A stretch of DNA of 64,000 nt from Marinomonas sp. SBI8L. GTDB lineage: Bacteria; Pseudomonadota; Gammaproteobacteria; Pseudomonadales; Marinomonadaceae. Numbering within the stretch: position 1 is the stretch's first letter; each line of letters opens with the position of its first letter. The DNA is taken from positions 1 through 64,000 of the forward strand of contig NZ_JSEO01000005.1 in NCBI RefSeq assembly GCF_001624705.1, written 5' to 3'. The translations under genes were made by a program, and so were the position numbers. Of this stretch, positions 1 to 64,000 are shown piece by piece. The notes below the pieces were generated by a model. That model searched no databases. It saw nothing but the letters and a program-made list of their open reading frames with translations, and was not told the DNA's origin.

Positions 1-7
1 TCAATTT
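1..7 (-). rRNA. 16S rRNA gene, first bases only (runs off left edge)
   Basis: Read on the minus strand, the last seven bases before the edge are AAATTGA. That is how mature gammaproteobacterial 16S rRNA begins (E. coli AAATTGAAGAGTTTGATC). The call rests on the upstream leader, which carries a boxA, a GTGTGGGCACTCG element and an rrn P1-type promoter in the right order and orientation. The rest of the gene is outside the window. Confidence 0.7.
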
Positions 8-118
8 TTTTGTAGTCATTCGAACATCAATTGAATAAACAATTAACAACTCGAACAACTTGCTGAAGTCTCTAGCGAGTGCCCACACAAATTATCTGAT
101 TAACTATTTTAAAGAGCG
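8..118 (-). promoter_or_regulatory. rRNA operon leader with boxA antitermination element
   Basis: On the minus strand the segment at about 105-118 reads GCTCTTTAAAAT, close to the boxA motif TGCTCTTTAACA. It is followed by ATCAGATAATTTGTGTGGGC and then ACTCG (about 76-100), nearly the same as the E. coli rrn leader ATCAGACAATCTGTGTGGGC followed by ACTCG. The leader runs into the predicted 16S 5' end at position 7. It would load the Nus antitermination complex and supply half of the RNase III processing stem. Confidence 0.8.
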
Positions 119-202
119 TCTGACTTACTAAACAATGTTTTGTTTGTAGTTGCTTACTTGGTAAGCTGTCGGTGTAGTCTTGTTTGCTACCCCGTGTCAG
201 TG

Positions 203-275
203 GATGCGTATAATATACATCTCAGATTTTATGGCAAGCGCTTTTTACTATTTTTCTGAATTAATTCAAATAAAT
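203..275 (-). promoter_or_regulatory. rrn P1-type promoter with AT-rich UP element
   Basis: Minus strand: -35 TTGCCA (232-237), 16-bp spacer, -10 TATTAT (210-215), then a GC-rich discriminator and CCACTGACACGG. The last string also occurs at the start site of E. coli rrn P1 promoters. Bases 238-275 upstream of the -35 are strongly A/T-rich, as expected for an UP element. Positions 276-435 show nothing further. Confidence 0.8.
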
Positions 276-435
276 AGCCACAAGCCATACGTTTGATTAC
301 TTATCAAACAATTTAGCCAGCAAAGCTAGCCTTTATGTACATTTATTAAGCTAAACAGCAAAGTCTTAAACAAGCTACCACCCCAATCAAACTCAAGCAA
401 ACAAACAAAGTATCAACCCAATGGAATTCGCCCAT

Positions 436-467
436 AAAAAAAGGGAGCCTGAGCTCCCTTTTTTAAA
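436..467 (-). terminator. Intrinsic terminator of oadGAB, symmetrical
   Basis: The stem is AAGGGAGC / GCTCCCTT with a short CTGA loop, flanked by an A-run on one side and a T-run on the other, so it can work in both directions. It lies about 60 bases past the oadB stop and just upstream of the rrn promoter region, insulating the two transcription units. Confidence 0.85.
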
Positions 468-526
468 TTGGCCGTAAAAGCCTGCTATAAAGGCAGGCTA
501 GCTAAGAAAACTCAGCAACCAAATAA

Positions 527-1699
527 TTAACCACCTACATAACTAAGCATAACACCCGCTGCTACTGCAGATCCGATTACACCCGCTACGTTTGGCCCCA
601 TGGCGTGCATAAGCAGGAAGTTTTGCTTATTCGCTTCCAGACCAACTTTGTTCGCAACACGAGCAGCCATTGGAACAGCGGATACCCCTGCTGCACCAAT
701 CAATGGGTTTATATCGTGCGCAGAGAACTTGTTCAATGCTTTAGCCATCAACACACCTGTTGCAGTACCGATAGAGAAGGCAACCAAACCAAGAGACAGG
801 ATCCCTAAAGTTTCAACATTTAAAAAGTCTTCAGCACTTAACTTAGAACCAACACCTAAACCTAACATAATAGTTACTACGTTAATCAAAGCATTTTGTG
901 CTGTGTCACTCAGACGATCAACAACACCAGACTCTTTCATTAGGTTACCAAAGCAGAACATGCCTAATAGTGGTGCCGCTGATGGTAAGAACGCCGCAGC
1001 CAAAACTGTCACTACAATTGGGAAGACAATCTTTTCAGTTTTAGTAACATGACGTAGCTGAACCATTTTGATCGCACGTTCTTCTTGAGTAGTAAGCGCT
1101 CTCATTATAGGTGGCTGAATCAGAGGCACCAATGCCATATATGAGTATGCCGCTACGGCAATAGCTCCTAATAAATCAGGTGCCAATCGACTAGCAACAA
1201 AGATAGCTGTAGGGCCATCTGCTCCACCGATAATCCCGATAGCTGCGGCATCAGCGAGAGTAAAGTCCATGATACCAAATGCACCAAGCATTACTGCACC
1301 AATTACCGTTGCAAAGATACCAAATTGTGCCGCCGCCCCTAAAAGAAGTGTTTTTGGGTTAGCCAGCATAGGACCGAAATCAGTCATGGCACCAACACCC
1401 ATAAAGATGAGCAAGGGGAACAAACCTGTCTCAATACCACCATGATAAATGTAGTATTGTAGACCACCTGGAGTAACCAAATGCCCTGCTGCATCATACA
1501 CTGGCGCTGACATAAAGCCGGCACCAGGAATGTTAACAAGAATGGCTCCGATACCAATTGGCAATAAAAGCAAAGGTTCAAAACCTTTCTTTATGGCGAG
1601 GTATACCAACAAAAGTCCCACCGCCATCATAACCGCTTGACCAAATTCAAGCTGGTAGATACCTGTATCGTGATACAGGTTGAGTAATTTACTTTCCAT
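527..1699 (-). CDS. oadB: Oxaloacetate decarboxylase, beta chain (Na+-pumping)
   Basis: OadB is the polytopic inner-membrane subunit that decarboxylates carboxybiotin and couples this to Na+ export. The 390-residue protein is hydrophobic throughout. Residues essential in the Klebsiella enzyme (Asp203, Tyr229, Asn373, Gly377, Ser382, Arg389) map with a constant offset of 42 to D161 (in GGADGP), Y187, N331, G335, S340 and R347, so all catalytic and Na+-binding positions are kept. The N-terminus is shorter than in Klebsiella. It is the last gene of oadGAB, 13 bases after oadA, and is followed by a strong terminator. Confidence 0.95.
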
Positions 1700-1712
1700 T
1701 CTAACGAAACCT

Positions 1713-3500
1713 CTACAGAGTAACTAAGGTTTGACCCACTTGAACAGAGTCACCTTCTTTAACTTGGATATTCCCAATAACACCGCTCTTAGGTGCAGAG
1801 ACTTCAGTCTCCATTTTCATTGCCTCTAGGATGAAGATAGTTTCACCTTCCTCAACCTGTTGACCTGGAGATACTAGGATTTTAAAGATATTACCCGCAA
1901 GTGGTGCGGGAACAGGTTCACCTGAAGCAGCTGGGGCAGCAGCTACTGGAGCAGCCGCAGTTGGTGCAGCACCTGTTGGCTGAATATTTGTCACATCACC
2001 ACCATCGGCAACTTGAACAACATATTCCTGACCACCAACACTTACAGTGTAAACACTTGCCTCACCAGGAGTAGCAGATGGTGCAGATGTAACCTCAGGC
2101 TCAGTACCAGGAACTGGCTCAAATGCATCTGGATTATCACGATTTTCAATAAACTTCAGACCAATTTGAGGGAATAGAGCATAAGTTAGAACATCATCAA
2201 TTTGCTCACCAGAAAGCTTCAAGCCCTTCTCTTTTGCAATATCTTCAAGTTCTGTTGTTAACTTATCCATTTCAGCTTCAAGCAAATCAGCTGGACGACA
2301 AGTAATTGCTTCAGCACCATCCAATACTCGAGTTTGTAGCTCAGCATTAAACTCAGAAGGAGCTGCACCATATTCACCTTTAAGAATACCTGCAGTTTCT
2401 TTCGAAATTGATTTATAACGCTCCCCAGTTAAAACATTCAGTACTGCTTGAGTACCTACAATTTGTGATGTTGGCGTTACAAGAGGAATCAATCCAAGAT
2501 CTTCACGTACACGCGGAATTTCAGCCAGTACATCATCAAACTTGTCTGCAGCACCCTGCTCTTTAAGCTGTGACTCCATGTTAGTTAACATGCCACCAGG
2601 AACTTGAGCAATTAGGATACGAGAGTCTGTACCACGTAGAGAACCCTCAAACTTAGCGTACTTCTTACGAACATCACGGAAGTAAGCTGCAATTTCTTCA
2701 AGTAAGCCAAGGTCTAAACCTGTATCACGATCAGTACCTTGAAGCGCAGCAACAACTGACTCAGTCGCACTATGCCCATAAGTCATCGACATAGAAGAGA
2801 TTGCTGTATCAACACGGTCGATGCCAGCTTCTATAGATTTAAGGATTGTCATATCTGACAAACCAGAAGTAGCATGTGCATGCAGCTGAACTTCTAAATC
2901 TGTTTGCGCTTTCAGCAGTGACACCAATTCAAATGCATCATAAGGCGTCAAGATACCTGACATATCTTTGATCGCGATAGATTCAGCACCCATGTCTTCT
3001 AGTTGTTTCGCATAATCAACCCAGTTCTGAGTAGTATGAACACGACTCTTTGTATAAGAGATAGTACCCTGCGCATGTTTTCCCATACCTTTAACTGCTT
3101 TAATTGCAGTTTCTAGGTTACGTGGATCGTTCATGGCATCAAAGATACGGAACACATCTACGCCATTTGTAGCTGCACGCTCAACAAATTTATTAACTAC
3201 GTCATCTGCGTAGTGGCGATAGCCCAACAAGTTTTGACCACGTAGCAACATTTGCTGTGGTGTATTTGGCATGGCTTTTTTCAATTCACGAATACGATCC
3301 CATGGATCTTCGCCAATGAAACGAATGCAGGAGTCGAACGTAGCGCCGCCCCAAGATTCAAGCGACCAATAACCTACTTGATCCAACTTTTCTGCAATCG
3401 GTAACATATCATCGATACGTAGACGTGTTGCAAATAAAGATTGATGAGCATCGCGAAGCACAACATCAGTAATGCCAAGAGGTTGCTTGCTTGTTGTCAT
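1713..3500 (-). CDS. oadA: Oxaloacetate decarboxylase, alpha chain (biotin-dependent)
   Basis: This is the soluble carboxyltransferase subunit, moving the oxaloacetate carboxylate to biotin. It has 595 residues. The N-terminal two thirds is an HMGL-like/PYC C-terminal TIM barrel, with LRDAHQSL at the start and the metal-binding LHAHATSG. An Ala/Pro-rich linker follows (about residues 500-530), then a C-terminal biotinyl domain with EAMKMET. The biotinylated lysine is K562, 33 residues from the C-terminus. It lies between oadG (46-base gap) and oadB (13-base gap). Confidence 0.96.
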
Positions 3501-3546
3501 AATTTCAGCCTCTAAAAATGGTGTAGATAGTTAAGTTAGAATTATA

Positions 3547-3801
3547 TTATTGTGATTTAGCTCTGTGCTGATGAATTGCCGCAGTTATGACTGCAGTCAA
3601 TGTCGCATCAACAGTACCAGCAGGTGCTGGCGTAGGAGCTGCAAATTTCTTAGCTTGAACCTCAGGCTCAGCTTCAGGAAAATACTTATTTAACAAAGAC
3701 GACATATAAGTAGTCGCAACAATCAGAATCACTAGAAATGTGAATACAAATCCCATTCCTAAAATCATCAATCCTAAACCGTCTTCAACTAATGTGTTCA
3801 T
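3547..3801 (-). CDS. oadG: Oxaloacetate decarboxylase, gamma chain
   Basis: OadG is the small membrane anchor that assembles the OadA/OadB complex and binds Zn2+. The 84-residue protein has one N-terminal membrane helix (about residues 10-33), a Pro/Ala-rich linker, and a C-terminus with two histidines (AAIHQHRAK), matching the Zn-ligand tail known in the family. A purine-rich ribosome site (AGGGGGAT) lies just before the ATG. It is the first gene of the operon and has a CRP-type palindrome upstream. Confidence 0.93.
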   Translation of the reverse strand: MNTLVEDGLGLMILGMGFVFTFLVILIVATTYMSSLLNKYFPEAEPEVQAKKFAAPTPAPAGTVDATLTAVITAAIHQHRAKSQ

Positions 3802-3821
3802 TTTATCCCCCTGGCTAAAGG

Positions 3822-3864
3822 TTAATCATCTTGCTTGAAGTCCACTTATGTGATCATATTCACA
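3822..3864 (-). promoter_or_regulatory. CRP-type operator and candidate promoter of oadGAB
   Basis: Positions 3849-3864 read TGTGA-TCATAT-TCACA, a perfect match to the CRP/Vfr core TGTGAN6TCACA. A weak -10 (GATTAA, minus strand, 3822-3827) would place transcription start near 3815 and the site centre near -41.5, the class II activation position. The -10 is inferred; the palindrome is seen directly. The site also lies upstream of the divergent dusC. Confidence 0.7.
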
Positions 3865-3955
3865 CCAGCAGCAGACTACTTGTATTTGGTTGTGTTCATT
3901 TTTACCACAAACCAGAACAGTTTCATATTTTTTTTGCATAACAGTTTGGTTATTT

Positions 3956-4963
3956 GTGATACACACACGACTCAATACCCCAATTCCGCCCCAAAACAGC
4001 TCAAAAAACACCCAGCCTCGACTAGCAGTAGCACCAATGGAAGGCATTATGGAACATACCATGCGCCAACTTTTGTCTAAAATCGGCGGAATGGACTACT
4101 TTGTATCTGAATTTGTGCGGGTAACTCAATATCCAGTACCAGCACACACATTCACCAGAATGGTGCCGGAAAACATCCATCAAGCCCATACGGCCTATGA
4201 CCACCCAGTACACACCCAACTGCTTGGTAGCAACCCTGAAACTATGGCTTCAAGCGCACTTAATGCCATTCAATCAGGTGCAACACATATAGATATCAAC
4301 TTTGGCTGTCCTGCAAAAAGAGTAAACGGTCACGGCGGAGGCTCCTTCTTATTACAAAGCCCCGATAATCTATATGAGATTGTCAGCGCAATCAGAACAG
4401 CACTTCCCGAACACATCCCTCTTTCAGCAAAAATCAGATTAGGTTTTGAAGATGAAAGCCTACTTTTTGAAAACGTAGATGCCATAGAAAAAGCAGGTGC
4501 TACCAAACTTGTAATACATGGGCGCACTAAGAAGGATGGCTACAAGCCGCCTGCTCGCTGGGAAAAAATAGGCCAAATCAAATCGAGAACAAACATGCAT
4601 CTTGTTGCCAACGGAGACATCAAGTGCATCAAGTCTTTACTTGCCTGTCAGGCTATCACTGGCTGTGATGAATTTATGATAGGCAGAGGGGTATTAGAAA
4701 ACCCTTTTGTTTTCCAAGAAATCAGACAAGCACTCTCAGGCCTTGTTCCTATAGACTATAGCCAACAACTACCTGAACTGTTCGAAAGCTACTACAAGTT
4801 ACTAGATGGCCATTATGATGAAGTCCCTAAGCTCGGCAGACTAAAACAATGGTGCGGCAGCTTAAGAAAACATTTCCCTGTTATTGAGCAAAACCTGAAA
4901 CCTCTCAGACAAAGCCATTCTGCTAGCGAGTTCTTCCAACAAGTAGAAAACTACATCAAATAG
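3956..4963 (+). CDS. dusC: tRNA-dihydrouridine synthase, DusC type
   Basis: FMN enzyme that reduces uridine to dihydrouridine in tRNA; DusC modifies U16. The conserved fold starts at LAVAPMEG. The catalytic cysteine lies in NFGCPAKRVNGHGGG, and HGRTKKDGY is the nucleotide-binding segment. The start is uncertain: the frame stays open to a TTG at 3890, but no homologous residues precede about 4015. The in-frame GTG at 3956 gives 335 residues, nearer the family's 310-330, so it was chosen. Neither start has a clear ribosome site. The gene diverges from oadG. Confidence 0.88.
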   Translation: MIHTRLNTPIPPQNSSKNTQPRLAVAPMEGIMEHTMRQLLSKIGGMDYFVSEFVRVTQYPVPAHTFTRMVPENIHQAHTAYDHPVHTQLLGSNPETMASSALNAIQSGATHIDINFGCPAKRVNGHGGGSFLLQSPDNLYEIVSAIRTALPEHIPLSAKIRLGFEDESLLFENVDAIEKAGATKLVIHGRTKKDGYKPPARWEKIGQIKSRTNMHLVANGDIKCIKSLLACQAITGCDEFMIGRGVLENPFVFQEIRQALSGLVPIDYSQQLPELFESYYKLLDGHYDEVPKLGRLKQWCGSLRKHFPVIEQNLKPLRQSHSASEFFQQVENYIK

Positions 4964-5132
4964 CATTAACCAGCCAAGGATGGCTATCTAGCCCTCACCC
5001 TATCAGATAAACATCGCTATCTCTATCCGGCCCAACTCACCCCAAGATCAAAACCTAGAAATCACAAAGTTATGGCTTGTGACCACTCAAATAGAAAGAC
5101 AACTGACAGGCACAGAATAAAAGGCCGGCAAA

Positions 5133-5196
5133 GGAAAACAGGAAAACAGGAAAACAGGAAAACAGGAAAACAGGAAAACAGGAAAACAGGAAAACA
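5133..5196. repeat. Eight tandem copies of an 8-bp unit (GGAAAACA)
   Basis: Eight exact head-to-tail copies of GGAAAACA, with part of a further unit on each side, lie between dusC and the tRNA cluster. No gene can be supported here: the open frame across it on the minus strand encodes only repeated FPVFLFSC-type residues. Such repeats are prone to slippage, so copy number may vary between strains. The rest of 4964-5242 shows nothing else. Confidence 0.95.
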
Positions 5197-5242
5197 GTTT
5201 TGTTGAGCTTGAGAAAAAGAAAATACTTTTAAAAAGAAAGAA

Positions 5243-5319
5243 TGGTGCATCCGGGAGGATTCGAACCTCCGACCGCTCGGTTCGTAGCCGAGTACTCTAT
5301 CCAGCTGAGCTACGGATGC
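5243..5319 (-). tRNA. tRNA-Arg(ACG), copy 1
   Basis: Seventy-seven bases folding as a full cloverleaf with encoded CCA. The anticodon loop is CTACGAA, giving ACG (read as ICG). The sequence is essentially that of E. coli tRNA-Arg(ACG). It is the last tRNA of the cluster. Confidence 0.98.
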
Positions 5320-5365
5320 AGTAATCTTTTTTGTAAATTGCTAAGTTTACGAGGTGGGGAGTAAA

Positions 5366-5442
5366 TGGTGCATCCGGGAGGATTCGAACCTCCGACCGCT
5401 CGGTTCGTAGCCGAGTACTCTATCCAGCTGAGCTACGGATGC
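5366..5442 (-). tRNA. tRNA-Arg(ACG), copy 2
   Basis: Identical in sequence to the copies at 5243 and 5504, with encoded CCA. The spacers to its neighbours (46 and 61 bases) differ from each other. Confidence 0.98.
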
Positions 5443-5503
5443 ACAACAGAAACTTACCTATAATCTAGAACTGGATTTTCTAGAAGAACTTCATCATTTT
5501 AAA

Positions 5504-5580
5504 TGGTGCATCCGGGAGGATTCGAACCTCCGACCGCTCGGTTCGTAGCCGAGTACTCTATCCAGCTGAGCTACGGATGC
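5504..5580 (-). tRNA. tRNA-Arg(ACG), copy 3
   Basis: Identical to the other two copies, with encoded CCA. It follows tRNA-Ser by 11 bases, so both are processed from one precursor. Confidence 0.98.
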
Positions 5581-5591
5581 ATCAGAAAAAA

Positions 5592-5681
5592 TGGCGGAGA
5601 GTGAGGGATTCGAACCCTCGATGAGTGTTAACCCATACTCCCTTAGCAGGGGAGCGCCTTCGGCCACTCGGCCAACTCTCC
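5592..5681 (-). tRNA. tRNA-Ser(GCT)
   Basis: Ninety bases with the long variable arm of class II tRNAs. The anticodon stem-loop CTCCCCTGCTAAGGGAG gives anticodon GCT, and CCA is encoded. It is first in the tRNA transcript, downstream of csrA. The same csrA/tRNA-Ser/tRNA-Arg order is known in pseudomonads. Confidence 0.98.
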
Positions 5682-5723
5682 GTTACACGCACAAGAGAAA
5701 TAAAAAACTTCTCCGTAACAAGT

Positions 5724-5758
5724 GCGGCGTAGTATATATTGCTATTCTAAGATGTAAA
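5724..5758 (-). promoter_or_regulatory. Stable-RNA promoter for the tRNA cluster
   Basis: Minus strand: -35 TTTACA (5753-5758), 16-bp spacer, -10 TATACT (5731-5736), then the GC-rich discriminator ACGCCGC. This is the pattern of stringently controlled tRNA promoters. No terminator hairpin separates csrA from it. Confidence 0.7.
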
Positions 5759-5771
5759 GACTTTTTTTAAA

Positions 5772-5960
5772 TTAATCTTCAACTTCTTGTTCATCTTGCT
5801 CTTTTTGGATGCGAAGGTAGATTTCTTCACGGTGAACAGACACATCTTTTGGGGCGTTAATGCCGATGCGTACCTGATTACCTTTAACACCAAGCACAGT
5901 TACAGAGACTTCATCACCAACCATTAGAGTTTCACCAACACGGCGCGTAAGTATAAGCAT
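5772..5960 (-). CDS. csrA: Carbon storage regulator CsrA/RsmA
   Basis: RNA-binding dimer that represses or activates translation by binding GGA motifs in mRNA leaders. It has 62 residues starting [12 protein letters not shown] and includes the conserved VHREEIY segment with the RNA-contacting arginine. The Glu/Asp-rich tail is variable in the family. A strong AAAGGAG ribosome site precedes the ATG. Two antagonist-type RNAs with many GGA motifs are encoded at 18769-19582 in the same window. Confidence 0.97.
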
Positions 5961-5985
5961 AGGTTTCTCCTTTAATATCCTTTAG
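5961..5985 (-). promoter_or_regulatory. csrA leader with two GGA motifs (possible autoregulation)
   Basis: The minus-strand leader has AAAGGA twice, with the GGA triplets at 5978-5980 and 5968-5970; the second is the Shine-Dalgarno sequence. Paired GGA sites over the ribosome site are how CsrA represses its own mRNA in other gammaproteobacteria. Autoregulation here is inferred. Confidence 0.5.
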
Positions 5986-6122
5986 TGAAGCGATTTTGAG
6001 GAAATCACCTCGTTTCTTTGTAAGAAATGACTTACAAAGCGAATTGTAGCGTCTAGATGAAAAATACGCCAATATTTTCACCTAGACTTTTTGCTTATAC
6101 TTAATTTCGCCTCTGATACCGA

Positions 6123-7364
6123 CTATTCAGCTTCAGCTTTAACGCCTGTTCCGCTTAATTCGAAAGAAGAGTGAAGTGAACGTACAGCCAACTCCATATA
6201 TTTCTCATCGATAATGACAGAGACTTTAATCTCAGATGTAGAGATCAACTGAATATTAATAGACTCATCAGCTAACGCTTTAAACATAGTACTCGCTACA
6301 CCAGCATGAGAGCGCATACCAACACCAACAATAGACACTTTCGCTATTTTAGCATCACCTACAACACCACGTGCACCAAGCTCAGCTTGAATAGCTTGCA
6401 GGATCTCCATCGCTTGATCAAATTCATTGCGATGTACAGTAAAGGTAAAATCTGTTGTTCCATCTGCTGAGACATTCTGAACAATCATATCTACTTCGAT
6501 GTTTGCATCACTAATAGGTACCAAGATTTTAGAGGCTATACCTGGAATGTCTGGCACACCTTGTAAGGTTAATTTAGCTTCATCTCGGTTAAACGCAATT
6601 CCAGAAACAGCTGGTTGTTCCATATCTTCATTCCCCTCAGTTGTAATCAATGTGCCTTCACCTTCAGTAAAACTAGAAAGTACACGTAAAGGCACTTGAT
6701 ACTTACCAGCAAATTCAACAGAACGAATTTGTAGAATTTTTGAGCCCAAGCTCGCCATTTCTAACATTTCTTCGAACGTAATCTTATTTAAACGACGAGC
6801 ACTATCTACAACTCGAGGATCAGTCGTGTATACGCCATCAACATCAGTATAAATTTGGCATTCATCCGCTTTCAAAGCAGCAGCCAAGGCAACACCTGTT
6901 GTATCAGAACCACCACGACCAAGGGTAGTGATATTGCCAAACTCATCCGCCCCTTGGAAACCAGCAACCACAACAACACGGCCCGCATCTAAATCCGTAC
7001 GCATAGCCTCTGTATCAATTTCTTGAATACGAGCCTTACCATGTGCACTATCAGTAGTAATACGCACTTGAGAGCCCGTATAAGAACGAGCATCAAGAGC
7101 ACGATTTTTTAATGCCATAGACAGTAAAGCAATAGTGACTTGCTCACCTGTCGATAACAGCACATCCATCTCTCTTTGATCAGGCACTTCTTGCATACTC
7201 TTAGCTAAAGCGACCAAACGATTTGTTTCGCCACTCATAGCTGAGACAACAACAACTACATCATCACCTTGCTCACGGTGCCTTTGCACTCGATCAGCTA
7301 CGGCCTCGATACGCTCTACAGAGCCTACCGATGTGCCGCCATATTTTTGAACTAACAACGCCAT
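6123..7364 (-). CDS. lysC: Aspartate kinase
   Basis: First step of the aspartate family (lysine, methionine, threonine): aspartate + ATP gives aspartyl phosphate. It has 413 residues, the usual length of stand-alone pseudomonad enzymes. The N-terminal kinase domain starts at VQKYGGTSVG, with GRGGSDTTGVALAAAL in the active site. Two C-terminal ACT domains (about residues 265-410) bind feedback inhibitors. It lies 42 bases after alaS and upstream of csrA, a conserved order. The downstream genes hom and thrC are elsewhere in this window. Confidence 0.96.
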   Translation of the reverse strand: MALLVQKYGGTSVGSVERIEAVADRVQRHREQGDDVVVVVSAMSGETNRLVALAKSMQEVPDQREMDVLLSTGEQVTIALLSMALKNRALDARSYTGSQVRITTDSAHGKARIQEIDTEAMRTDLDAGRVVVVAGFQGADEFGNITTLGRGGSDTTGVALAAALKADECQIYTDVDGVYTTDPRVVDSARRLNKITFEEMLEMASLGSKILQIRSVEFAGKYQVPLRVLSSFTEGEGTLITTEGNEDMEQPAVSGIAFNRDEAKLTLQGVPDIPGIASKILVPISDANIEVDMIVQNVSADGTTDFTFTVHRNEFDQAMEILQAIQAELGARGVVGDAKIAKVSIVGVGMRSHAGVASTMFKALADESINIQLISTSEIKVSVIIDEKYMELAVRSLHSSFELSGTGVKAEAE

Positions 7365-7406
7365 AGTTTTTTATTTAAACCCACATTATTTGCCTTAACG
7401 GCTTTT

Positions 7407-10022
7407 TTACAATTTACTCACGACCCAAGGCTGAACAGATTCTAACGCCTCTGGCAAACCTGCTGGATTATTACCCCCAGCTTGTGCCATATCTGGTCGA
7501 CCGCCCCCACGACCGTCAACCAAAGGTGCTACCATCTTAATTAGATCGCCAGCTTTCACCTTTTTCGTCAACTCTTTAGTAACACCTGCTATCAGACTTA
7601 CTTTTGAATCATTCACACTAGCAAGCAGTACAACACCAGACTCTAGTTTGCTCTTCAACTCATCTAGCATGTCACGCAATGCTTTTGGATCCTCAACATC
7701 AACCTGAGCAACCAATAGCTTACCGCCTTCGATATCAACTGCTTGAGAGGCTAAATCAGAACCAGCTTGAGCAGCCAACTTAGCTTTAATTACATCAAGC
7801 TCTTTTTGTAGTGCTCGATTCTGATCCGAAAGCGCAGTCACTTTCTCGATCATATTGTCTTTATTACCTTTAACCAAAGCTGCCACTTGCTGTACTGACT
7901 TATCGGTTGCACGGGTATAATCAATAGCTACCTTACCTGTGATAGCTTCAATACGACGTACGCCAGCAGCTATACCGCTTTCTGCAACTATTTTGAATAA
8001 ACCAATATCACCGGTACGCTTAACATGAGTACCACCACAAAGCTCAACAGAATAATCGCTACCCATTGTCAATACACGCACTTGGCTATCATACTTTTCA
8101 CCAAACAAGGCCATAGCGCCTTTGGCTTTTGCACTTTCGATATCCATTACTTCAGTAACAACTTCATGGTTAAGGCGAATTTGCTCATTCACCATGTCTT
8201 CGACTTGTTCTATTTCTGCTGCTGTAACACCTTCAAAATGAGAGAAGTCAAAACGTAAACGCTCAGCATCGCACAAAGAGCCTTTTTGATGAACATGATC
8301 ACCAACAACACGGCGCAATGCTTCATGCATCAAATGAGTAGCAGAGTGGTTTAACCCAGTTGCAGCTCGCAGACTGGCATCAACAGCAGCAGTCAAGGTA
8401 TCGCCCACACTCACACTACCTTCACGCAATTCACCATGATGAAGGTGCGTTTTGCCCTGTTTTGTAGTATTGGTAACACTGAAAGCACCATTACCACGAA
8501 GCCAACCTTGGTCACCAACTTGGCCACCAGACTCACCATAGAAAGGAGTTTGTTTTAGAACGATAATGCCAGACTGGCCAGCAGTTAGTGTTTCAACTTT
8601 TTCACCACCTAGAATAAGCGCTTCTACAACACAATCACTTACCAAAGCGTTATAACCTGTGAAGTCTGTATCACCTGCTTCAATTGTGCCTGACATATCC
8701 ATAGTAAATTGGCTTGCGGAACGAGCGCGATTACGCTGTTCTTCCATTGCTTTCTCAAAACCTTCATCATCTATATCAAGGTTTCGCTCACGAGCAACAT
8801 CATTCGTTAAATCGGCAGGAAAACCGTAGGTATCGTATAGCTTAAAGACAGTTTCACCTGAGATTGTTTTCTTATCCCCAAGCTCAGCAATTGCCTCATC
8901 AAGGATACGCATACCTTGCTCAAGTGTTTTTGCGAACTGCTCTTCTTCTTTAAGCAAAATAGCTTGGATACGGTCTGCAAGTTTCGCTAATTCAGGGTAG
9001 GCATCACCCATTTCAACAACCAGAGCAGAAACAAGCGTATTAAAGAAAGCTTGCTTTTGACCTAGCTTGTGTCCGTGACGAATCGCACGACGAACAATAC
9101 GTCTTAACACATAACCACGACCTTCATTAGAAGGCACTATGCCATCAACAATCATAAAGCAGCATGAACGGATATGGTCAGCAATTACACGCAGTGACTG
9201 AGCTTCTAAATCATCAGTTCCAACAGCTTTAGCTGCAGCTTTAATCAGGTTTTGGAACATGTCAATTTCGTAGTTACTATGCACACCCTGCAAGATAGCA
9301 GCGATACGCTCTAAGCCCATACCAGTATCAATGGAAGGCTTAGCTAATGGATTCATATTGCCATCTGCATCACGGTTAAACTGCATGAAAACCACATTCC
9401 AGATTTCAATAAATCTATCGCCATCTTCTTCTGGGGAACCTGGAGGCCCACCCCAAATATGCTCACCATGATCATAAAAAATTTCAGTACAAGGACCACA
9501 AGGGCCTGTATCACCCATCTGCCAGAAATTATCTGAGGCGTAACGAGCACCTTTATTGTCACCAATACGTATGATTCGATCTTCTGGCACTCCGATTTTT
9601 TGAGCCCAGATATCCCATGCTTCATCATCATCAGCATATACAGTGACAAGTAGTTTTTCAGTTGGCAGCTTTAAGACAGAAGTTAGAAACTCCCAAGCAT
9701 ATTTAATCGCATCTTCTTTAAAGTAATCACCAAAACTGAAATTACCCAGCATTTCAAAAAAAGTATGATGACGAGCGGTATAACCTACATTTTCTAGGTC
9801 ATTATGTTTACCACCGGCACGCACACAACGCTGAGAACTTGTTGCTCGTGTGTAGGAACGATCATCAGTACCTAGGAAAACATCTTTAAATTGAACCATA
9901 CCCGCGTTGGTGAACAACAGGGTCGGATCATTTCCTGGGATTAATGAACTTGAGTCAACAACTTGGTGCTGTTTACTCTCGAAATATTTTAGAAATGACT
10001 GGCGTAGCTCTGAACTCTTCAT
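7407..10022 (-). CDS. alaS: Alanyl-tRNA synthetase
   Basis: Charges tRNA-Ala and clears mischarged Ser/Gly-tRNA. The 871 residues are full length. The class II aminoacylation core carries the motif [15 protein letters not shown]. The editing domain has [11 protein letters not shown] (about 556-566), the zinc/editing CGGTHV lies at about 660, and a C-terminal coiled coil plus DHHA1-type domain ([14 protein letters not shown]) ends the protein. The sequence before the ATG (CTCCCCTG) lacks a purine-rich ribosome site, but the N-terminus aligns with the family. Confidence 0.97.
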
Positions 10023-10235
10023 TTTCAGGGGAGACTCTATATTGTTTCTTGGGCGATAAATTTAGTTTTCTCTGACTTTATACAGAGAAAAAGTTAAGAC
10101 AGAAAAGCACAAAATAGTACACGGAAAATACAGTGCTTTTCAAAAGAAACTGAGTGTTTTTGCGTTTTTTTTCATTTATTGCGCTTTTCAGAGCAATAAC
10201 AGGAAAGAACGACTTAAAAAGGCAGGTTTTTCAGA

Positions 10236-10275
10236 TAAAAAGTCTGACTCACTTTTACCTAAAAGAGAGCCAGAC
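10236..10275 (-). terminator. Intrinsic terminator downstream of alr
   Basis: Minus strand: a long hairpin with outer arms GTCTG/CAGAC and inner arms CTTTT/AAAAG around a short AGGT loop, followed by TTTTT. It lies 14 bases past the alr stop and separates alr from alaS. The remaining bases of 10023-10288 are AT-rich upstream sequence of alaS. Confidence 0.75.
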
Positions 10276-10288
10276 AGAAGAAGTGGTG

Positions 10289-11368
10289 TTATTTATGATA
10301 TTGACGCTTCGCTCTACCCGTCATTCGAGTAACAAGCTCGTAAGCAATCGTCGATGAATGGGCTGCAACTTTTTCTACAGGGTTACCTTCCCCCCAAAGA
10401 ATTACCTCATCACCAACTTGAGTTTGAGGCAAAGAAGTCACATCTAACGTAATCATATCCATAGAAACACGCCCAGATATACAGCAAGGATTTTGCTTAA
10501 CTAAAACAGGCGTTTGATGGTCAGCCATACGAGGATAGCCATCACCATACCCGACTGCCACTGTAGCAATTTTACTTTGCCCTTTTGCAACATATGCTCT
10601 GGCGTAACCTACGGCTTCACCATCAGCAATATCTCTAAGGGAGATAACTTGGCTCGTGAGTGTCATCGCAGGCTTTAGGCCTAAGGTTTGCGCACTAATT
10701 TCATCAAAAGGAGAAATACCATAAAGCATAATACCTGGTCGGATCCAACCGCCCTCTGGCAATGCCCATTTAAGTATCGCTGCCGAATTCGCCACACTAA
10801 CTTCTAGCTCAGAAAAAGCGTCATGAGTTTGTTTAAACACATCTAATTGCTCGTGTGTTGCTGGACTATTAAGATCATCAGCACTTGAGAAGTGCGTCAT
10901 CAAAACCAACTCACCTATTCTTTCACAAGACTTCAATTGGGCAACATAAGGCGCAATAGCACTTGGTTGTACACCAAGACGGTGCATACCAGAATCCAAT
11001 TTAAGAAAAACCTTACCTAGCTTAACGCCAGAACTTAAAAAGCCCTCTAGTTGGATTTCATTTTCTATTGCCACCCAGAAATCATAATCTTCACAAACTT
11101 GCCATTCAGAAGCTTCGAAAACGCCTTCTAATAAAAGGATAGGTGATCTGACATTTGCTTCTCGTAATTCGAGGGCTTCTTCAATTGCCGCGACAGCAAA
11201 TGCATCAACAGAGTCATCCAAATACTGAGCGACTTGAGCAGCACCATGTCCATAAGCATTGGCTTTCACAACAGCAAAAGCTTTAGCATTAGGCTGTAAT
11301 TTTTTAGCTAAGTCATAGTTATGCTTTATCGCAGCAAGATTAATATGCGCCGTTAATGGCCTAGCCAT
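10289..11368 (-). CDS. alr: Alanine racemase
   Basis: PLP enzyme that makes D-alanine for peptidoglycan. It has 359 residues. The N-terminal TIM barrel carries the PLP lysine K35 in VVKANAYGHG. The C-terminal beta domain has AVGYGDGYPR, whose first tyrosine region supplies the second catalytic base, and GRVSMDMITLDV. Its position between alaS and recX is unusual compared with the recA-recX-alaS order of pseudomonads. It has its own terminator. The divergent gap to recX is 212 bases, A/T-rich and without a recognisable operator. Confidence 0.96.
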   Translation of the reverse strand: MARPLTAHINLAAIKHNYDLAKKLQPNAKAFAVVKANAYGHGAAQVAQYLDDSVDAFAVAAIEEALELREANVRSPILLLEGVFEASEWQVCEDYDFWVAIENEIQLEGFLSSGVKLGKVFLKLDSGMHRLGVQPSAIAPYVAQLKSCERIGELVLMTHFSSADDLNSPATHEQLDVFKQTHDAFSELEVSVANSAAILKWALPEGGWIRPGIMLYGISPFDEISAQTLGLKPAMTLTSQVISLRDIADGEAVGYARAYVAKGQSKIATVAVGYGDGYPRMADHQTPVLVKQNPCCISGRVSMDMITLDVTSLPQTQVGDEVILWGEGNPVEKVAAHSSTIAYELVTRMTGRAKRQYHK

Positions 11369-11580
11369 CTTTCACCTCATTAATGAACAGGATTACAATC
11401 AAAGTAGACAAAACTATTTTCACATATATTTTGCAGTCATATAATCTCAATATCTTCAACTTTAAAGATGAATAAATTACAAAAAGATATAAATAAAGAA
11501 AATTAAACCAAACGGTGAGATTTTAATTTTCCATTTCTAATGTAACATTCTAATCAAATTAATCTGAGCTAAAAGCAACA

Positions 11581-12039
11581 ATGGATATTCAGGTACAAAT
11601 TAGAGAGTCAGCACTACACATGCTGGCGCGAAGAGAGCAAAGTCAGTCTGAACTAAGACAAAAGCTTCTCTCACGTTTTAAAGAAAACAGTGAAGAGATA
11701 GAAGAAGTTTTGCATAAATTAATTCAAGACAACTATCAGAGCGATCAAAGGTTTTGCGAGTCATATATTCGCTATAAACAACAAAGTGGTTATGGAAAAA
11801 TACGCATATTAGGTGAAATCAAACAAAAAGGGGTAGAGCAGAGCATCATAACCCAAAGTTTTGAAGAAGCAGACTTTGATTGGTTCGAATCAGCTTTTAA
11901 GGTCAAACTCAGTAAGTTTGGCGCTCAAATTAGCAAGGATTATCTGACTAAAGCCAAACAATATCGCTATTTACAATATAGGGGCTTTACATCAGATCAG
12001 ATCAACTATGCCATTCAAGAAGATATAAATGAGGTTTAA
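11581..12039 (+). CDS. recX: RecA regulatory protein RecX
   Basis: RecX binds RecA filaments and inhibits recombinase and coprotease activity. The 152 residues are built of three-helix repeats, with family motifs such as ALHMLARREQSQSELRQKL near the start and RYLQYRGFTSDQINYAI near the end. Unusually it is on the strand opposite recA, 1.8 kb away, with a coiled-coil gene between, so it cannot be made by read-through from recA. No LexA box was seen upstream. Very AT-rich leader; ribosome site weak. Confidence 0.93.
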   Translation: MDIQVQIRESALHMLARREQSQSELRQKLLSRFKENSEEIEEVLHKLIQDNYQSDQRFCESYIRYKQQSGYGKIRILGEIKQKGVEQSIITQSFEEADFDWFESAFKVKLSKFGAQISKDYLTKAKQYRYLQYRGFTSDQINYAIQEDINEV

Positions 12040-12064
12040 CCAGGAGATAGTTAACTACCTCCCC

Positions 12065-13636
12065 TCACAACAAGGAAGATAAGAATTTATCTTCCATTTC
12101 AGCATATTCTTGTTTCATTTTTATCACGCGTTCATCAATTTCAGCAATTTTTTTCTGTAAGTCTGCTGCTTCAGTGGTACCAGCATTATTTCTTTCGAAC
12201 TCTTTTCGCATAGTATTTATTTCAGCTTCTAACTCAGTGTTTGCCTCTTCTAGCTGAATTGAGTCTTGCCTATCAATTGATTCAACCCTTTGGCTTTGTT
12301 GCATCACATACTCAGATAATTCAGCAAGCCTAGTTTGCAGCTCCGCACTCTTTTTTTGCTCTGCTTCCAGCTCAAACTCAAGCATTTCCACAAACATCTC
12401 AGACTCACTCATCATAAGCTTAAATGCCGTGACTTTCTCAGCTAACTCATTTGCATAAGCTTGTGACTCATCATTTAATGGCGCGGCATCCAGCTGCTTC
12501 TCCATATTATTTAAACTGATTTGTTTCTGAGAAAAGATAGATTGCATATTCGCCATCTCACTTTCTTGTGATTGGCTAACCAACTGCAGCTCATAATCTT
12601 TTTCATTCACTAGTCGATCGTGTTTCTGTGCATCTTGACTCAACTTAGCTTTAACCATTTGTAAGCTTTCTAGTTTTAACTCTAAACGAGTGAGTATCTG
12701 CTTTTTATCAGACAGACTTTTTTCTAGTTTCACCACGATAATGTCATAATCAATTTTGTATTTGCTCGACTCTTGCTGCTCTTTTGTCTCTTTTACAATC
12801 GCTTTTAGTTCATTAATCGTATTTGCTTGATATTCTGCAACCGCTTTTAACTCTTCTATTTTATCGCCAAACTCATTCTGCAATGGCGCAATAAAGTCAT
12901 CCAGTTCACTACTATTTAAAAAGAGCTCGAGCGCCAATTGATACTCTTCAGAAGTGTTATCAGGCGCCTCTTTCAACTCTCGGAGCTTAGCCCTAATCGT
13001 GTTTTCAAGTTGATATACTTGAACCAACTCAACCCGCATCTCTGAAAGCTTTAAATCGACCTCAGGCTCAACTTCTAATTCAGACTTGATACGATCAAAC
13101 TTTTCATTCAACTCAGCATTCACACTCATCTTAGACATAAGGAGTTGATTTTTGTGCTCTATGTCTTTATCAATGGCCTGTGCCAAGCTTCTTTGTGCCG
13201 CAATTTTTTTAACGAGTGATTCCAGCATTTCAGAAAACCCACTCTCTTGCGTAAGAGGAATAAACTCCTCAAGCTTTTGATCTATTTCATGCACACTTAC
13301 ATCTTTATTCACTAGCTGAGTTTCTAAGCTTAAGAACAACTCCCAACAATCTAGTATCGCCACCTTTAACCTATCTTGTTCAACCAAAGATTGCCTTAAC
13401 TCATTGACGATAACCTTTTGCTGCTCCAGTAAAGCCAAAACATTTGCTTGCGTTTGTAATTTTGTCTCCGCAGGCTTTGATTCAGTCACAAGATTATCAG
13501 TTTCTGAGTTAGTATCACTTTCTTGTGTATTCTTTCCTTGGTTTTTCTTGGCTGCGATATAGCTCCACAAGGCATAAATAAAAAAGCCCGCCGATAGCAA
13601 TAACAAAACGCCTAAAACAATAATCAATGTTGTCAT
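12065..13636 (-). CDS. Unrecognised membrane-anchored coiled-coil protein
   Basis: I do not recognise the family. The 523-residue product starts with one membrane helix (about residues 3-28, rich in Leu/Ile/Val), then a Lys-rich stretch, a Ser/Thr/Glu-rich linker (about 35-60), and nearly continuous coiled coil to the C-terminus, highly acidic and rich in Glu, Gln, Lys and Leu. No catalytic motif is visible. The likely topology is an N-in anchor with a cytoplasmic rod. It converges with recX (26-base gap) and follows the recA terminator, so it likely has its own promoter at 13637-13776. Confidence 0.85.
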   Translation of the reverse strand: MTTLIIVLGVLLLLSAGFFIYALWSYIAAKKNQGKNTQESDTNSETDNLVTESKPAETKLQTQANVLALLEQQKVIVNELRQSLVEQDRLKVAILDCWELFLSLETQLVNKDVSVHEIDQKLEEFIPLTQESGFSEMLESLVKKIAAQRSLAQAIDKDIEHKNQLLMSKMSVNAELNEKFDRIKSELEVEPEVDLKLSEMRVELVQVYQLENTIRAKLRELKEAPDNTSEEYQLALELFLNSSELDDFIAPLQNEFGDKIEELKAVAEYQANTINELKAIVKETKEQQESSKYKIDYDIIVVKLEKSLSDKKQILTRLELKLESLQMVKAKLSQDAQKHDRLVNEKDYELQLVSQSQESEMANMQSIFSQKQISLNNMEKQLDAAPLNDESQAYANELAEKVTAFKLMMSESEMFVEMLEFELEAEQKKSAELQTRLAELSEYVMQQSQRVESIDRQDSIQLEEANTELEAEINTMRKEFERNNAGTTEAADLQKKIAEIDERVIKMKQEYAEMEDKFLSSLL

Positions 13637-13776
13637 TTAAAACCCAATAAAAATTAAGGAGTATTAAACTAGTGTTTCAAATTAATAGCTTAACTAGATT
13701 TAAAATAGATCATACAGAAATAAAACACACCTTCTTAAAACCATTCAAGTCTGATAACAAATAAAAACAGATAAGC

Positions 13777-13808
13777 AAAAAAAAGGTCGCACTAGGCGAC
13801 CTTTTTTA
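13777..13808 (-). terminator. recA terminator (usable in both directions)
   Basis: The stem is GGTCGC/GCGACC (13785-13801) with a 5-base loop, an A-run before it and a T-run after it on either strand. It lies about 20 bases past the recA stop and isolates recA from the coiled-coil gene. Confidence 0.85.
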
Positions 13809-13826
13809 ACAAACTCAATAGAAAGG

Positions 13827-14882
13827 CTATAGCTTAAGCAAATCACCCTCTTCTTCTTTTGAGTCTTCGGTTTCAGCTGGTAGATCTTTTGGCAATAGTT
13901 GCTCGCGAATCTTACCTTCAATTTCAGTCGCGATTTCTGGATTATCAGAAAGGAATTGAGCAGCATTAGCTTTACCCTGCCCAATTTTGCTACCGTTATA
14001 TGCGTACCAAGCACCAGACTTATCAACAAAGCCTTGTTTAACACCCAAGTCAATAATCTCGCCCATGCGGTAGATACCCGCACCGTACATAATTTGGAAT
14101 TCAGTTTGCTTAAATGGCGGCGCGATTTTGTTTTTAACGACTTTCACGCGGGTTTCATTACCCACCACTTCGTCACCTTGCTTAACACTGCCGATACGGC
14201 GAATATCAAGGCGAACAGAACTATAGAACTTAAGCGCATTACCGCCTGTTGTTGTTTCTGGAGAACCAAACATAACACCGATTTTCATACGGATTTGGTT
14301 AATGAAAACAACAAGGCAGTTAGCATTTTTAATTGAGCCAGTAAGCTTACGCATAGCTTGAGAAAGCAAACGTGCTTGTACACCAACCGATGAGCTACCC
14401 ATTTCGCCTTCAATCTCAGACTTAGGTACCAAGGCTGCAACAGAATCGACAATCACAACATCAACACTGTTAGAACGTACTAGCATGTCAACGATTTCAA
14501 GTGCTTGCTCACCCGTATCAGGCTGAGAGATTAAAAGGTCAGAAATATTTACACCCAGCTTTTCAGCATAACTTGGATCTAGTGCATGCTCGGCATCGAT
14601 AAAAGCACAGGTTTTACCTTGCTTTTGTGCTTCGGCAATAACACTCAAAGTTAGCGTTGTTTTACCTGAAGATTCTGGACCATAGATTTCGCAAATACGA
14701 CCGAAAGGCAAACCACCAGCACCTAGTGCAATGTCCAAGCCTAGAGAACCAGTAGAAACAGTCTCAATGTCTAATTTCGCACCTTCACCCATCTTCATGA
14801 TGGCGCCTTTACCAAACTGACGTTCGATTTGTGAGAGCGCTGCGTCTAACGCTTTTTTCTTGCTATCAGCTATAGATGACAT
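13827..14882 (-). CDS. recA: Recombinase RecA
   Basis: DNA strand exchange and LexA coprotease. It has 351 residues, with Walker A GPESSGKT at 68-75, the L1/L2 DNA-binding loops around [11 protein letters not shown] and [16 protein letters not shown], and the acidic C-terminal tail ([13 protein letters not shown]) typical of the family. A GAAAGG ribosome site precedes the ATG. Regulated by a consensus LexA box at 14961-14976. pncC lies upstream on the same strand, 110 bases away; recX is not adjacent. Confidence 0.98.
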
Positions 14883-14960
14883 GTTTAAAACCTTTCGAAT
14901 ATTTGAGTAATTTTGTTATGCTGAACTCTAACGCTTTTTTTTCAGGACTTCAACAAAACA

Positions 14961-14976
14961 CTGTACAAAAAAACAG
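14961..14976 (-). promoter_or_regulatory. LexA (SOS) box of recA
   Basis: CTG-N10-CAG with extended arms (CTGT...ACAG), a 16-bp match to the gammaproteobacterial SOS operator, 79 bases upstream of the recA ATG. It lies between pncC and recA, so recA can be induced independently of pncC. Confidence 0.9.
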
Positions 14977-14992
14977 TATTTTTATTTAAGTC

Positions 14993-15517
14993 TTATTTTG
15001 CGTCATTTTCTAGCGACAATAGACCTTGAATCGCGTTTAACAAAGTCAGTTCACGCACTGCGTTTCGATCCCCTGCAAACTGGAAACGCTGCACTAACGC
15101 ACTTTTTCCTTGGTTAACCATTTCCTTGGTTAACCAACCGATATAAACCGTCCCCACTGGCTTCTCATCACTGCCACCACCAGGGCCTGCAACCCCACTT
15201 ACAGCCACACTGACATCGGCACCGTAATTGAGTGCTCCTAAACACATTTGTGCGACCACTTCTTTTGAGACCGCACCAAAATTCTGCAAACTTTGTGCTG
15301 TCACCTTAAGCATTCTTTCTTTAGCAAGATTGTCATAACTAATGAGACCACCAAAAAACCAAGCAGAACTCCCTGCCATTTGTGTGCAACTCGCACCTAT
15401 CAAACCGCCGGTACAAGACTCAGCTGTAATTAACATTTTTTTCTGAGAAGAAAGATGCGCTGCTAGCTTTGCAACTAATCGCTCTATATCCTGCCCTGTC
15501 TCTTTAATTTCCTGCAA
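14993..15517 (-). CDS. pncC: Nicotinamide-nucleotide amidase PncC (CinA C-terminal domain)
   Basis: Deamidates nicotinamide mononucleotide to nicotinate mononucleotide in pyridine-nucleotide salvage. It has 174 residues, the stand-alone CinA-C size. Visible motifs are TAESCTGGLIGA (about 31-42), FGGLISYDNLAKERML and AVSGVAGPGGGSDEKPVGTV. It lies directly upstream of recA on the same strand, the order also found in Pseudomonas, and diverges from mutS with a 114-base gap holding both promoters. Confidence 0.94.
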   Translation of the reverse strand: MQEIKETGQDIERLVAKLAAHLSSQKKMLITAESCTGGLIGASCTQMAGSSAWFFGGLISYDNLAKERMLKVTAQSLQNFGAVSKEVVAQMCLGALNYGADVSVAVSGVAGPGGGSDEKPVGTVYIGWLTKEMVNQGKSALVQRFQFAGDRNAVRELTLLNAIQGLLSLENDAK

Positions 15518-15631
15518 TTTTCACCTCTCATTAATGAAGTTTTAGAATGCTAAAACAAGCGCTTAAACCTATTCGTCTTTTGCCGTAGAATAACGCCCTA
15601 ATTTAAGGATAACAATCGAGCGATTTACACC

Positions 15632-18256
15632 ATGAGTCAAGCGGCAAAAGATAACCACACCCCTATGATGCGTCAATATTTTGGGCTCAAATCACAACAC
15701 CCAAATGAATTACTCTTTTATCGTATGGGTGATTTTTATGAAATCTTTTATGACGACGCTAAAAAAGCCGCTCATCTGTTAGATATTACGCTGACATCAA
15801 GAGGCCACTCTGGTGGGCAACCTATCCCTATGGCAGGTATCCCTTACCACGCTGCAGAGAACTATATTGCTCGATTAGTTCGCATGGGAGAATCCGTTGT
15901 TGTCTGCGAACAAGTCGGAGACCCTGCCACCAGCAAAGGGCCTGTTGAACGCCAAGTTGCTCGCATAGTAACTCCAGGTACTTTAAGTGACGAAGCATTC
16001 CTTGAAGAAAGAAAAGAAAACCTACTTGTTTCCATCGCTTATTTATCTCAAAAGCAAGGCGACATTTACGGCTTTTCTTACTTAGACATGGCCAGTGGAC
16101 GCTTCTCTGTTTTTGAAGTTGAAGGAGTAGATGCCTTTGACAGTGAACTACAACGTTTAGCACCAACAGAAATATTAGTATCCGAAGACTTCCCTAATCG
16201 AAATCTTATCACTTTAGAAAAAGGGGTGCGCGAATTAGGCCCTTGGCACTTTGACTATGAATCTTGCTATCGCCAATTAATTCAACAGTTCGATACTAAA
16301 GACCTAACAGGGTTTGGTTGTGAAGAACTCGGTGCCGCTATCGCTGCTGCCGGTGCGCTACTGCAATACGCAAAAGACACACAACGCTCTGCTCTGCCTC
16401 ATATTCAAGCCATCACACTTGAACACAAGGACGAAAGCGTACAAATAGATGGTGCGACTCGACGCAACCTTGAAATAGATTTAAACCTTTCAGGTAGCAC
16501 TAGCAACACACTAACATCCGTACTGGATCGCTGCTCTTCTCCTATGGGCAGCCGACTCTTAAAGCGTTGGTTACATCAGCCTAGCCGCAACTTGAATATT
16601 ATTAATGCCAGACAAGATGCAGTGCAAAGTTTATTAAATCAATACACTTATGATTTGATCAAACCTGAGCTAAAAGAGGCGGGTGATATTGAGCGTATCC
16701 TTGCTCGTGTTGCACTTGGTTCAGCAAGACCAAGAGACCTTTTAAGGTTACGTTTTGCTCTTGAAGCGATCCCTAAAATCAAACAGTTAATCTCACCGAT
16801 TGAAGATGTGAGGCTAAATGAGCTCAACCAACAGCTTGCACCGCTTCCAGAATTGACCCAAGAGCTTGCGGTGGCCTTAGTTGAGAACCCGCCTTCTGTT
16901 GTCCGTGATGGTGGTATTTTTGCCAAAGGTTATGATGGCGAACTAGATGAATTACAAGCACTGTCAACGAACGCAACTGACTACCTTGCAGAACTTGAGC
17001 AAAGAGAAAAAGACCGCACAGGTATCAACTCACTCAAAGTCGGCTTCAATCGTGTCCATGGTTACTATATTGAAATCAGCCGTCTACATTCAGATCAAGC
17101 ACCTGTTGATTATGTACGTCGCCAGACATTAAAAAATGCTGAACGCTTTATCACACCTGAGCTTAAGACCTTTGAAGACAAAGCACTTAGCGCTAAATCC
17201 AAAGCATTAGCACGAGAGAAAATGCTTTATGAGAAGCTACTCAATACAATTAACCTTGAGCTAATTAAATTACAAACAAGCAGTAATGCATTATCTGAAT
17301 TAGATGTACTGGCTAACTTTGCAGAACGAGCAGAGCGCCATAGATATGTTCGCCCAGTGCTGGCTGACAAACCCGGTATCGAAATCATTGAAGGACGACA
17401 TCCAGTCGTTGAGTCAGTCATTACCGAGCCTTTCATTCCAAACGACTTGGTCATGCACCCTAAGCGTTCATTATTAATGATTACAGGTCCAAACATGGGT
17501 GGTAAATCCACCTATATGAGACAGATTGCACTTATCACTTTGCTTGCCCACACGGGTTGCTTTGTCCCTGCAGAAGCGGCGAACCTTTCTTTAGTTGACC
17601 GTATCTTTACTCGTATGGGCTCCTCTGATGACTTAGCCGGTGGCCGCTCGACCTTCATGGTAGAAATGACGGAAACAGCTAACATACTCAACAATGCGAC
17701 ACCGAAAAGCCTTGTCCTCATGGATGAAGTTGGTCGAGGCACAAGCACCTTCGATGGTTTATCTTTAGCTTGGTCAGCGGTTGATCATCTAGCTAATCAG
17801 GTGAAGTGTAATGTGCTATTTGCGACTCACTACTTCGAATTGACTCTTCTTGCGGACGAGCTTAAAAATGCAGCCAATGTCCACCTGACAGCGACTGAGT
17901 ACGAAGATTCTATTGTCTTCCTGCATAAGGTACATGACGGTGCAGCAAACCAGAGCTATGGACTGCAAGTGGCACAGCTAGCCGGCGTACCAAGAGGTGT
18001 CATTCAAGCCGCGAAAGACAAACTAGCTGAGCTGGAAGCCTCCAGTCAGGATACAACAAATTCAACTAAAACCAGTATTCAAACGCCAAAAGCACATTAC
18101 ACTCAAGCGGCACAAGAACCAGCACCAATGCAGGCAGATTTGTTTGGTTCATCCCTAGATCAAGAGGTAAAAGATAAGCTAACAAATATTGATCTAGATG
18201 AGACAACACCCAAGCAAGCACTAGATGCGCTATACGAACTAAAAGAACTCATTTAA
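15632..18256 (+). CDS. mutS: DNA mismatch repair protein MutS
   Basis: Recognises mismatches and starts methyl-directed repair with MutL. The 874 residues are full length. The N-terminal mismatch-binding domain has [15 protein letters not shown], whose Phe-X-Glu lies slightly downstream of the start (GDFYE). The ATPase has Walker [10 protein letters not shown] near 619-626, Walker [17 protein letters not shown] and the signature [16 protein letters not shown]. The C-terminal beta-clamp/tetramer region follows a low-complexity Ser/Thr/Gln linker. It diverges from pncC and is followed by fdxA. Confidence 0.97.
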
Positions 18257-18398
18257 AAGCCAGCATATAAGTAGATTTAATTAAGGTTAGATATATTTTA
18301 AATGGATATCATCTTGCCGCTTAGCTAGCTTAGCAACTAGAATACGAGCAATTTTATTTTAGCGGTAATTTTGCTTACCCACTTGAAGGAGATAGCTT

Positions 18399-18722
18399 AT
18401 GGCTTTCGTCGTAACTGATAACTGTATCCGTTGTAAATACACCGACTGTGTAGAGGTTTGTCCAGTAGATTGTTTTTATGAAGGCCCAAACTTTCTTGCC
18501 ATCAACCCTGACGAATGTATTGACTGCGCCCTATGTGAACCAGAATGCCCAGCATCCGCTATTTTCTCAGAAGATGAGCTACCAGAAGATCAAGAGCACT
18601 TTGTCGAACTAAACGCAGATCTTGCTAACGTTTGGCCTAACATCACAGAAAAGAAAGATGCGCTAGAAGATGCTGCAACCTGGGATGGCGTTGAAGATAA
18701 GCTAGAACATTTAGAGAAGTAA
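18399..18722 (+). CDS. fdxA: Seven-iron ferredoxin FdxA
   Basis: Small electron carrier with one [3Fe-4S] and one [4Fe-4S] cluster. It has 107 residues; ligands lie in [18 protein letters not shown] (N-terminal) and [12 protein letters not shown] (about 40-51). The acidic C-terminal extension matches the Azotobacter/Pseudomonas type. A GAAGGAGAT ribosome site precedes the ATG. It follows mutS by 142 bases and is closed by its own terminator, next to the CsrB-like RNAs. Confidence 0.96.
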
Positions 18723-18730
18723 AAGCTTAA

Positions 18731-18760
18731 AGTAAGTCTAAACCATTAGACTTACTTTTC
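18731..18760 (+). terminator. fdxA terminator
   Basis: A perfect 12-bp stem, AAGTAAGTCTAA / TTAGACTTACTT, with an ACCA loop and followed by TTTT starts 9 bases past the fdxA stop codon. It ends transcripts that would otherwise run antisense into the CsrB-like RNA. Confidence 0.8.
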
Positions 18761-18768
18761 TCTAGGCA

Positions 18769-19032
18769 AAAAAAAGGCAGCCTATGCTGCCCTATTTTTC
18801 ACTCACATCCTGTTAAGCGACTCATCCAATGAGCTGAAATTCCTTTTCGTCATCATCCGTGACTATTAATCTTTCCTAGATCCTAACCGACACTCTTTGT
18901 CGATTAGTTCAAATCCTTTGACAGATTCCGTTCAACTGATTACTTCCTGTAATCTTTCTCCCATCATCCTCGATACATCCTGTACCTTGCAGTCCTTGCT
19001 TCCGTCTCATTCCATGAGTTTCCGTTTGGATG
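18769..19032 (-). ncRNA. CsrB/RsmZ-family CsrA-sequestering RNA, copy 2
   Basis: About 264 nt, transcribed leftwards. The minus strand carries 16 GGA triplets, many in hairpin loops: CTCAT-GGA-ATGAG, GATTAC-AGGAA-GTAATC, TACAGGATGTATC, CTCAT-TGG-ATGAG. It ends in GGCAGC-ATAG-GCTGCC followed by a T-run (terminator, 18769-18791). The promoter is -35 TTGAAT (19060-19065), 16-bp spacer, -10 TAAATT (19038-19043). The adjacency to fdxA mirrors rsmZ in Pseudomonas. The role inferred is titration of CsrA (csrA at 5772). The exact 5' end is estimated. Confidence 0.87.
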
Positions 19033-19180
19033 TCTTTAATTTACCATCAAATAGCTAAGATTCAAGTTCTTAATAACATCAAATAAATCAATATAAAACC
19101 ATATTTTTCAATAGCTTACATATCAATTACAGACATTTATCACCAACACCTACAAAACAACAAGATATTTCCTACATAGA

Positions 19181-19198
19181 TGTAGGCGATCTCTTACA
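19181..19198 (-). promoter_or_regulatory. GacA/UvrY-type upstream activating site, CsrB-like copy 2
   Basis: TGTAGG-CGATCT-CTTACA on the plus strand, that is TGTAAG-N6-CCTACA on the minus strand, matches the GacA box TGTAAGN6CTTACA with one change. Its centre is about 158 bases upstream of the predicted start of the RNA at 19032, close to the spacing known for rsmY/rsmZ. A further half-site (CCTACA, 19171) overlaps it. Confidence 0.8.
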
Positions 19199-19314
19199 AA
19201 TTATTCGATTTATTTTTAAATTTTCTGATTAACAAACCTTGCCCTGATTATTTTCTCGGTAAATTAAAGCAAAAGTCAGACATTGCTGATTGTCAGCAAG
19301 GAAAATTCAGGCAC

Positions 19315-19582
19315 AAAAAAGGGCAGCTTAATGCTGCCCTATTTTCACTCTTATTCCATTAAGTCACTCATTCAATGAGTGGAAATCCATTTGATTATCG
19401 TTCGTGATTTAAACCTATCCTGGCTTCTAATTTACATCGATGTAAAATTAGCTATCAAATCCGTTCGACCGATTCCCTTCGACTGATCACAAATCCCTGT
19501 GATTGACTCCTAAAAGCCCTAAATACATCCTGTATTCAGCAATCCTTACTTCCACTTCATTCCATGAGTTTCCCTTTGGGTG
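19315..19582 (-). ncRNA. CsrB/RsmZ-family CsrA-sequestering RNA, copy 1
   Basis: About 268 nt, transcribed leftwards, homologous to the RNA at 18769-19032. It has 12 GGA triplets, with loops such as AATACA-GGA-TGTATT, ATCACA-GGG-ATTTGTGAT and CACTCAT-TGA-ATGAGTG. Terminator: GGGCAGC-ATTAA-GCTGCCC then TTTTTT (19315-19339). Promoter: -35 TTGCAA (19610-19615), 16-bp spacer, -10 TACATT (19588-19593). The 5' end AAAGACACCC matches AAAGACATCC of the other copy. Several hairpins are kept while both sides of the stem changed. Confidence 0.87.
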
Positions 19583-19729
19583 TCTTTAATGTAACAGCAT
19601 TTTAGCAAGTTGCAATTTTTCAAAGAGATAGTAAAAATAAATATTTTCATTATTTTTCAATAAGTTAAAAATAAATTACAAGATAAAAACCTCAACACCT
19701 ACAAAACAAAAAGAAATGGCCTACAAATA

Positions 19730-19747
19730 TGTAGGCCATTTCTCACA
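19730..19747 (-). promoter_or_regulatory. GacA/UvrY-type upstream activating site, CsrB-like copy 1
   Basis: TGTAGG-CCATTT-CTCACA on the plus strand, two changes from TGTAAGN6CTTACA when read on the minus strand. Its centre is about 157 bases upstream of the predicted RNA start, the same distance as in the other copy. An overlapping CCTACA half-site precedes it (19720), and a shared ACACCTACAAAACAA block lies between site and promoter in both copies. Confidence 0.75.
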
Positions 19748-19777
19748 AAAAAGCAGTTTCAAACAAAAGTTAAAAAT

Positions 19778-20995
19778 CTAAATCGTACTCAAGAAATCAT
19801 CAACCCAAGAAATGGCTTCTAAATAAGTTTCTTTCAGCGTTTCTTGTGGTACTGTCCCCGTTACTTGATGCCCTTTGGAATATTGCTCAATTTGGGTCAA
19901 GGTTAACCCTATCTTGCCACTTCTATTCACTATCGCACTCGCAAGCTCACCTGGCAAAGGTAAGGAGGCGAGAACATCAGGTAAGTCCATCCCCATGCAC
20001 ACATCTATCATGGATAGCATACCGGCAAGAAAATATTTATCTTGATTTGCGTATCCCATTTTCACTGCAAACAACTCAGCGTGCTTAGCTCGAATTAAAA
20101 CCTGTTGCAGCAATGCATGCCTATCACCAACCATTTCAGACATAAGTAACAGGCTAGTTAATGCTTTTAATTGTTCAGCACCCACCAGCACAATCGCAAG
20201 CTTAACACTGTCTACTGAGGCGATGAGCCCTGTAACGGGGGAGTTTAAATACTTTAAAAGCTTGTGAACTAGACCAACATCTTGGCTCACGATACGATCT
20301 AGCTCGTCCACTGAAAGCTCATTACTTTTAAGTAACTCAGCCATCAGTTGTAACAAGGTCATACTATTCACTTTGACCGCTTTACGCTCTATGGTTTGTG
20401 GTTTCTCAAAAAAGTATCCTTGAAAGAAGTCCACATCTAACATGCGACAGAAATTAAACTCGTCCCAAGTCTCTACCTTGCAGGCAATCACTTTTATATC
20501 GAAATTTCTAAAGGCTTCTAGTTCAGTAATAAATGCTTCCCGCCCTAGTGCTTGTAGGTCTAGCTTCACAAAACTTGCAAGCTCTATAAATGGCGTCAAT
20601 TTGGCTTCAAAGCGTAAATCATCTAACGCTATGTCATAACCTGAATTTTTCCACTTTCTTAAGGAAGCAAGTAAAACCGCATCAAAGTTAGAGTTATCTA
20701 ATACTTCAATCACAACTTGTTCACGGTCTAATGGTACGCCACTTGGGTTTAACAAATAGGTTCTAGGGAAGTTTACAAAGGCCTTGCCCGAACCCACCAA
20801 ATTAGACATACCAATTTCAAGTAAGGCCGTTGAGACCACTTGTGCGGTTGCACTGACATCATCAAAAATTTCAGCGTCCGTTGCTGTACCGCTACCACGA
20901 TACAAAAGCTCGTAACCATAAATAGATTGCTTCGCGTCTAGAATAGGCTGACGGGCAAGCGTAACAAGAGTGTAAATATCGAACCTATTTTCCAT
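19778..20995 (-). CDS. EAL-HDOD signalling protein (YuxH/CdgJ type)
   Basis: Regulatory protein with a degenerate N-terminal EAL domain (about residues 10-205) and a C-terminal HDOD domain (about 210-400). The EAL motif reads YELLYRG, the usual DDFGTGYSS is reduced to LDDLRFEAK, and QGYFFEKP is kept, so phosphodiesterase activity is doubtful. Similar proteins (Vibrio CdgJ) affect motility. It lies next to the CsrB-like RNAs, where Pseudomonas has rpoS near rsmZ; no rpoS is present here. Target unknown. Confidence 0.9.
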
Positions 20996-21127
20996 AATTC
21001 ATCTGGCCAAAATAAAGAATACATAGCTAGTGTCGCCCGATTCCCAAGAAATTGCCATTGGGTGTTACAAATAAACTTGGTAACATGCTTAACCTTAAAA
21101 GATACAAAAGTACCATGTGGGGTTAAC

Positions 21128-22984
21128 ATGCCAGTATATCGTTCAAAAACTACTACCTCCGGCCGTAATATGGCCGGAGCTCGCGCCTTATGGCGTGCCA
21201 CCGGAATGACAGATGAAGATTTTCATAAACCTATCATTGCGGTAGCCAATTCATTCACTCAATTTGTACCAGGTCATGTCCATTTAAAAGACATGGGGCA
21301 GCTGGTAGCACGTGAAATTGAAAAAGCTGGCGGCGTTGCAAAAGAATTTAATACCATTGCTGTGGACGATGGTATTGCTATGGGTCATGACGGCATGCTG
21401 TACAGCTTACCTTCTCGCGACTTAATTGCTGACTCTGTTGAGTACATGGTTAATGCCCATTGTGCTGATGCGCTAGTCTGTATTTCGAACTGTGACAAAA
21501 TCACACCCGGCATGTTAATGGCTGCAATGCGCCTTGATATTCCTGTTATTTTTGTATCAGGCGGCCCAATGGAAGCAGGTAAAACCAAGCTTTCAGAACA
21601 TAAACTAGACCTTGTTGATGCTATGGTTATCGCTGTGGACGATAACGCAACGGATGAACAAGTTGCTGAATACGAGCGCTCTGCTTGCCCTACCTGTGGT
21701 TCTTGCTCAGGTATGTTTACAGCTAACTCTATGAACTGTTTGACCGAAGCAATGGGCCTAAGCCTACCAGGTAATGGCACCATGCTAGCCACTCACGCTG
21801 ATCGTAAAGAGTTATTCTTAGAAGCGGGTCGACGTATTGTTGATATTACTAAACGCTTTTACGAGCAAGATGAAGCTCATTGGTCACCAAGAGCCATTGC
21901 CTCTTACGAAGCTTTTGAAAACTGTATGACACTTGATATTGCCATGGGTGGATCGTCAAACACCATCTTGCATTTATTGGCTATTGCTCATGAAGCAGGT
22001 GTTGATTTTACGATGGAAGACATCGACCGTTTATCTCGTAAAATCCCTCAATTCTGTAAAGTGGCACCTAACTCACCTAAATACCACATTGAAGACGTAC
22101 ATAGAGCTGGCGGTATTTTTGGGATTTTGGGTGAAATTGACCGTGCAGGCTTATTACATAACCAAGTACACACAGTTCACGCACCAACTATGACAGAAGC
22201 CCTAGAAAACTGGGACATAATGCGTAAGCCAACGCCAGAAGTCATGGAGTTTTATAAAGCAGGTCCTGCAGGCATTCCTACTCAAACAGCATTTAGCCAA
22301 GCAACACGTTGGCCTTCTGTTGACGGAGACCGTGAAGCTGGCTGTATCCGTAACATTGAGAATGCTTACTCTCAAGAAGGCGGCCTTGCGGTACTAACAG
22401 GTAATATCGCCTTGAACGGCTGCATCGTTAAAAGTGCTGGGGTTGATGAGTCTTGCCTCGTATTTGAAGGTCCAGCTCACATCACGGAATCTCAAGATGA
22501 AGCTGTGAGCAACATACTCGCAGATGAAGTAAAAGCGGGTGATGTTGTAATCGTACGTTACGAAGGACCTCGTGGTGGCCCAGGCATGCAAGAAATGCTT
22601 TATCCAACCTCTTACATTAAGTCTAAAGGCTTAGGTAAAGCCTGTGCACTGCTAACTGACGGTCGCTTCTCTGGTGGTACATCAGGCCTATCTATTGGTC
22701 ACGTATCCCCAGAAGCAGCATCAGGTGGTGCCATTGGTTTGGTTGAGAACGGTGACATTATCCGCATTGATATCCCTAACCGTACTATCAATGTCTTACT
22801 GTCTGATGAAGAGCTTGCTGAACGTCGTGCTGCGATGGAAGCCAAGGGTGCAAACGCTTGGAAACCAGAGAAAGTAAGACCACGTAAAGTAACGCCAGCC
22901 CTGAAAGTCTATGCTCATTTTGCAACCAGCGCGGATAAAGGCGCGGTTCGTAATCTTGACTTGATAGATGGCGAATCAATGTAG
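21128..22984 (+). CDS. ilvD: Dihydroxy-acid dehydratase
   Basis: Fe-S dehydratase of valine, leucine and isoleucine synthesis. The frame is open from 21062, but homology to E. coli IlvD starts at [17 protein letters not shown], so the ATG at 21128 was chosen (618 residues, usual length). Visible motifs are [32 protein letters not shown] (cluster cysteines), the lysine of [10 protein letters not shown]-type segments, and [21 protein letters not shown]-like [15 protein letters not shown] near 535. It stands alone, without other ilv genes nearby. Confidence 0.96.
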
Positions 22985-23046
22985 CCAAAGTATTTGGATT
23001 GCTTTTATCTAAACGCCATCCATTTAGTTCAAGGCACAGACAATAA

Positions 23047-23123
23047 ACCAACACTATTAGGAGACTAATTGTGTTGGTGACTATCGCTACTGGCTATTTC
23101 TCAATAAAATAGCGTATCAGTAG
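23047..23123 (+). ncRNA. Structured segment between ilvD and rlmJ (candidate leader or sRNA)
   Basis: Two hairpins in a row. The first has a 14-bp stem (23047-23060 with 23065-23078, one T-T mismatch) closed by a GAGA tetraloop. The second has arms CTACTG-GCTATTT (23087-23099) and AAATAGC...CAGTAG (23107-23123) with a 4-base bulge. TTGGTG (23074) can also pair with CACCAA (23125), giving an alternative fold. Together with the terminator that follows, this could be a small RNA or a 5' regulatory region of rlmJ. No known family was recognised. Confidence 0.4.
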
Positions 23124-23130
23124 ACACCAA

Positions 23131-23158
23131 GGCCGTGGGGTGATCCCACGGCCTTTTT
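23131..23158 (+). terminator. Intrinsic terminator before rlmJ
   Basis: The stem GGCCGTGGG / CCCACGGCC (9 bp, perfect) with loop GTGAT is followed by TTTTT and ends only 15 bases before the rlmJ ATG. It must end ilvD or small-RNA transcripts, or act as an attenuator, because no separate rlmJ promoter fits downstream of it. Confidence 0.85.
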
Positions 23159-23173
23159 ATTTAGAGAGCCATT

Positions 23174-24016
23174 ATGCTTAGCTATCGCCATATTTATCAT
23201 GCAGGCAATCATGCCGACATTTTGAAACACCTTGTTGTGAGCCAAATTTGCCATCATTTAACCGCGAAAGAATCACCTTTCTTTTATCTTGATACTCATG
23301 CTGGGATTGGCCAATACGCATTAGACTCTCAGCAAGCCCAAATGAACAAAGAGTTCAAGACAGGGATCTCGCAGTTACTTGAGCTTAAAAACCCACCAGA
23401 AAGCATCAAGCGTTTTCTGAAAATTGTTAAAGAGATGAACCCAACAACTAACCTTAAACTTTACCCAGGCAGCCCTAAGGTCGTTGAAGCTTACACCCGT
23501 CAAAAAGATAAGATGCACCTGTGTGAGTTACATCCAAAGGATCACCCAACCTTAGCCGCTTTATTTCCAAACAAACGTCGCGCTAATGTTGAAAAAGGGA
23601 ATGGATTCGCAGCAGTTAAAGCCATGCTACCACCACCGCAAAAGCGTGGATTGGTTTTAATGGACCCTCCTTACGAGGTCAAAGAAGATTATAAAACGGT
23701 CGTTAAAGCCCTAGTTGAAGGTCATCAACGCTTTGCCCATGGCACTTATGCTATTTGGTACCCAGTACTTTCACGCAAGCAAGCTGATGGACTCATCAAT
23801 TCAGTACAAAGAACAAAAATTCGTAATACGCTTTTACTCGAATTAAATATCCGTGACGACAATGCGGACAAAGGCATGAATGGCAGCGGTATGATAATCG
23901 TTAATCCACCATGGAAACTAGAGAGTGAAGCGCAAGAGTTTTTGCCTGTATTAAAAGAACTTTTACAAGAAGACAGAAAATCAAGTTTTCAGCTACGCTG
24001 GATTACACCAGAATAA
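23174..24016 (+). CDS. rlmJ: 23S rRNA (adenine-2030-N6)-methyltransferase RlmJ
   Basis: Methylates A2030 of 23S rRNA using SAM. It has 280 residues, full length. The start MLSYRHIYHAGNHADILKH is the family signature, YLDTHAGIGQY forms part of the SAM site, and MDPPYEVKEDY near 165 is the N6-adenine methylase DPPY motif. It starts immediately after an intrinsic terminator and a structured RNA segment, so its transcription may be conditional. Confidence 0.94.
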   Translation: MLSYRHIYHAGNHADILKHLVVSQICHHLTAKESPFFYLDTHAGIGQYALDSQQAQMNKEFKTGISQLLELKNPPESIKRFLKIVKEMNPTTNLKLYPGSPKVVEAYTRQKDKMHLCELHPKDHPTLAALFPNKRRANVEKGNGFAAVKAMLPPPQKRGLVLMDPPYEVKEDYKTVVKALVEGHQRFAHGTYAIWYPVLSRKQADGLINSVQRTKIRNTLLLELNIRDDNADKGMNGSGMIIVNPPWKLESEAQEFLPVLKELLQEDRKSSFQLRWITPE

Positions 24017-24073
24017 TAATCAACAAGTGTTAACACAAATGGCGTAGACTTGAGAAAAAGTTTACCGTAAAAC

Positions 24074-24110
24074 CAAAAAAGCATTAGTCTTAATAAATAT
24101 GACTAATGCT
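24074..24110 (-). terminator. Terminator-like hairpin facing the minus strand, upstream of the GGDEF gene
   Basis: The 10-bp stem AGCATTAGTC / GACTAATGCT is followed by a T-run only on the minus strand, yet both neighbouring genes are on the plus strand. It may end antisense transcripts of the GGDEF gene or be a hairpin in that gene's 5' leader. Confidence 0.45.
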
Positions 24111-24157
24111 ATTCAGGGACAGGTTAGTTGCAACCTAAAATAAAAGTGGAGTAGAAA

Positions 24158-25393
24158 ATGTCAGCCGATAATCGTTTTTTTCAAAATGCCTTTAAGCTCA
24201 TGCCAACATCTGCTTTTATTTTGCATAAAACCAGTGGCGACATTCTTGAACATAACCAAGCTTTTGCAGATGTTTTTAACAAGCAAGAGCATGACTTACC
24301 CACTAACTGGCTCAGCCTCAGTCAAAATACTCAAACTAAGGATCAGTGGCAAAGCTTTAGCAAGACAATGCAAAGTGACAAAGCGGCCCGTTGTTGTGAC
24401 ACCTTCCTATTAGGCGAGAAAGAAATAAAGTCAGAGCTGCATTTTCAAGAGCTAGATGAAGATCACTTTCTGGTTTGTTTATACAGCGCTGAACACCTAG
24501 ACCTTGCTAGCGCAGAAAACTCATTGTTAAAACTCGCCTTATCTGAGTCCTCATCTGGGCTTTGGGTATGGGATATAGAAACCGATGCAGTAGAGTGTTC
24601 AGAGTCATTATGTGATTTGATAGGCTGCTCGGTTCAATCCAGCCCAAAATCAACAGCCACTTGGCATTGCTTGGTACACCCTGAAGATTTAGCGAACCTC
24701 AAACAAATTGTCGAACAACATATTGCAGAAGCCAGCAAAAACTACGAAGCCAGCTATCGGATATTACAAGGCAATGGCAATTATCTTTGGGTCAAAGAAA
24801 GAGGCCTAATTTATGCCGTCAACAGTGATAACAGTATCGCTAAGACTGTCGGTTTTATTGAGGATATAAGCTCTCAGAAGAAGCTAGAGAAGCATTTACG
24901 TCGACAAGCAACCTTTGATGACTTAACAGGACTACTTACTCACAGCGCGGCGACGACACACTTTAAAAAGCAATTGGGCTTAGCAAAACGCCAGTACACG
25001 CCATTAACCATGGTAAAAATCAACCTCAATGCGGATGGCGCGCTTAGCCAACTCATTTACGAAGATAAGAATCAAATCATAAAAATGGCGGCAAAAGATC
25101 TTTATCGAAATATTCGTGAGGGAGACATTTTAGCCAGAGTTGCCTCTGATAAATTGTTACTGCTACTTCCTAACACTAACGTCAAAGATGCAAAGCAAAT
25201 GCTGGATGAGGCAATAAACTCTGTTCATAGCCTGAATTTCACTAAGAAAGATGGTGATTCACATTCACTTTCTATCTGTGCTGGCGTCGCAACCTTCCCC
25301 GAAGACGGTGAAACGATTGAAGAGCTAGCAGAAAGTGCTAACAATGCGGTTGAAGCTTATGCCAATGATGACACTATTTTAGAGTTAAAATAG
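24158..25393 (+). CDS. PAS-PAS-GGDEF protein with degenerate GGDEF motif
   Basis: Cytoplasmic sensor-like protein of 411 residues. An N-terminal PAS-like region (about 8-110) and a PAS/PAC domain (about 125-245, with WVKERGLIY and VGFIEDIS) precede a GGDEF-family domain starting at ATFDDLTGLL. The catalytic signature, normally GGDEF, reads ASDKL (in RVASDKLLLLLP), so diguanylate cyclase activity is unlikely and a binding role is inferred. No membrane segment. A GGAG ribosome site precedes the ATG. Confidence 0.9.
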   Translation: MSADNRFFQNAFKLMPTSAFILHKTSGDILEHNQAFADVFNKQEHDLPTNWLSLSQNTQTKDQWQSFSKTMQSDKAARCCDTFLLGEKEIKSELHFQELDEDHFLVCLYSAEHLDLASAENSLLKLALSESSSGLWVWDIETDAVECSESLCDLIGCSVQSSPKSTATWHCLVHPEDLANLKQIVEQHIAEASKNYEASYRILQGNGNYLWVKERGLIYAVNSDNSIAKTVGFIEDISSQKKLEKHLRRQATFDDLTGLLTHSAATTHFKKQLGLAKRQYTPLTMVKINLNADGALSQLIYEDKNQIIKMAAKDLYRNIREGDILARVASDKLLLLLPNTNVKDAKQMLDEAINSVHSLNFTKKDGDSHSLSICAGVATFPEDGETIEELAESANNAVEAYANDDTILELK

Positions 25394-25410
25394 AAATAAA
25401 ATTTAGACAT

Positions 25411-25438
25411 AAAAAATGCACTTAAAAGTGCATTTTTT
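25411..25438. terminator. Shared terminator of the GGDEF gene and folA
   Basis: The symmetrical stem AAAAAATGCACTT / AAGTGCATTTTTT lies between two convergent genes and carries a T-run on both strands, so it serves both. Confidence 0.88.
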
Positions 25439-25463
25439 ATTTGGAAAGAAGATAGACCTAATC

Positions 25464-25979
25464 TCAGTCTTTCGCTTGATAAATACTGAAACGATAGTCA
25501 TAAGGGTTATGGCCAGATGCTTCAAAATCTTCATGACCTACTTCATCATACAAAGACCAATCAAGCTCTGGGAAGTAAGCATCCCCCTCAACATCAGCCA
25601 ATACATGAGTAATGTATAAACGATCAGCTTCCACTAAGGCTTGCTTGTATATTTCAGCGCCACCAATCACCATAACTTCTTCATGACCTTCAACCAAGGC
25701 AATACTTTCCCCTAGTTCAATCGCTTGCTCTAACGATGTTACAACATCTATCGCATCATTCTCACCAACACCCTGATAATCAGCTTGTCTGGTAATCACA
25801 ATATTACGACGACCAGGCAATGGCTTACCAATAGATTCGTAAGTTTTACGCCCCATAATAATAGGCTTACCCATGGTCACTTTTTTGAAGTACTTAAGGT
25901 CATTCGGTAAGTGCCAAGGCAAGCTATTATTAATGCCAATGACATTGTTTTGTGCCATAGCAACAATTAAGGATAACAT
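25464..25979 (-). CDS. folA: Dihydrofolate reductase
   Basis: NADPH-dependent reduction of dihydrofolate to tetrahydrofolate. It has 171 residues; the start LSLIVAMAQNNVIGINNSLPWHLPNDL contains the active-site Trp-His-Leu-Pro and acidic residue, and MGRKTYESIGKPLPGR and VIGGAEIYKQAL are conserved. It lies 29 bases after thyA, so the two linked enzymes of thymidylate synthesis are co-transcribed. Confidence 0.97.
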   Translation of the reverse strand: MLSLIVAMAQNNVIGINNSLPWHLPNDLKYFKKVTMGKPIIMGRKTYESIGKPLPGRRNIVITRQADYQGVGENDAIDVVTSLEQAIELGESIALVEGHEEVMVIGGAEIYKQALVEADRLYITHVLADVEGDAYFPELDWSLYDEVGHEDFEASGHNPYDYRFSIYQAKD

Positions 25980-26008
25980 TCATTTACCTCACTTATTCAG
26001 GGTAATAT

Positions 26009-26842
26009 TTAAATCGCAATAGGTGCAGGAATATGAGGCTCTGGGTCATAATCTAGGATTTCAAAGTCTTCAAACTTATAATCAAAAATCGACTCAGGCT
26101 TCCTATGAATTTTCAGCTTTGGCAATGCTTTAGGGGTACGCTGAACTTGAATTTTAGCCTGCTCTATATGATTGCTATATAAATGACAATCACCAATTGA
26201 GATCACTATTTCACCCACTTCCATATCACATTGCTGCGCTATCATATGCGTCAAGAACGCCAGAGACGCGGTGTTATAAGGGTTACCTAAAAACAAGTCG
26301 TTACTACGGATGTACAGTGAAGCACTTAGTTTGTTATCACAGACATAAAATTGATAGAGCACATGACAAGGTGGTAACGCCATTCGCCCTTCTGCCGCAT
26401 TTACATCAGGGGCTTTAGATTCATCAGGTAAACAAGCAACATTCCAACCATTAATAATATGACGACGGCTATTAGGGTTACTTTTCAAACCTTTAATTAA
26501 TTCAGAAACCTGATCATATTCTTTTCCATCATGACCTTTCCAAGAACGCCACTGGGCACCATAAACAGGACCAAGTTCACCTTCTTCTGTTGCCCACTCA
26601 TCCCAAATAGTCACGCCATTCTCTGTCAGATACTGAATATTTGTTTCGCCTTTTAAAAACCATAAAAGCTCATGCAAGATACTACGTATATGCAGCTTTT
26701 TAGTCGTTAATAAAGGAAAACCTTCTGCTAAGTCATAACGAACTTGACGGCCAAAAACGCTATAGGTACCTGTGCCAGTGCGGTCACCCTTAAACTGTCC
26801 ATTTTCGAGGACATCATTAAGAAGTTGAATATAAGGAAGCAT
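26009..26842 (-). CDS. thyA: Thymidylate synthase
   Basis: Converts dUMP to dTMP with methylene-tetrahydrofolate. It has 277 residues, about 13 longer than E. coli ThyA; the extra residues lie before the catalytic loop ([15 protein letters not shown]). The catalytic cysteine is in [13 protein letters not shown]; substrate residues lie in [17 protein letters not shown] and GDCHLYSNH. Its product dihydrofolate is recycled by FolA, encoded next. Confidence 0.97.
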
Positions 26843-26909
26843 ATTTATTACCTATGTTTTGATCTTTTATGCGGCGCATCATATAGGGGCGAGAAGCCCC
26901 TTTCAACGC

Positions 26910-27722
26910 TTATTTTTTTGTTGCTAAAGGCTGGCTGATTTGCTGTTTTTGCAAGCTATAAATAATCAAAGCTAAACCAGCCAGTACCATGGGTACTGAA
27001 AGTAATTGTCCTTGCGTCAACCAACCAAAAGCGATGTAGCCAATATGAGAGTCTGGTTCACGGAAAAACTCAACAAAGATTCTAAATAAGCCATAAAAGG
27101 CTAGAAAGCTTGCCGAAACTAAATAGCGAGGCTTAGGCGTTCGGGAAATTAACCAAAGTATTGAGAAGAGTAAAACACCTTCTAAAGCAAACTGGTATAA
27201 CTGAGAAGGGTGCCTAGCAAGCTGAAGAGGGTCAGTTGGAAAAATCATCGCCCAAGACACATCTGTTTGACGTCCCCATAACTCACCACCAATAAAATTA
27301 CCTAATCGGCCAGTCCCTAAGCCAATAGGAACTAATGGAGCAAGGAAATCCATGACATCAACAAAGTGCTTCTTGTATTTACGAGCAAACAGCACCATAG
27401 CGAGAATGACACCAATTAAGCCTCCATGGAAAGACATGCCGCCTTCCCATACTCGTAGAATACTTAAAGGCTCGGCTAATAATCGGTCAAACTGATAGAA
27501 AAAGGCATAACCAATTCTGCCTCCAAGGATAACCCCCATGGCGCCGTAAAATATCATGTCACTGACTTGTTCTTGACTCCAAGCGCCTTCAGAACGTTTC
27601 GCACGATAGTTACCCAACACATAAGCGCCGGCAAAACCTATGAGGTACATGATGCCATACCAATGCACAGCAAGTGGTCCAATCTCAATTGCAACTGGGT
27701 CAATATTTGGGTAGTCGATCAT
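26910..27722 (-). CDS. lgt: Prolipoprotein diacylglyceryl transferase
   Basis: Inner-membrane enzyme that attaches diacylglycerol to the lipobox cysteine of prolipoproteins. It has 270 residues and about seven membrane helices. Conserved segments are HWYGIMYLIGF, GGRIGY, FHGGLIG (catalytic His) and the signature GRLGNFIGGELWGR near 140. It precedes thyA by 67 bases, as in many gammaproteobacteria. Confidence 0.96.
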   Translation of the reverse strand: MIDYPNIDPVAIEIGPLAVHWYGIMYLIGFAGAYVLGNYRAKRSEGAWSQEQVSDMIFYGAMGVILGGRIGYAFFYQFDRLLAEPLSILRVWEGGMSFHGGLIGVILAMVLFARKYKKHFVDVMDFLAPLVPIGLGTGRLGNFIGGELWGRQTDVSWAMIFPTDPLQLARHPSQLYQFALEGVLLFSILWLISRTPKPRYLVSASFLAFYGLFRIFVEFFREPDSHIGYIAFGWLTQGQLLSVPMVLAGLALIIYSLQKQQISQPLATKK

Positions 27723-27822
27723 AAATTATCTACTTAATAAGAAGCGTTTTTAGTTAATTTTGTGTTCTGGATAAGAGCCTTAATTAAGAATTAGGTTCAT
27801 TAATCTCATGACTCAATCTTAA

Positions 27823-30126
27823 TTATTTACTGGATTTACTCTTACTTGGACGCACTAAACGCTCTATATTCGCTTCTCGCATTAAACGGTTCATTGTCTG
27901 CACTACCGCATCAGCATGAGCTAAGCTAATCACTTGCTCCAACATGAGCTGAGCTTGCTCTTCTGTGATATTACGTATCACGGCTTTTACTTTAGGCAAG
28001 CTGGTCGCACTCATGGATAGAATGTCATAACCCATCGCCATTAATAAAATGGCCCCCATTGGATCACCCGCCATTTCTCCACAGACACTTAAACTAATAG
28101 ATTCATGTTGAGCTTCTATTACAATATTCAACAATGCTCTTAAAACAGCCGGGTGGAAACTATTATATAAATCTGCAACTCTAGGGTTGTTTCTATCAAC
28201 AGCTAACAAATATTGAGTTAAATCGTTACTTCCCACCGACATAAAATCTACCAAAGAAGCGAGTTGCTTAACTTGGTAAACGGCCGCTGGTACTTCGATC
28301 ATCACCCCAACTTCGGGCATTTTTACATCATAACCTTCTTCTTTTATTTCAGCATAAGCACGACGAACTAAAGCCAAAGCATCTTCAACTTCTGCGACAT
28401 TCGAAATCATAGGCAATAAAATTTTAAGATTATGTAAGCCAGAACTGGCTTTAATCATGGCTCGAATTTGCGCCAAGAAAATCTCTAGATGATCTAGGGT
28501 AACTCGAATACCACGCCAACCTAAGAATGGGTTTTCTTCATTAATAGGAAAATAAGGCAAGGCCTTATCTCCACCAATATCCAGAGTACGTACAGTCACT
28601 GGCGCTGGAGCAAAACCTTCAAGTTGTTGGCGGTAAATAGCAACCTGCTCAGCTTCAGTAGGAAAACGTTCGCGTACCATAAATGGTACTTCTGTACGAT
28701 AAAGGCCAATGCCTTCTGCTCCACGATCCAAGGAGCGCCAGATATCCGCAGATAAACCTGTGTTAACAAAAAGAGATAAGCGATGTCCATCACAGGTTTC
28801 GCAAGGTAAATCTTTAAGGGTAAGGTATTCTTCCTCTAGGGCTTTTTCTTCATCAACAATTTGCTGGAAGCTTTCAATGAGAGTGTCAGATGGGTAGGTA
28901 AATACCTGACCTTGATAACCATCAATAATCATATCGACGTTTTCAAGTTGAGTATAAGGTAAATCCAAAGCCCCCATGACGGTAGGTATTCCCATGGCAC
29001 GCGCTAAAATCGCCACATGAGAGTTACCTGACCCCATAACAGAAACTAAACCTTTAATTTTATCAAGCGGCACTTCCCCTAACATGGAAGCCGTCAACTC
29101 TTCTCCTACAATAATGGCGGATTCGCTAAAACGATCAGCAAGATTGGGAGCATTTTCCTGTAAATGCGACAGAATACGTCGCCCTAAATCACGTAAGTCA
29201 GACGCTCTTTCTCTTAAGTAAGGGTCATCCATACGATCAAAGTGGGAAATATGGAATTGGATAACTTCACGTAAAGCACCCTGAGCCCAATTGCCCCCTC
29301 GAACCTTTTGCTCTATTTCGTAAGCAAGGGCATTGTCGTCTAGCATTTTCAGGTAAACATCAAACAAGGCTTTTTCATCACTTGAAAGATGCTTAGAAAG
29401 TCTATTCCCTGCTTTTTTGATGTCTTTTCGAACAGCTAATAAAGCGGCATTAAAAGCACTTAATTCAGCCTCAATGTCATCAATCTTGCGATCCGGTATA
29501 ACATTAAGATCCGCAGGCGGATACACAACAATTGCTTTAGCAATGGCAACACCAGAGCTTCCAGCAATCCCTTTATATCTAAGATCACCCTCTGGCTTCG
29601 CATTTGAGTTTAAGCTTGTCATAGCCCCAGTTGCTTCAGCATGCGCAATAACACCTGCTAACTGAGCCGACAAGGTAATTAAAAAGGCTTCTTCACCTTC
29701 ATCAAAGCGACGCTTATCTTCATGCTGCACAACCAATACACCAAGTACTTGGCGATGGTGAATGATAGGAACACCTAGGAAGGATTGATATCTCTCTTCC
29801 CCTGTACCTTTCAAATAATGAAACGAAGGGTGAGAGTGGGCATCTTCTAAGTTAACAGGCTCAGCACGACGCCCAACTAAACTAACAAGACCTTCATCAG
29901 GTTTAAGACTTGCTTGTCCCGCTACCTCGGAGTTTAAGCCCCGAGTTGCCATCAAAATATAATCTTGAGAGTTAGGATCAACTAGGTAGATAGAGCAAAC
30001 TTCGGCGCGCATAGCGCGTCGTACACGACGAACAATGATGTCCAGTGCAGCAGGCAGCGACTGAGCCGCTGTTACTTCCTGTGTAATACGTCTGAGCAAA
30101 CCTAGCATAGCTTTCCTTACAAGCAA
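27823..30126 (-). CDS. ptsP: PTS-Ntr enzyme I (EINtr), GAF-containing
   Basis: First phosphotransferase of the nitrogen-related PTS: autophosphorylates with PEP and passes phosphate to NPr. It has 767 residues. An N-terminal GAF domain (about 10-165) is a nitrogen-status sensor in the family. The enzyme I core follows, with the phosphohistidine near residue 370 in GSGNSHVAILARAMGIPTVMG, and the PEP-binding barrel has the RTEVPFMVRERFP and CGEMAGDP segments. It lies 7 bases after rppH, the usual order. Confidence 0.96.
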   Translation of the reverse strand: MLVRKAMLGLLRRITQEVTAAQSLPAALDIIVRRVRRAMRAEVCSIYLVDPNSQDYILMATRGLNSEVAGQASLKPDEGLVSLVGRRAEPVNLEDAHSHPSFHYLKGTGEERYQSFLGVPIIHHRQVLGVLVVQHEDKRRFDEGEEAFLITLSAQLAGVIAHAEATGAMTSLNSNAKPEGDLRYKGIAGSSGVAIAKAIVVYPPADLNVIPDRKIDDIEAELSAFNAALLAVRKDIKKAGNRLSKHLSSDEKALFDVYLKMLDDNALAYEIEQKVRGGNWAQGALREVIQFHISHFDRMDDPYLRERASDLRDLGRRILSHLQENAPNLADRFSESAIIVGEELTASMLGEVPLDKIKGLVSVMGSGNSHVAILARAMGIPTVMGALDLPYTQLENVDMIIDGYQGQVFTYPSDTLIESFQQIVDEEKALEEEYLTLKDLPCETCDGHRLSLFVNTGLSADIWRSLDRGAEGIGLYRTEVPFMVRERFPTEAEQVAIYRQQLEGFAPAPVTVRTLDIGGDKALPYFPINEENPFLGWRGIRVTLDHLEIFLAQIRAMIKASSGLHNLKILLPMISNVAEVEDALALVRRAYAEIKEEGYDVKMPEVGVMIEVPAAVYQVKQLASLVDFMSVGSNDLTQYLLAVDRNNPRVADLYNSFHPAVLRALLNIVIEAQHESISLSVCGEMAGDPMGAILLMAMGYDILSMSATSLPKVKAVIRNITEEQAQLMLEQVISLAHADAVVQTMNRLMREANIERLVRPSKSKSSK

Positions 30127-30133
30127 AAATCCG

Positions 30134-30637
30134 TTAGGCCACGGATTTATCGAGTTTCTTTAACCTTTTATGAGCGTTAGGAATAAGCTCTTTTAGCGCC
30201 CGTCGATACACATCTTTTTTAAATGCCACAACTTGCCCTAAAGGGTACCAATAACTAACCCAGCGCCAACCGTCGAACTCTGGACAGTCTGCTGAATCTA
30301 CACATACACAAGCATCAGCACAGCGTATGGATAACAAATACCACTTTTGTTTCTGGCCGATACAAAGCGGCTTACTATTGTGCCTCAACATACGTTTTGG
30401 CAAACGGTAACGTAACCAACCTCGGGTTTTCCCGATGATTTCTACTTGATGAGGCTCTAACCCCACCTCTTCTTTGAGTTCACGAAAAAGCGCCTCTTCC
30501 GGCGTTTCATCATGCTTAATCCCACCTTGTGGAAACTGCCAAGCATTTTGTCCAATTCGTCGAGCCCAAAGAAGTTGGCCACGCTCGTTCATCAGTATGA
30601 TGCCCACATTCGGTCTATATCCGTCCGCATCAATCAC
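30134..30637 (-). CDS. rppH: RNA pyrophosphohydrolase RppH
   Basis: NUDIX enzyme that removes pyrophosphate from mRNA 5' ends and so triggers RNase E decay. It has 167 residues, starting [17 protein letters not shown]. The NUDIX box lies at [20 protein letters not shown] (about 38-57). It heads the rppH-ptsP-lgt-thyA-folA cluster; a divergent HAD gene starts 149 bases away. Confidence 0.96.
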
Positions 30638-30786
30638 GAGCTATTACCTTTTAAAATCGTTCTTTCGAAAGTTAAAATAAATTACGCCATTGTTCCATAT
30701 TTCCCCCTTCTTCACAAATCGAACCGCTGTTAATTATTCTCACTAAAGGTATACTTTCAGGCAAAATCATGTATTGAGGAAGTCCT

Positions 30787-31443
30787 GTGACACTGGCAAT
30801 TTTTGATCTAGACGGCACCCTACTCTCGGGTGATAGTGACTACAATTGGGGGCAGTTTTTAGTAGAAGAAGGCATAGTTGATGCTGATACATATAAAACA
30901 GCTAATGATAAATTCTATCAAGATTACCTATCAGGTGGCCTAGATATTCATGAATACTTAGCCTTTAGCTTAGCCCCATTAACCCAATTCAATCAGGCTC
31001 AACTTGAAGATTTACATAATGCCTTTATGGCTAAAAAGATCATGCCTATGATGCAAGAAAAAGCCCTAAAGCTGGTTCAAGAGCATAAAGAAAAAGGCCA
31101 TTTCTTGATGATAATCACGGCCACTAATGAATTTGTAACAGGCCCGATCAGTCAATATTTTGGTATGGATCACCTTATTGCACCTATGCCAGAGATCATC
31201 GAAGATCGCTATACGGGTAAAGTCACGGGGATTCCAAGCTTTCAGGAAGGCAAAGTTACAAGGTTAAATGCTTGGCTTAAAGAAACAGGCCATACGCTGG
31301 AAGGCAGCTATTTTTATAGTGATTCTCATAACGATCTACCTCTGCTCGAATTGGTTAGCCAGCCGATTGTTGTTGATGGTGATGACAAACTTAGCCAGCT
31401 TGCTGAACAAAGAAACTGGCAACACATTTCGTTACGAGATTAA
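30787..31443 (+). CDS. HAD-IB family phosphatase (SerB/PA0335-like)
   Basis: Phosphomonoesterase of the HAD superfamily, class IB. It has 218 residues. Motif I is FDLDGTLLSGDSDYNWG, motif II lies in MIITATNEFV, and motif III is SDSHNDLPLLE. Proteins of this type have been linked to histidinol phosphate or phosphoserine, but the substrate cannot be read from sequence. It starts with GTG behind GAGG. It diverges from rppH, next to which relatives are found in Pseudomonas. Confidence 0.9.
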   Translation: MTLAIFDLDGTLLSGDSDYNWGQFLVEEGIVDADTYKTANDKFYQDYLSGGLDIHEYLAFSLAPLTQFNQAQLEDLHNAFMAKKIMPMMQEKALKLVQEHKEKGHFLMIITATNEFVTGPISQYFGMDHLIAPMPEIIEDRYTGKVTGIPSFQEGKVTRLNAWLKETGHTLEGSYFYSDSHNDLPLLELVSQPIVVDGDDKLSQLAEQRNWQHISLRD

Positions 31444-31450
31444 TATCAAT

Positions 31451-31490
31451 AACATATAAAAAGGCAGCCTAAGCTGCCTTTTTATATGTT
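31451..31490. terminator. Bidirectional terminator between the HAD gene and rlmI
   Basis: Perfect 18-bp inverted repeat, outer AACATATAAAAAGGCAGC with a CTAA loop. It carries a T-run on both strands between convergent genes. Confidence 0.9.
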
Positions 31491-31501
31491 ACGCCTGACT
31501 A

Positions 31502-32707
31502 TCAAAGCCCCATATTATTATGGACACGATAGAAAAGTGCTTTTAGGTATTCTGTCTCTTCAATTGATGCATGAACTGGATGATCTGGCGCTTGAGTTCC
31601 ACGATAAATTAGCTGAGAAAAACGTTCTAGTGAACGAGAGTTACTACGAACAATCTCATGTAATTTCTCTTCTTTTAAATGCATTGAGCAAGATGCCGTC
31701 ACCAAGGTGCCGCCTTTTGCTACCAAACGCATCGCAAGCTGATTTGCTCTGTAGTAGGCACTCTCACCTGATTTAGTATCTTTACGACGAGTAATAAAAG
31801 CTGGCGGATCTATCACAACCACATCAAACCTTTGTTTATCATCAATCAGAGATTGCATAGACTCGAAAGCATCCCCTTGCATCAAGTTAGCATTACCTTC
31901 GTACTGGTTCATCGTCAGATTACTTTCTACATGACCTAATGCTTTTTCAGAAGCGTCAATAAAGGTCACATCAGTCGCACCAGCAGAAGCCGCCTGCACA
32001 CCCCATCCACCGACATAAGAAAATACATCTAGCACACGTTTCCCAGGGCTAAAGGTTTGCAAGGTTTTGCGGTTCTCTCTGTGATCATAGAACCAACCTG
32101 TTTTTTGGCCGTCCCAAACAGGCGCTTCAAACAAAACATCATTTTCTTGCAGGTAAACAACTTCAGGCACGGTGCCAAAGGCTTCTTCTACATAAGAGTT
32201 TAGACCCTCCACATCGCGCATCTTGCCATCATTTTTCATCAAGATAGCTGAAGGTTTAATCACTTCTTGCAAGGCTGTCACTATCTCTTCTTTAATGCGT
32301 TCCATACCAGCCGTCGAAATTTGTACCACTAAAATATCAGCAAAACGATCAACAACTAGACCTGAAAGGCCATCAGAATCGCCAAAAACAAGACGATAAT
32401 ATGGGGCTGGGTAAACAGACTCTCTCAATGACAAAGCAATTTTTAAGCGATGCACAACTAGAGACTTATCCATAGGCGATTTAAGGTCACGACTAATCAA
32501 ACGGCCACAAATCAAGGTACTTGGATTAATCATAGCTATTCCTAATGGCTTGCCATTAGCTGCTTCGACTACTACCTGATCACCAGCGGTAAACTGTTTC
32601 AAAGGCGTAGCATCTGTATTTACTTCATTACTGTAAATCCATTGATGGCCTGCTCTTAAACGTCTGTCCGCTTGGCCTTTTAGTCGTATTACACTCAAAA
32701 TAATCAT
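31502..32707 (-). CDS. rlmI: 23S rRNA (cytosine-1962-C5)-methyltransferase RlmI
   Basis: SAM-dependent m5C methyltransferase. The frame extends to 32818, but the family starts close to VIRLKGQADRRLRAGHQWIYSNEV, so the ATG at 32707 was chosen (401 residues). An N-terminal PUA domain (about 1-75) is followed by an RNase H-like domain and a Rossmann methyltransferase with DVFSYVGGWGVQAASAGA. The VVIDPPAF motif follows, with the catalytic cysteine in TASCS. It diverges from the HDOD gene. Confidence 0.93.
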   Translation of the reverse strand: MIILSVIRLKGQADRRLRAGHQWIYSNEVNTDATPLKQFTAGDQVVVEAANGKPLGIAMINPSTLICGRLISRDLKSPMDKSLVVHRLKIALSLRESVYPAPYYRLVFGDSDGLSGLVVDRFADILVVQISTAGMERIKEEIVTALQEVIKPSAILMKNDGKMRDVEGLNSYVEEAFGTVPEVVYLQENDVLFEAPVWDGQKTGWFYDHRENRKTLQTFSPGKRVLDVFSYVGGWGVQAASAGATDVTFIDASEKALGHVESNLTMNQYEGNANLMQGDAFESMQSLIDDKQRFDVVVIDPPAFITRRKDTKSGESAYYRANQLAMRLVAKGGTLVTASCSMHLKEEKLHEIVRSNSRSLERFSQLIYRGTQAPDHPVHASIEETEYLKALFYRVHNNMGL

Positions 32708-32868
32708 CCACGAAAGAGAAAAAAGCATTATAATTACTGGGCTAGATTTTGCTATGATTTTGCGGCATTCTAATCGTTTTCGTACGATTAATTTTCTATT
32801 ATTCTTTGCTGCGCCCATTTTGTAGCGTTTTCATACTGACATTATCCTGTAAATTTTATCGAGTAGTC

Positions 32869-33735
32869 ATGTCTTCCGACCTAAGCACAGACCAATTAAA
32901 ACGTGTACTCCAAGGCATCACCATACCACCACAACCTCAGGTGATGGTCGATCTTCATATGGAACAAGCCATGCCAGAGCCTGACATGGATAGAATCGCC
33001 CAAATTATTTCACAAGATGTTGGCCTTTCCGCTGCCATGCTGAAATTTGTAAACTCAGCATTTTTTGGTTTACAAAGAAAAATCACCTCTATTAAGCAAG
33101 CCGTTATGATGCTTGGTATTAATAGTGTGGCGAATATCATCAATGCATTAGCGGTTAAAAGTGAGCTTTCAGATGACTCTATCGCTTCGTTACACAGCTT
33201 TTGGGACAATGCCATGGATGTGGCGGCAGTCTGCTCAAGTATCGCTAAACAAATTGGCTTTAAGTATCAAGATGAATGTTATGCATTAGGCCTTTTTCAT
33301 AATGCTGGTATTCCTCTTATGATGCAGCGTTTCAAAGGTTATCAGCCAGTATTAGAAGAAGGTTATAACGATCCAGACTTCCAACTGACTAACCTAGAAA
33401 ACAAACACTTCAAGACAAACCACTCTGTAATAGGTTATTACCTTGCTAAATCTTGGGGCCTACCTAAGACCTGCTCCCATGTAATCGCTCATCAACACAG
33501 ACTTGAAAAGCTTTTTGGCGAACGTATTGCTGGTGATACAAAAACGCTAACCTTTGCGTCTATCTTAAAAATGGCAGAACATATTTGCAGCACTTATAAA
33601 CTAGTAGGTAATGCACAATTTGACCATGAATGGGAGAAAGTCGGCCATTATTGCCTAGAGCATTTAGAGTTAACCCCATATGACTTTGAAGGGATTATTG
33701 AAGTTTGCCATGAGCAAGGTGTTGGCGTTAGTTAA
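32869..33735 (+). CDS. HDOD domain protein
   Basis: Single HDOD domain (about residues 15-215), a catalytically inactive HD-type output module found in signalling proteins. The 288 residues contain DVGLSAAMLKFVNSAFFG and LGLFHNAGIPLMMQ, where a true HD phosphohydrolase would have His-Asp. The open frame starts at 32806, but the ATG at 32869 fits the domain start. No membrane segment. Function unknown; the neighbours give no clue. Confidence 0.88.
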   Translation: MSSDLSTDQLKRVLQGITIPPQPQVMVDLHMEQAMPEPDMDRIAQIISQDVGLSAAMLKFVNSAFFGLQRKITSIKQAVMMLGINSVANIINALAVKSELSDDSIASLHSFWDNAMDVAAVCSSIAKQIGFKYQDECYALGLFHNAGIPLMMQRFKGYQPVLEEGYNDPDFQLTNLENKHFKTNHSVIGYYLAKSWGLPKTCSHVIAHQHRLEKLFGERIAGDTKTLTFASILKMAEHICSTYKLVGNAQFDHEWEKVGHYCLEHLELTPYDFEGIIEVCHEQGVGVS

Positions 33736-33767
33736 CCTAAACTTGGCAAAGCAGATGTATCAAATAT

Positions 33768-33799
33768 AAAAAAAGGAAGCTAATACGCTTCCTTTTTTT
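33768..33799. terminator. Bidirectional terminator
   Basis: The stem is GGAAGC / GCTTCC with loop TAATAC, flanked by A7 and T7, between the convergent HDOD gene and the iron ABC transporter operon. Confidence 0.88.
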
Positions 33800-33824
33800 G
33801 CTTTTTTACATACTTTAAATCGAA

Positions 33825-34907
33825 CTAAGACTCTCTTGGAAATAACACCAAATGGTCCAAATGCACAGACAAACCAATTGACTGACCAACACAATGATTA
33901 TGGTGCGAAGATGCAAAGCAATATACGACTTTGCCCGACGCTAAACGCACTCTATATAAAAAGTGAGAACCTCTAAACCACTTACTGACTATCTCCCCCA
34001 TAAACTCACTATCATCATCATGCAGGATATCATCAGGGCGAATTAACAAGTCAATCTCTTCATCTGCTTTAAAGCCATGATCGGTTTTACCTTTGATTTC
34101 ACCTAAATCTGAAACCACACAGTTTGAGCCACACACTTTTGAAGGTAACAGATCCCCATGTCCGATAAAGCTCGCAACAAATCTTGTCGCTGGCTTATGG
34201 TAAATCTGATAAGCCGTATCTAATTGATGAATTTGTCCTTCACTCATGACAGCAATCTGATCAGCCATCGCAAAGGCTTCCATTTGATCATGAGAAACTA
34301 AAATCGCGCTCATTTTTTCAGCTAAGAGAATTGCCCTTACATCAGGCACTAACTCTTCTCTTAACTTGGCATCCAAACCAGAAAAGGGCTCGTCCATTAA
34401 CAAGAGTTTAGGTTTAGGCGCCATAGCACGTGCCAGTGCAATACGCTGTTGTTGACCACCCGACAGAGAACTTGGATACCTAGTTTCAAATCCACTCAAG
34501 CCAACTAATTTTAATAAGTGCTCTGTACGCTGCTGACGCTCGGATTTACTCCAATGCTGAATACCAAATTCAATATTCTGACTAATGGTTAAGTGTGGAA
34601 ATAAAGCGACATCTTGAAACACCATGCCGATATTTCTTTGCTCAGGGTTAATCAAAGAACCTGGCTCAGATAACACCTTACCATCTAATTCTATCGTCCC
34701 TGCAGAGACTTGCTCAAAGCCCGCAATAGCTCTTAACAAAGTTGACTTACCACAGCCACTCGGCCCCAACAAACAGCCAATTTGCCCAGCGACTAGCTTA
34801 AAGTTAACGCCTTGAATAATGGCCTTATCATCATAGGAAACAGATACATTCTTAATATCTAAATCTGTCAACATATGAGCAGGTGGTAATGAAGTCATAT
34901 CTCTCAC
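33825..34907 (-). CDS. fbpC: Fe3+ ABC transporter ATP-binding protein (FbpC/AfuC type)
   Basis: Energises ferric iron uptake together with the two genes before it. It has 360 residues: an ABC domain with Walker A GPSGCGKST, signature LSGGQQQRIALARAMA and Walker B LLLMDEPFSGLDA, then a C-terminal TOBE-like domain. The start is GTG at 34907; ATG codons at residues 4 and 12 are alternatives. It begins 17 bases after fbpB. Confidence 0.92.
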   Translation of the reverse strand: MRDMTSLPPAHMLTDLDIKNVSVSYDDKAIIQGVNFKLVAGQIGCLLGPSGCGKSTLLRAIAGFEQVSAGTIELDGKVLSEPGSLINPEQRNIGMVFQDVALFPHLTISQNIEFGIQHWSKSERQQRTEHLLKLVGLSGFETRYPSSLSGGQQQRIALARAMAPKPKLLLMDEPFSGLDAKLREELVPDVRAILLAEKMSAILVSHDQMEAFAMADQIAVMSEGQIHQLDTAYQIYHKPATRFVASFIGHGDLLPSKVCGSNCVVSDLGEIKGKTDHGFKADEEIDLLIRPDDILHDDDSEFMGEIVSKWFRGSHFLYRVRLASGKVVYCFASSHHNHCVGQSIGLSVHLDHLVLFPRES

Positions 34908-34924
34908 TTAAAACGTACTCAAGG

Positions 34925-36580
34925 TTAATGTGCTTGACCTGAGCCAATCGAACGACTCAGAAGAATAACAGGAACTAAACCCACCAACACTATCATTAAG
35001 GAAGCAGGTGCAGCATCAGCTAATCGCTCATCTGAGGCAAGCTCAAACGCCCTAACAGCCAAAGTATTAAAGTTGAACGGCCTTAATATTAAAGTGGCTG
35101 GTAGCTCTTTCAATACATCAACAAAGACAATCAATAATGCCGTTAATACCGAACTCTTCATCAAAGGTAGATGTATTTTACGTAACACATCCATAGGCTT
35201 ATAACCTAAAGAGCGTCCCGCAGCATCTAAACTAGGGGTAATTTTACCCAACCCACTTTGAACAGCACCAAGCGAAACTGCCATAAATCGAACAGTATAA
35301 GCGAATAAAAGCGCAAACAAGGTACCGGATAGAATCAGACCAAATCTCACCTCGAATACCTCTTGAACCCAAGCGATAATCTTATGATCTAACCATGCAA
35401 ATGGGATAATAATGCCAATTGCGATAATAGTACCCGGCAAAGCGTATCCTAACCCAGCGACAGTAACAGAAGCTTGCACCGCTTTACGCTTATTCAAACG
35501 GCTTGCATAAGCTAATATAAGTGCTAAAACTACCGCAATCAATGCGGCTAACGCAGCAAGATACAAGGAGTTCCAAGCCAGTTGAATAAATGAAGAATCT
35601 ATTCCTTCTGAACTAAAAATAGCCCAGTAAGTTAGCTGCAATCCCGGCACAATAAAACCTAAAAAGACAGGTAAAAAGCACACCAGCGCTGCGAGTACAC
35701 CTTGCTTCTTATTCAACTCAATTTTACGGTTAGATGCCTTACGAATACCTGAAGAGTGATAACTAATACGGCGTCTTGAATAGCGTTCTAACAAAATAAG
35801 GCAAGTAACGAATAACAAGAGCACTGAGGCTAATTGAGATGCCGCAGCCGCATCACCAAAACCATTAAAGGTACGCATAATACCCGTGGTAAAACTGGCG
35901 ACCCCAAAGTATTTAACCGTGCCGTAATCGGCTAAGGTTTCCATCAAGGCTAGTGTCACACCTGCAACAATGGCAGGTCTTGCTAAAGGTAAGGCGAGCT
36001 TAAAAAACGAGCGAGTATGGCTATACCCTAAAGAGCGGCTTACTTCTAATGTATTTGCCGATTGTTCTAAAAATGCAGCCCGAGACATGAGATAAACATA
36101 GGGATAAAGCACAAGTGATAACATCACAATTGCACCGGGCAGAGAACGCACTTCGAAAAACCAATACTCCCCGTAAGATAAACCTGTTAGATCACGAATG
36201 AGGGTTTGAACAGGGCCAGCAAAATCTAATAAACCAGTATAGGTATAAGCAATAATATAAGCTGGTACTGCCAAGGGTAATAGCAAAGCCCAAGCTAGCC
36301 ATTTATGCCCAGGAAAACGACACACACTTGTTAACCAAGCGGTTGGTACACCTAGCAAAAGGCTGCCTGCACCGACACCCAACATTAATAATAAGGAACT
36401 AGAAATATAGTCAGTTAGGACAGTATCAATAAGATGCTGCCAAACATTGGCTTGACCTGTGAGGACATTGGTCAAGATAACCAAAACAGGCAAAGCCAAC
36501 AGAAGTGCAACCGCAACAGAAATAAGCATCAACCAATTTGGTCGAAATAAGGTCATTCTTTTGGCCAAATCCAACATCAT
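34925..36580 (-). CDS. fbpB: Fe3+ ABC transporter permease, fused two-domain (FbpB type)
   Basis: Inner-membrane channel for ferric iron. The 551 residues hold about 12 membrane helices and two BPD_transp_1 domains in tandem, each with an EAA-like loop (EVSRSLGYSHTRSFFKLALPLARP and DAAGRSLGYKPMDVLRKIHLPL). It lies between fbpA and fbpC on one transcript. Confidence 0.93.
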   Translation of the reverse strand: MMLDLAKRMTLFRPNWLMLISVAVALLLALPVLVILTNVLTGQANVWQHLIDTVLTDYISSSLLLMLGVGAGSLLLGVPTAWLTSVCRFPGHKWLAWALLLPLAVPAYIIAYTYTGLLDFAGPVQTLIRDLTGLSYGEYWFFEVRSLPGAIVMLSLVLYPYVYLMSRAAFLEQSANTLEVSRSLGYSHTRSFFKLALPLARPAIVAGVTLALMETLADYGTVKYFGVASFTTGIMRTFNGFGDAAAASQLASVLLLFVTCLILLERYSRRRISYHSSGIRKASNRKIELNKKQGVLAALVCFLPVFLGFIVPGLQLTYWAIFSSEGIDSSFIQLAWNSLYLAALAALIAVVLALILAYASRLNKRKAVQASVTVAGLGYALPGTIIAIGIIIPFAWLDHKIIAWVQEVFEVRFGLILSGTLFALLFAYTVRFMAVSLGAVQSGLGKITPSLDAAGRSLGYKPMDVLRKIHLPLMKSSVLTALLIVFVDVLKELPATLILRPFNFNTLAVRAFELASDERLADAAPASLMIVLVGLVPVILLSRSIGSGQAH

Positions 36581-36630
36581 TCCTTTCTACTTATTCTGTT
36601 TAGTTAAAGCATTAAATACAGAGTAGCAGG

Positions 36631-37704
36631 TTACTTCCAACCCGCTGCATCCATAATTTTAACCGCCTCTAAATTATTATCACCCAACTTTGTTAGGCTA
36701 ATTTTATCCGTTCTAAAGTCACCGAAGCTTGCTAGATTTACAGGAGGTGCAATACCATCAACAACTGGATATTCGTTGTTCACATCTGCGTACCAAGTTT
36801 GGGCTTCATTAGATAATAAAAATTCAATTAATTTAATTGCGCTGTCTTTATTGACTGATGCTGCAGTAATACCCGCACCACTCACATTCATATGTACACC
36901 ACGATCTGATTCTGCTTGGTTAGCCCAAAACACACCAACTTTTTCTGCCACTAATTGATCTAATGCATTATCACTCTTCATCATACGACCAAAGTAATAA
37001 GTGTTAGCAATGGTTACATCACAAACGCCTGTGGCTACAGCTTTCAATAAGTCTGTATCACCACCAAAAGGAGGTCGAGCCAAATTAGCCATCAAACCTT
37101 TCACCCACTCTTGGGTCGCCTTTGCGCCATTCACTTCTATCATAGAAGCAACCAAAGATTGATTATAGATATTTCCTGATGAGCGGACACAAATACGGCC
37201 TTTCCACTCACTATCTGCTAACGCTTCATAACTAGATAGCTGCTCAGGTGTCACTTTATCTTTAGCATAAAAAATAGTGCGTGAGCGCTGTGACAAGCTG
37301 TACCAGTAATCATCACTATCACGCAGATGCTCAGGAACGAGCTCATCTATTTTTGCAGTTTGAAACGGCTGTAATACACCCGCTTTTTTTGCTCTATGTA
37401 AACGACCGGCATCTACAGTAATAAATATATCCGCAGGGCTATATTCACCTTCAACTTGTAAACGTCTTAATAAAGCATCGGCAGAACCTGTAATTAAGTT
37501 GACTGCGACACCTGATTCCTCTTCGAAACGATCAAGCATAGGTTTGATTAGAGCTTCTTTACGAGCGGAGTAAACATTCACTTCTTCGTCAGCTATAACA
37601 GGTAAAGATAGGCCTGAAGCTAAAATAAAAGACAAGATAGAAGAAAGCTTTAAATGAGGACGAGCAAGTTTGGTAACAAGTGTTTTAGAATTAAAATTTA
37701 ACAT
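36631..37704 (-). CDS. fbpA: Periplasmic Fe3+-binding protein (FbpA/FutA type)
   Basis: Solute-binding protein of the ferric ABC transporter. The frame reaches 37773, but the ATG at 37704 gives a normal signal peptide ending ...SGLSLPVIA before DEEVNVYSARKE (357 residues). The iron-ligand tyrosine pair is in ANTYYFGR; an additional tyrosine is expected in the N-lobe segment VNVYSARKE. First gene of the fbpABC operon, with a 24-bp palindrome upstream. Confidence 0.93.
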   Translation of the reverse strand: MLNFNSKTLVTKLARPHLKLSSILSFILASGLSLPVIADEEVNVYSARKEALIKPMLDRFEEESGVAVNLITGSADALLRRLQVEGEYSPADIFITVDAGRLHRAKKAGVLQPFQTAKIDELVPEHLRDSDDYWYSLSQRSRTIFYAKDKVTPEQLSSYEALADSEWKGRICVRSSGNIYNQSLVASMIEVNGAKATQEWVKGLMANLARPPFGGDTDLLKAVATGVCDVTIANTYYFGRMMKSDNALDQLVAEKVGVFWANQAESDRGVHMNVSGAGITAASVNKDSAIKLIEFLLSNEAQTWYADVNNEYPVVDGIAPPVNLASFGDFRTDKISLTKLGDNNLEAVKIMDAAGWK

Positions 37705-37751
37705 ATAAAGTGTCGCCGTATTTATCCTGATAAAAAATCTTGAAAATATTA

Positions 37752-37775
37752 AATTGATTATAAATGAAATCAATT
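37752..37775. promoter_or_regulatory. Palindrome upstream of fbpA (candidate operator)
   Basis: AATTGATT-N8-AATCAATT, a perfect inverted repeat in the 82-base gap between the hydroxylase gene and fbpA. It is AT-rich but not a good match to the 19-bp Fur consensus. It may bind an iron-responsive or other regulator, or be a degenerate Fur site. Confidence 0.4.
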
Positions 37776-37786
37776 ACCATTTATAT

Positions 37787-38788
37787 TTAAACCCTACGCT
37801 TTTCTAATACCACCTTCAGTTTTTTAACCACTAATTGACAAGGTTCAATACATAGAAAGCGAGCTGATTGCAAAAAAGGCAATAGATACAAAGCAAGTAG
37901 AGAATTATGATTCTTTCCTGTATTCGAGCCCAATCCAAATTTAAGCGTTTGAGTTGGATCGGAATGATGCAAGCTCTTAAACCACTTATCCCAACAGGCT
38001 AACACGACACCAAAATTCTTATCCCAATGCTCTCTCGCCACAGAGTGATGAATTTGATGTTGAGCAGGCGAAATTAAAACTTTCTCAAGCCAATGAGGGT
38101 AACAAAGCATCACATTCGAATGACGCAAATTAGCCCCTAGAAGATTAAAAGCAAAAATCACGACATTCACACCCAATACCATGTAAATATCCACTTGATT
38201 AGGGAATAAATAAAAGAACAAGGCAATTGAAAAGCCTTGGCTTAACGTTGAACGTAAAGAGAAGAGCACAGACTCTACTGGATGCGTTCTAAACACAGTA
38301 AAAGGATTTAGCTCTGTTGCGGAATGATGTACCTGATGAAAAGCCCATAAAAATTGCCATTTGTGCATCAATCTATGCAGATAAAATCGACAAAAGTCAT
38401 CTAACACAAACTGAAAAATCGTGAAGCAGAGCACGACCAACCAGGTTGGCCAAATATTCGCCTCAAGTTTATCAGGCATTAACCAATGCCATTGCTCAAA
38501 CAACCAGATAGCAACCAGCATCTTAGCTAATAAAAAAGGTGAGATTAACTTAAGAACAAAGGCATTAATGACTAAGGTTTTATAGTCAGCAAATGCAGTT
38601 GCTGATAGCCAAACTTTGGCCTGAAAGACATGACGCAGAGCGTTTTTTATGGAAAGCTTACTAAAAAGGGTTAAACATAAAATCGCTATAATGAAAGCAC
38701 TTACTAAATAAGCTAATGACACTCTCTTTTGAGGGCTAATTAGACCCCCAAAAAGTGTTTGCCAATACTCATTCCAGAATACTTCCAT
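37787..38788 (-). CDS. Fatty acid hydroxylase / sterol desaturase superfamily membrane protein
   Basis: Di-iron membrane oxygenase of 333 residues with about five membrane helices. The histidine clusters HRLMH (HX3H), HQVHH (HX2HH) and HQIHHS are all present, so it should bind two irons and hydroxylate or desaturate a lipid; the substrate is unknown. It sits between a Fur-boxed DUF4856-like gene and the Fe3+ ABC operon, on the same strand. The association may reflect its iron demand. Confidence 0.88.
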   Translation of the reverse strand: MEVFWNEYWQTLFGGLISPQKRVSLAYLVSAFIIAILCLTLFSKLSIKNALRHVFQAKVWLSATAFADYKTLVINAFVLKLISPFLLAKMLVAIWLFEQWHWLMPDKLEANIWPTWLVVLCFTIFQFVLDDFCRFYLHRLMHKWQFLWAFHQVHHSATELNPFTVFRTHPVESVLFSLRSTLSQGFSIALFFYLFPNQVDIYMVLGVNVVIFAFNLLGANLRHSNVMLCYPHWLEKVLISPAQHQIHHSVAREHWDKNFGVVLACWDKWFKSLHHSDPTQTLKFGLGSNTGKNHNSLLALYLLPFLQSARFLCIEPCQLVVKKLKVVLEKRRV

Positions 38789-38809
38789 TACAGCATAATC
38801 TCATACTCT

Positions 38810-38838
38810 CTTAGTTAGCCTTAAATAGACTAACTAAG
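38810..38838 (-). terminator. Hairpin between the DUF4856-like and hydroxylase genes
   Basis: The 9-bp perfect stem CTTAGTTAG / CTAACTAAG with an 11-base loop has no clear T-run. It could be a weak terminator or an attenuator between the two genes. Confidence 0.4.
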
Positions 38839-38856
38839 ATAAACAACTAATGGCTA

Positions 38857-40260
38857 TTAGTCGTTTTCGATAGAAGTTGAAGAGCTAAGTTTAGCTGCTA
38901 ACTCATCCATACCCGCAAGAACATCATTTGAACGAGCTTTCAGGTTAAAGCGCTCAGCCAATAGCAACTGAATCTTCATCATGTGTAATTTGTACTCTTC
39001 CATTGAAATGCTTGAAGACTGTACAAACTCACCTTTAACATTACGAGCAATCACTTGTGTATCACCAAGCAATACTGGGCTAAAACCAGTTAAGCGATTC
39101 AATTTAACCGCTGTTTCACCTAGATCTTCACCGCCAACTTGTAATGCCATAGCAAAACCTTTTAGCTCACCCCAATGTTTTGCATAAGCACGGTATGCTT
39201 TAGTCACATCACCATTTGCTTCTTGGATTACACTTAACTTATCAAGGTCTTTATACACAGAACCAGCATATTTAAACGCAGCTTCTGCAATCACTTGCTG
39301 CCAGTTTACGCGAATAGTATTCACATAATCATTTAGCTTAGCCATCTGAGCTTGGTCAAGTTTAGTACCCTGAGCGTCATGAATTAATGCACGGCCATCG
39401 TAGAATGCACTAACGATGTTATTTAGGTAGTTAGTTTTGCCTGATTTATCAGAACCGGCAGCATAGTATGCGTGCGCATAAACCATTTCGGTTTTAAGAT
39501 CGACAACACCATCTTTGTTATAATCAGCTGCTGAGAAATACTTAGGGTCTTTCTTAGCAATACCGTACAAACTTTTAGCATCTAGTGTTAGAGCGTGAGC
39601 TGGTGCACCGAAATAACCAAAAGCTTCATCCCAATAATGCTCTTTTGCAGAGTATGCAGCCCCTTCTTTGTAAGCTTTATCATTGGTTTTTTTGCTGTTA
39701 TTTAGTTTTTCGTCTAAATAGCCATCTACAGCTTGGTTATAGAAAACCGCCCCCATGGTGAATTTAGAAATTAGCTGAGTATAGTCGTAGCCATTTACAG
39801 GATCAAAACCACCTTTCACCTTAGCGGCTTTAGCTATCATATCTTCTAGCACTTCTTGACCAGTCATATTACCTGGCCAAGCAGTTACAGCACCTTTATA
39901 AGCCTTTGAAGATAGATTCTTGCCTTTAGAGATTTCACCAACAGTAGTTTGCTTAATTGCAAAACCCTCTTTAGATACAGGGTCTAAAATGGCTCTGTCA
40001 GCATCCTTTGCTTCAAAATAAAGCGCTAATTTAGCGGCTTGATCAGCATCCTGCTTACCTTGTCCTTTAGAAATAGTCTTTTTTAAAGAATTATGGATAA
40101 CGTGTCTCGCAGCTTGACCGCTATAAGACACAGATGAAGTTGCACTACCTTGGTAACCTGCAACAGTCACTGGAAATTCGTTATAGACTTCACCGGCGAA
40201 AACAGCACTAGAACCGATAGAAGTAACAAGTGTAGCAAGAGCAAAAGGTTTGAATGACAT
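38857..40260 (-). CDS. Secreted DUF4856-like protein, Fur-regulated
   Basis: A 467-residue exported protein with signal peptide MSFKPFALATLVTSIGSSAVFAG. I assign it to DUF4856 from the KHWGELKGFAMALQ and GYDYTQLISKFTMGAVFYNQAVDGYLD segments; these proteins are related to imelysin-type iron-regulated proteins of unknown function. An earlier start (40275) is possible, but the ATG at 40260 has AGAGG just before it. DYNKDGVVDLKTE resembles a Ca-binding loop. A Fur box lies about 95 bases upstream. Confidence 0.8.
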   Translation of the reverse strand: MSFKPFALATLVTSIGSSAVFAGEVYNEFPVTVAGYQGSATSSVSYSGQAARHVIHNSLKKTISKGQGKQDADQAAKLALYFEAKDADRAILDPVSKEGFAIKQTTVGEISKGKNLSSKAYKGAVTAWPGNMTGQEVLEDMIAKAAKVKGGFDPVNGYDYTQLISKFTMGAVFYNQAVDGYLDEKLNNSKKTNDKAYKEGAAYSAKEHYWDEAFGYFGAPAHALTLDAKSLYGIAKKDPKYFSAADYNKDGVVDLKTEMVYAHAYYAAGSDKSGKTNYLNNIVSAFYDGRALIHDAQGTKLDQAQMAKLNDYVNTIRVNWQQVIAEAAFKYAGSVYKDLDKLSVIQEANGDVTKAYRAYAKHWGELKGFAMALQVGGEDLGETAVKLNRLTGFSPVLLGDTQVIARNVKGEFVQSSSISMEEYKLHMMKIQLLLAERFNLKARSNDVLAGMDELAAKLSSSTSIEND

Positions 40261-40352
40261 GATGGCCTCTGACACAAAGAATTAAATGTACTTACTCAAC
40301 AAGTTAGCGATGAGAAAAGTGAACCGCCATAAAGTAGCGCATCCATAATGAA

Positions 40353-40371
40353 AATGCTAGTCGTTATCATT
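40353..40371 (-). promoter_or_regulatory. Fur box
   Basis: AATGATAACGACTAGCATT on the minus strand matches the palindromic Fur operator AATGANAATNATTNTCATT at 16 of 19 positions. It lies upstream of the DUF4856-like gene, implying repression by Fe2+-Fur. Confidence 0.75.
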
Positions 40372-40460
40372 TCTGTTTAATAAAATTTCACTTAAAGCTT
40401 ACAAAAGTCACACAACCACTTTTCATATAATTGACAGTTATTTTGCAAGAAAATCACATA

Positions 40461-41654
40461 TCAGCCCAGTGCCAAACTAATGATATGATTTTTAACAAGT
40501 CTTTGATTATTCATCCAGCCCATTCCCTTATTTCGAGCAAAAACAGCTAAAGGGTATTGTGTTTCATATAAGCGCTTAAAAAATTCCATACTGGCAGACA
40601 TACGGATATTGTCAGACATTCTGGCTCTTTGGTATCGCCTTAACACTCTGTCATTAGATAAGGATTCGCCTCTTTCCTTTGCTTTACTCAAAACATCAAC
40701 CAAAGCGCCAGCATCCGCAAAACCTAAATTTGCACCTTGGCCTGCGAGAGGGTGTATGGTGTGAGCCGCATCACCAATTAACGCAACACCAGACTGTGCA
40801 TATTGCAAAGCATGCCTTTGCCTTAAAGGAATAGAAATAGGCTTACTAATGAGACTTAACACCTCAAACTCATTCGAGATTGCATAATTCAAACGCTGAC
40901 AAAACATCTCTGGACTGAGTAATAATAAGGCTTCTGCTTCATTGGGAGGAACAGACCAAACAATTGATGCAAAATGACGGCCTTCAAAATTAGGCATAGG
41001 CAATATTGCTAAAATGCCTTCTTCACCAAAACTTTGCCATGCGGTATTTTCATGACTTTTATTTAGCTCAATTGTCGCGACAATCGCGTTATGTTGATAA
41101 TCCCATTCTTTCGTCTCAATTTGTGCTTGAGCGCGCATTAAAGAATTTGCACCATCCGCGGCGATTAATAACTGTCCAGATATGGTTTTCCCATCGTCTA
41201 AACTTACCTGCACACCCAATTCGTGTTTTTGATACTGACTAACAGAAGCGGCATAAAAACAATCAACCTGTTTATGATGGCTTTCTAACTGGGTTAGCAA
41301 AGCTTGATTCAGCACCTGATTTTCAACTAGGTGACCGAGTTCCCTTAAATGTACATCATCACAACTAAAAGCAATTTCACCTGTACCTAGCCCATCCCAA
41401 ACTTTCATTTGGTGATAGGGAGTCAAACGTTTAGCATCCATTAACTGCCAAGCACCACTCTTTTCGATAAGTGCTTGAGAATGACGTGAGATGGCGCTGA
41501 CCCTAGAATCATAATAAGGAAACTCGGATAATTGGCACTGACCATTTCCTTTATCCACCAGTGCTACGATAAAGCCCTGCTGGGCAAGAAGGTTTGCAGC
41601 TAGAGCTCCGACCATGCCAGCCCCGACCAAAATTACGTCATAAGACTTTTTCAT
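40461..41654 (-). CDS. ubiI: Ubiquinone biosynthesis FAD monooxygenase, UbiI/VisC type
   Basis: Hydroxylates a ubiquinone ring precursor (C5 for UbiI). It has 397 residues: FAD-binding GXGXXG as VGAGMVGALAANLL, the UbiH/COQ6 signature ALIGDAAHTIHPLAGQGANLGFADAG (about 284-309), and YDSRVSAIS. It is the last gene of ygfB-pepP-ubiH-ubiI, where this position is normally ubiI/visC. It could be a UbiF-type paralogue. Confidence 0.9.
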   Translation of the reverse strand: MKKSYDVILVGAGMVGALAANLLAQQGFIVALVDKGNGQCQLSEFPYYDSRVSAISRHSQALIEKSGAWQLMDAKRLTPYHQMKVWDGLGTGEIAFSCDDVHLRELGHLVENQVLNQALLTQLESHHKQVDCFYAASVSQYQKHELGVQVSLDDGKTISGQLLIAADGANSLMRAQAQIETKEWDYQHNAIVATIELNKSHENTAWQSFGEEGILAILPMPNFEGRHFASIVWSVPPNEAEALLLLSPEMFCQRLNYAISNEFEVLSLISKPISIPLRQRHALQYAQSGVALIGDAAHTIHPLAGQGANLGFADAGALVDVLSKAKERGESLSNDRVLRRYQRARMSDNIRMSASMEFFKRLYETQYPLAVFARNKGMGWMNNQRLVKNHIISLALG

Positions 41655-41690
41655 TATCTCACCTTATTAAATTGTTACTCGCCAGCTCAT

Positions 41691-42917
41691 TCAAATTCGT
41701 ATGGTGGGCTTATGTACATCCAGCCCCATTGCTGCACGGGCAAAGCTTCCCTTAGCAAGTGGACAGTGATCTAGCGCTAAATTAACTAAATTACGAGAAA
41801 AACGAATAGGAAGGTTTTGAGCAGCAAAAACAGATACTAAACCATGACTAGCCGTTTGAATGCGTTTGGCATCTTTATCTTGCTCAATAGCGAATTGATT
41901 TAAGTTTGAAAGCGCCCCGATATCTGCACCCTTAGCTAGACTCGACAAGACATTATGGGCAAGTAATGCAACACCTCTTAAAGCAAGATTAAACCCTTGA
42001 CCTGCAACTGGGTGAAGTGTGTAAGCCGCATTACCTAAGATAGCCAAACGGGAGCGAACAAACTCATTGGCTTTTTGTATTTTGAGCGGGTAATAGGTTC
42101 TTTCTCCAACCGCTTTAAAACGGCCTAATCTATGCCCGAATTCAGCCTGTAATTCAGATAAAAAGTCCGCGTCAGACAGAGCCATTCTCTCATCTAAGGA
42201 TGACATAGATGTAGTCCAGACAAGCGCTGATCTGTCTCTTCCATGAAAATTAGGCAAAGGTAACATGGCAATCGGACCTTCTTTAGCAAAACGCTCATAA
42301 GCCCAACCTTGATGAGGCTTTTGCAACTCAATATTGGCAATAAGTGCTGCTTGATCATACGTTTTTACTTGATGAGTCAAGTCCAACTGTTTGGCTAAGT
42401 CAGAACGACCACCATCACACATAACAACCAATTTAACTTGATAGTCAGCAGCAACACCAGAGTCCAAATCTAAAACACTTGCCTGATAATAGTCAGCTTT
42501 GGCATTTAAATTCGTTACTTTAGCGGGAGACAGTATTTGTACATTAGAAAAGGCTTTTAATTGTGAATAAAGCTGTGTACCTAGGCCTTTGTTATCCACA
42601 ACGTAACCCATAGCCTCAACATCATAGTCAGTAGCATGGAGCCGAGACATTCCAAACTGCCTCTTTTCTGATGTATGAATATGTTGGATAGGTGCTACCA
42701 GATTGGCTAAATGAGGCCAAATTCCCATATCAGCAAAAATATTCGCACTGGATTTACTTAAGACTGTCGACCTATCATCAAAGCTTGGCTGAGATTCCGA
42801 TGAAGCCTCTATAGACTCCACCATACAAATGTTTAACTCTCGGTTATGACTTGCTAAAGCTAGCGCAAAGGATGCGCCCACTAGGCCACCACCAACAATT
42901 AAGATATCTGCTGTCAT
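41691..42917 (-). CDS. ubiH: 2-octaprenyl-6-methoxyphenol hydroxylase
   Basis: C1 hydroxylase of ubiquinone synthesis. It has 408 residues with FAD motif VGGGLVGASFALAL, DDRSTVLS, and AILGNAAYTLHPVAGQGFNLALRG; Asn-Ala replaces the usual Asp-Ala in GDAAH, a change common in UbiH. HIHTSEKRQFGMSRL is typical of UbiH rather than UbiI. It lies 37 bases after pepP. Confidence 0.92.
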   Translation of the reverse strand: MTADILIVGGGLVGASFALALASHNRELNICMVESIEASSESQPSFDDRSTVLSKSSANIFADMGIWPHLANLVAPIQHIHTSEKRQFGMSRLHATDYDVEAMGYVVDNKGLGTQLYSQLKAFSNVQILSPAKVTNLNAKADYYQASVLDLDSGVAADYQVKLVVMCDGGRSDLAKQLDLTHQVKTYDQAALIANIELQKPHQGWAYERFAKEGPIAMLPLPNFHGRDRSALVWTTSMSSLDERMALSDADFLSELQAEFGHRLGRFKAVGERTYYPLKIQKANEFVRSRLAILGNAAYTLHPVAGQGFNLALRGVALLAHNVLSSLAKGADIGALSNLNQFAIEQDKDAKRIQTASHGLVSVFAAQNLPIRFSRNLVNLALDHCPLAKGSFARAAMGLDVHKPTIRI

Positions 42918-42954
42918 TAGGCCAATCTCCTACCCAATTTATTCAATTTTAAAA

Positions 42955-44256
42955 TTAGTGCTTCTGCATCAAGGCTTCAATTTCATCAATATCACGAACA
43001 AGCCCGTGAGTCAGAATAACAGGGCCAGATTCAGACACTAGTACATCATCTTCAATACGTATACCAATGCCACGCCACTTTTCATCAACTTGCATATTGC
43101 CCTTTGAGACATACAAACCAGGCTCTACTGTAACTACCATACCTGGAACAAGTGGACGTGATTCAGCTTCAACTTTATAAGCCCCTACATCATGTACATC
43201 CATGCCAATCCAATGGCCGGTATTATGCATATAAAAATCGCGATAGGCTTTATCCTCTATCACGCTTTCTAATTCACCTTGCAGTAGCCCAAGCTCAATC
43301 AGGCCTTGGCTTAATACACGCACAGCTACATCATGAAAGTCGGTGTATTTAGAGCCTACAACGACAGCATCAATCGCTTCTTTTTGCGCTTTTAATACTA
43401 GATTATAGAGTGCTGCTTGTGGCTCAGAGAACTTACCATTGGCAGGGAAGGTGCGAGTAATATCAGACGCATAAAACCCTAGCTCACAACCCGCATCAAT
43501 TAAGACTAGATCACCATCCTTGATCTCTGCGTTATTTTCTATGTAATGCAAGGTACAAGCATTACTACCAGAAGCAACAATATTATTGTAAGCGGGCGTT
43601 CTTGAGCCTGATTTCATAAAGCAATAATTCAGCTCAGCTTCTAGCTCATATTCCTTCATACCAGGTTTCACAGTTTGCATAGCTAACCGATGTGCTTTGA
43701 CACTGATTTGTGCAGCCTTTTCCATTAAGGCAATTTCTTCAGCGTCCTTGATCAAACGCATCTCACCTAGAAGACTTGCTAACTGATTAAACTGAGCAGG
43801 GGCTTGCGCACCTTGCCTTACTTTCTTAGCCAAGGTTTGTTGCCAGCTTACTATTTGCTGCTGTAAAACATCATCAGAGAAATCAAACCAAACTGACTGA
43901 CTACCATCTAATAAGCTAATGATTTGCTCATCCATATCGTCTAAAGGGAAAGCCTTATCAAACGCAAAGTTTTCAACAGCACCTTGAACCCCATGACGAA
44001 ATCCATCCCATTGTTCCTTCTCAGGATCTTTTGGTAGATTAAATAAGATAGATTGTGTTTTGTTAATCAATACGTAAGCACCAGGCTCTGCATAACCAGT
44101 CAAATAAAAGAAATGGCTATTCGGTCGAAATTCAAAATCACAATCACTGTTACGAGCACATAACTCACCTGCACGCACAATGGCAACAAATCCTTCTGGT
44201 AATTTTGCTTGTAATAATTGACGACGAGCTTGGAAGTTGGCAATCGGCAAATTCAT
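42955..44256 (-). CDS. pepP: Xaa-Pro aminopeptidase P
   Basis: Dimanganese peptidase that removes N-terminal residues before proline. It has 433 residues. The pita-bread fold metal ligands are in LIDAGCELGFYASDITRTFP (two Asp), HNTGHWIGMDVHD (His) and the Glu residues of TVEPGLYV and GIRIEDD. The GTG at 44262 is possible, but the ATG at 44256 has AGAGG 5 bases before it. Linked to ubiH as in E. coli. Confidence 0.95.
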   Translation of the reverse strand: MNLPIANFQARRQLLQAKLPEGFVAIVRAGELCARNSDCDFEFRPNSHFFYLTGYAEPGAYVLINKTQSILFNLPKDPEKEQWDGFRHGVQGAVENFAFDKAFPLDDMDEQIISLLDGSQSVWFDFSDDVLQQQIVSWQQTLAKKVRQGAQAPAQFNQLASLLGEMRLIKDAEEIALMEKAAQISVKAHRLAMQTVKPGMKEYELEAELNYCFMKSGSRTPAYNNIVASGSNACTLHYIENNAEIKDGDLVLIDAGCELGFYASDITRTFPANGKFSEPQAALYNLVLKAQKEAIDAVVVGSKYTDFHDVAVRVLSQGLIELGLLQGELESVIEDKAYRDFYMHNTGHWIGMDVHDVGAYKVEAESRPLVPGMVVTVEPGLYVSKGNMQVDEKWRGIGIRIEDDVLVSESGPVILTHGLVRDIDEIEALMQKH

Positions 44257-44292
44257 TTTCACCTCTCAAATTAGATGGATAATAGAAACAAT

Positions 44293-44315
44293 AAAAAGCA
44301 GCATTTATTTGCTGC
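44293..44315 (-). terminator. Terminator between ygfB and pepP
   Basis: The stem GCAGCA / TGCTGC is followed on the minus strand by TTTTT, placed 24 bases after the ygfB stop. It may reduce read-through into pepP. Confidence 0.7.
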
Positions 44316-44338
44316 TATACACTAAGTTCAATTTAGAC

Positions 44339-44926
44339 TTAATGTATCTTTGTTTGATTATTTTTATCTTGCGGCTGCACTTCATGGTGCTCTGAATACA
44401 GCATCATGGCAGACAGTCTGGCATATTCAATCAGCTCAGTAAGGTCTTTCTCATTGTCATTACTGTCTTCTAACTCACGCATCTCACCTTTCATACCAGA
44501 TAGGTTGGCAAAATCACGCAATACTTGTGTCGTATCATCAGACAAATTCTGTTTTTGCCCTGACAAGCCATAACCCGCTAAGAAGCCATGCGCCCATTCT
44601 GCCAAAGTAACACCACGATCACTTAGACTTGAATCTTCATCTGCTATAACAGGGTCCAATGCATACTCGCCATTGGCAAATAATGCTTGAGTTGCGGTAT
44701 AGAGCTCGACAATGGCATCTCGACTTGCTTCTTCCTTCCAACTTTCAATATCACAAAACTCAACCACCATAGCGATCCAATCTTCTAATAATAAAGTCAC
44801 ACCAGAGGCGAGATAACCACATAATTGACCATGCAATTCTGCTGGTGAAGCCCCAATAGACTCAGTTACAAACACATCCGCAATAAGATCAAAATCTAAT
44901 GCATCTTTAAGCATTTCAGTCGACAT
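44339..44926 (-). CDS. ygfB: UPF0149 family protein (YgfB-like)
   Basis: A 195-residue acidic cytoplasmic protein; the segments SPAELHGQLCGYLASG and WAHGFLAGYGLSG are characteristic of UPF0149/YgfB. Pseudomonas YgfB is a regulator affecting ampDh3 expression; whether this holds here is unknown. Its usual neighbours zapA and 6S RNA are absent upstream; instead folD lies 198 bases away on the same strand. Confidence 0.9.
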   Translation of the reverse strand: MSTEMLKDALDFDLIADVFVTESIGASPAELHGQLCGYLASGVTLLLEDWIAMVVEFCDIESWKEEASRDAIVELYTATQALFANGEYALDPVIADEDSSLSDRGVTLAEWAHGFLAGYGLSGQKQNLSDDTTQVLRDFANLSGMKGEMRELEDSNDNEKDLTELIEYARLSAMMLYSEHHEVQPQDKNNQTKIH

Positions 44927-45082
44927 GAAAACCCCTAACCCTTAACTGTTATTAATTCGATAAGTAAAACCTATGCTTACTTACAAGTAAGCCGCACTTT
45001 TGATGCGGCTTAGCTATATTTCTAATCTTATTACTCTATATGGCATCAATTTGATGAATTGCAATCATCATAACAACCACAA

Positions 45083-45118
45083 AGAGAGAGCAACTCGCCT
45101 ATAAGCGCTCCCTCTTTC
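45083..45118 (-). terminator. folD terminator (weak)
   Basis: The arms AAAGAGGGAGC / GCTCTCTCTTT (one G-T pair) lie just after the folD stop, but only a short T-run follows. A second hairpin, AAGCCGCA / TGCGGCTT (44987-45011), sits between it and ygfB without a T-run. Confidence 0.5.
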
Positions 45119-45124
45119 GCTGAT

Positions 45125-45970
45125 TTAATTATTTAACTGCTTTAAACCAGACTCAAGCGTTTGCAAGATAAGTGTATTAATTGTCATTGGACCAACGCCA
45201 CCAGGAACTGGAGTATAAGCAGAAACTCTATCAACTAAAGGTCCTAGTTCGATATCACCAATACCACCTGGGTGATAACCTGCATCAACAACAACAGCGC
45301 CATCCTTGATCCAATCAGCTTTAATAAGCTCAGGCTTACCAACAGCACCAACAATGACATCGGCTTGTTTCACAAAGCTAGGTAGATCTTGAGTACGAGA
45401 ATGACAAATTGTCACTGTCGCATTTGCATTGAGCATCATCATAGCCATAGGTTTACCTAAAATTGGGCTACGACCAACAACGACAACATGCTTACCAGCT
45501 AAATCAATATCATAATGCTCTAATAAGCGCATGATGCCAGCAGGTGTTGCAGAACCGTATGCAGGCTCTTGCATCGCCATGCGACCAAAGCCTAGGCAGG
45601 TCACGCCATCAACATCTTTATGCGCAGCAATTTCATCGAAGCATAGACGCTCATTAATTTGAGGTGGAACAGGGTGTTGTAACAAAATGCCATGTACATC
45701 TGAGTTTTCATTCAGCTCTTTGATAGTAGCAAGAAGCTGGTTTGTAGACGTCTCTTCAGGCAGCTCAATTGCCATAGAGTCCATTCCAACTCGGCGACAA
45801 GCGTTACCTTTCATCTTAACGTAAGTTGCTGACGCAGGATCGCCACCAACCAAAATTGTCGCCAAGATAGGGGTTCCACCAGTACGTTTCTTAAGCTCAG
45901 TAACTTGAGCTTTTAGACGGGTTTCGGTTTCTTCAGCACATAATTTGCCATCAAGAACCAATGCAGTCAT
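45125..45970 (-). CDS. folD: Methylene-tetrahydrofolate dehydrogenase/cyclohydrolase
   Basis: Bifunctional NADP enzyme interconverting methylene-, methenyl- and formyl-tetrahydrofolate. It has 281 residues. [14 protein letters not shown] carries the active-site Tyr and Lys, [29 protein letters not shown] binds NADP, and [12 protein letters not shown] is the C-terminal signature. Functionally linked to folA and thyA. No partner gene adjoins. Confidence 0.97.
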
Positions 45971-46107
45971 GAATTAACTCCAACAGTAAGTAGATCGTGA
46001 TTTAGGGTAAGCTATTGTACCTTAGAATCGGCTCGAATAGGCAGCTTACTGCATAATCAAACAGATATTCCTTAGGAATTATTGTCAGACCTCAAATCAA
46101 TAGATTG

Positions 46108-47835
46108 TTAAACTGCCTCTATATAATCCACTAACAATTGAATATTACGCTGCCCTCTAAATTCATTGATGTCCAACTTGAATACAACTCGGGCCTGCTC
46201 AGTATTATTAGGCCAAAGCGTTAAGTCGATAAAGAAAACGATAGCATCTAACAACAAGCCTTCATTTGGCTCCCTTAGCAAGAGCTTCAAATGTTTTTGC
46301 CCTACAATTCTCTGTTGAATAACATCAAACACACCATCAAAGACAGGCTCAGGAAACATCTGCCCCCATGGCCCACATTGACGAATCATTTCAGCAAAAC
46401 TTAGGCTAAAGTCTTCTGCTCTTAACGCACCATCAGTCAATAAACAATCTTCGAGATCACTAGGACTAACTAGCTCAGTCACCACGGCATCAAAAGCTTG
46501 CGCAAATTCCGTATAATGCTTCTCTTTAATACTCATTCCAGCAGCCATAGCGTGACCACCAAACTTACTCAATAAATGAGGATGTCGTTTTGCCAATAAA
46601 TCTAAAGCATCACGTATATGTAAACCAGGAATAGAACGTGCTGAGCCTTTTATTTCTTCATCATCCACTTTGGCAAAGGCGATCACAGGTCGATAACACT
46701 TATCCTTCATACGCGATGCTAGAATACCAATCACGCCTTGATGCCAAGTTTCATCGTAAAAGCACATACCATTCGGTAAATCTTGCTCATCGGCTACAAT
46801 TTTTTCGAGCACAAATTCAGCCTGCTGCTTCATTTCAGACTCTATGTCTTTACGCTCGCGATTAAGCTGATCCAGCTCTTGCGCCAAACGCTTTGCCTGC
46901 TGAACATTAGAAGTCAACAAGCAAGCTATCCCTAGAGACATATCATCCAAACGCCCTGCCGCATTCAATCTTGGCCCGACTGCAAACCCCAAATCCGATG
47001 CTTTAATTTGACTCACATCGCGATTAGCAACCTCTAATAAAGCCAATATACCAGGGCGTGCGTGACCCGCTTGAATACGCTGTAAGCCTTGCTTTACCAA
47101 AATACGATTATTCGCATCTAACGGCACCACATCTGCTACCGTTCCTAAAGCAACTAAATCTAAATAATCTGCCATTCGAGGCTCTGGGATATGTTGTAAT
47201 TCAAACCAGCGACGCGCCTTAAGCTCTGCGCGAAGCCCACTCATCACATAAAAGATAACACCGACACCTGCCATCGCTTTACTATCAAAACCGCACCCAT
47301 GTTGATTGGGGTTTACGATAGCATCTGCCTCTGGTAACTCATCGCCCGGCAAATGGTGATCTGTAACCACCACTTTGATGCCATATGATTTGGCGACTTT
47401 CACCCCTTCAATACTTGAAATACCGTTATCCACAGTCACTAACACAGCAGGCTGACTTTCTTGAGCTACTTCAACTATTTCTGGCGTCAATCCATAGCCA
47501 TATTCAAATCGGTTTGGCACTAAAAATTCTGGATCAATAGCCCCCATAGCTTGCATAGCTAAAACCCCTAAACTAGTACTTGTCGCACCATCTGCATCAA
47601 AGTCACCTACGATTAGAATTTTTTCACCAGCTTCAATTGCATCTGCCAAAATAGTTACCGCAGGTATGAGCCCCATTAACTCATTAGGCCTTAATAAGCT
47701 GGCCAATCGATATTCCAGCTCTGATTCATTAGTAATATTTCGTGTCTGTAAGATACGCTGCATAGTCAAAGGAATCGCTGAAGAGAAGCTTTGATGACTT
47801 TCCAGAACTGGTCTGTGTAGTATTTTCTTACTCAT
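46108..47835 (-). CDS. recJ: Single-strand DNA exonuclease RecJ
   Basis: 5'-3' ssDNA exonuclease in recombination and mismatch repair. It has 575 residues. The DHH phosphoesterase core has DFDADGATSTSLGVL (motif I), TVDNGISS, TDHHLPG (motif III) and NPNQ; the DHHA1 and OB-fold parts follow (FGGHAMAAGMSI near 450). It lies after rsmE and before folD on the same strand. Confidence 0.96.
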   Translation of the reverse strand: MSKKILHRPVLESHQSFSSAIPLTMQRILQTRNITNESELEYRLASLLRPNELMGLIPAVTILADAIEAGEKILIVGDFDADGATSTSLGVLAMQAMGAIDPEFLVPNRFEYGYGLTPEIVEVAQESQPAVLVTVDNGISSIEGVKVAKSYGIKVVVTDHHLPGDELPEADAIVNPNQHGCGFDSKAMAGVGVIFYVMSGLRAELKARRWFELQHIPEPRMADYLDLVALGTVADVVPLDANNRILVKQGLQRIQAGHARPGILALLEVANRDVSQIKASDLGFAVGPRLNAAGRLDDMSLGIACLLTSNVQQAKRLAQELDQLNRERKDIESEMKQQAEFVLEKIVADEQDLPNGMCFYDETWHQGVIGILASRMKDKCYRPVIAFAKVDDEEIKGSARSIPGLHIRDALDLLAKRHPHLLSKFGGHAMAAGMSIKEKHYTEFAQAFDAVVTELVSPSDLEDCLLTDGALRAEDFSLSFAEMIRQCGPWGQMFPEPVFDGVFDVIQQRIVGQKHLKLLLREPNEGLLLDAIVFFIDLTLWPNNTEQARVVFKLDINEFRGQRNIQLLVDYIEAV

Positions 47836-47888
47836 TTAATACTCCTCTAAAAAACGATTGTCTTTGGTTAGCTTTAATTGCCATCAGG

Positions 47889-48608
47889 TTAAGCAGGGTA
47901 GAGTCTGGATAATAAAACAGGCACAGCAGTTTCTACTTTCAAAATACGCTCACCAAGGTGTACACTTTTAAAGCCTGCTTCGTGCCATTTACTCACTTCA
48001 AACTCATTCCAACCACCCTCTGGCCCTATGGCGAGAATACTTTCTTGAGTGAGGTTAATCGGACAATCATCTGCTTGATAAGGGTGGGCTAATAAAGCTA
48101 ACTTACCGGCCATCTCTCTGGGTAATAGGTCTTCAACATAAGGCCTAAAACGGGTCATCATTTGCAACTCTGGCAAGTGAGTATCTCGCGCCTGCTCTAA
48201 TCCCTCTAGCAAGATACGCTGTAAGTTATCAGCCTTTAATACAGGTGATTGCCAATAACTTTTCTCTACTTTAGCTGAATTCAACAGGATAATTTTTTTT
48301 ACCCCCATAGCACTGATATTCAACAAAGTACGCTTGAGCATATTGGGACGTGGCAGCGCTAAAACTAAGGTAAGTGGCAAAGGTTTTGGGGCTTGCTGCG
48401 TTAAATGGATAATCTCAACCTCACCAAACCCTTCACTATTCTCCCCTAAATATTTCGCTTCCCCCATAAGCCCATTAATAATACCGACTCGTAATTTGTC
48501 GCCAGATTCAGCTTTAATCACCTTATTTAGGTGTTCTGCTTGACGAGAATCGAGCTGATAACGATGGGCATCAATTGCCTGCGTAGGGTCTAACAAAATG
48601 ATATTCAT
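47889..48608 (-). CDS. rsmE: 16S rRNA (uracil-1498-N3)-methyltransferase RsmE
   Basis: SPOUT-class methyltransferase for U1498. It has 239 residues with an N-terminal PUA-like domain (about 1-70) and the trefoil-knot motif LAIGPEGGWNEFEVSKW near 185, followed by LGERILKVETAVPVLLS. It is preceded by the thrC terminator and followed by recJ. Confidence 0.95.
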   Translation of the reverse strand: MNIILLDPTQAIDAHRYQLDSRQAEHLNKVIKAESGDKLRVGIINGLMGEAKYLGENSEGFGEVEIIHLTQQAPKPLPLTLVLALPRPNMLKRTLLNISAMGVKKIILLNSAKVEKSYWQSPVLKADNLQRILLEGLEQARDTHLPELQMMTRFRPYVEDLLPREMAGKLALLAHPYQADDCPINLTQESILAIGPEGGWNEFEVSKWHEAGFKSVHLGERILKVETAVPVLLSRLYPA

Positions 48609-48668
48609 AACTGTGTCATTATCTTTAAGAAAGTAACAAAAGGGGATGTTTCGTTTTAGTAAGGCATT

Positions 48669-48705
48669 AAAAAAGGCCTTACTCGAATGGAGTAAGGCCT
48701 TTATA
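48669..48705 (-). terminator. thrC terminator
   Basis: The 12-bp stem AAGGCCTTACTC / GAGTAAGGCCTT with loop GAATG is followed on the minus strand by a T-run. It closes the hom-thrC operon. Confidence 0.9.
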
Positions 48706-48715
48706 AAACATTTAA

Positions 48716-50101
48716 TTAAATGTTTTTAGTAACAAAAGCTTGTACATCTTCAAGGCTATTATCTAGCACTTCATAAGCTTCTTCACGCTCAAACAAATCA
48801 GCCATATGGTCTGGCAGTTTAGGTGACTCACAACCTGCCTTTTCAACCGCTTCAGGGAATTTAACTGGATGAGCTGTTGCCAAAGTGATCATAGGCACAG
48901 ACTTATCTTTCCAGCAATGACGTGCCGCATCTAAGCCAATTGCTGTATGAGGATCTAGTAGGTATTGAGTATCATCAAATACTTGTTTGATAACCTCACA
49001 AGTACGTGCATCATCAACTTTGTAGCTGTCGAAGTTTGACTTAACAAAAGACCAAGCTTCATCACTTAGCGACACATCACCTTGATTAAAGCGAGCCATC
49101 AGATCTTTAATAGACTCACCATCACGACCATGAGCATCAAACAATAAACGCTCAAAGTTACTTGAAACCATGATATCCATACTTGGCGATAAGGTAACAT
49201 TCAAAGACTGACGACTCATGTCATTTTCAGCAATAACACGGTGCAGAATATCGTTTTGGTTAGTCGCAACCACAAGCTGATCAACAGGCAAACCCATTTG
49301 CTTAGCAAGGTAACCCGCAAAAATATCACCAAAGTTACCTGTCGGTACCGAGAAAGACACTTTACGATGAGGCCCACCAACAGATAAAGCCGAGGAGAAG
49401 TAATAAACAATCTGAGCCATAATACGCGCCCAGTTGATTGAGTTTACCGCGCCAAGTTTACCGCCATTCAAGAAAGACTGATCAGCAAAACTGTTTTTAA
49501 CCATGCCCTGACAATCATCAAAATTACCCTTCACAGCAATATTGAAAACATTATCATCGATAACACTTGTCATTTGACGGCGCTGGACATCAGAAACACG
49601 CTGATAAGGATGCAAAATAAAGATTTTAAGGTGATCAGAATGACGACAACCTTCAATCGCAGCAGATCCTGTATCACCAGAGGTAGCACCAAGGATAACC
49701 AATTCTTCTTTACGTTGACTTAGTACATAATCCATCAAGCGGCCAAGTAACTGCAAAGCAAAATCTTTAAATGCCAAAGTTGGGCCACGGAACAACTCTA
49801 ATACCCATTCGTTGTTATCCGTCTGCACCATAGGCGCAACCGCTTTATGATCAAAACCTGCATAGGCTTCATCAATCATACGACGAAATTCATCATCTGG
49901 AATTTCACCTGCAACAAAAGGAGACATCACCTTAAATGCAAGCTCTTGGTAACTAAGGTCAGCCCAAGAAGCAATTTCTTCTTGGCTAAATTTTGGTAAT
50001 TCTTCTGGCACATACAAGCCGCCATCATTAGCAAGTCCCGCTAATAAAACATCACCAAATGACAGTGCTGGTGCATCTCCACGAGTGGATATGTATTTCA
50101 T
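48716..50101 (-). CDS. thrC: Threonine synthase
   Basis: PLP enzyme converting O-phosphohomoserine to threonine. It has 461 residues, the long gammaproteobacterial type. The PLP lysine is in LAFKDFALQLLG; GATSGDTGSAAI binds phosphate and FSVPTGNFGDIFAGY the cofactor. It lies 43 bases after hom in the same operon. Confidence 0.96.
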   Translation of the reverse strand: MKYISTRGDAPALSFGDVLLAGLANDGGLYVPEELPKFSQEEIASWADLSYQELAFKVMSPFVAGEIPDDEFRRMIDEAYAGFDHKAVAPMVQTDNNEWVLELFRGPTLAFKDFALQLLGRLMDYVLSQRKEELVILGATSGDTGSAAIEGCRHSDHLKIFILHPYQRVSDVQRRQMTSVIDDNVFNIAVKGNFDDCQGMVKNSFADQSFLNGGKLGAVNSINWARIMAQIVYYFSSALSVGGPHRKVSFSVPTGNFGDIFAGYLAKQMGLPVDQLVVATNQNDILHRVIAENDMSRQSLNVTLSPSMDIMVSSNFERLLFDAHGRDGESIKDLMARFNQGDVSLSDEAWSFVKSNFDSYKVDDARTCEVIKQVFDDTQYLLDPHTAIGLDAARHCWKDKSVPMITLATAHPVKFPEAVEKAGCESPKLPDHMADLFEREEAYEVLDNSLEDVQAFVTKNI

Positions 50102-50144
50102 AATCTTTTCTCTATAAAACTAAACTGACAATTCACTTGGTAAC

Positions 50145-51446
50145 TTAAGCTAAGCTCTCAACACGAATACGCTGAACTTTACCCGCCACATCAGGCAAGG
50201 CTTCGATTGCTGCAATCGCCGCATTCATATTTGATTCTTTCACTGTGTGAGTCATTACAACAAGCGAAACAAGTTCAATATCATCACGCTCACGCTGAAT
50301 AACAGACTCAATGCTGATGCCGTTTTCTGATAAAAGCTGAGTAATGTTCGCTAGAACACCTGCTCTATCCTGAATTGTCATATTTAAGAAATAACCACAT
50401 TCCACTTCTGAAATTGGCAGAACTTTTAGGTCAGATAAAGCATTTGCTTGGAAAGCCAAATGTGGAACACGATTATCAGGATCAGCCGTTAATGTACGAG
50501 CCACATCGATCACATCAGCCACAACAGAAGACCCTGTTGGTAAAGCACCTGCACCTGCACCATAAGTCAAAGTAGGTCCGACAGCATCGCCTTGGACCAT
50601 AACAGCATTCATTACGCCATTTACATTAGCTAATAACTGCTTTTTAGAGATCAAAGTTGGATGCACTCTCAGTTCAACACCTTTTTGAGTGCGACGAGCA
50701 ATACCAAGGTGCTTAATGTAATACCCTAGTTCGCTTGCAAAGCTCACATCCTGTGCTGTGATCTGGCTAATACCTTCAGTGTAAGTGCGTTCGAATTGCA
50801 GAGGAATACCAAAAGCAATGGAAGCAAGGATAGTCAGTTTGTGTGCAGCATCAATACCTTCAACATCAAAAGTTGGATCCGCTTCGGCATAACCTAGCGC
50901 TTGTGCTTCAGCTAGTACATCATCAAATGCACGACCTTTCTCACTCATTTCAGTCATGATGAAGTTACCAGTACCATTGATGATACCAGCTAACCAGTCA
51001 ATACGATTGGCAGACAAGCCTTCACGTACTGTTTTAATAATTGGCATGCCGCCAGCGACAGCAGCCTCAAAAGCAACCATTACACCTTTAGCTTGTGCTT
51101 TTTCAAAGATTTCATTGCCATATTCTGCAATCAAAGCTTTGTTAGCTGTTACCACATGTTTGCCATTTTCAATCGCAGTTAATACCAAGTCTTTTGCTAC
51201 CGTGGTTCCACCGATTAACTCAATCACAATATCGATTTCTGGATTGTTCGCTACATCAAAAATATCACGGGTAATATTTACACCAGAAGTATCAACAGAA
51301 GCATTATCACGACGAGCACCCACTTGCTCAATCTCAATGCTACGGCCAACACGTCGTGTAATTTCTTCTGCGTTGTTACGAAGGATGTTAAAACTTCCGG
51401 AACCCACAGTTCCCAACCCACAAATTCCGACTTTTACCGGTTTCAA
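50145..51446 (-). CDS. hom: Homoserine dehydrogenase
   Basis: Reduces aspartate semialdehyde to homoserine. It has 433 residues, monofunctional. The N-terminal NAD(P) motif is GICGLGTVGSG, catalytic residues lie in GIINGTGNFIMTEM and EADPTFDVEGIDAAHKL, and a C-terminal ACT domain (about 350-433) is the likely threonine-feedback site. The partner kinase lysC is separate (6123). Confidence 0.96.
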   Translation of the reverse strand: MKPVKVGICGLGTVGSGSFNILRNNAEEITRRVGRSIEIEQVGARRDNASVDTSGVNITRDIFDVANNPEIDIVIELIGGTTVAKDLVLTAIENGKHVVTANKALIAEYGNEIFEKAQAKGVMVAFEAAVAGGMPIIKTVREGLSANRIDWLAGIINGTGNFIMTEMSEKGRAFDDVLAEAQALGYAEADPTFDVEGIDAAHKLTILASIAFGIPLQFERTYTEGISQITAQDVSFASELGYYIKHLGIARRTQKGVELRVHPTLISKKQLLANVNGVMNAVMVQGDAVGPTLTYGAGAGALPTGSSVVADVIDVARTLTADPDNRVPHLAFQANALSDLKVLPISEVECGYFLNMTIQDRAGVLANITQLLSENGISIESVIQRERDDIELVSLVVMTHTVKESNMNAAIAAIEALPDVAGKVQRIRVESLA

Positions 51447-51542
51447 AATAGTACCCCACAGTGCTAACGTTATTTAGATGCGTCATTGCACATCTATGAT
51501 AAAAAATTGAATCTATTATAACGCCAGAAGCAGACAAAGCCA

Positions 51543-51577
51543 GCGTTCTAATCAGGCAGTTTGTCTGACTAAAACGC
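51543..51577 (-). terminator. Hairpin downstream of dsbC (possible terminator)
   Basis: The imperfect 13-bp stem GCGTTTTAGTCAG / CTGATTAGAACGC lies in the dsbC-hom gap (minus strand). It has no proper T-run, so termination is uncertain. Confidence 0.4.
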
Positions 51578-51629
51578 TTAATTCATCTTGGCATGAATGG
51601 CTTTCATAGAAAGGAAGAAAAAGAGAGGG

Positions 51630-52367
51630 CTATAAGCCCAATTTAGCCGCTAACTCTGCCGCTGGTAGATAACCTGGGATAAATTCACCCGTACTTAAAA
51701 CTAGGCTTGGAGTTCCACGCACACCAATAGACTGACCTAAACCATATTGCTTAGCGATTGGGTTTTCACAGTTATTTTGTGGCACTTTATGACCAGATTT
51801 AGCACGCGTCATCCATTCGTTAGGATCGTCAGAACACCAAATACTTACCATTTGTTGGTAAGGCTCAGAACCGATACCTGCACGAGGGAAAGCTAAATAT
51901 CGAATAGTAATACCCATTTCATTTAATTCAGGCACTTCTTTATGCAGCATACGACAGTAACCACATGAAATATCAGTGAACACAGTTACATGCGCTTTCT
52001 CTTCACCTTGTGCTGGGTAAATTACCATTTCGTTTTGTGGTAAAACTTCTATCTGAGCCAGTTTAGCTTCTTCAGTTTCATTTACCAGACCCTCTGGTTC
52101 CACACGATAAAGGTCACCAACAATAAAGTATTGCCCATTCGGCGTTGCATGAAGAACAGGGCCAGAGTCTAGCTGGACGGTATACATGCCAGATTTCTCA
52201 TGAACTTCAATCGATTTAATTTGATATTGAGGCAGGCTTTTACTGATATTATTTTTTATATTCGAAATGGCATTACTTATATCACTCTCTGCTGACAAAG
52301 CATGCATTGATTGCAACAAAACACTCAGAACAAGCGTTTGTTTAATGAAACCTAACATTTTCTTCAT
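51630..52367 (-). CDS. dsbC: Periplasmic disulfide isomerase DsbC
   Basis: Rearranges wrong disulfides in the periplasm. The frame reaches 52385, but the ATG at 52367 has AGAGG before it and starts a signal peptide ending at MHALSA (245 residues). An N-terminal dimerisation domain precedes the thioredoxin fold with active site CGYC in FTDISCGYCRMLHKE and the cis-Pro in RGTPSLVL. It lies between rplS and hom. Confidence 0.94.
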   Translation of the reverse strand: MKKMLGFIKQTLVLSVLLQSMHALSAESDISNAISNIKNNISKSLPQYQIKSIEVHEKSGMYTVQLDSGPVLHATPNGQYFIVGDLYRVEPEGLVNETEEAKLAQIEVLPQNEMVIYPAQGEEKAHVTVFTDISCGYCRMLHKEVPELNEMGITIRYLAFPRAGIGSEPYQQMVSIWCSDDPNEWMTRAKSGHKVPQNNCENPIAKQYGLGQSIGVRGTPSLVLSTGEFIPGYLPAAELAAKLGL

Positions 52368-52433
52368 GAAAACCTCTAAATCCAAACATCCGAAAGATGC
52401 TTATTAGGCCATGAATCTATGTAAAAGTTCCAT

Positions 52434-52462
52434 AAAAAAAGGCGACCTAGGTCGCCTTTTTT
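52434..52462 (-). terminator. Terminator of the rpsP-rimM-trmD-rplS operon
   Basis: The stem GGCGAC / GTCGCC with a CTAG loop, flanked by A- and T-runs, starts right after the rplS stop. Confidence 0.9.
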
Positions 52463-52469
52463 AAAGAGA

Positions 52470-52832
52470 TTAGCGTTTAGCCAATTTCTCTTTGATACGA
52501 GCAGACTTACCAGAACGTTCACGTAGGTAGTAAATCTTCGCTTGACGAACATCACCGCGACGTTTCACTTCGATGCTCTCAACGATTGGGCTGTACGTTT
52601 GGAACGCACGCTCTACACCGATACCGTTCGAAATTTTACGAACAGTGAATGCAGAGTTAAGACCACGGTTACGTTTTGCGATTACAACACCTTCATAGGC
52701 CTGTAGACGCTCACGTGTACCTTCTTTAACTTTAACTTGAACAACTACAGTGTCACCAGGTCCGAAGGCTGGGACTTCTTTAGTCATTTGTGCTGATTCA
52801 ATTTGCTGAATCACTTTATTTTTGTTGCTCAT
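52470..52832 (-). CDS. rplS: 50S ribosomal protein L19
   Basis: Large-subunit protein at the subunit interface. An upstream start at 52877 is in frame, but the ATG at 52832 has GGGAG before it and matches the usual start [12 protein letters not shown] (120 residues, normal length). [16 protein letters not shown] and [23 protein letters not shown] are typical. Last gene of the operon. Confidence 0.97.
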
Positions 52833-52904
52833 GGATTTGACTCCCAATGATTTGGTTTCTCGTCTGGCTGAGAACATCTTCCCAGCCCAACGAGTTCACG
52901 TTTC

Positions 52905-53657
52905 CTACTCTGCCGAGGTTGAATCTTCAGTCTCGTGAATAAACTCTTTCAACAACTTCTGCTGTTCCTTGTCCAACTCAAGGTTTTGCAAAAGGTCTGG
53001 CCGGCGTTGCCAAGTTCTTCCGAGCTTCTGCTTTAAACGCCAACGTCTTATCTCCTCATGGTTTCCACTAAGCAGTACCGGCGGAACAGGCGCCTCATTT
53101 AGTACCTCGGGACGAGTATAGTGTGGACAATCTAGCAATCCATCTGAAAAAGAATCTTCTTCAGCTGACGCCATTTTACCTAACACTCCTGGAACCATGC
53201 GAAACACAGAATCCATTAACACCATTGCTGGCAACTCACCACCGCTTAGAACAAAGTCACCGACTGACCACTCTTCATCAATCTCAGATTGAATTAAACG
53301 TTCGTCAACACCTTCATAACGCCCAGCTACCAGAACAAGTTCTGCTTGTTTAGCTAGGTATTGCACGCCTTCCTGTGTCAGCGTACGCCCTTGAGGGGAC
53401 AGAAAAATTACTTTTGCGTTTGGACTAACACTACGTGCTGCCGCAATCGCATCTTTGAGAGGCTGAACTTTCATCAGCATCCCTGGACCACCACCATAAG
53501 GCCTGTCATCGACAGTCTTATGCTTGTCATGGGTAAAATCACGCGGATTAAAGAAGTTAATATCTACCAAACCTGATTTAACTGCTCTGCCCGTTACACC
53601 ATGCTGGGTAATGGCCTGAAACATCTCAGGAAATAGAGAAATAACACTAATCTGCAC
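52905..53657 (-). CDS. trmD: tRNA (guanine-37-N1)-methyltransferase TrmD
   Basis: SPOUT methyltransferase making m1G37, which prevents frameshifting. It has 250 residues, with the knot motif [26 protein letters not shown] as main signature (knot at about 110-140) and the N-terminal [11 protein letters not shown]. Between rimM and rplS, the classic order. Confidence 0.97.
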
Positions 53658-53677
53658 TTAATACCTCGAGTCTGCGT

Positions 53678-54223
53678 TTAAAACTCTGGATCCCAATTAA
53701 CCAGCATTTGCTCTTGTTTCAAATCTACATTTAAAACATACATATCTGGTACATAAGGAATCAATCGCTCCTCACGATCAAGACTACCTTCACAAGCACG
53801 AACAACAAGCACATCATTAGCGCCTGTTTCCATCATTTGAGCAACCTTACCTAAGAGGACACCCTCTTCAGTGATCACTTTAAGACCTTCTAACTGACTC
53901 CAGTAATAATCACCTTCATCAAGATCAGGAAGATCTTGTGCTTCGATATAGATATCCAAGCCACAAATCTCTTTAACAAGATCGCGATCTGTATATCCTT
54001 TAACCGCAGCAACCAAACCACGACCCTGAAGTCGCCCTTGATTTAACTCTATTGCTTGCCACCCTGTACGGGTTTTAAGCCACCAATGAGAATATTTAAA
54101 AATGCCCTCAATTGGATCAGTGTGTGAATAAATCTTCACCCACCCTTTTACACCGTATACAGAAGTAATGCGTCCGACAGCAAGCGGTTGCTCTGGAGCG
54201 GCTGCTTGTTTAATCGCAGACAT
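53678..54223 (-). CDS. rimM: Ribosome maturation factor RimM
   Basis: Assists assembly of the 30S head by binding S19. It has 181 residues: an N-terminal RimM domain (AVGRITSVYGVKGWVKIYSHTDP) and a C-terminal PRC barrel (LIPYVPDMYVLNVDL). It lies 14 bases after rpsP in the operon. Confidence 0.96.
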   Translation of the reverse strand: MSAIKQAAAPEQPLAVGRITSVYGVKGWVKIYSHTDPIEGIFKYSHWWLKTRTGWQAIELNQGRLQGRGLVAAVKGYTDRDLVKEICGLDIYIEAQDLPDLDEGDYYWSQLEGLKVITEEGVLLGKVAQMMETGANDVLVVRACEGSLDREERLIPYVPDMYVLNVDLKQEQMLVNWDPEF

Positions 54224-54237
54224 AGTTACCTCAATAA

Positions 54238-54486
54238 TTAAGCGGCTTTTTTAGCATCTTTAACTAACTGAGCAACACGATCAGAAAGCTGAGCACCAAG
54301 ACCAACCCAATGGTCAACGCGATCTAAATCGATGCGTAGGCGTTCTTCTTGACCGCGAGCAACAGGGTTAAAGAAACCAAGACGCTCGATGTAACGACCA
54401 TCACGTGCACGACGGCTATCAGCCACGTTCAAGTGATAGAAAGGACGCTTCTTAGAGCCTCCACGAGAAAGACGAATAGTTACCAT
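54238..54486 (-). CDS. rpsP: 30S ribosomal protein S16
   Basis: Small-subunit protein that heads the rpsP-rimM-trmD-rplS operon. The ATG at 54486 gives the conserved start [19 protein letters not shown] (82 residues, normal); the longer frame to 54528 is not needed. [14 protein letters not shown] is a family signature. Confidence 0.97.
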
Positions 54487-54696
54487 AATCGGTTCCTTAT
54501 TGCTTAACGAAAACTCTTCTTGATTCACCCAAAATTAGGTCGGAATTCAAGAAGGCGGCATATTCTAGTCGATTCGACAGAAAAACAAAAGAGGCATCTG
54601 CATTTGAAGCTGAATATTTTATCATCAGCCGCAACAAGATGGAGGTTTGAACTGAGGATCCCTTTTATAACAAGCTTTTGGAATAAAAAGACATAA

Positions 54697-54727
54697 AAAA
54701 ACGGCCACTTAAAAAAGCAGCCGTTTT
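54697..54727 (-). terminator. ffh terminator
   Basis: The arms ACGGCTGC and GTGGCCGT (imperfect stem) are followed on the minus strand by a T7 run, about 40 bases after the ffh stop. The gap 54487-54765 otherwise holds the rpsP leader. Confidence 0.75.
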
Positions 54728-54765
54728 CTTGTAATACAACACGAATAAAGGTTTTCGCAGGTATT

Positions 54766-56145
54766 TTACATTTTTGGCATGCCACCACCAGGAAAACCAC
54801 CCGGCATCATACTACCCATACCACGCATCATCTTCTTCATGCCTGACTTAGAGCTAAACTTCTTCATCATTTTTTGCATTTGTTTATGCTGTTTCAATAG
54901 TCGATTCAAATCTTGAATCTGCAATCCAGCACCCGCTGAGATACGTTTTTTACGAGAGCCATTAATAACATCTGGGTTACGACGCTCTTGCGCAGTCATG
55001 GAATTAATTAAAGCTTCCATTTGCACAAACATTTTATCATTAACCTTGTCTTGGATATTGGCCATTTGACCACCCATCCCAGGCAACTTATCTAGCATGG
55101 CACCCATGCCACCCATGTTTTTCATTTGCTGCAATTGCTCTTTAAAGTCTTCTAAGTCGAAGCCTTTACCTTTCTGCAATTTGCCCGCTAGCTTTTCAGC
55201 CTTGGTTTTATCAATTTTCTGCTCAGCTTCCTCAATTAAGGAAAGCATGTCACCCATACCTAGGATACGAGAAGCAAGACGATCTGGGTGGAAAGGCTCA
55301 AGGGCTTCCGTTTTCTCACCCACACCTAAGAATTTAATTGGTTTACCGGTAATATGACGTACAGATAAAGCAGCACCACCACGTGCATCACCGTCTGTTT
55401 TCGTCAACACAACACCGGTTAAAGGCAGCACATCACCAAAGGCTTTAGCCGTATTCGCAGCATCTTGACCTGTCATTGCATCAACAACAAACAAGGTTTC
55501 AACTGGATCGATAGCTGCATGAAGGGCTTTAATCTCAGCCATCATTTCTTCATCGACTGCTAATCGACCCGCAGTATCAAGAATCAAGACATCTTTATGG
55601 GACTTACGCGCTTCATCAATGGCGTTATTTGCAATATCAATTGGCTTTTGCGTTGCTTCACTCTCGATGAAGTCCACACCAATTTCATTAGCCAAGGTTT
55701 GTAACTGCTTGATCGCCGCTGGACGATATACGTCAGCACTCACAACCGCGACAGATTTTTTATGGCGCTCTTTTAAATAACGAGCCAGTTTTGCTGCAGA
55801 GGTTGTTTTACCCGCACCTTGCAAACCCGCTAACAAAATCACTGCTGGCGGCTTAGCTTTCAGGTTAAGCTCATCATTCGCTTCACCCATAACCTTCTCA
55901 AGTTCCTGTTTAACAATTTTCAGGAACACTTGACCAGGACTTAAACTTTTTGAAACCTCAGTTCCAACAGCCCTTTCTTTTACACTATCTATAAAAGCCT
56001 TTACGACAGGTAAAGCAACGTCGGCTTCTAATAGCGCCATACGCACTTCGCGTAATACTTCCTTGATATTATCTTCTGTTAACTTTGCCCGTCCTCGGAT
56101 ACGATCTAGCGAGGAGGTCAATCGATTCGATAAATTGTCGAACAT
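54766..56145 (-). CDS. ffh: Signal recognition particle GTPase Ffh
   Basis: SRP protein that targets membrane proteins with 4.5S RNA. It has 459 residues. The N and G domains have GLQGAGKTTSAAKLA (G1), DTAGRL (G3) and TKTDGDARGGAAL (G4), and a Met-rich C-terminal M domain holds ISAGAGLQIQDLNRLLKQ and a Gly/Met tail ending in MPKM. It precedes rpsP and diverges from ypjD, as in E. coli. Confidence 0.97.
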   Translation of the reverse strand: MFDNLSNRLTSSLDRIRGRAKLTEDNIKEVLREVRMALLEADVALPVVKAFIDSVKERAVGTEVSKSLSPGQVFLKIVKQELEKVMGEANDELNLKAKPPAVILLAGLQGAGKTTSAAKLARYLKERHKKSVAVVSADVYRPAAIKQLQTLANEIGVDFIESEATQKPIDIANNAIDEARKSHKDVLILDTAGRLAVDEEMMAEIKALHAAIDPVETLFVVDAMTGQDAANTAKAFGDVLPLTGVVLTKTDGDARGGAALSVRHITGKPIKFLGVGEKTEALEPFHPDRLASRILGMGDMLSLIEEAEQKIDKTKAEKLAGKLQKGKGFDLEDFKEQLQQMKNMGGMGAMLDKLPGMGGQMANIQDKVNDKMFVQMEALINSMTAQERRNPDVINGSRKKRISAGAGLQIQDLNRLLKQHKQMQKMMKKFSSKSGMKKMMRGMGSMMPGGFPGGGMPKM

Positions 56146-56273
56146 GTTAGCCTCAAAATGTTGCTCTGTGAGGAAAAAACCAAGTATATGGTTTATCCAA
56201 GATGAAATTGGCCCTATTATAACGGATAAATGGGTTACACCCTATACCTTTACTCTTTGGATATAAGAGATTC

Positions 56274-57044
56274 ATGATTCAGCTAACACTTTGGCTCGCC
56301 ACATTTTCAACTTTTGCCGCTGGTGCAATGTATTACAAGCGCCCTGAAAGTAAAAGGTCTCAATTTTTAGGAGCGGCATCCATTGCCACTCACGTCTATG
56401 CCTTGTCTGTTTTATTTTTAAACAAGGATGGCTTCGATTTTTTACTGATAGGAATGCTAATAGCACTAATAGGCAATACTGTATTATGGTTCAGTAACCG
56501 TAACAAAGATTTATCCTTACTATTGTGCGTGGCTTACCCTTTAGCAGCCCTAGTGATTGCCCTCAATGCAATTCAACCTTGGCAATTAGAGCCTTTCCAC
56601 ATTCACTCGTTAGGCACTTCGGCACATATTCTCATCGCCGCGGTTGCTTATAGCCTTTTCACCGCAGCGTGTGGTGTTGGCATTTTATTAGCATTACAAG
56701 AGTATCAACTTAAACATCATAAGCTGCGCCAACTACTAAGAGTGCCTCCTTTACAGGTACTTGAAAGACTCATGTTTGAGTTTATTTGGTGCGCCTTTAT
56801 TCTACTCACTATTACGATAATCACTGGCTTTTATTTTATCGATGATATGTTCGCTCAAAAACTAGTCCACAAAACCTTCTTTACTATTGCATCTTGGCTC
56901 GTCTTTTTAGGCCTTTTGGTAGGAAGACACTGGGCTGGATGGCGCGGACAACTATCAGTAAAGCTAACGATAAGTGGCTTTATTTTGCTTATGCTTGGCT
57001 ACTTCGGAAGCAGCATAGTGCTGCAATTCATTCTCACCAAGTAA
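56274..57044 (+). CDS. ypjD: YpjD-type inner membrane protein (CcsA/CcmC-like)
   Basis: A 256-residue polytopic protein with about eight membrane helices, in the cytochrome c assembly (CcsA) family. A conserved histidine pair occurs in helices near HKTFFTIASW and GRHWAGWRG. The function in E. coli is unclear; a link with the neighbouring Mg2+/Co2+ protein family has been proposed. Divergent from ffh and upstream of the CorB-like gene, the E. coli arrangement. Confidence 0.88.
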   Translation: MIQLTLWLATFSTFAAGAMYYKRPESKRSQFLGAASIATHVYALSVLFLNKDGFDFLLIGMLIALIGNTVLWFSNRNKDLSLLLCVAYPLAALVIALNAIQPWQLEPFHIHSLGTSAHILIAAVAYSLFTAACGVGILLALQEYQLKHHKLRQLLRVPPLQVLERLMFEFIWCAFILLTITIITGFYFIDDMFAQKLVHKTFFTIASWLVFLGLLVGRHWAGWRGQLSVKLTISGFILLMLGYFGSSIVLQFILTK

Positions 57045-57123
57045 ATTTAGTTGTTTAGGGGTTTGACAGGGACTATTGAACAACTAATAATCCACTTATC
57101 AAATTAACTGAGGTCAACCCTTT

Positions 57124-58380
57124 TTGAACGACATACCCTTAAGTATTCTTTTCGGAATACTCTTCTTCTTGATTTTGTTTTCTGCCTTTTTCTCAAGCTC
57201 TGAAACAGGCATGCTTTCAATAAACAAATACCGTTTAAAAAACCTGGTTAAAAACAAGAACAAGTCAGCTAAAAAAGTTAGCCAATTACTTGAACGACCT
57301 GACCGCCTTATCGGCGTTATTTTAATTGGTAACAACTTTGTTAACATCCTAGCTTCTGCAATTGCCACTGTAATTGCTGTACGTATTTGGGGTGATGCTG
57401 GTGTCGCTATCGCAACCGCCTCACTCACACTCGTCATTCTCATTTTCGCCGAAGTCACACCTAAGACAATGGCAACGATCCACCCTGAGAAAATAGCCTT
57501 TCCCGCTTCTTGGGCCTTATCAGTATTATTAAAGCTACTCTACCCATTAGTTGTATTAGTTAACTTTATTTCAAACGGCCTACTACGCATATTGGGCGTT
57601 CAAGCGAATCAAAACAGTAATGACAAATTGAGCACGGAAGAGCTTAGAACCATAGTAAATGAAGCTAATGGGCTTATTCCACCCGCTCACCAAGAGATGC
57701 TCATTTCGATTCTAGACTTGGAGAAAGTATCAGTAGAAGACATCATGGTGCCACGTAACGAAGTAGTCGGAATTGATATTGAAGACTCCATTGACGAGAT
57801 CATTACTCAAATTTGCAGCACGCGTCATACACGTATGCCGGTATATAATGGCGAAATAAATAAGGTAATCGGCATTCTTCACGCAAGGCATGCCGCTATG
57901 TTTTTACGCGACCCTAACCCGTCCAAAGCCGCCCTACTAAAAGCGACCGTTGAACCTTACTTTATCCCAGAAAGCACGTCACTGAACACAGTGTTACTTA
58001 ACTTCCAAAAGCAGCACCAACAAATGGGACTAGTGGTAGATGAGTACGGAGATGTACAAGGTATTGCGGCTCTTGAAGATGTTCTCGAAGAAATTGTTGG
58101 TGAGTTCACCCAACCCACTCAAGATGAAGAAGACGAAATAGTCTCTCAAGATGACGGTTCTTTTCGCATTGATGGCTCAATCCATATACGCGAAATCAAC
58201 AAAACATTGGATTGGTCCTTACCAACTGATGGCCCGAAAACACTTAATGGCCTAATCATAGAAACACTGGAATTTATTCCAGAAAACCAGATGAGTCTAA
58301 AAGTGGGTGACTATATTATTGAAATCCAAGAAATAGAAGACAAAGTCGTTAAATACGCCAGGCTACTTAAACACATTTAA
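57124..58380 (+). CDS. CorB/YfjD-type DUF21-CBS membrane protein
   Basis: Divalent-cation (Mg2+/Co2+) efflux family protein of 418 residues. A DUF21 domain with about three to four membrane helices (1-185, FSSSETGMLSINKYRLKNL), two CBS domains (about 200-330, DIMVPRNEVVGIDIED) and a CorC_HlyC domain at the end are visible. It starts with TTG: the protein aligns with E. coli YfjD from this codon and no ATG fits. TGAGGT lies 12 bases upstream. Confidence 0.92.
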   Translation: MNDIPLSILFGILFFLILFSAFFSSSETGMLSINKYRLKNLVKNKNKSAKKVSQLLERPDRLIGVILIGNNFVNILASAIATVIAVRIWGDAGVAIATASLTLVILIFAEVTPKTMATIHPEKIAFPASWALSVLLKLLYPLVVLVNFISNGLLRILGVQANQNSNDKLSTEELRTIVNEANGLIPPAHQEMLISILDLEKVSVEDIMVPRNEVVGIDIEDSIDEIITQICSTRHTRMPVYNGEINKVIGILHARHAAMFLRDPNPSKAALLKATVEPYFIPESTSLNTVLLNFQKQHQQMGLVVDEYGDVQGIAALEDVLEEIVGEFTQPTQDEEDEIVSQDDGSFRIDGSIHIREINKTLDWSLPTDGPKTLNGLIIETLEFIPENQMSLKVGDYIIEIQEIEDKVVKYARLLKHI

Positions 58381-58415
58381 TCAGCAAATGGATACGGCGA
58401 GAGAAGCTTAATACT

Positions 58416-58985
58416 ATGACACAGAAAAAGCGTTTTTGCCCACAATGTGGCACTCAGGTTAACTTCTCTATTCCCGATGGTGACAATAGACCAAGAGCAG
58501 TTTGTCCAGCATGCCACCACATTGATTACGACAATCCAAGATTAATCACAGGCACCATCCCTATCTACCAAGGGAAAATTCTACTTTGCCGACGAGACAT
58601 AGAGCCAAGACGGGGCTATTGGACACTTCCAGCAGGCTTCATGGAAAACCAGGAATCCACTAGTAGCGGCGCCTTAAGGGAGACACTAGAAGAATGCGGC
58701 TCTCATGCAATATGCAGACAAGCCTTTAGTATGATCAGCATACCTCAAATAGATCAGGTACATCTTTTCTATCTCGCTGATTTACCAAAAGCTGATTTTC
58801 ATACCACTGAAGAAAGCTCAGAAGTTGCGCTATTTGACATCAAAGACATTCCCTGGAAAGAGTTGGCTTTCAACAGTATAACTCGCACTTTAAAGCTCTA
58901 CCTTGAGGATGTAGAAAAAGGCAGCTTTGGCTTTCACGAAGAAACCCTTATGATAGATTTCTTGCCGCCACTTAAAACCTTTTAA
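58416..58985 (+). CDS. NUDIX hydrolase with N-terminal zinc ribbon
   Basis: A 189-residue enzyme with a zinc ribbon (CPQCGT...CPACHHIDYDNPR) and NUDIX box GFMENQESTSSGALRETLEE (about 77-96), complete with both catalytic glutamates. The class hydrolyses ADP-ribose, NADH or FAD-like compounds; the substrate is not evident. It overlaps by 4 bases the end of the opposite-strand NIF3-like gene. Confidence 0.92.
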   Translation: MTQKKRFCPQCGTQVNFSIPDGDNRPRAVCPACHHIDYDNPRLITGTIPIYQGKILLCRRDIEPRRGYWTLPAGFMENQESTSSGALRETLEECGSHAICRQAFSMISIPQIDQVHLFYLADLPKADFHTTEESSEVALFDIKDIPWKELAFNSITRTLKLYLEDVEKGSFGFHEETLMIDFLPPLKTF

Positions 58986-59290
58986 GACTCTACTTTGATC
59001 AGGTGGTACGCCACCTCTTCAAAAGGGTGAGCTGCTTTTAATGCCTTTATCGCAACTTCCTTAAGAGACAATTCCAATACCATCTCGACTCGATATTCAG
59101 CTAAGGTTTCCAACTCACCTTTCACTCCAATAAAAGGGTTCGCATTTGCATTAGGCCGAAACTGCCCTTGCCCCTTCACTTGCCAACAACAGGCTTCATA
59201 GTCTCCAATTGCCCCCGCACCAACATCAAACAAAGCCTCTTTCACTTCTTCAAGATGAGATTCAGGCACATAAAAGACAAGAGAGTACAT
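58982..59290 (-). CDS. NIF3/YqfO C-terminal-like (CutA-fold) protein
   Basis: A 102-residue protein resembling the CutA-like insert domain of NIF3/YqfO proteins (VFYVPESHLEEVKEALFDVGAGAIGDYEACCWQVKGQGQFRP and HPFEEVAYHLIKV), found stand-alone in gammaproteobacteria. Function unknown; metal binding is possible. Last gene of a run that includes DUF72 and greB. Confidence 0.88.
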   Translation of the reverse strand: MYSLVFYVPESHLEEVKEALFDVGAGAIGDYEACCWQVKGQGQFRPNANANPFIGVKGELETLAEYRVEMVLELSLKEVAIKALKAAHPFEEVAYHLIKVES

Positions 59291-59319
59291 AACTTATTTT
59301 CCTAGGTTCATTTATTTAC

Positions 59320-60183
59320 TCAAAGCAGTAAAGACTGCTCAGGCTTACTTGGTAAGCTAAGTCTTGGGGCATAAGCAGGCAATAACGCTGCTATTTTTTG
59401 CTCAAGGGTTTCAGCTAGCAAAGGCGCTGCAACATTATCAGACGAGTGAACAAATACATAAGGTTCACGCCCTTCCTGTAGCCACTGCACTAACTTTTTA
59501 GCCCACTGATCAAGATAAGCATCATTTAGAGGTAGGTCTGGATGCCCAATAAACCTCACCATAGGATTCTGACCAGTTGCAACGGGATGACATGGAACCC
59601 TTGGCTTTTTCTTCTGAGCATCTAACAGGCTCTCACAATAAGCTTCTGTCGAAAATACAGGGCGAGAATCCATAATAACGCGATCATGTTGATTTCCAGA
59701 TAACAACCTAAGAAAACCAGTCTCTTCTTCAGATTTATTAAAAAAAGCTTGATTACGAACCTCAACTGACAAAGATGTAGGTAAATTCCAAGCTCGACAT
59801 AGAGCTTCAATTTTAGAAAAGTAAAGAGGGGATACTTCTTCGGGAAACTGCATCATACAAGGACCCAACTTGGTAGAAAACGGCCTTAATAATTCACAGA
59901 AGTTAGTAAGACTATTAACCACTTGACCCTCATCAGAAACACCAAGTCGATGCGTAATGGATTGAGGTAATTTAAATGCAAAACGAAAATTATCAGGCAC
60001 CTGATCAAACCAAACTTGCAGTTGATCTTGTGTTAAATCAGCATAAAAACTACTCCCGACCTCAACCGTATCAAAGAACTTTGCATATTCACTTAAGCGC
60101 CGATTACTTGCACCTTGATGCGAATATAACCAAGCCACCCAAGCTGGGTGCTGCCATTGCGCCATACCAAAGCGTAATTGCAT
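59320..60183 (-). CDS. DUF72 family protein
   Basis: A 287-residue TIM-barrel-type protein, family DUF72 (YecE), function unknown. Typical segments are LRFGMAQWQHPAW, FFDTVEVGSSFYADL and FRFAFKLPQSITHR. Its ATG overlaps the greB stop by one base (TAATG), so the two are translationally coupled. Confidence 0.9.
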   Translation of the reverse strand: MQLRFGMAQWQHPAWVAWLYSHQGASNRRLSEYAKFFDTVEVGSSFYADLTQDQLQVWFDQVPDNFRFAFKLPQSITHRLGVSDEGQVVNSLTNFCELLRPFSTKLGPCMMQFPEEVSPLYFSKIEALCRAWNLPTSLSVEVRNQAFFNKSEEETGFLRLLSGNQHDRVIMDSRPVFSTEAYCESLLDAQKKKPRVPCHPVATGQNPMVRFIGHPDLPLNDAYLDQWAKKLVQWLQEGREPYVFVHSSDNVAAPLLAETLEQKIAALLPAYAPRLSLPSKPEQSLLL

Positions 60184-60689
60184 TACAGGATTGCCTTATA
60201 CTCTATTTTTTCGATCGTATAATTCACTAGGCCAGTTGCCAACTTAAGTTCAATTTCATCGCCTTCTTGTTTTTTCAACAAGGCTTTTGCCATAGGCGAA
60301 TCGATACTTATATAACTAGCATCGTGATCTAACTCATCAGGACCAACAATACGAAAAAACTTAATATTTTCATCATCATCTTCTAGTGTCACCCAAGCAC
60401 CAAAATAAACACTAGACTGATCTTCAGGCAACCTATCCACCACAGTAAAAGCCTCAAGACGCTTCTCTAAATAGCGCACCCTTCTATCAATTTCTCTTAG
60501 CTGCTTTTTCCCATAAATATATTCAGCATTTTCTGACCTATCCCCTTGAGCTGCAGCTTCACGTACACTTTCTGTCACCTGAGGGCGCTTCTCTTTCCAT
60601 AGATACTTCAATTCTGCAGTCAGTTTTTGCGCTCCTTCTTTCGTAATATAAGCAGATTTAGGTGGCATAGGCGGGCGATATCGAGACAT
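60183..60689 (-). CDS. greB: Transcript cleavage factor GreB
   Basis: Rescues backtracked RNA polymerase by stimulating cleavage. It has 168 residues, with an N-terminal coiled coil whose tip carries DRSENAEY (two acidic catalytic residues, about 47-54) and a C-terminal FKBP-like domain (SPMAKALLKKQEGDEIEL). The extended Pro-rich start is typical of GreB. Confidence 0.95.
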   Translation of the reverse strand: MSRYRPPMPPKSAYITKEGAQKLTAELKYLWKEKRPQVTESVREAAAQGDRSENAEYIYGKKQLREIDRRVRYLEKRLEAFTVVDRLPEDQSSVYFGAWVTLEDDDENIKFFRIVGPDELDHDASYISIDSPMAKALLKKQEGDEIELKLATGLVNYTIEKIEYKAIL

Positions 60690-60749
60690 GAAAACTTCCA
60701 GAATTTAGACAAACATTAATTAAACTAACAATAACTCAAGCAAACAGCT

Positions 60750-61100
60750 TTAATCACTAATCCCTTTTAATAAGTTAGCTAATGCTTGCTTGCCCTCAGA
60801 GCTAAATCGCATACATGCCTTACCATTAACCATTACACTTTCCCTTGAGCAATCCTCATCTATTTCAATGCAAGCTAAACGAAGCACCTCTAAATCTTCT
60901 GAGGTAAGGTTAATGGCACCAATAAATAAGTACCAGTCAGTGCAAGGAAGGTCTCCAGCAATTGCGTGCTGTAGCAAAAAACAACAGTAACTATTATCAA
61001 CTCGATAATAGGGCATGCTGGATCTAAACTTATAAAAGAAGTAAAAAACTAAGGAAAATAAACTAAAGACAATAAGAACAAGTCCTACAAAGGCGAACAT
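60750..61100 (-). CDS. Unrecognised small membrane-anchored protein
   Basis: I do not recognise this family. The 116 residues start with one membrane helix (about 3-24), followed by a cytoplasmic or periplasmic part with six cysteines, including a Cys-Cys pair and the acidic EIDEDCSRESV. An AGGGGGAT ribosome site precedes the ATG. It lies between greB and the DUF2489 gene on the same strand (23-base gap). Confidence 0.8.
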   Translation of the reverse strand: MFAFVGLVLIVFSLFSLVFYFFYKFRSSMPYYRVDNSYCCFLLQHAIAGDLPCTDWYLFIGAINLTSEDLEVLRLACIEIDEDCSRESVMVNGKACMRFSSEGKQALANLLKGISD

Positions 61101-61122
61101 CTATCCCCCTAATTCTTTGAAA

Positions 61123-61581
61123 CTACTTCAAAGGATACTCAAGCAGAGCAACTTTAGCTTGCTCTAACTCATCTTGATATCGCGCTTCACACTTCATCAT
61201 TTCCATTCTAAATTTTCTACGTGCATCCTTGGGTAGGTTATTCCAACCGTCATGAGTCGGAATATGCTCAGTTTCTGCATACACTTTATAAAAAACACCA
61301 ATGATTTCATGCTCAGATAAATCAAGGCTCAACTGATCCAACAAGGTTTTCACCCTTATACTTGCTTCCATCCAACCTAAATCTTCAGACCCAACCACCT
61401 TAAGCAAGACATGAATACTTTCGATTCGTTTTTTACGGCCTTCCAAGATATTTCTTTCAGCCTCCTGCATCTCTAATTTGCGCTTATTATCTAATTTAAG
61501 CTGACGAGAAATAACCAAGGCAAGCGCCACAATAACAATAACACCAACAACAATGGCAAGAATAAAACTAGTAGTAGACAT
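61123..61581 (-). CDS. DUF2489 family membrane-anchored protein
   Basis: A 152-residue protein with an N-terminal membrane helix (about 4-26) and a helical domain like DUF2489 (EASIRVKTLLDQLSLDL, HIPTHDGWNNLPKDARRKFRMEMMKCEARYQ with a conserved Cys-Glu-Ala). The frame starts at 61614, but the ATG at 61581 has GAGG before it. Function unknown. Confidence 0.85.
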   Translation of the reverse strand: MSTTSFILAIVVGVIVIVALALVISRQLKLDNKRKLEMQEAERNILEGRKKRIESIHVLLKVVGSEDLGWMEASIRVKTLLDQLSLDLSEHEIIGVFYKVYAETEHIPTHDGWNNLPKDARRKFRMEMMKCEARYQDELEQAKVALLEYPLK

Positions 61582-61692
61582 ATTAGCCTCAAGAAAGGGT
61601 GATACAGGCACCAAGCGCCTTTTAAAGGCGATATTATGAGGTAATCAAGAGAATCCGACAATCTAGAAAACAAGAATTAAAACAGGGAAGGG

Positions 61693-61751
61693 AATTAGAA
61701 TTCAATTTTATTAATCAAACAATTCATTTGATCACAAACTGAATTCTAATT
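61693..61751. repeat. Inverted repeat downstream of ccoM
   Basis: Perfect 12-bp arms AATTAGAATTCA / TGAATTCTAATT, 35 bases apart, enclosing a smaller hairpin ATCAAA / TTTGAT. It may end or protect the ccoM transcript. No T-run marks it as a clear terminator. Confidence 0.6.
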
Positions 61752-61775
61752 TTGAAATAAGACGTTAAGGCTTGA

Positions 61776-61889
61776 TCACTTAACTTCCTTTTTATATTTT
61801 TTATATCCGACATAACCAAAACCAGCAAAAAATGCCACCATTAGTCCAACAATAATCAAACCTGAAACAACAACAGAGTCTAAAAACAT
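61776..61889 (-). CDS. ccoM: cbb3-type cytochrome oxidase small subunit CcoM
   Basis: A 37-residue single-helix peptide (MFLDSVVVSGLIIVG..., then ...FFAGFGYVGYKKYKKEVK) too short for long-ORF calling. It resembles CcoM of Pseudomonas stutzeri, which stabilises the cbb3 oxidase: the same length, one membrane helix, and a GLMVAFFAGFG core with a Lys-rich tail. AAGGAGAG lies 8 bases before the ATG. Other cco genes are not in the window, as is usual for ccoM. Two ANR/FNR-type sites lie upstream. Confidence 0.85.
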   Translation of the reverse strand: MFLDSVVVSGLIIVGLMVAFFAGFGYVGYKKYKKEVK

Positions 61890-61916
61890 AACTGCTCTCC
61901 TTAATAATTAAGAGCA

Positions 61917-62007
61917 ATTATGTGCCTATCCTCTAAACAGTTAATGACATAAATCAATTGTTTTTTTGACCAAAGAGGCATCCGAGCGCTTTCTTGATTT
62001 AAATCAG
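61917..62007 (-). promoter_or_regulatory. ANR/FNR-type sites and promoter of ccoM
   Basis: Site 1: minus strand TTGAT-TTAT-GTCAT (61944-61957). Site 2: TTGAT-TTAA-ATCAG on the plus strand (61994-62007), one change from TTGATN4ATCAA. A -10 CATAAT at 61917-61922 puts the start near 61910, so site 1 is centred near -41, the class II activation position. Low-oxygen control fits a cbb3 oxidase peptide. Confidence 0.7.
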
Positions 62008-62295
62008 AAAACCTCACAAGAGCAAATCAGACGTAAGGAACCTGCGATTAAGTCACCTCTTCTCAATCTGCTCTTTTGAGGCATATGGGGAAAAAGCACT
62101 GATCAAGGCACTACTGTTACGTAATCTAGATGCCTTTCGAGAAACGACAATACAGGGTGTTACTTTTTCTGAAATGCCGAGTAGGCATTATTTAAAGACC
62201 CGAAGGGCATGATCTAAAACACCTATCTTTAGGTTGTGGACCTTATCAATAGAATTACTATGAAATTGCGATCCTTACCATAAATCTAACGGCTT
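62008..62295. other. Gene-poor, hairpin-rich stretch
   Basis: No coding frame over 25 codons can be supported. Visible structure: AATGCC-GAGTA-GGCATT (62173-62190), CCC-GAA-GGG (62199-62207), and GGTGTT / AACACC (62156-62161 with 62218-62223) closing both. ACCTA-TCTT-TAGGT and AAGAGCA / TGCTCTT pairs flank them. It could be a structured RNA or a decayed element; nothing was recognised. Confidence 0.5.
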
Positions 62296-62330
62296 TTATC
62301 CACACGCTAAAACGGGAGAACTTATTCACA
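62296..62330 (+). promoter_or_regulatory. DnaA-box-like direct repeats
   Basis: TTATCCACA (62296-62304, consensus DnaA box) and TTATTCACA (62322-62330, one change) face the same way, 26 bases apart, just downstream of the carboxylesterase gene. Neither dnaA nor other origin genes are in the window. This may be a minor DnaA-binding site or chance. Confidence 0.4.
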
Positions 62331-62336
62331 GGTTCA

Positions 62337-63011
62337 TTAATTAATTGCCAGTACTTTTTGCATCCAGCGAGAAATATCAACGACCTGCTCTGGGCACACA
62401 GAATGCGGCATAGGATAAGATGCTTTTTCAACCTGATAACCTTTTGCTTCTAACTCGCCATGCGCTCGAACAGCTAATTCATAAGGAACTACAGGGTCTT
62501 GAGTACCATGATGAATAAGCAGAGGCGCCTGCCCATTTATAGAGTCTGTCGCCATTGGGATCAAATTAGCATCAGCCAAATAAGTCGATAAAGCCATCAC
62601 ACCAGCAAGTTTATACTTACCCAACAAACCAACCTGATAAGCAATTACTCCACCTTGTGAAAAACCCGCCACTAAAATACGCTCTGAAGAAATACCAGCG
62701 TCTATTTGCTGTTCAATCAATTGAGTAACCTGCACTACAGACTCATCAATATTTGCCATATCCACTTTACGCTCCAGTGACATCTCTATAATGTCGTACC
62801 AAGCCCGCATCGGCATACCACCATTAATCGTTACAAGGCGCATTGGCGCATGCGGAAAGATAAAACGTATAGCAGCACTCTGAGGTAAATTCAAAGAAGG
62901 TACAATTGCTTTAAAGTCATTACCATCTGCCCCTAAACCATGTAACCAGATCACAGCTGCATCCGCTTGCTGACTTGTTTCTAACGTTAAAAACTCAAGC
63001 TTTTTAGACAA
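62337..63011 (-). CDS. Alpha/beta-hydrolase carboxylesterase (phospholipase/carboxylesterase family)
   Basis: A 224-residue cytoplasmic esterase of the EstB/acyl-protein-thioesterase family. It has the catalytic serine in GFSQGG (about 116-121), aspartate in HGTQDPVVP, and histidine in PMPHSVCP. HGLGADGNDF forms the oxyanion region. No signal peptide. Substrate unknown; likely short-chain acyl esters. Confidence 0.93.
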   Translation of the reverse strand: MSKKLEFLTLETSQQADAAVIWLHGLGADGNDFKAIVPSLNLPQSAAIRFIFPHAPMRLVTINGGMPMRAWYDIIEMSLERKVDMANIDESVVQVTQLIEQQIDAGISSERILVAGFSQGGVIAYQVGLLGKYKLAGVMALSTYLADANLIPMATDSINGQAPLLIHHGTQDPVVPYELAVRAHGELEAKGYQVEKASYPMPHSVCPEQVVDISRWMQKVLAIN

Positions 63012-63032
63012 GGTAAGTCTCCATAAAACAAT

Positions 63033-63063
63033 AAAAAAGGCTATCGAACAAAGCTCGATAGCC
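63033..63063 (-). terminator. Terminator of the glycerate-kinase-like gene
   Basis: The 9-bp stem GGCTATCGA / TCGATAGCC is followed on the minus strand by TTTTTT, 43 bases after the stop at 63106. Confidence 0.85.
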
Positions 63064-63105
63064 TAGCATAATTTACTTTAAAACCCTCTAAGCAATAAAA
63101 AAGTT

Positions 63106-64000
63106 TTAGTGATGAGTAGGAAAACGCACCTTAGTCACTGTTTGCTTTTCATCAAGCTTGAGCAATACATCCACCTTATCAGGCATTACAGACATCATAT
63201 GCTTAGTAAGTCGCTCATAATATTGCATAAAAGACTTAAGCTCATCATCAGACATAACAGTGAGATCTATTTTATTTAAACCATCACCATGAATATCGAG
63301 TAAGTGCTCTTCCAGCAACCTCTCTTGCTTATTACGCCAATCATAAACAACCTCATAATTAGGTGCCTGCATCCATAACATCAACTCAATACGCGCAAAC
63401 AGTTGCTTATAATCCTCCTCTAAATACTGATTCACTTGCTGACGCCAAATACCTTCAGCATCCATTTCAGTTTCAAGCTGATTAATAGGATCCACTAAAG
63501 ATTGCTTTTGTTCCGGCATACCGACACACCAACCTTCAAACAAAATGACATCAATTGGCCCTTCAACCTCCTGCCAATCTTTAACATGACGCCTTTCATC
63601 CGTGGATTTATCAAAACAAGGCAAGCGCATCACCTCACCAGCTTTAAGGTTTGCCAATCTGTCTAAAATATTATTTATCAAAGCTAAATCATGTGTACCA
63701 GGCACACCACGAGTCATGAACATAGAATGTACATCACGAGCCATATGCTCACGCTCTACTCGCGTCTTATAAAAATCATCAATACTTAATACTATGGTTT
63801 TTTTATCATACGCCTTATATAAAACGTGGCTCAGCACTGTTGTAAATACAGTTTTTCCGCACCCCTGCACACCGCCCATACCTATTATTAAAGGATGAGA
63901 TCTTGGTTGGGCAAGCTGGGCAATCCAGTGGGCAAAAGGTAAATATAAATCCTCCAAGTGATCACTAAGAGAAACATCTGCGTATAAAGACTTTAAGGTT
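63106..64000 (-). CDS. D-glycerate 3-kinase-like P-loop kinase (5' end beyond the window)
   Basis: Kinase of the YggC/GLYK-type family. The P-loop is GVQGCGKT, the SIDDFYKTRVEREHMA and PGTHDLALI segments are typical of the phosphoribulokinase/uridine kinase-like fold, and FEGWCVG is a further signature. The frame can start at a TTG at 63957 but stays open to the right edge without a stop (...SLYADVSLSDHLEDLYLPF), so the gene probably begins outside the window. The substrate is likely glycerate but is not certain. Confidence 0.85.
   Translation of the reverse strand, partial: TLKSLYADVSLSDHLEDLYLPFAHWIAQLAQPRSHPLIIGMGGVQGCGKTVFTTVLSHVLYKAYDKKTIVLSIDDFYKTRVEREHMARDVHSMFMTRGVPGTHDLALINNILDRLANLKAGEVMRLPCFDKSTDERRHVKDWQEVEGPIDVILFEGWCVGMPEQKQSLVDPINQLETEMDAEGIWRQQVNQYLEEDYKQLFARIELMLWMQAPNYEVVYDWRNKQERLLEEHLLDIHGDGLNKIDLTVMSDDELKSFMQYYERLTKHMMSVMPDKVDVLLKLDEKQTVTKVRFPTHH

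Follow-up and report, generated by a model that had tools for sequence, protein, structure and literature searches.

A tandem pair of GGA-rich RNAs beside fdxA in Marinomonas, probably CsrB/RsmZ-type CsrA decoys

A CsrB RNA has been described in Marinomonas mediterranea MMB-1 (G010), where it is placed at 755,847-756,302 (PMC8523701); we located fdxA at 756,305-756,625 of this 4,684,316-bp genome, so that the two genes abut. M. mediterranea CsrB and CsrC are highly expressed and strongly reduced in mutants of PpoS and PpoR, which form a BarA/UvrY-type pair, while csrA1 carries a GacA-like box upstream and its mRNA increases in the same mutants (PMC8523701). The accessible portions of that paper name one sRNA at fdxA and one elsewhere, with no mention of a tandem pair. 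The csrC sequence (L081; compare L192 of G021) is long, with 32 GGA triplets over the published interval and a terminator-like hairpin in the middle that lacks a T run, and one might speculate that it represents two fused decoys. The rsmZ gene of Pseudomonas also adjoins fdxA (PMC4353343, PMC9788540), and a ferredoxin-linked decoy in Alcanivorax is in print. Neighboring copies are reported for Aliivibrio salmonicida, whose adjacent csrB2 and csrB3 were ascribed to duplication (PMC6262261, in which Aeromonas is written once), and the same paper describes csrB1 of V. tasmaniensis as having become independent of VarS/VarA. Azotobacter vinelandii contains many GacA-dependent copies in one genome, RsmZ1-7 (PMC4824345). 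A review of sibling sRNAs places the Csr/Rsm siblings in the class 'Distal', and PrrH is known to arise from tandem prrF1-prrF2. Our literature search on tandem csrB/rsmZ, with mostly open-access coverage and as such weak evidence of absence, found nothing closer than the Aliivibrio pair.

The 64,000-nt stretch of Marinomonas sp. SBI8L analyzed here (the window) contains two homologous minus-strand units of around 550 bp each, with a spacing of 546-550 bp by alignment. The interval from an EAL/HDOD gene to fdxA contains both, and in each of them a GGA-rich RNA is preceded by a GacA box and a promoter and ends in an intrinsic terminator (Table 1). We name the RNA far from fdxA A and the RNA adjoining fdxA B for easy description. 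An earlier note on this DNA had proposed two homologous minus-strand RNAs, each around 265 nt long and with a terminator of its own, at a position equivalent to that of Pseudomonas rsmZ and with csrA in the same window; all of these points are borne out by the alignment, the inferred lengths, and the gene order. As expected for an fdxA-adjacent RsmZ or CsrB, the RNAs lie beside fdxA, after mutS, and convergent with fdxA. No open reading frame of at least 60 aa was found within A or B in the list of reading frames. On the minus strand, a 15-pair hairpin followed by a T run at 19711-19744 overlaps the GacA box of A and may terminate the EAL/HDOD gene.

Table 1 Positions of the predicted features within the window.
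Feature	Position	Strand	Details
RNA A (copy far from fdxA)	19315..19581	-	about 267 nt with 12 GGA; start placed by the -10 element
RNA B (copy adjoining fdxA)	18767..19031	-	about 265 nt with 16 GGA; start placed by the -10 element
Intrinsic terminator of A	19320..19340	-	8-pair stem with T run
Intrinsic terminator of B	18774..18793	-	terminator prediction
Promoter of A	19588..19615	-	TTGCAA, 16 nt, TACATT; genus profile
Promoter of B	19038..19065	-	TTGAAT, 16 nt, TAAATT; genus profile
Predicted GacA box of A	19730..19747	-	TGTGAGN6CCTACA, 2 mismatches; centre 123 bp before -35
Predicted GacA box of B	19181..19198	-	TGTAAGN6CCTACA, 1 mismatch; centre 124 bp before -35
Second half-site TGTAGG of A	19720..19725	-	22 bp past box start; by eye
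Second half-site TGTAGG of B	19171..19176	-	22 bp past box start; by eye
fdxA, 7Fe ferredoxin type	18399..18722	+	convergent with both RNAs
EAL/HDOD protein gene	19778..20995	-	upstream of A
mutS-like ORF	15632-18256		other side of fdxA from the RNAs
csrA, presumed target protein	5772..5960	-	sole copy found in genome
Predicted GacA box before csrA	6019..6036	-	perfect TGTAAGN6CTTACA; starts 76 bp before csrA start codon

The two RNAs share several features with the described systems and differ from each of them. Like A and B, M. mediterranea CsrB lies beside fdxA, is rich in GGA, and ends in a terminator, and it is under the GacA-type control that is predicted for A and B, as far as the accessible text and sequence go; unlike them, it is a single copy with the second sRNA elsewhere, and it has diverged so far that our promoter model (R1, see below) matches its csrC instead. 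Pseudomonas RsmZ, in the portions available, resembles the pair in its fdxA neighborhood, its GacA upstream activating sequence, and its GGA hairpins, whereas it is single at fdxA and the Rfam RsmZ model scores A well under its gathering threshold. The Aliivibrio salmonicida csrB2/csrB3 genes are likewise neighboring duplicates, but they belong to another family and another place, and the accessible text describes no phasing of GacA sites and no array survey. Azotobacter vinelandii RsmZ1-7, by what is available of that report, shares the presence of several copies per genome, GacA-dependent there and predicted to be so here.

Recounting agrees with the earlier note on the number of GGA triplets. 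The 16 triplets of B are equaled by only 1 of 1000 dinucleotide shuffles, while the 12 of A are equaled by 71 of 1000 and are not clearly above chance. In local hairpin loops, 10 GGA were found for B (0/1000 shuffles) and 7 for A (5/1000 shuffles), so that the proposed placement of GGA in loops is above chance in both RNAs. The case for A rests on these loop triplets, because the GGA number alone does not carry it. The hairpin CTCAT-GGA-ATGAG that had been put forward as an example is perfect in B, and its last base differs in A. No other minus-strand stretch in the window is as dense in GGA as A and B, which have 12 and 16 per 280 nt where the mean is 2.35 (sd 1.78). The plus-strand maximum of 14 GGA, at 5133-5197, comes from a simple tandem repeat of GGAAAACA-like units directly downstream of the csrA-tRNA stretch. 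Both RNAs are predicted to fold more stably than every one of 200 shuffles, with z-scores of -5.58 (A) and -4.53 (B). RNAalifold on four rows (A and B of two species) gave 66 pairs, 10 of which are changed on both sides, with a small covariation term of -0.88.

The covariance search that had been asked for beforehand gave best matches below the gathering scores. The best Rfam match for A is RF00166 (PrrB_RsmZ) with 31.6 bits against a gathering score of 44 (E 3.8e-5 for the stretch searched), and that for B is RF00018 (CsrB) with 28.3 bits against 71 (E 1.3e-5 for the stretch searched). No Rfam entry covers A or B at the gathering thresholds, neither RNA belongs to RF00166 or RF00018 at the curated cut-off, and A and B are absent from the matches listed for a whole-genome search with RF00018. 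Two features of the class are present in both RNAs, namely many GGA with several in hairpin loops, and an intrinsic terminator without a coding frame. The assignment to the CsrB/RsmZ type is supported, also by the published M. mediterranea CsrB, with scores below gathering for both RNAs; we regard A and B as new members of the class by function that stand outside both Rfam families at curated cut-offs.

The control regions of the two copies are built alike. The sigma70-like promoters proposed earlier escaped a simple sigma70 scan, which reported 3 sites in the region against 4.5 expected; they are seen as TTG-N19-TANATT, identically placed in A and B and conserved across the genus. In Marinomonas, conservation covers the promoter and the first bases of the transcript (TANATT ... 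ATCCAAA). The 47 genus loci yielded 56 copies, 45 of which were used for this comparison; of the 11 copies left out, 4 had no promoter by the profile and 7 had one and were mostly close to the rows retained. Allowing up to 2 mismatches, a GacA box is matched in 35 of the 45 copies, compared with 1.2% of shuffled regions, and in 41 of the 45 the best match is centred 120-125 bp ahead of the -35 element. By a plain tally, the second half-site is found 22 bp past the box start in 36/45 copies and 23 bp in 5. A and B both obey the spacing rule, which is also kept by the extra copies of the six other two- or three-copy loci for which a promoter was found. A third half-site was seen by eye in both A and B, 22 bp beyond the second.

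The fdxA gene is present in all 49 Marinomonas genomes, and a GGA-rich stretch lies beside it in 47/47 loci with enough sequence. Copies were counted by GGA peaks and terminators in the 45 genomes whose locus is contig-internal. Two copies were found in G000, G066 (MED121), G005, G014, G016, G003, and G060, three in G030, and one in the remaining 37. Some of these 37 loci show a second, lower GGA peak; the one inspected (L049) falls inside the EAL/HDOD gene. In G030 (L070, L187), three consecutive GGA-rich RNAs lie beside fdxA with a terminator after each, and the outermost is strongly diverged. Contigs break at the locus in four further genomes, with two copies on another contig beside an apparent insertion in G061, one copy on each of two contig ends in G012, one copy beside a transposase-like frame in G019, and one copy at a contig end in G059. 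Between copies or at contig breaks, G005 (L065), G012 (L191), G059 (L190), G061 (L188), and G019 (L189) carry transposase-like sequence or short simple repeats, for example CACTTTT units. A search for a mobile origin found no match among 72,556 plasmid records.

Model R1, a sequence-only model of the promoter and 5' end built from 38 rows, matches A at 19504-19615 and B at 18956-19065. It has a match in 49/49 genus genomes, and at least two matches below 1e-6 in 10 of the 49. In M. mediterranea it matches csrC rather than the diverged RNA on the fdxA side, and the sole match in G021 is likewise away from fdxA. A pair unique to this strain is ruled out by the other multi-copy genomes of the genus. 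The tandem arrangement, which the earlier note had called unusual, is uncommon without being unique, given these 10 genomes and the Aliivibrio salmonicida genes in print. Beyond the genus, from a search that spanned 84 genera with Marinomonas included, we collected the fdxA flank from 60 genera of the order, sought terminators in 15 of the 60, and read 4, so that the following cases do not amount to a count. In G107 (L130) and G056 (L178), which belong to other families of the order, two GGA clusters lie beside fdxA, each followed by a terminator. In G107, a GacA-like box with 2 and 3 mismatches, respectively, precedes each cluster (by eye; the script pattern did not match).

A maximum-likelihood tree was calculated for 52 RNAs from 43 of the 49 genomes (2 without sequence, 4 left out). 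A and B group with the RNAs of Marinomonas sp. MED121 (100/99), the closest named relative, whose EAL/HDOD protein is 91% identical. Because A groups with A (97/86) and B with B (98/92) across the two species, the pair is, by this tree, older than the split from MED121. The arrays of G003, G014, G016, G030, and G060, together with G059, form another clade (99/99), and G005 and G012 group weakly (79/78). A claim of at least three separate expansions was abandoned: the 3 changes forced by well-supported branches had relied on L040 and L066 being labeled single, yet both come from broken contigs. When the two are relabeled as tandem, the well-supported branches force only 1 change, and the best tree needs 4. 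Because of this drop we put the weight on the two well-supported clades that bear paralogues; judged from the tree, two separate duplications are well supported and a third is likely. The same grouping could also result from gene conversion within the arrays.

Comparison with MED121 suggests that the two copies are under unequal selection. Between the two species, identity at the fourfold sites of the EAL/HDOD gene is just 33% (47/141), against 88% for RNA B (231/262) and 72% for RNA A (187/260). Identity reaches 98% (B) and 81% (A) in GGA columns, 91% and 79% in paired columns, and 80% and 58% in other unpaired columns. B holds 16 GGA in both species, A holds 12 and 10, and three GGA sites of B are absent from A in both. 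From these alignments, both copies are constrained, B more than A, and B would by motif count be the better sponge.

The probable partners of the RNAs are encoded in the same genome. The single csrA copy lies inside the window, and a GacA/UvrY regulator gene is found directly upstream of uvrC (L125 3391-4041; 286.5 bits, cut-off 280). All 49 genomes were searched for csrA, with no match in the draft of MED121, and 30 loci were fetched from the 48 genomes with a match. In 30/30 of these loci, a box with no more than 2 mismatches starts 68-82 bp before the start codon, compared with 1.7% of shuffles, and the predicted box extends the csrA observation in M. mediterranea to the genus. A DNA search with the pair and model R1 gave A and B as the sole significant matches in this genome; a diverged third RNA could escape both. 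Five weaker R1 matches (L115-L119) have 1-3 GGA in 280 nt. For a csrC counterpart, just a 26-nt match to the terminator end of csrC was found, and the sequence there (L083) shows no GGA-rich RNA. Two matches to RF00018 were rejected as decoys. One (L121, 13.5 bits) is mostly coding. The other (L120, 19 bits) lies between ORFs and resembles a GGA-rich mRNA leader; at 1501-1790 of L120 (C67:118425-118712), around 190 nt between two ORFs carry 10 GGA per 290 nt and hairpins such as GGTC-AGGA-GACC. The next frame looks phage-tail-type by eye, and the stretch is possibly the leader of an mRNA strongly bound by CsrA.

CsrA sponging is very probably the best explanation of both RNAs, because the M. 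mediterranea counterpart on the fdxA side is a transcribed RNA that depends on PpoS/PpoR and has been published under the name CsrB. Phosphorylated GacA/UvrY would bind the box around 158 bp before each start and switch both RNAs on; the GGA triplets in hairpin loops of each RNA would then bind several CsrA dimers and free the mRNAs that CsrA represses. GacA probably also represses csrA through its upstream box, and one signal would then lead to less CsrA and more decoys. The whole unit, from activator site to terminator, appears to have been duplicated in tandem before the split from MED121. Most likely, the effect of the pair is a larger amount of decoy, B being the stronger and A the weaker sponge. 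The full reading, in which A and B are GacA-switched CsrB/RsmZ-type decoys, tandem duplicates of a whole unit, and together increase decoy dose, is one that we hold with high confidence. Between the two roles once suggested for the pair, dose control is favored over separate inputs because one activator layout, with the same box type and spacing, is common to both copies.

Several other explanations were weighed against this reading. B may be the working sponge and A a transcribed leftover that contributes little and is being lost, an unlikely but not far-fetched case given the faster evolution of A, its fewer GGA, and the three sites missing from both A copies. The identity of A between the species nevertheless stays far over that of fourfold sites, in GGA, paired, and other unpaired columns alike, which disfavors a decaying pseudogene, and its box, promoter, and terminator are retained in both species. 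The same inequality in evolution and GGA content could mean that the functions differ, with B as the CsrA sponge and A answering another signal or serving other partners by mRNA pairing; V. tasmaniensis csrB1 offers a precedent for lost VarS/VarA control in the text available. Since box type, half-sites, spacing, and promoter are alike in A and B, we consider such a division rather improbable.

Read-through at the terminator of A could yield an additional long double RNA with a role of its own, as the shared orientation of A and B and, in the portion of the literature available, the case of PrrH might suggest. It seems very improbable against the 8-pair stem with its T run and the separate, conserved promoter of B. 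That the two are no decoys at all, and instead noncoding DNA rich in GGA or a short gene that is translated, is scarcely credible: the GGA count of A is not significant by itself and the Rfam gathering scores are not reached, but the hairpin excess, the genus-wide promoter, box, and terminator, the published expressed counterpart, and the lack of a sizeable ORF in either RNA all speak against it.

The observations on decoys made here for the first time are the copy-number survey of the genus, the separate duplications, the phase-locked GacA boxes, and the old, unequal pair. The genus provides a natural copy-number series for one decoy gene at one place, with one to three copies and more than one duplication. 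The series bears on why bacteria keep several CsrA decoys, and dose, redundancy, and specialization could be separated among relatives. We tentatively propose, as an idea with the odds somewhat against it, that the fdxA-rsmZ locus serves as an amplification spot, at which the number of decoy units (one, two, or three, each with a phase-locked activator site) has repeatedly changed to set the ratio of decoy to CsrA, together with repression of csrA itself from a conserved GacA site, and that older pairs split into a strong B and a weak A. Elsewhere in the window, the minus strand at 61755-61926 gives an Rfam match to PhrS with 45.5 bits, above the gathering score of 37.
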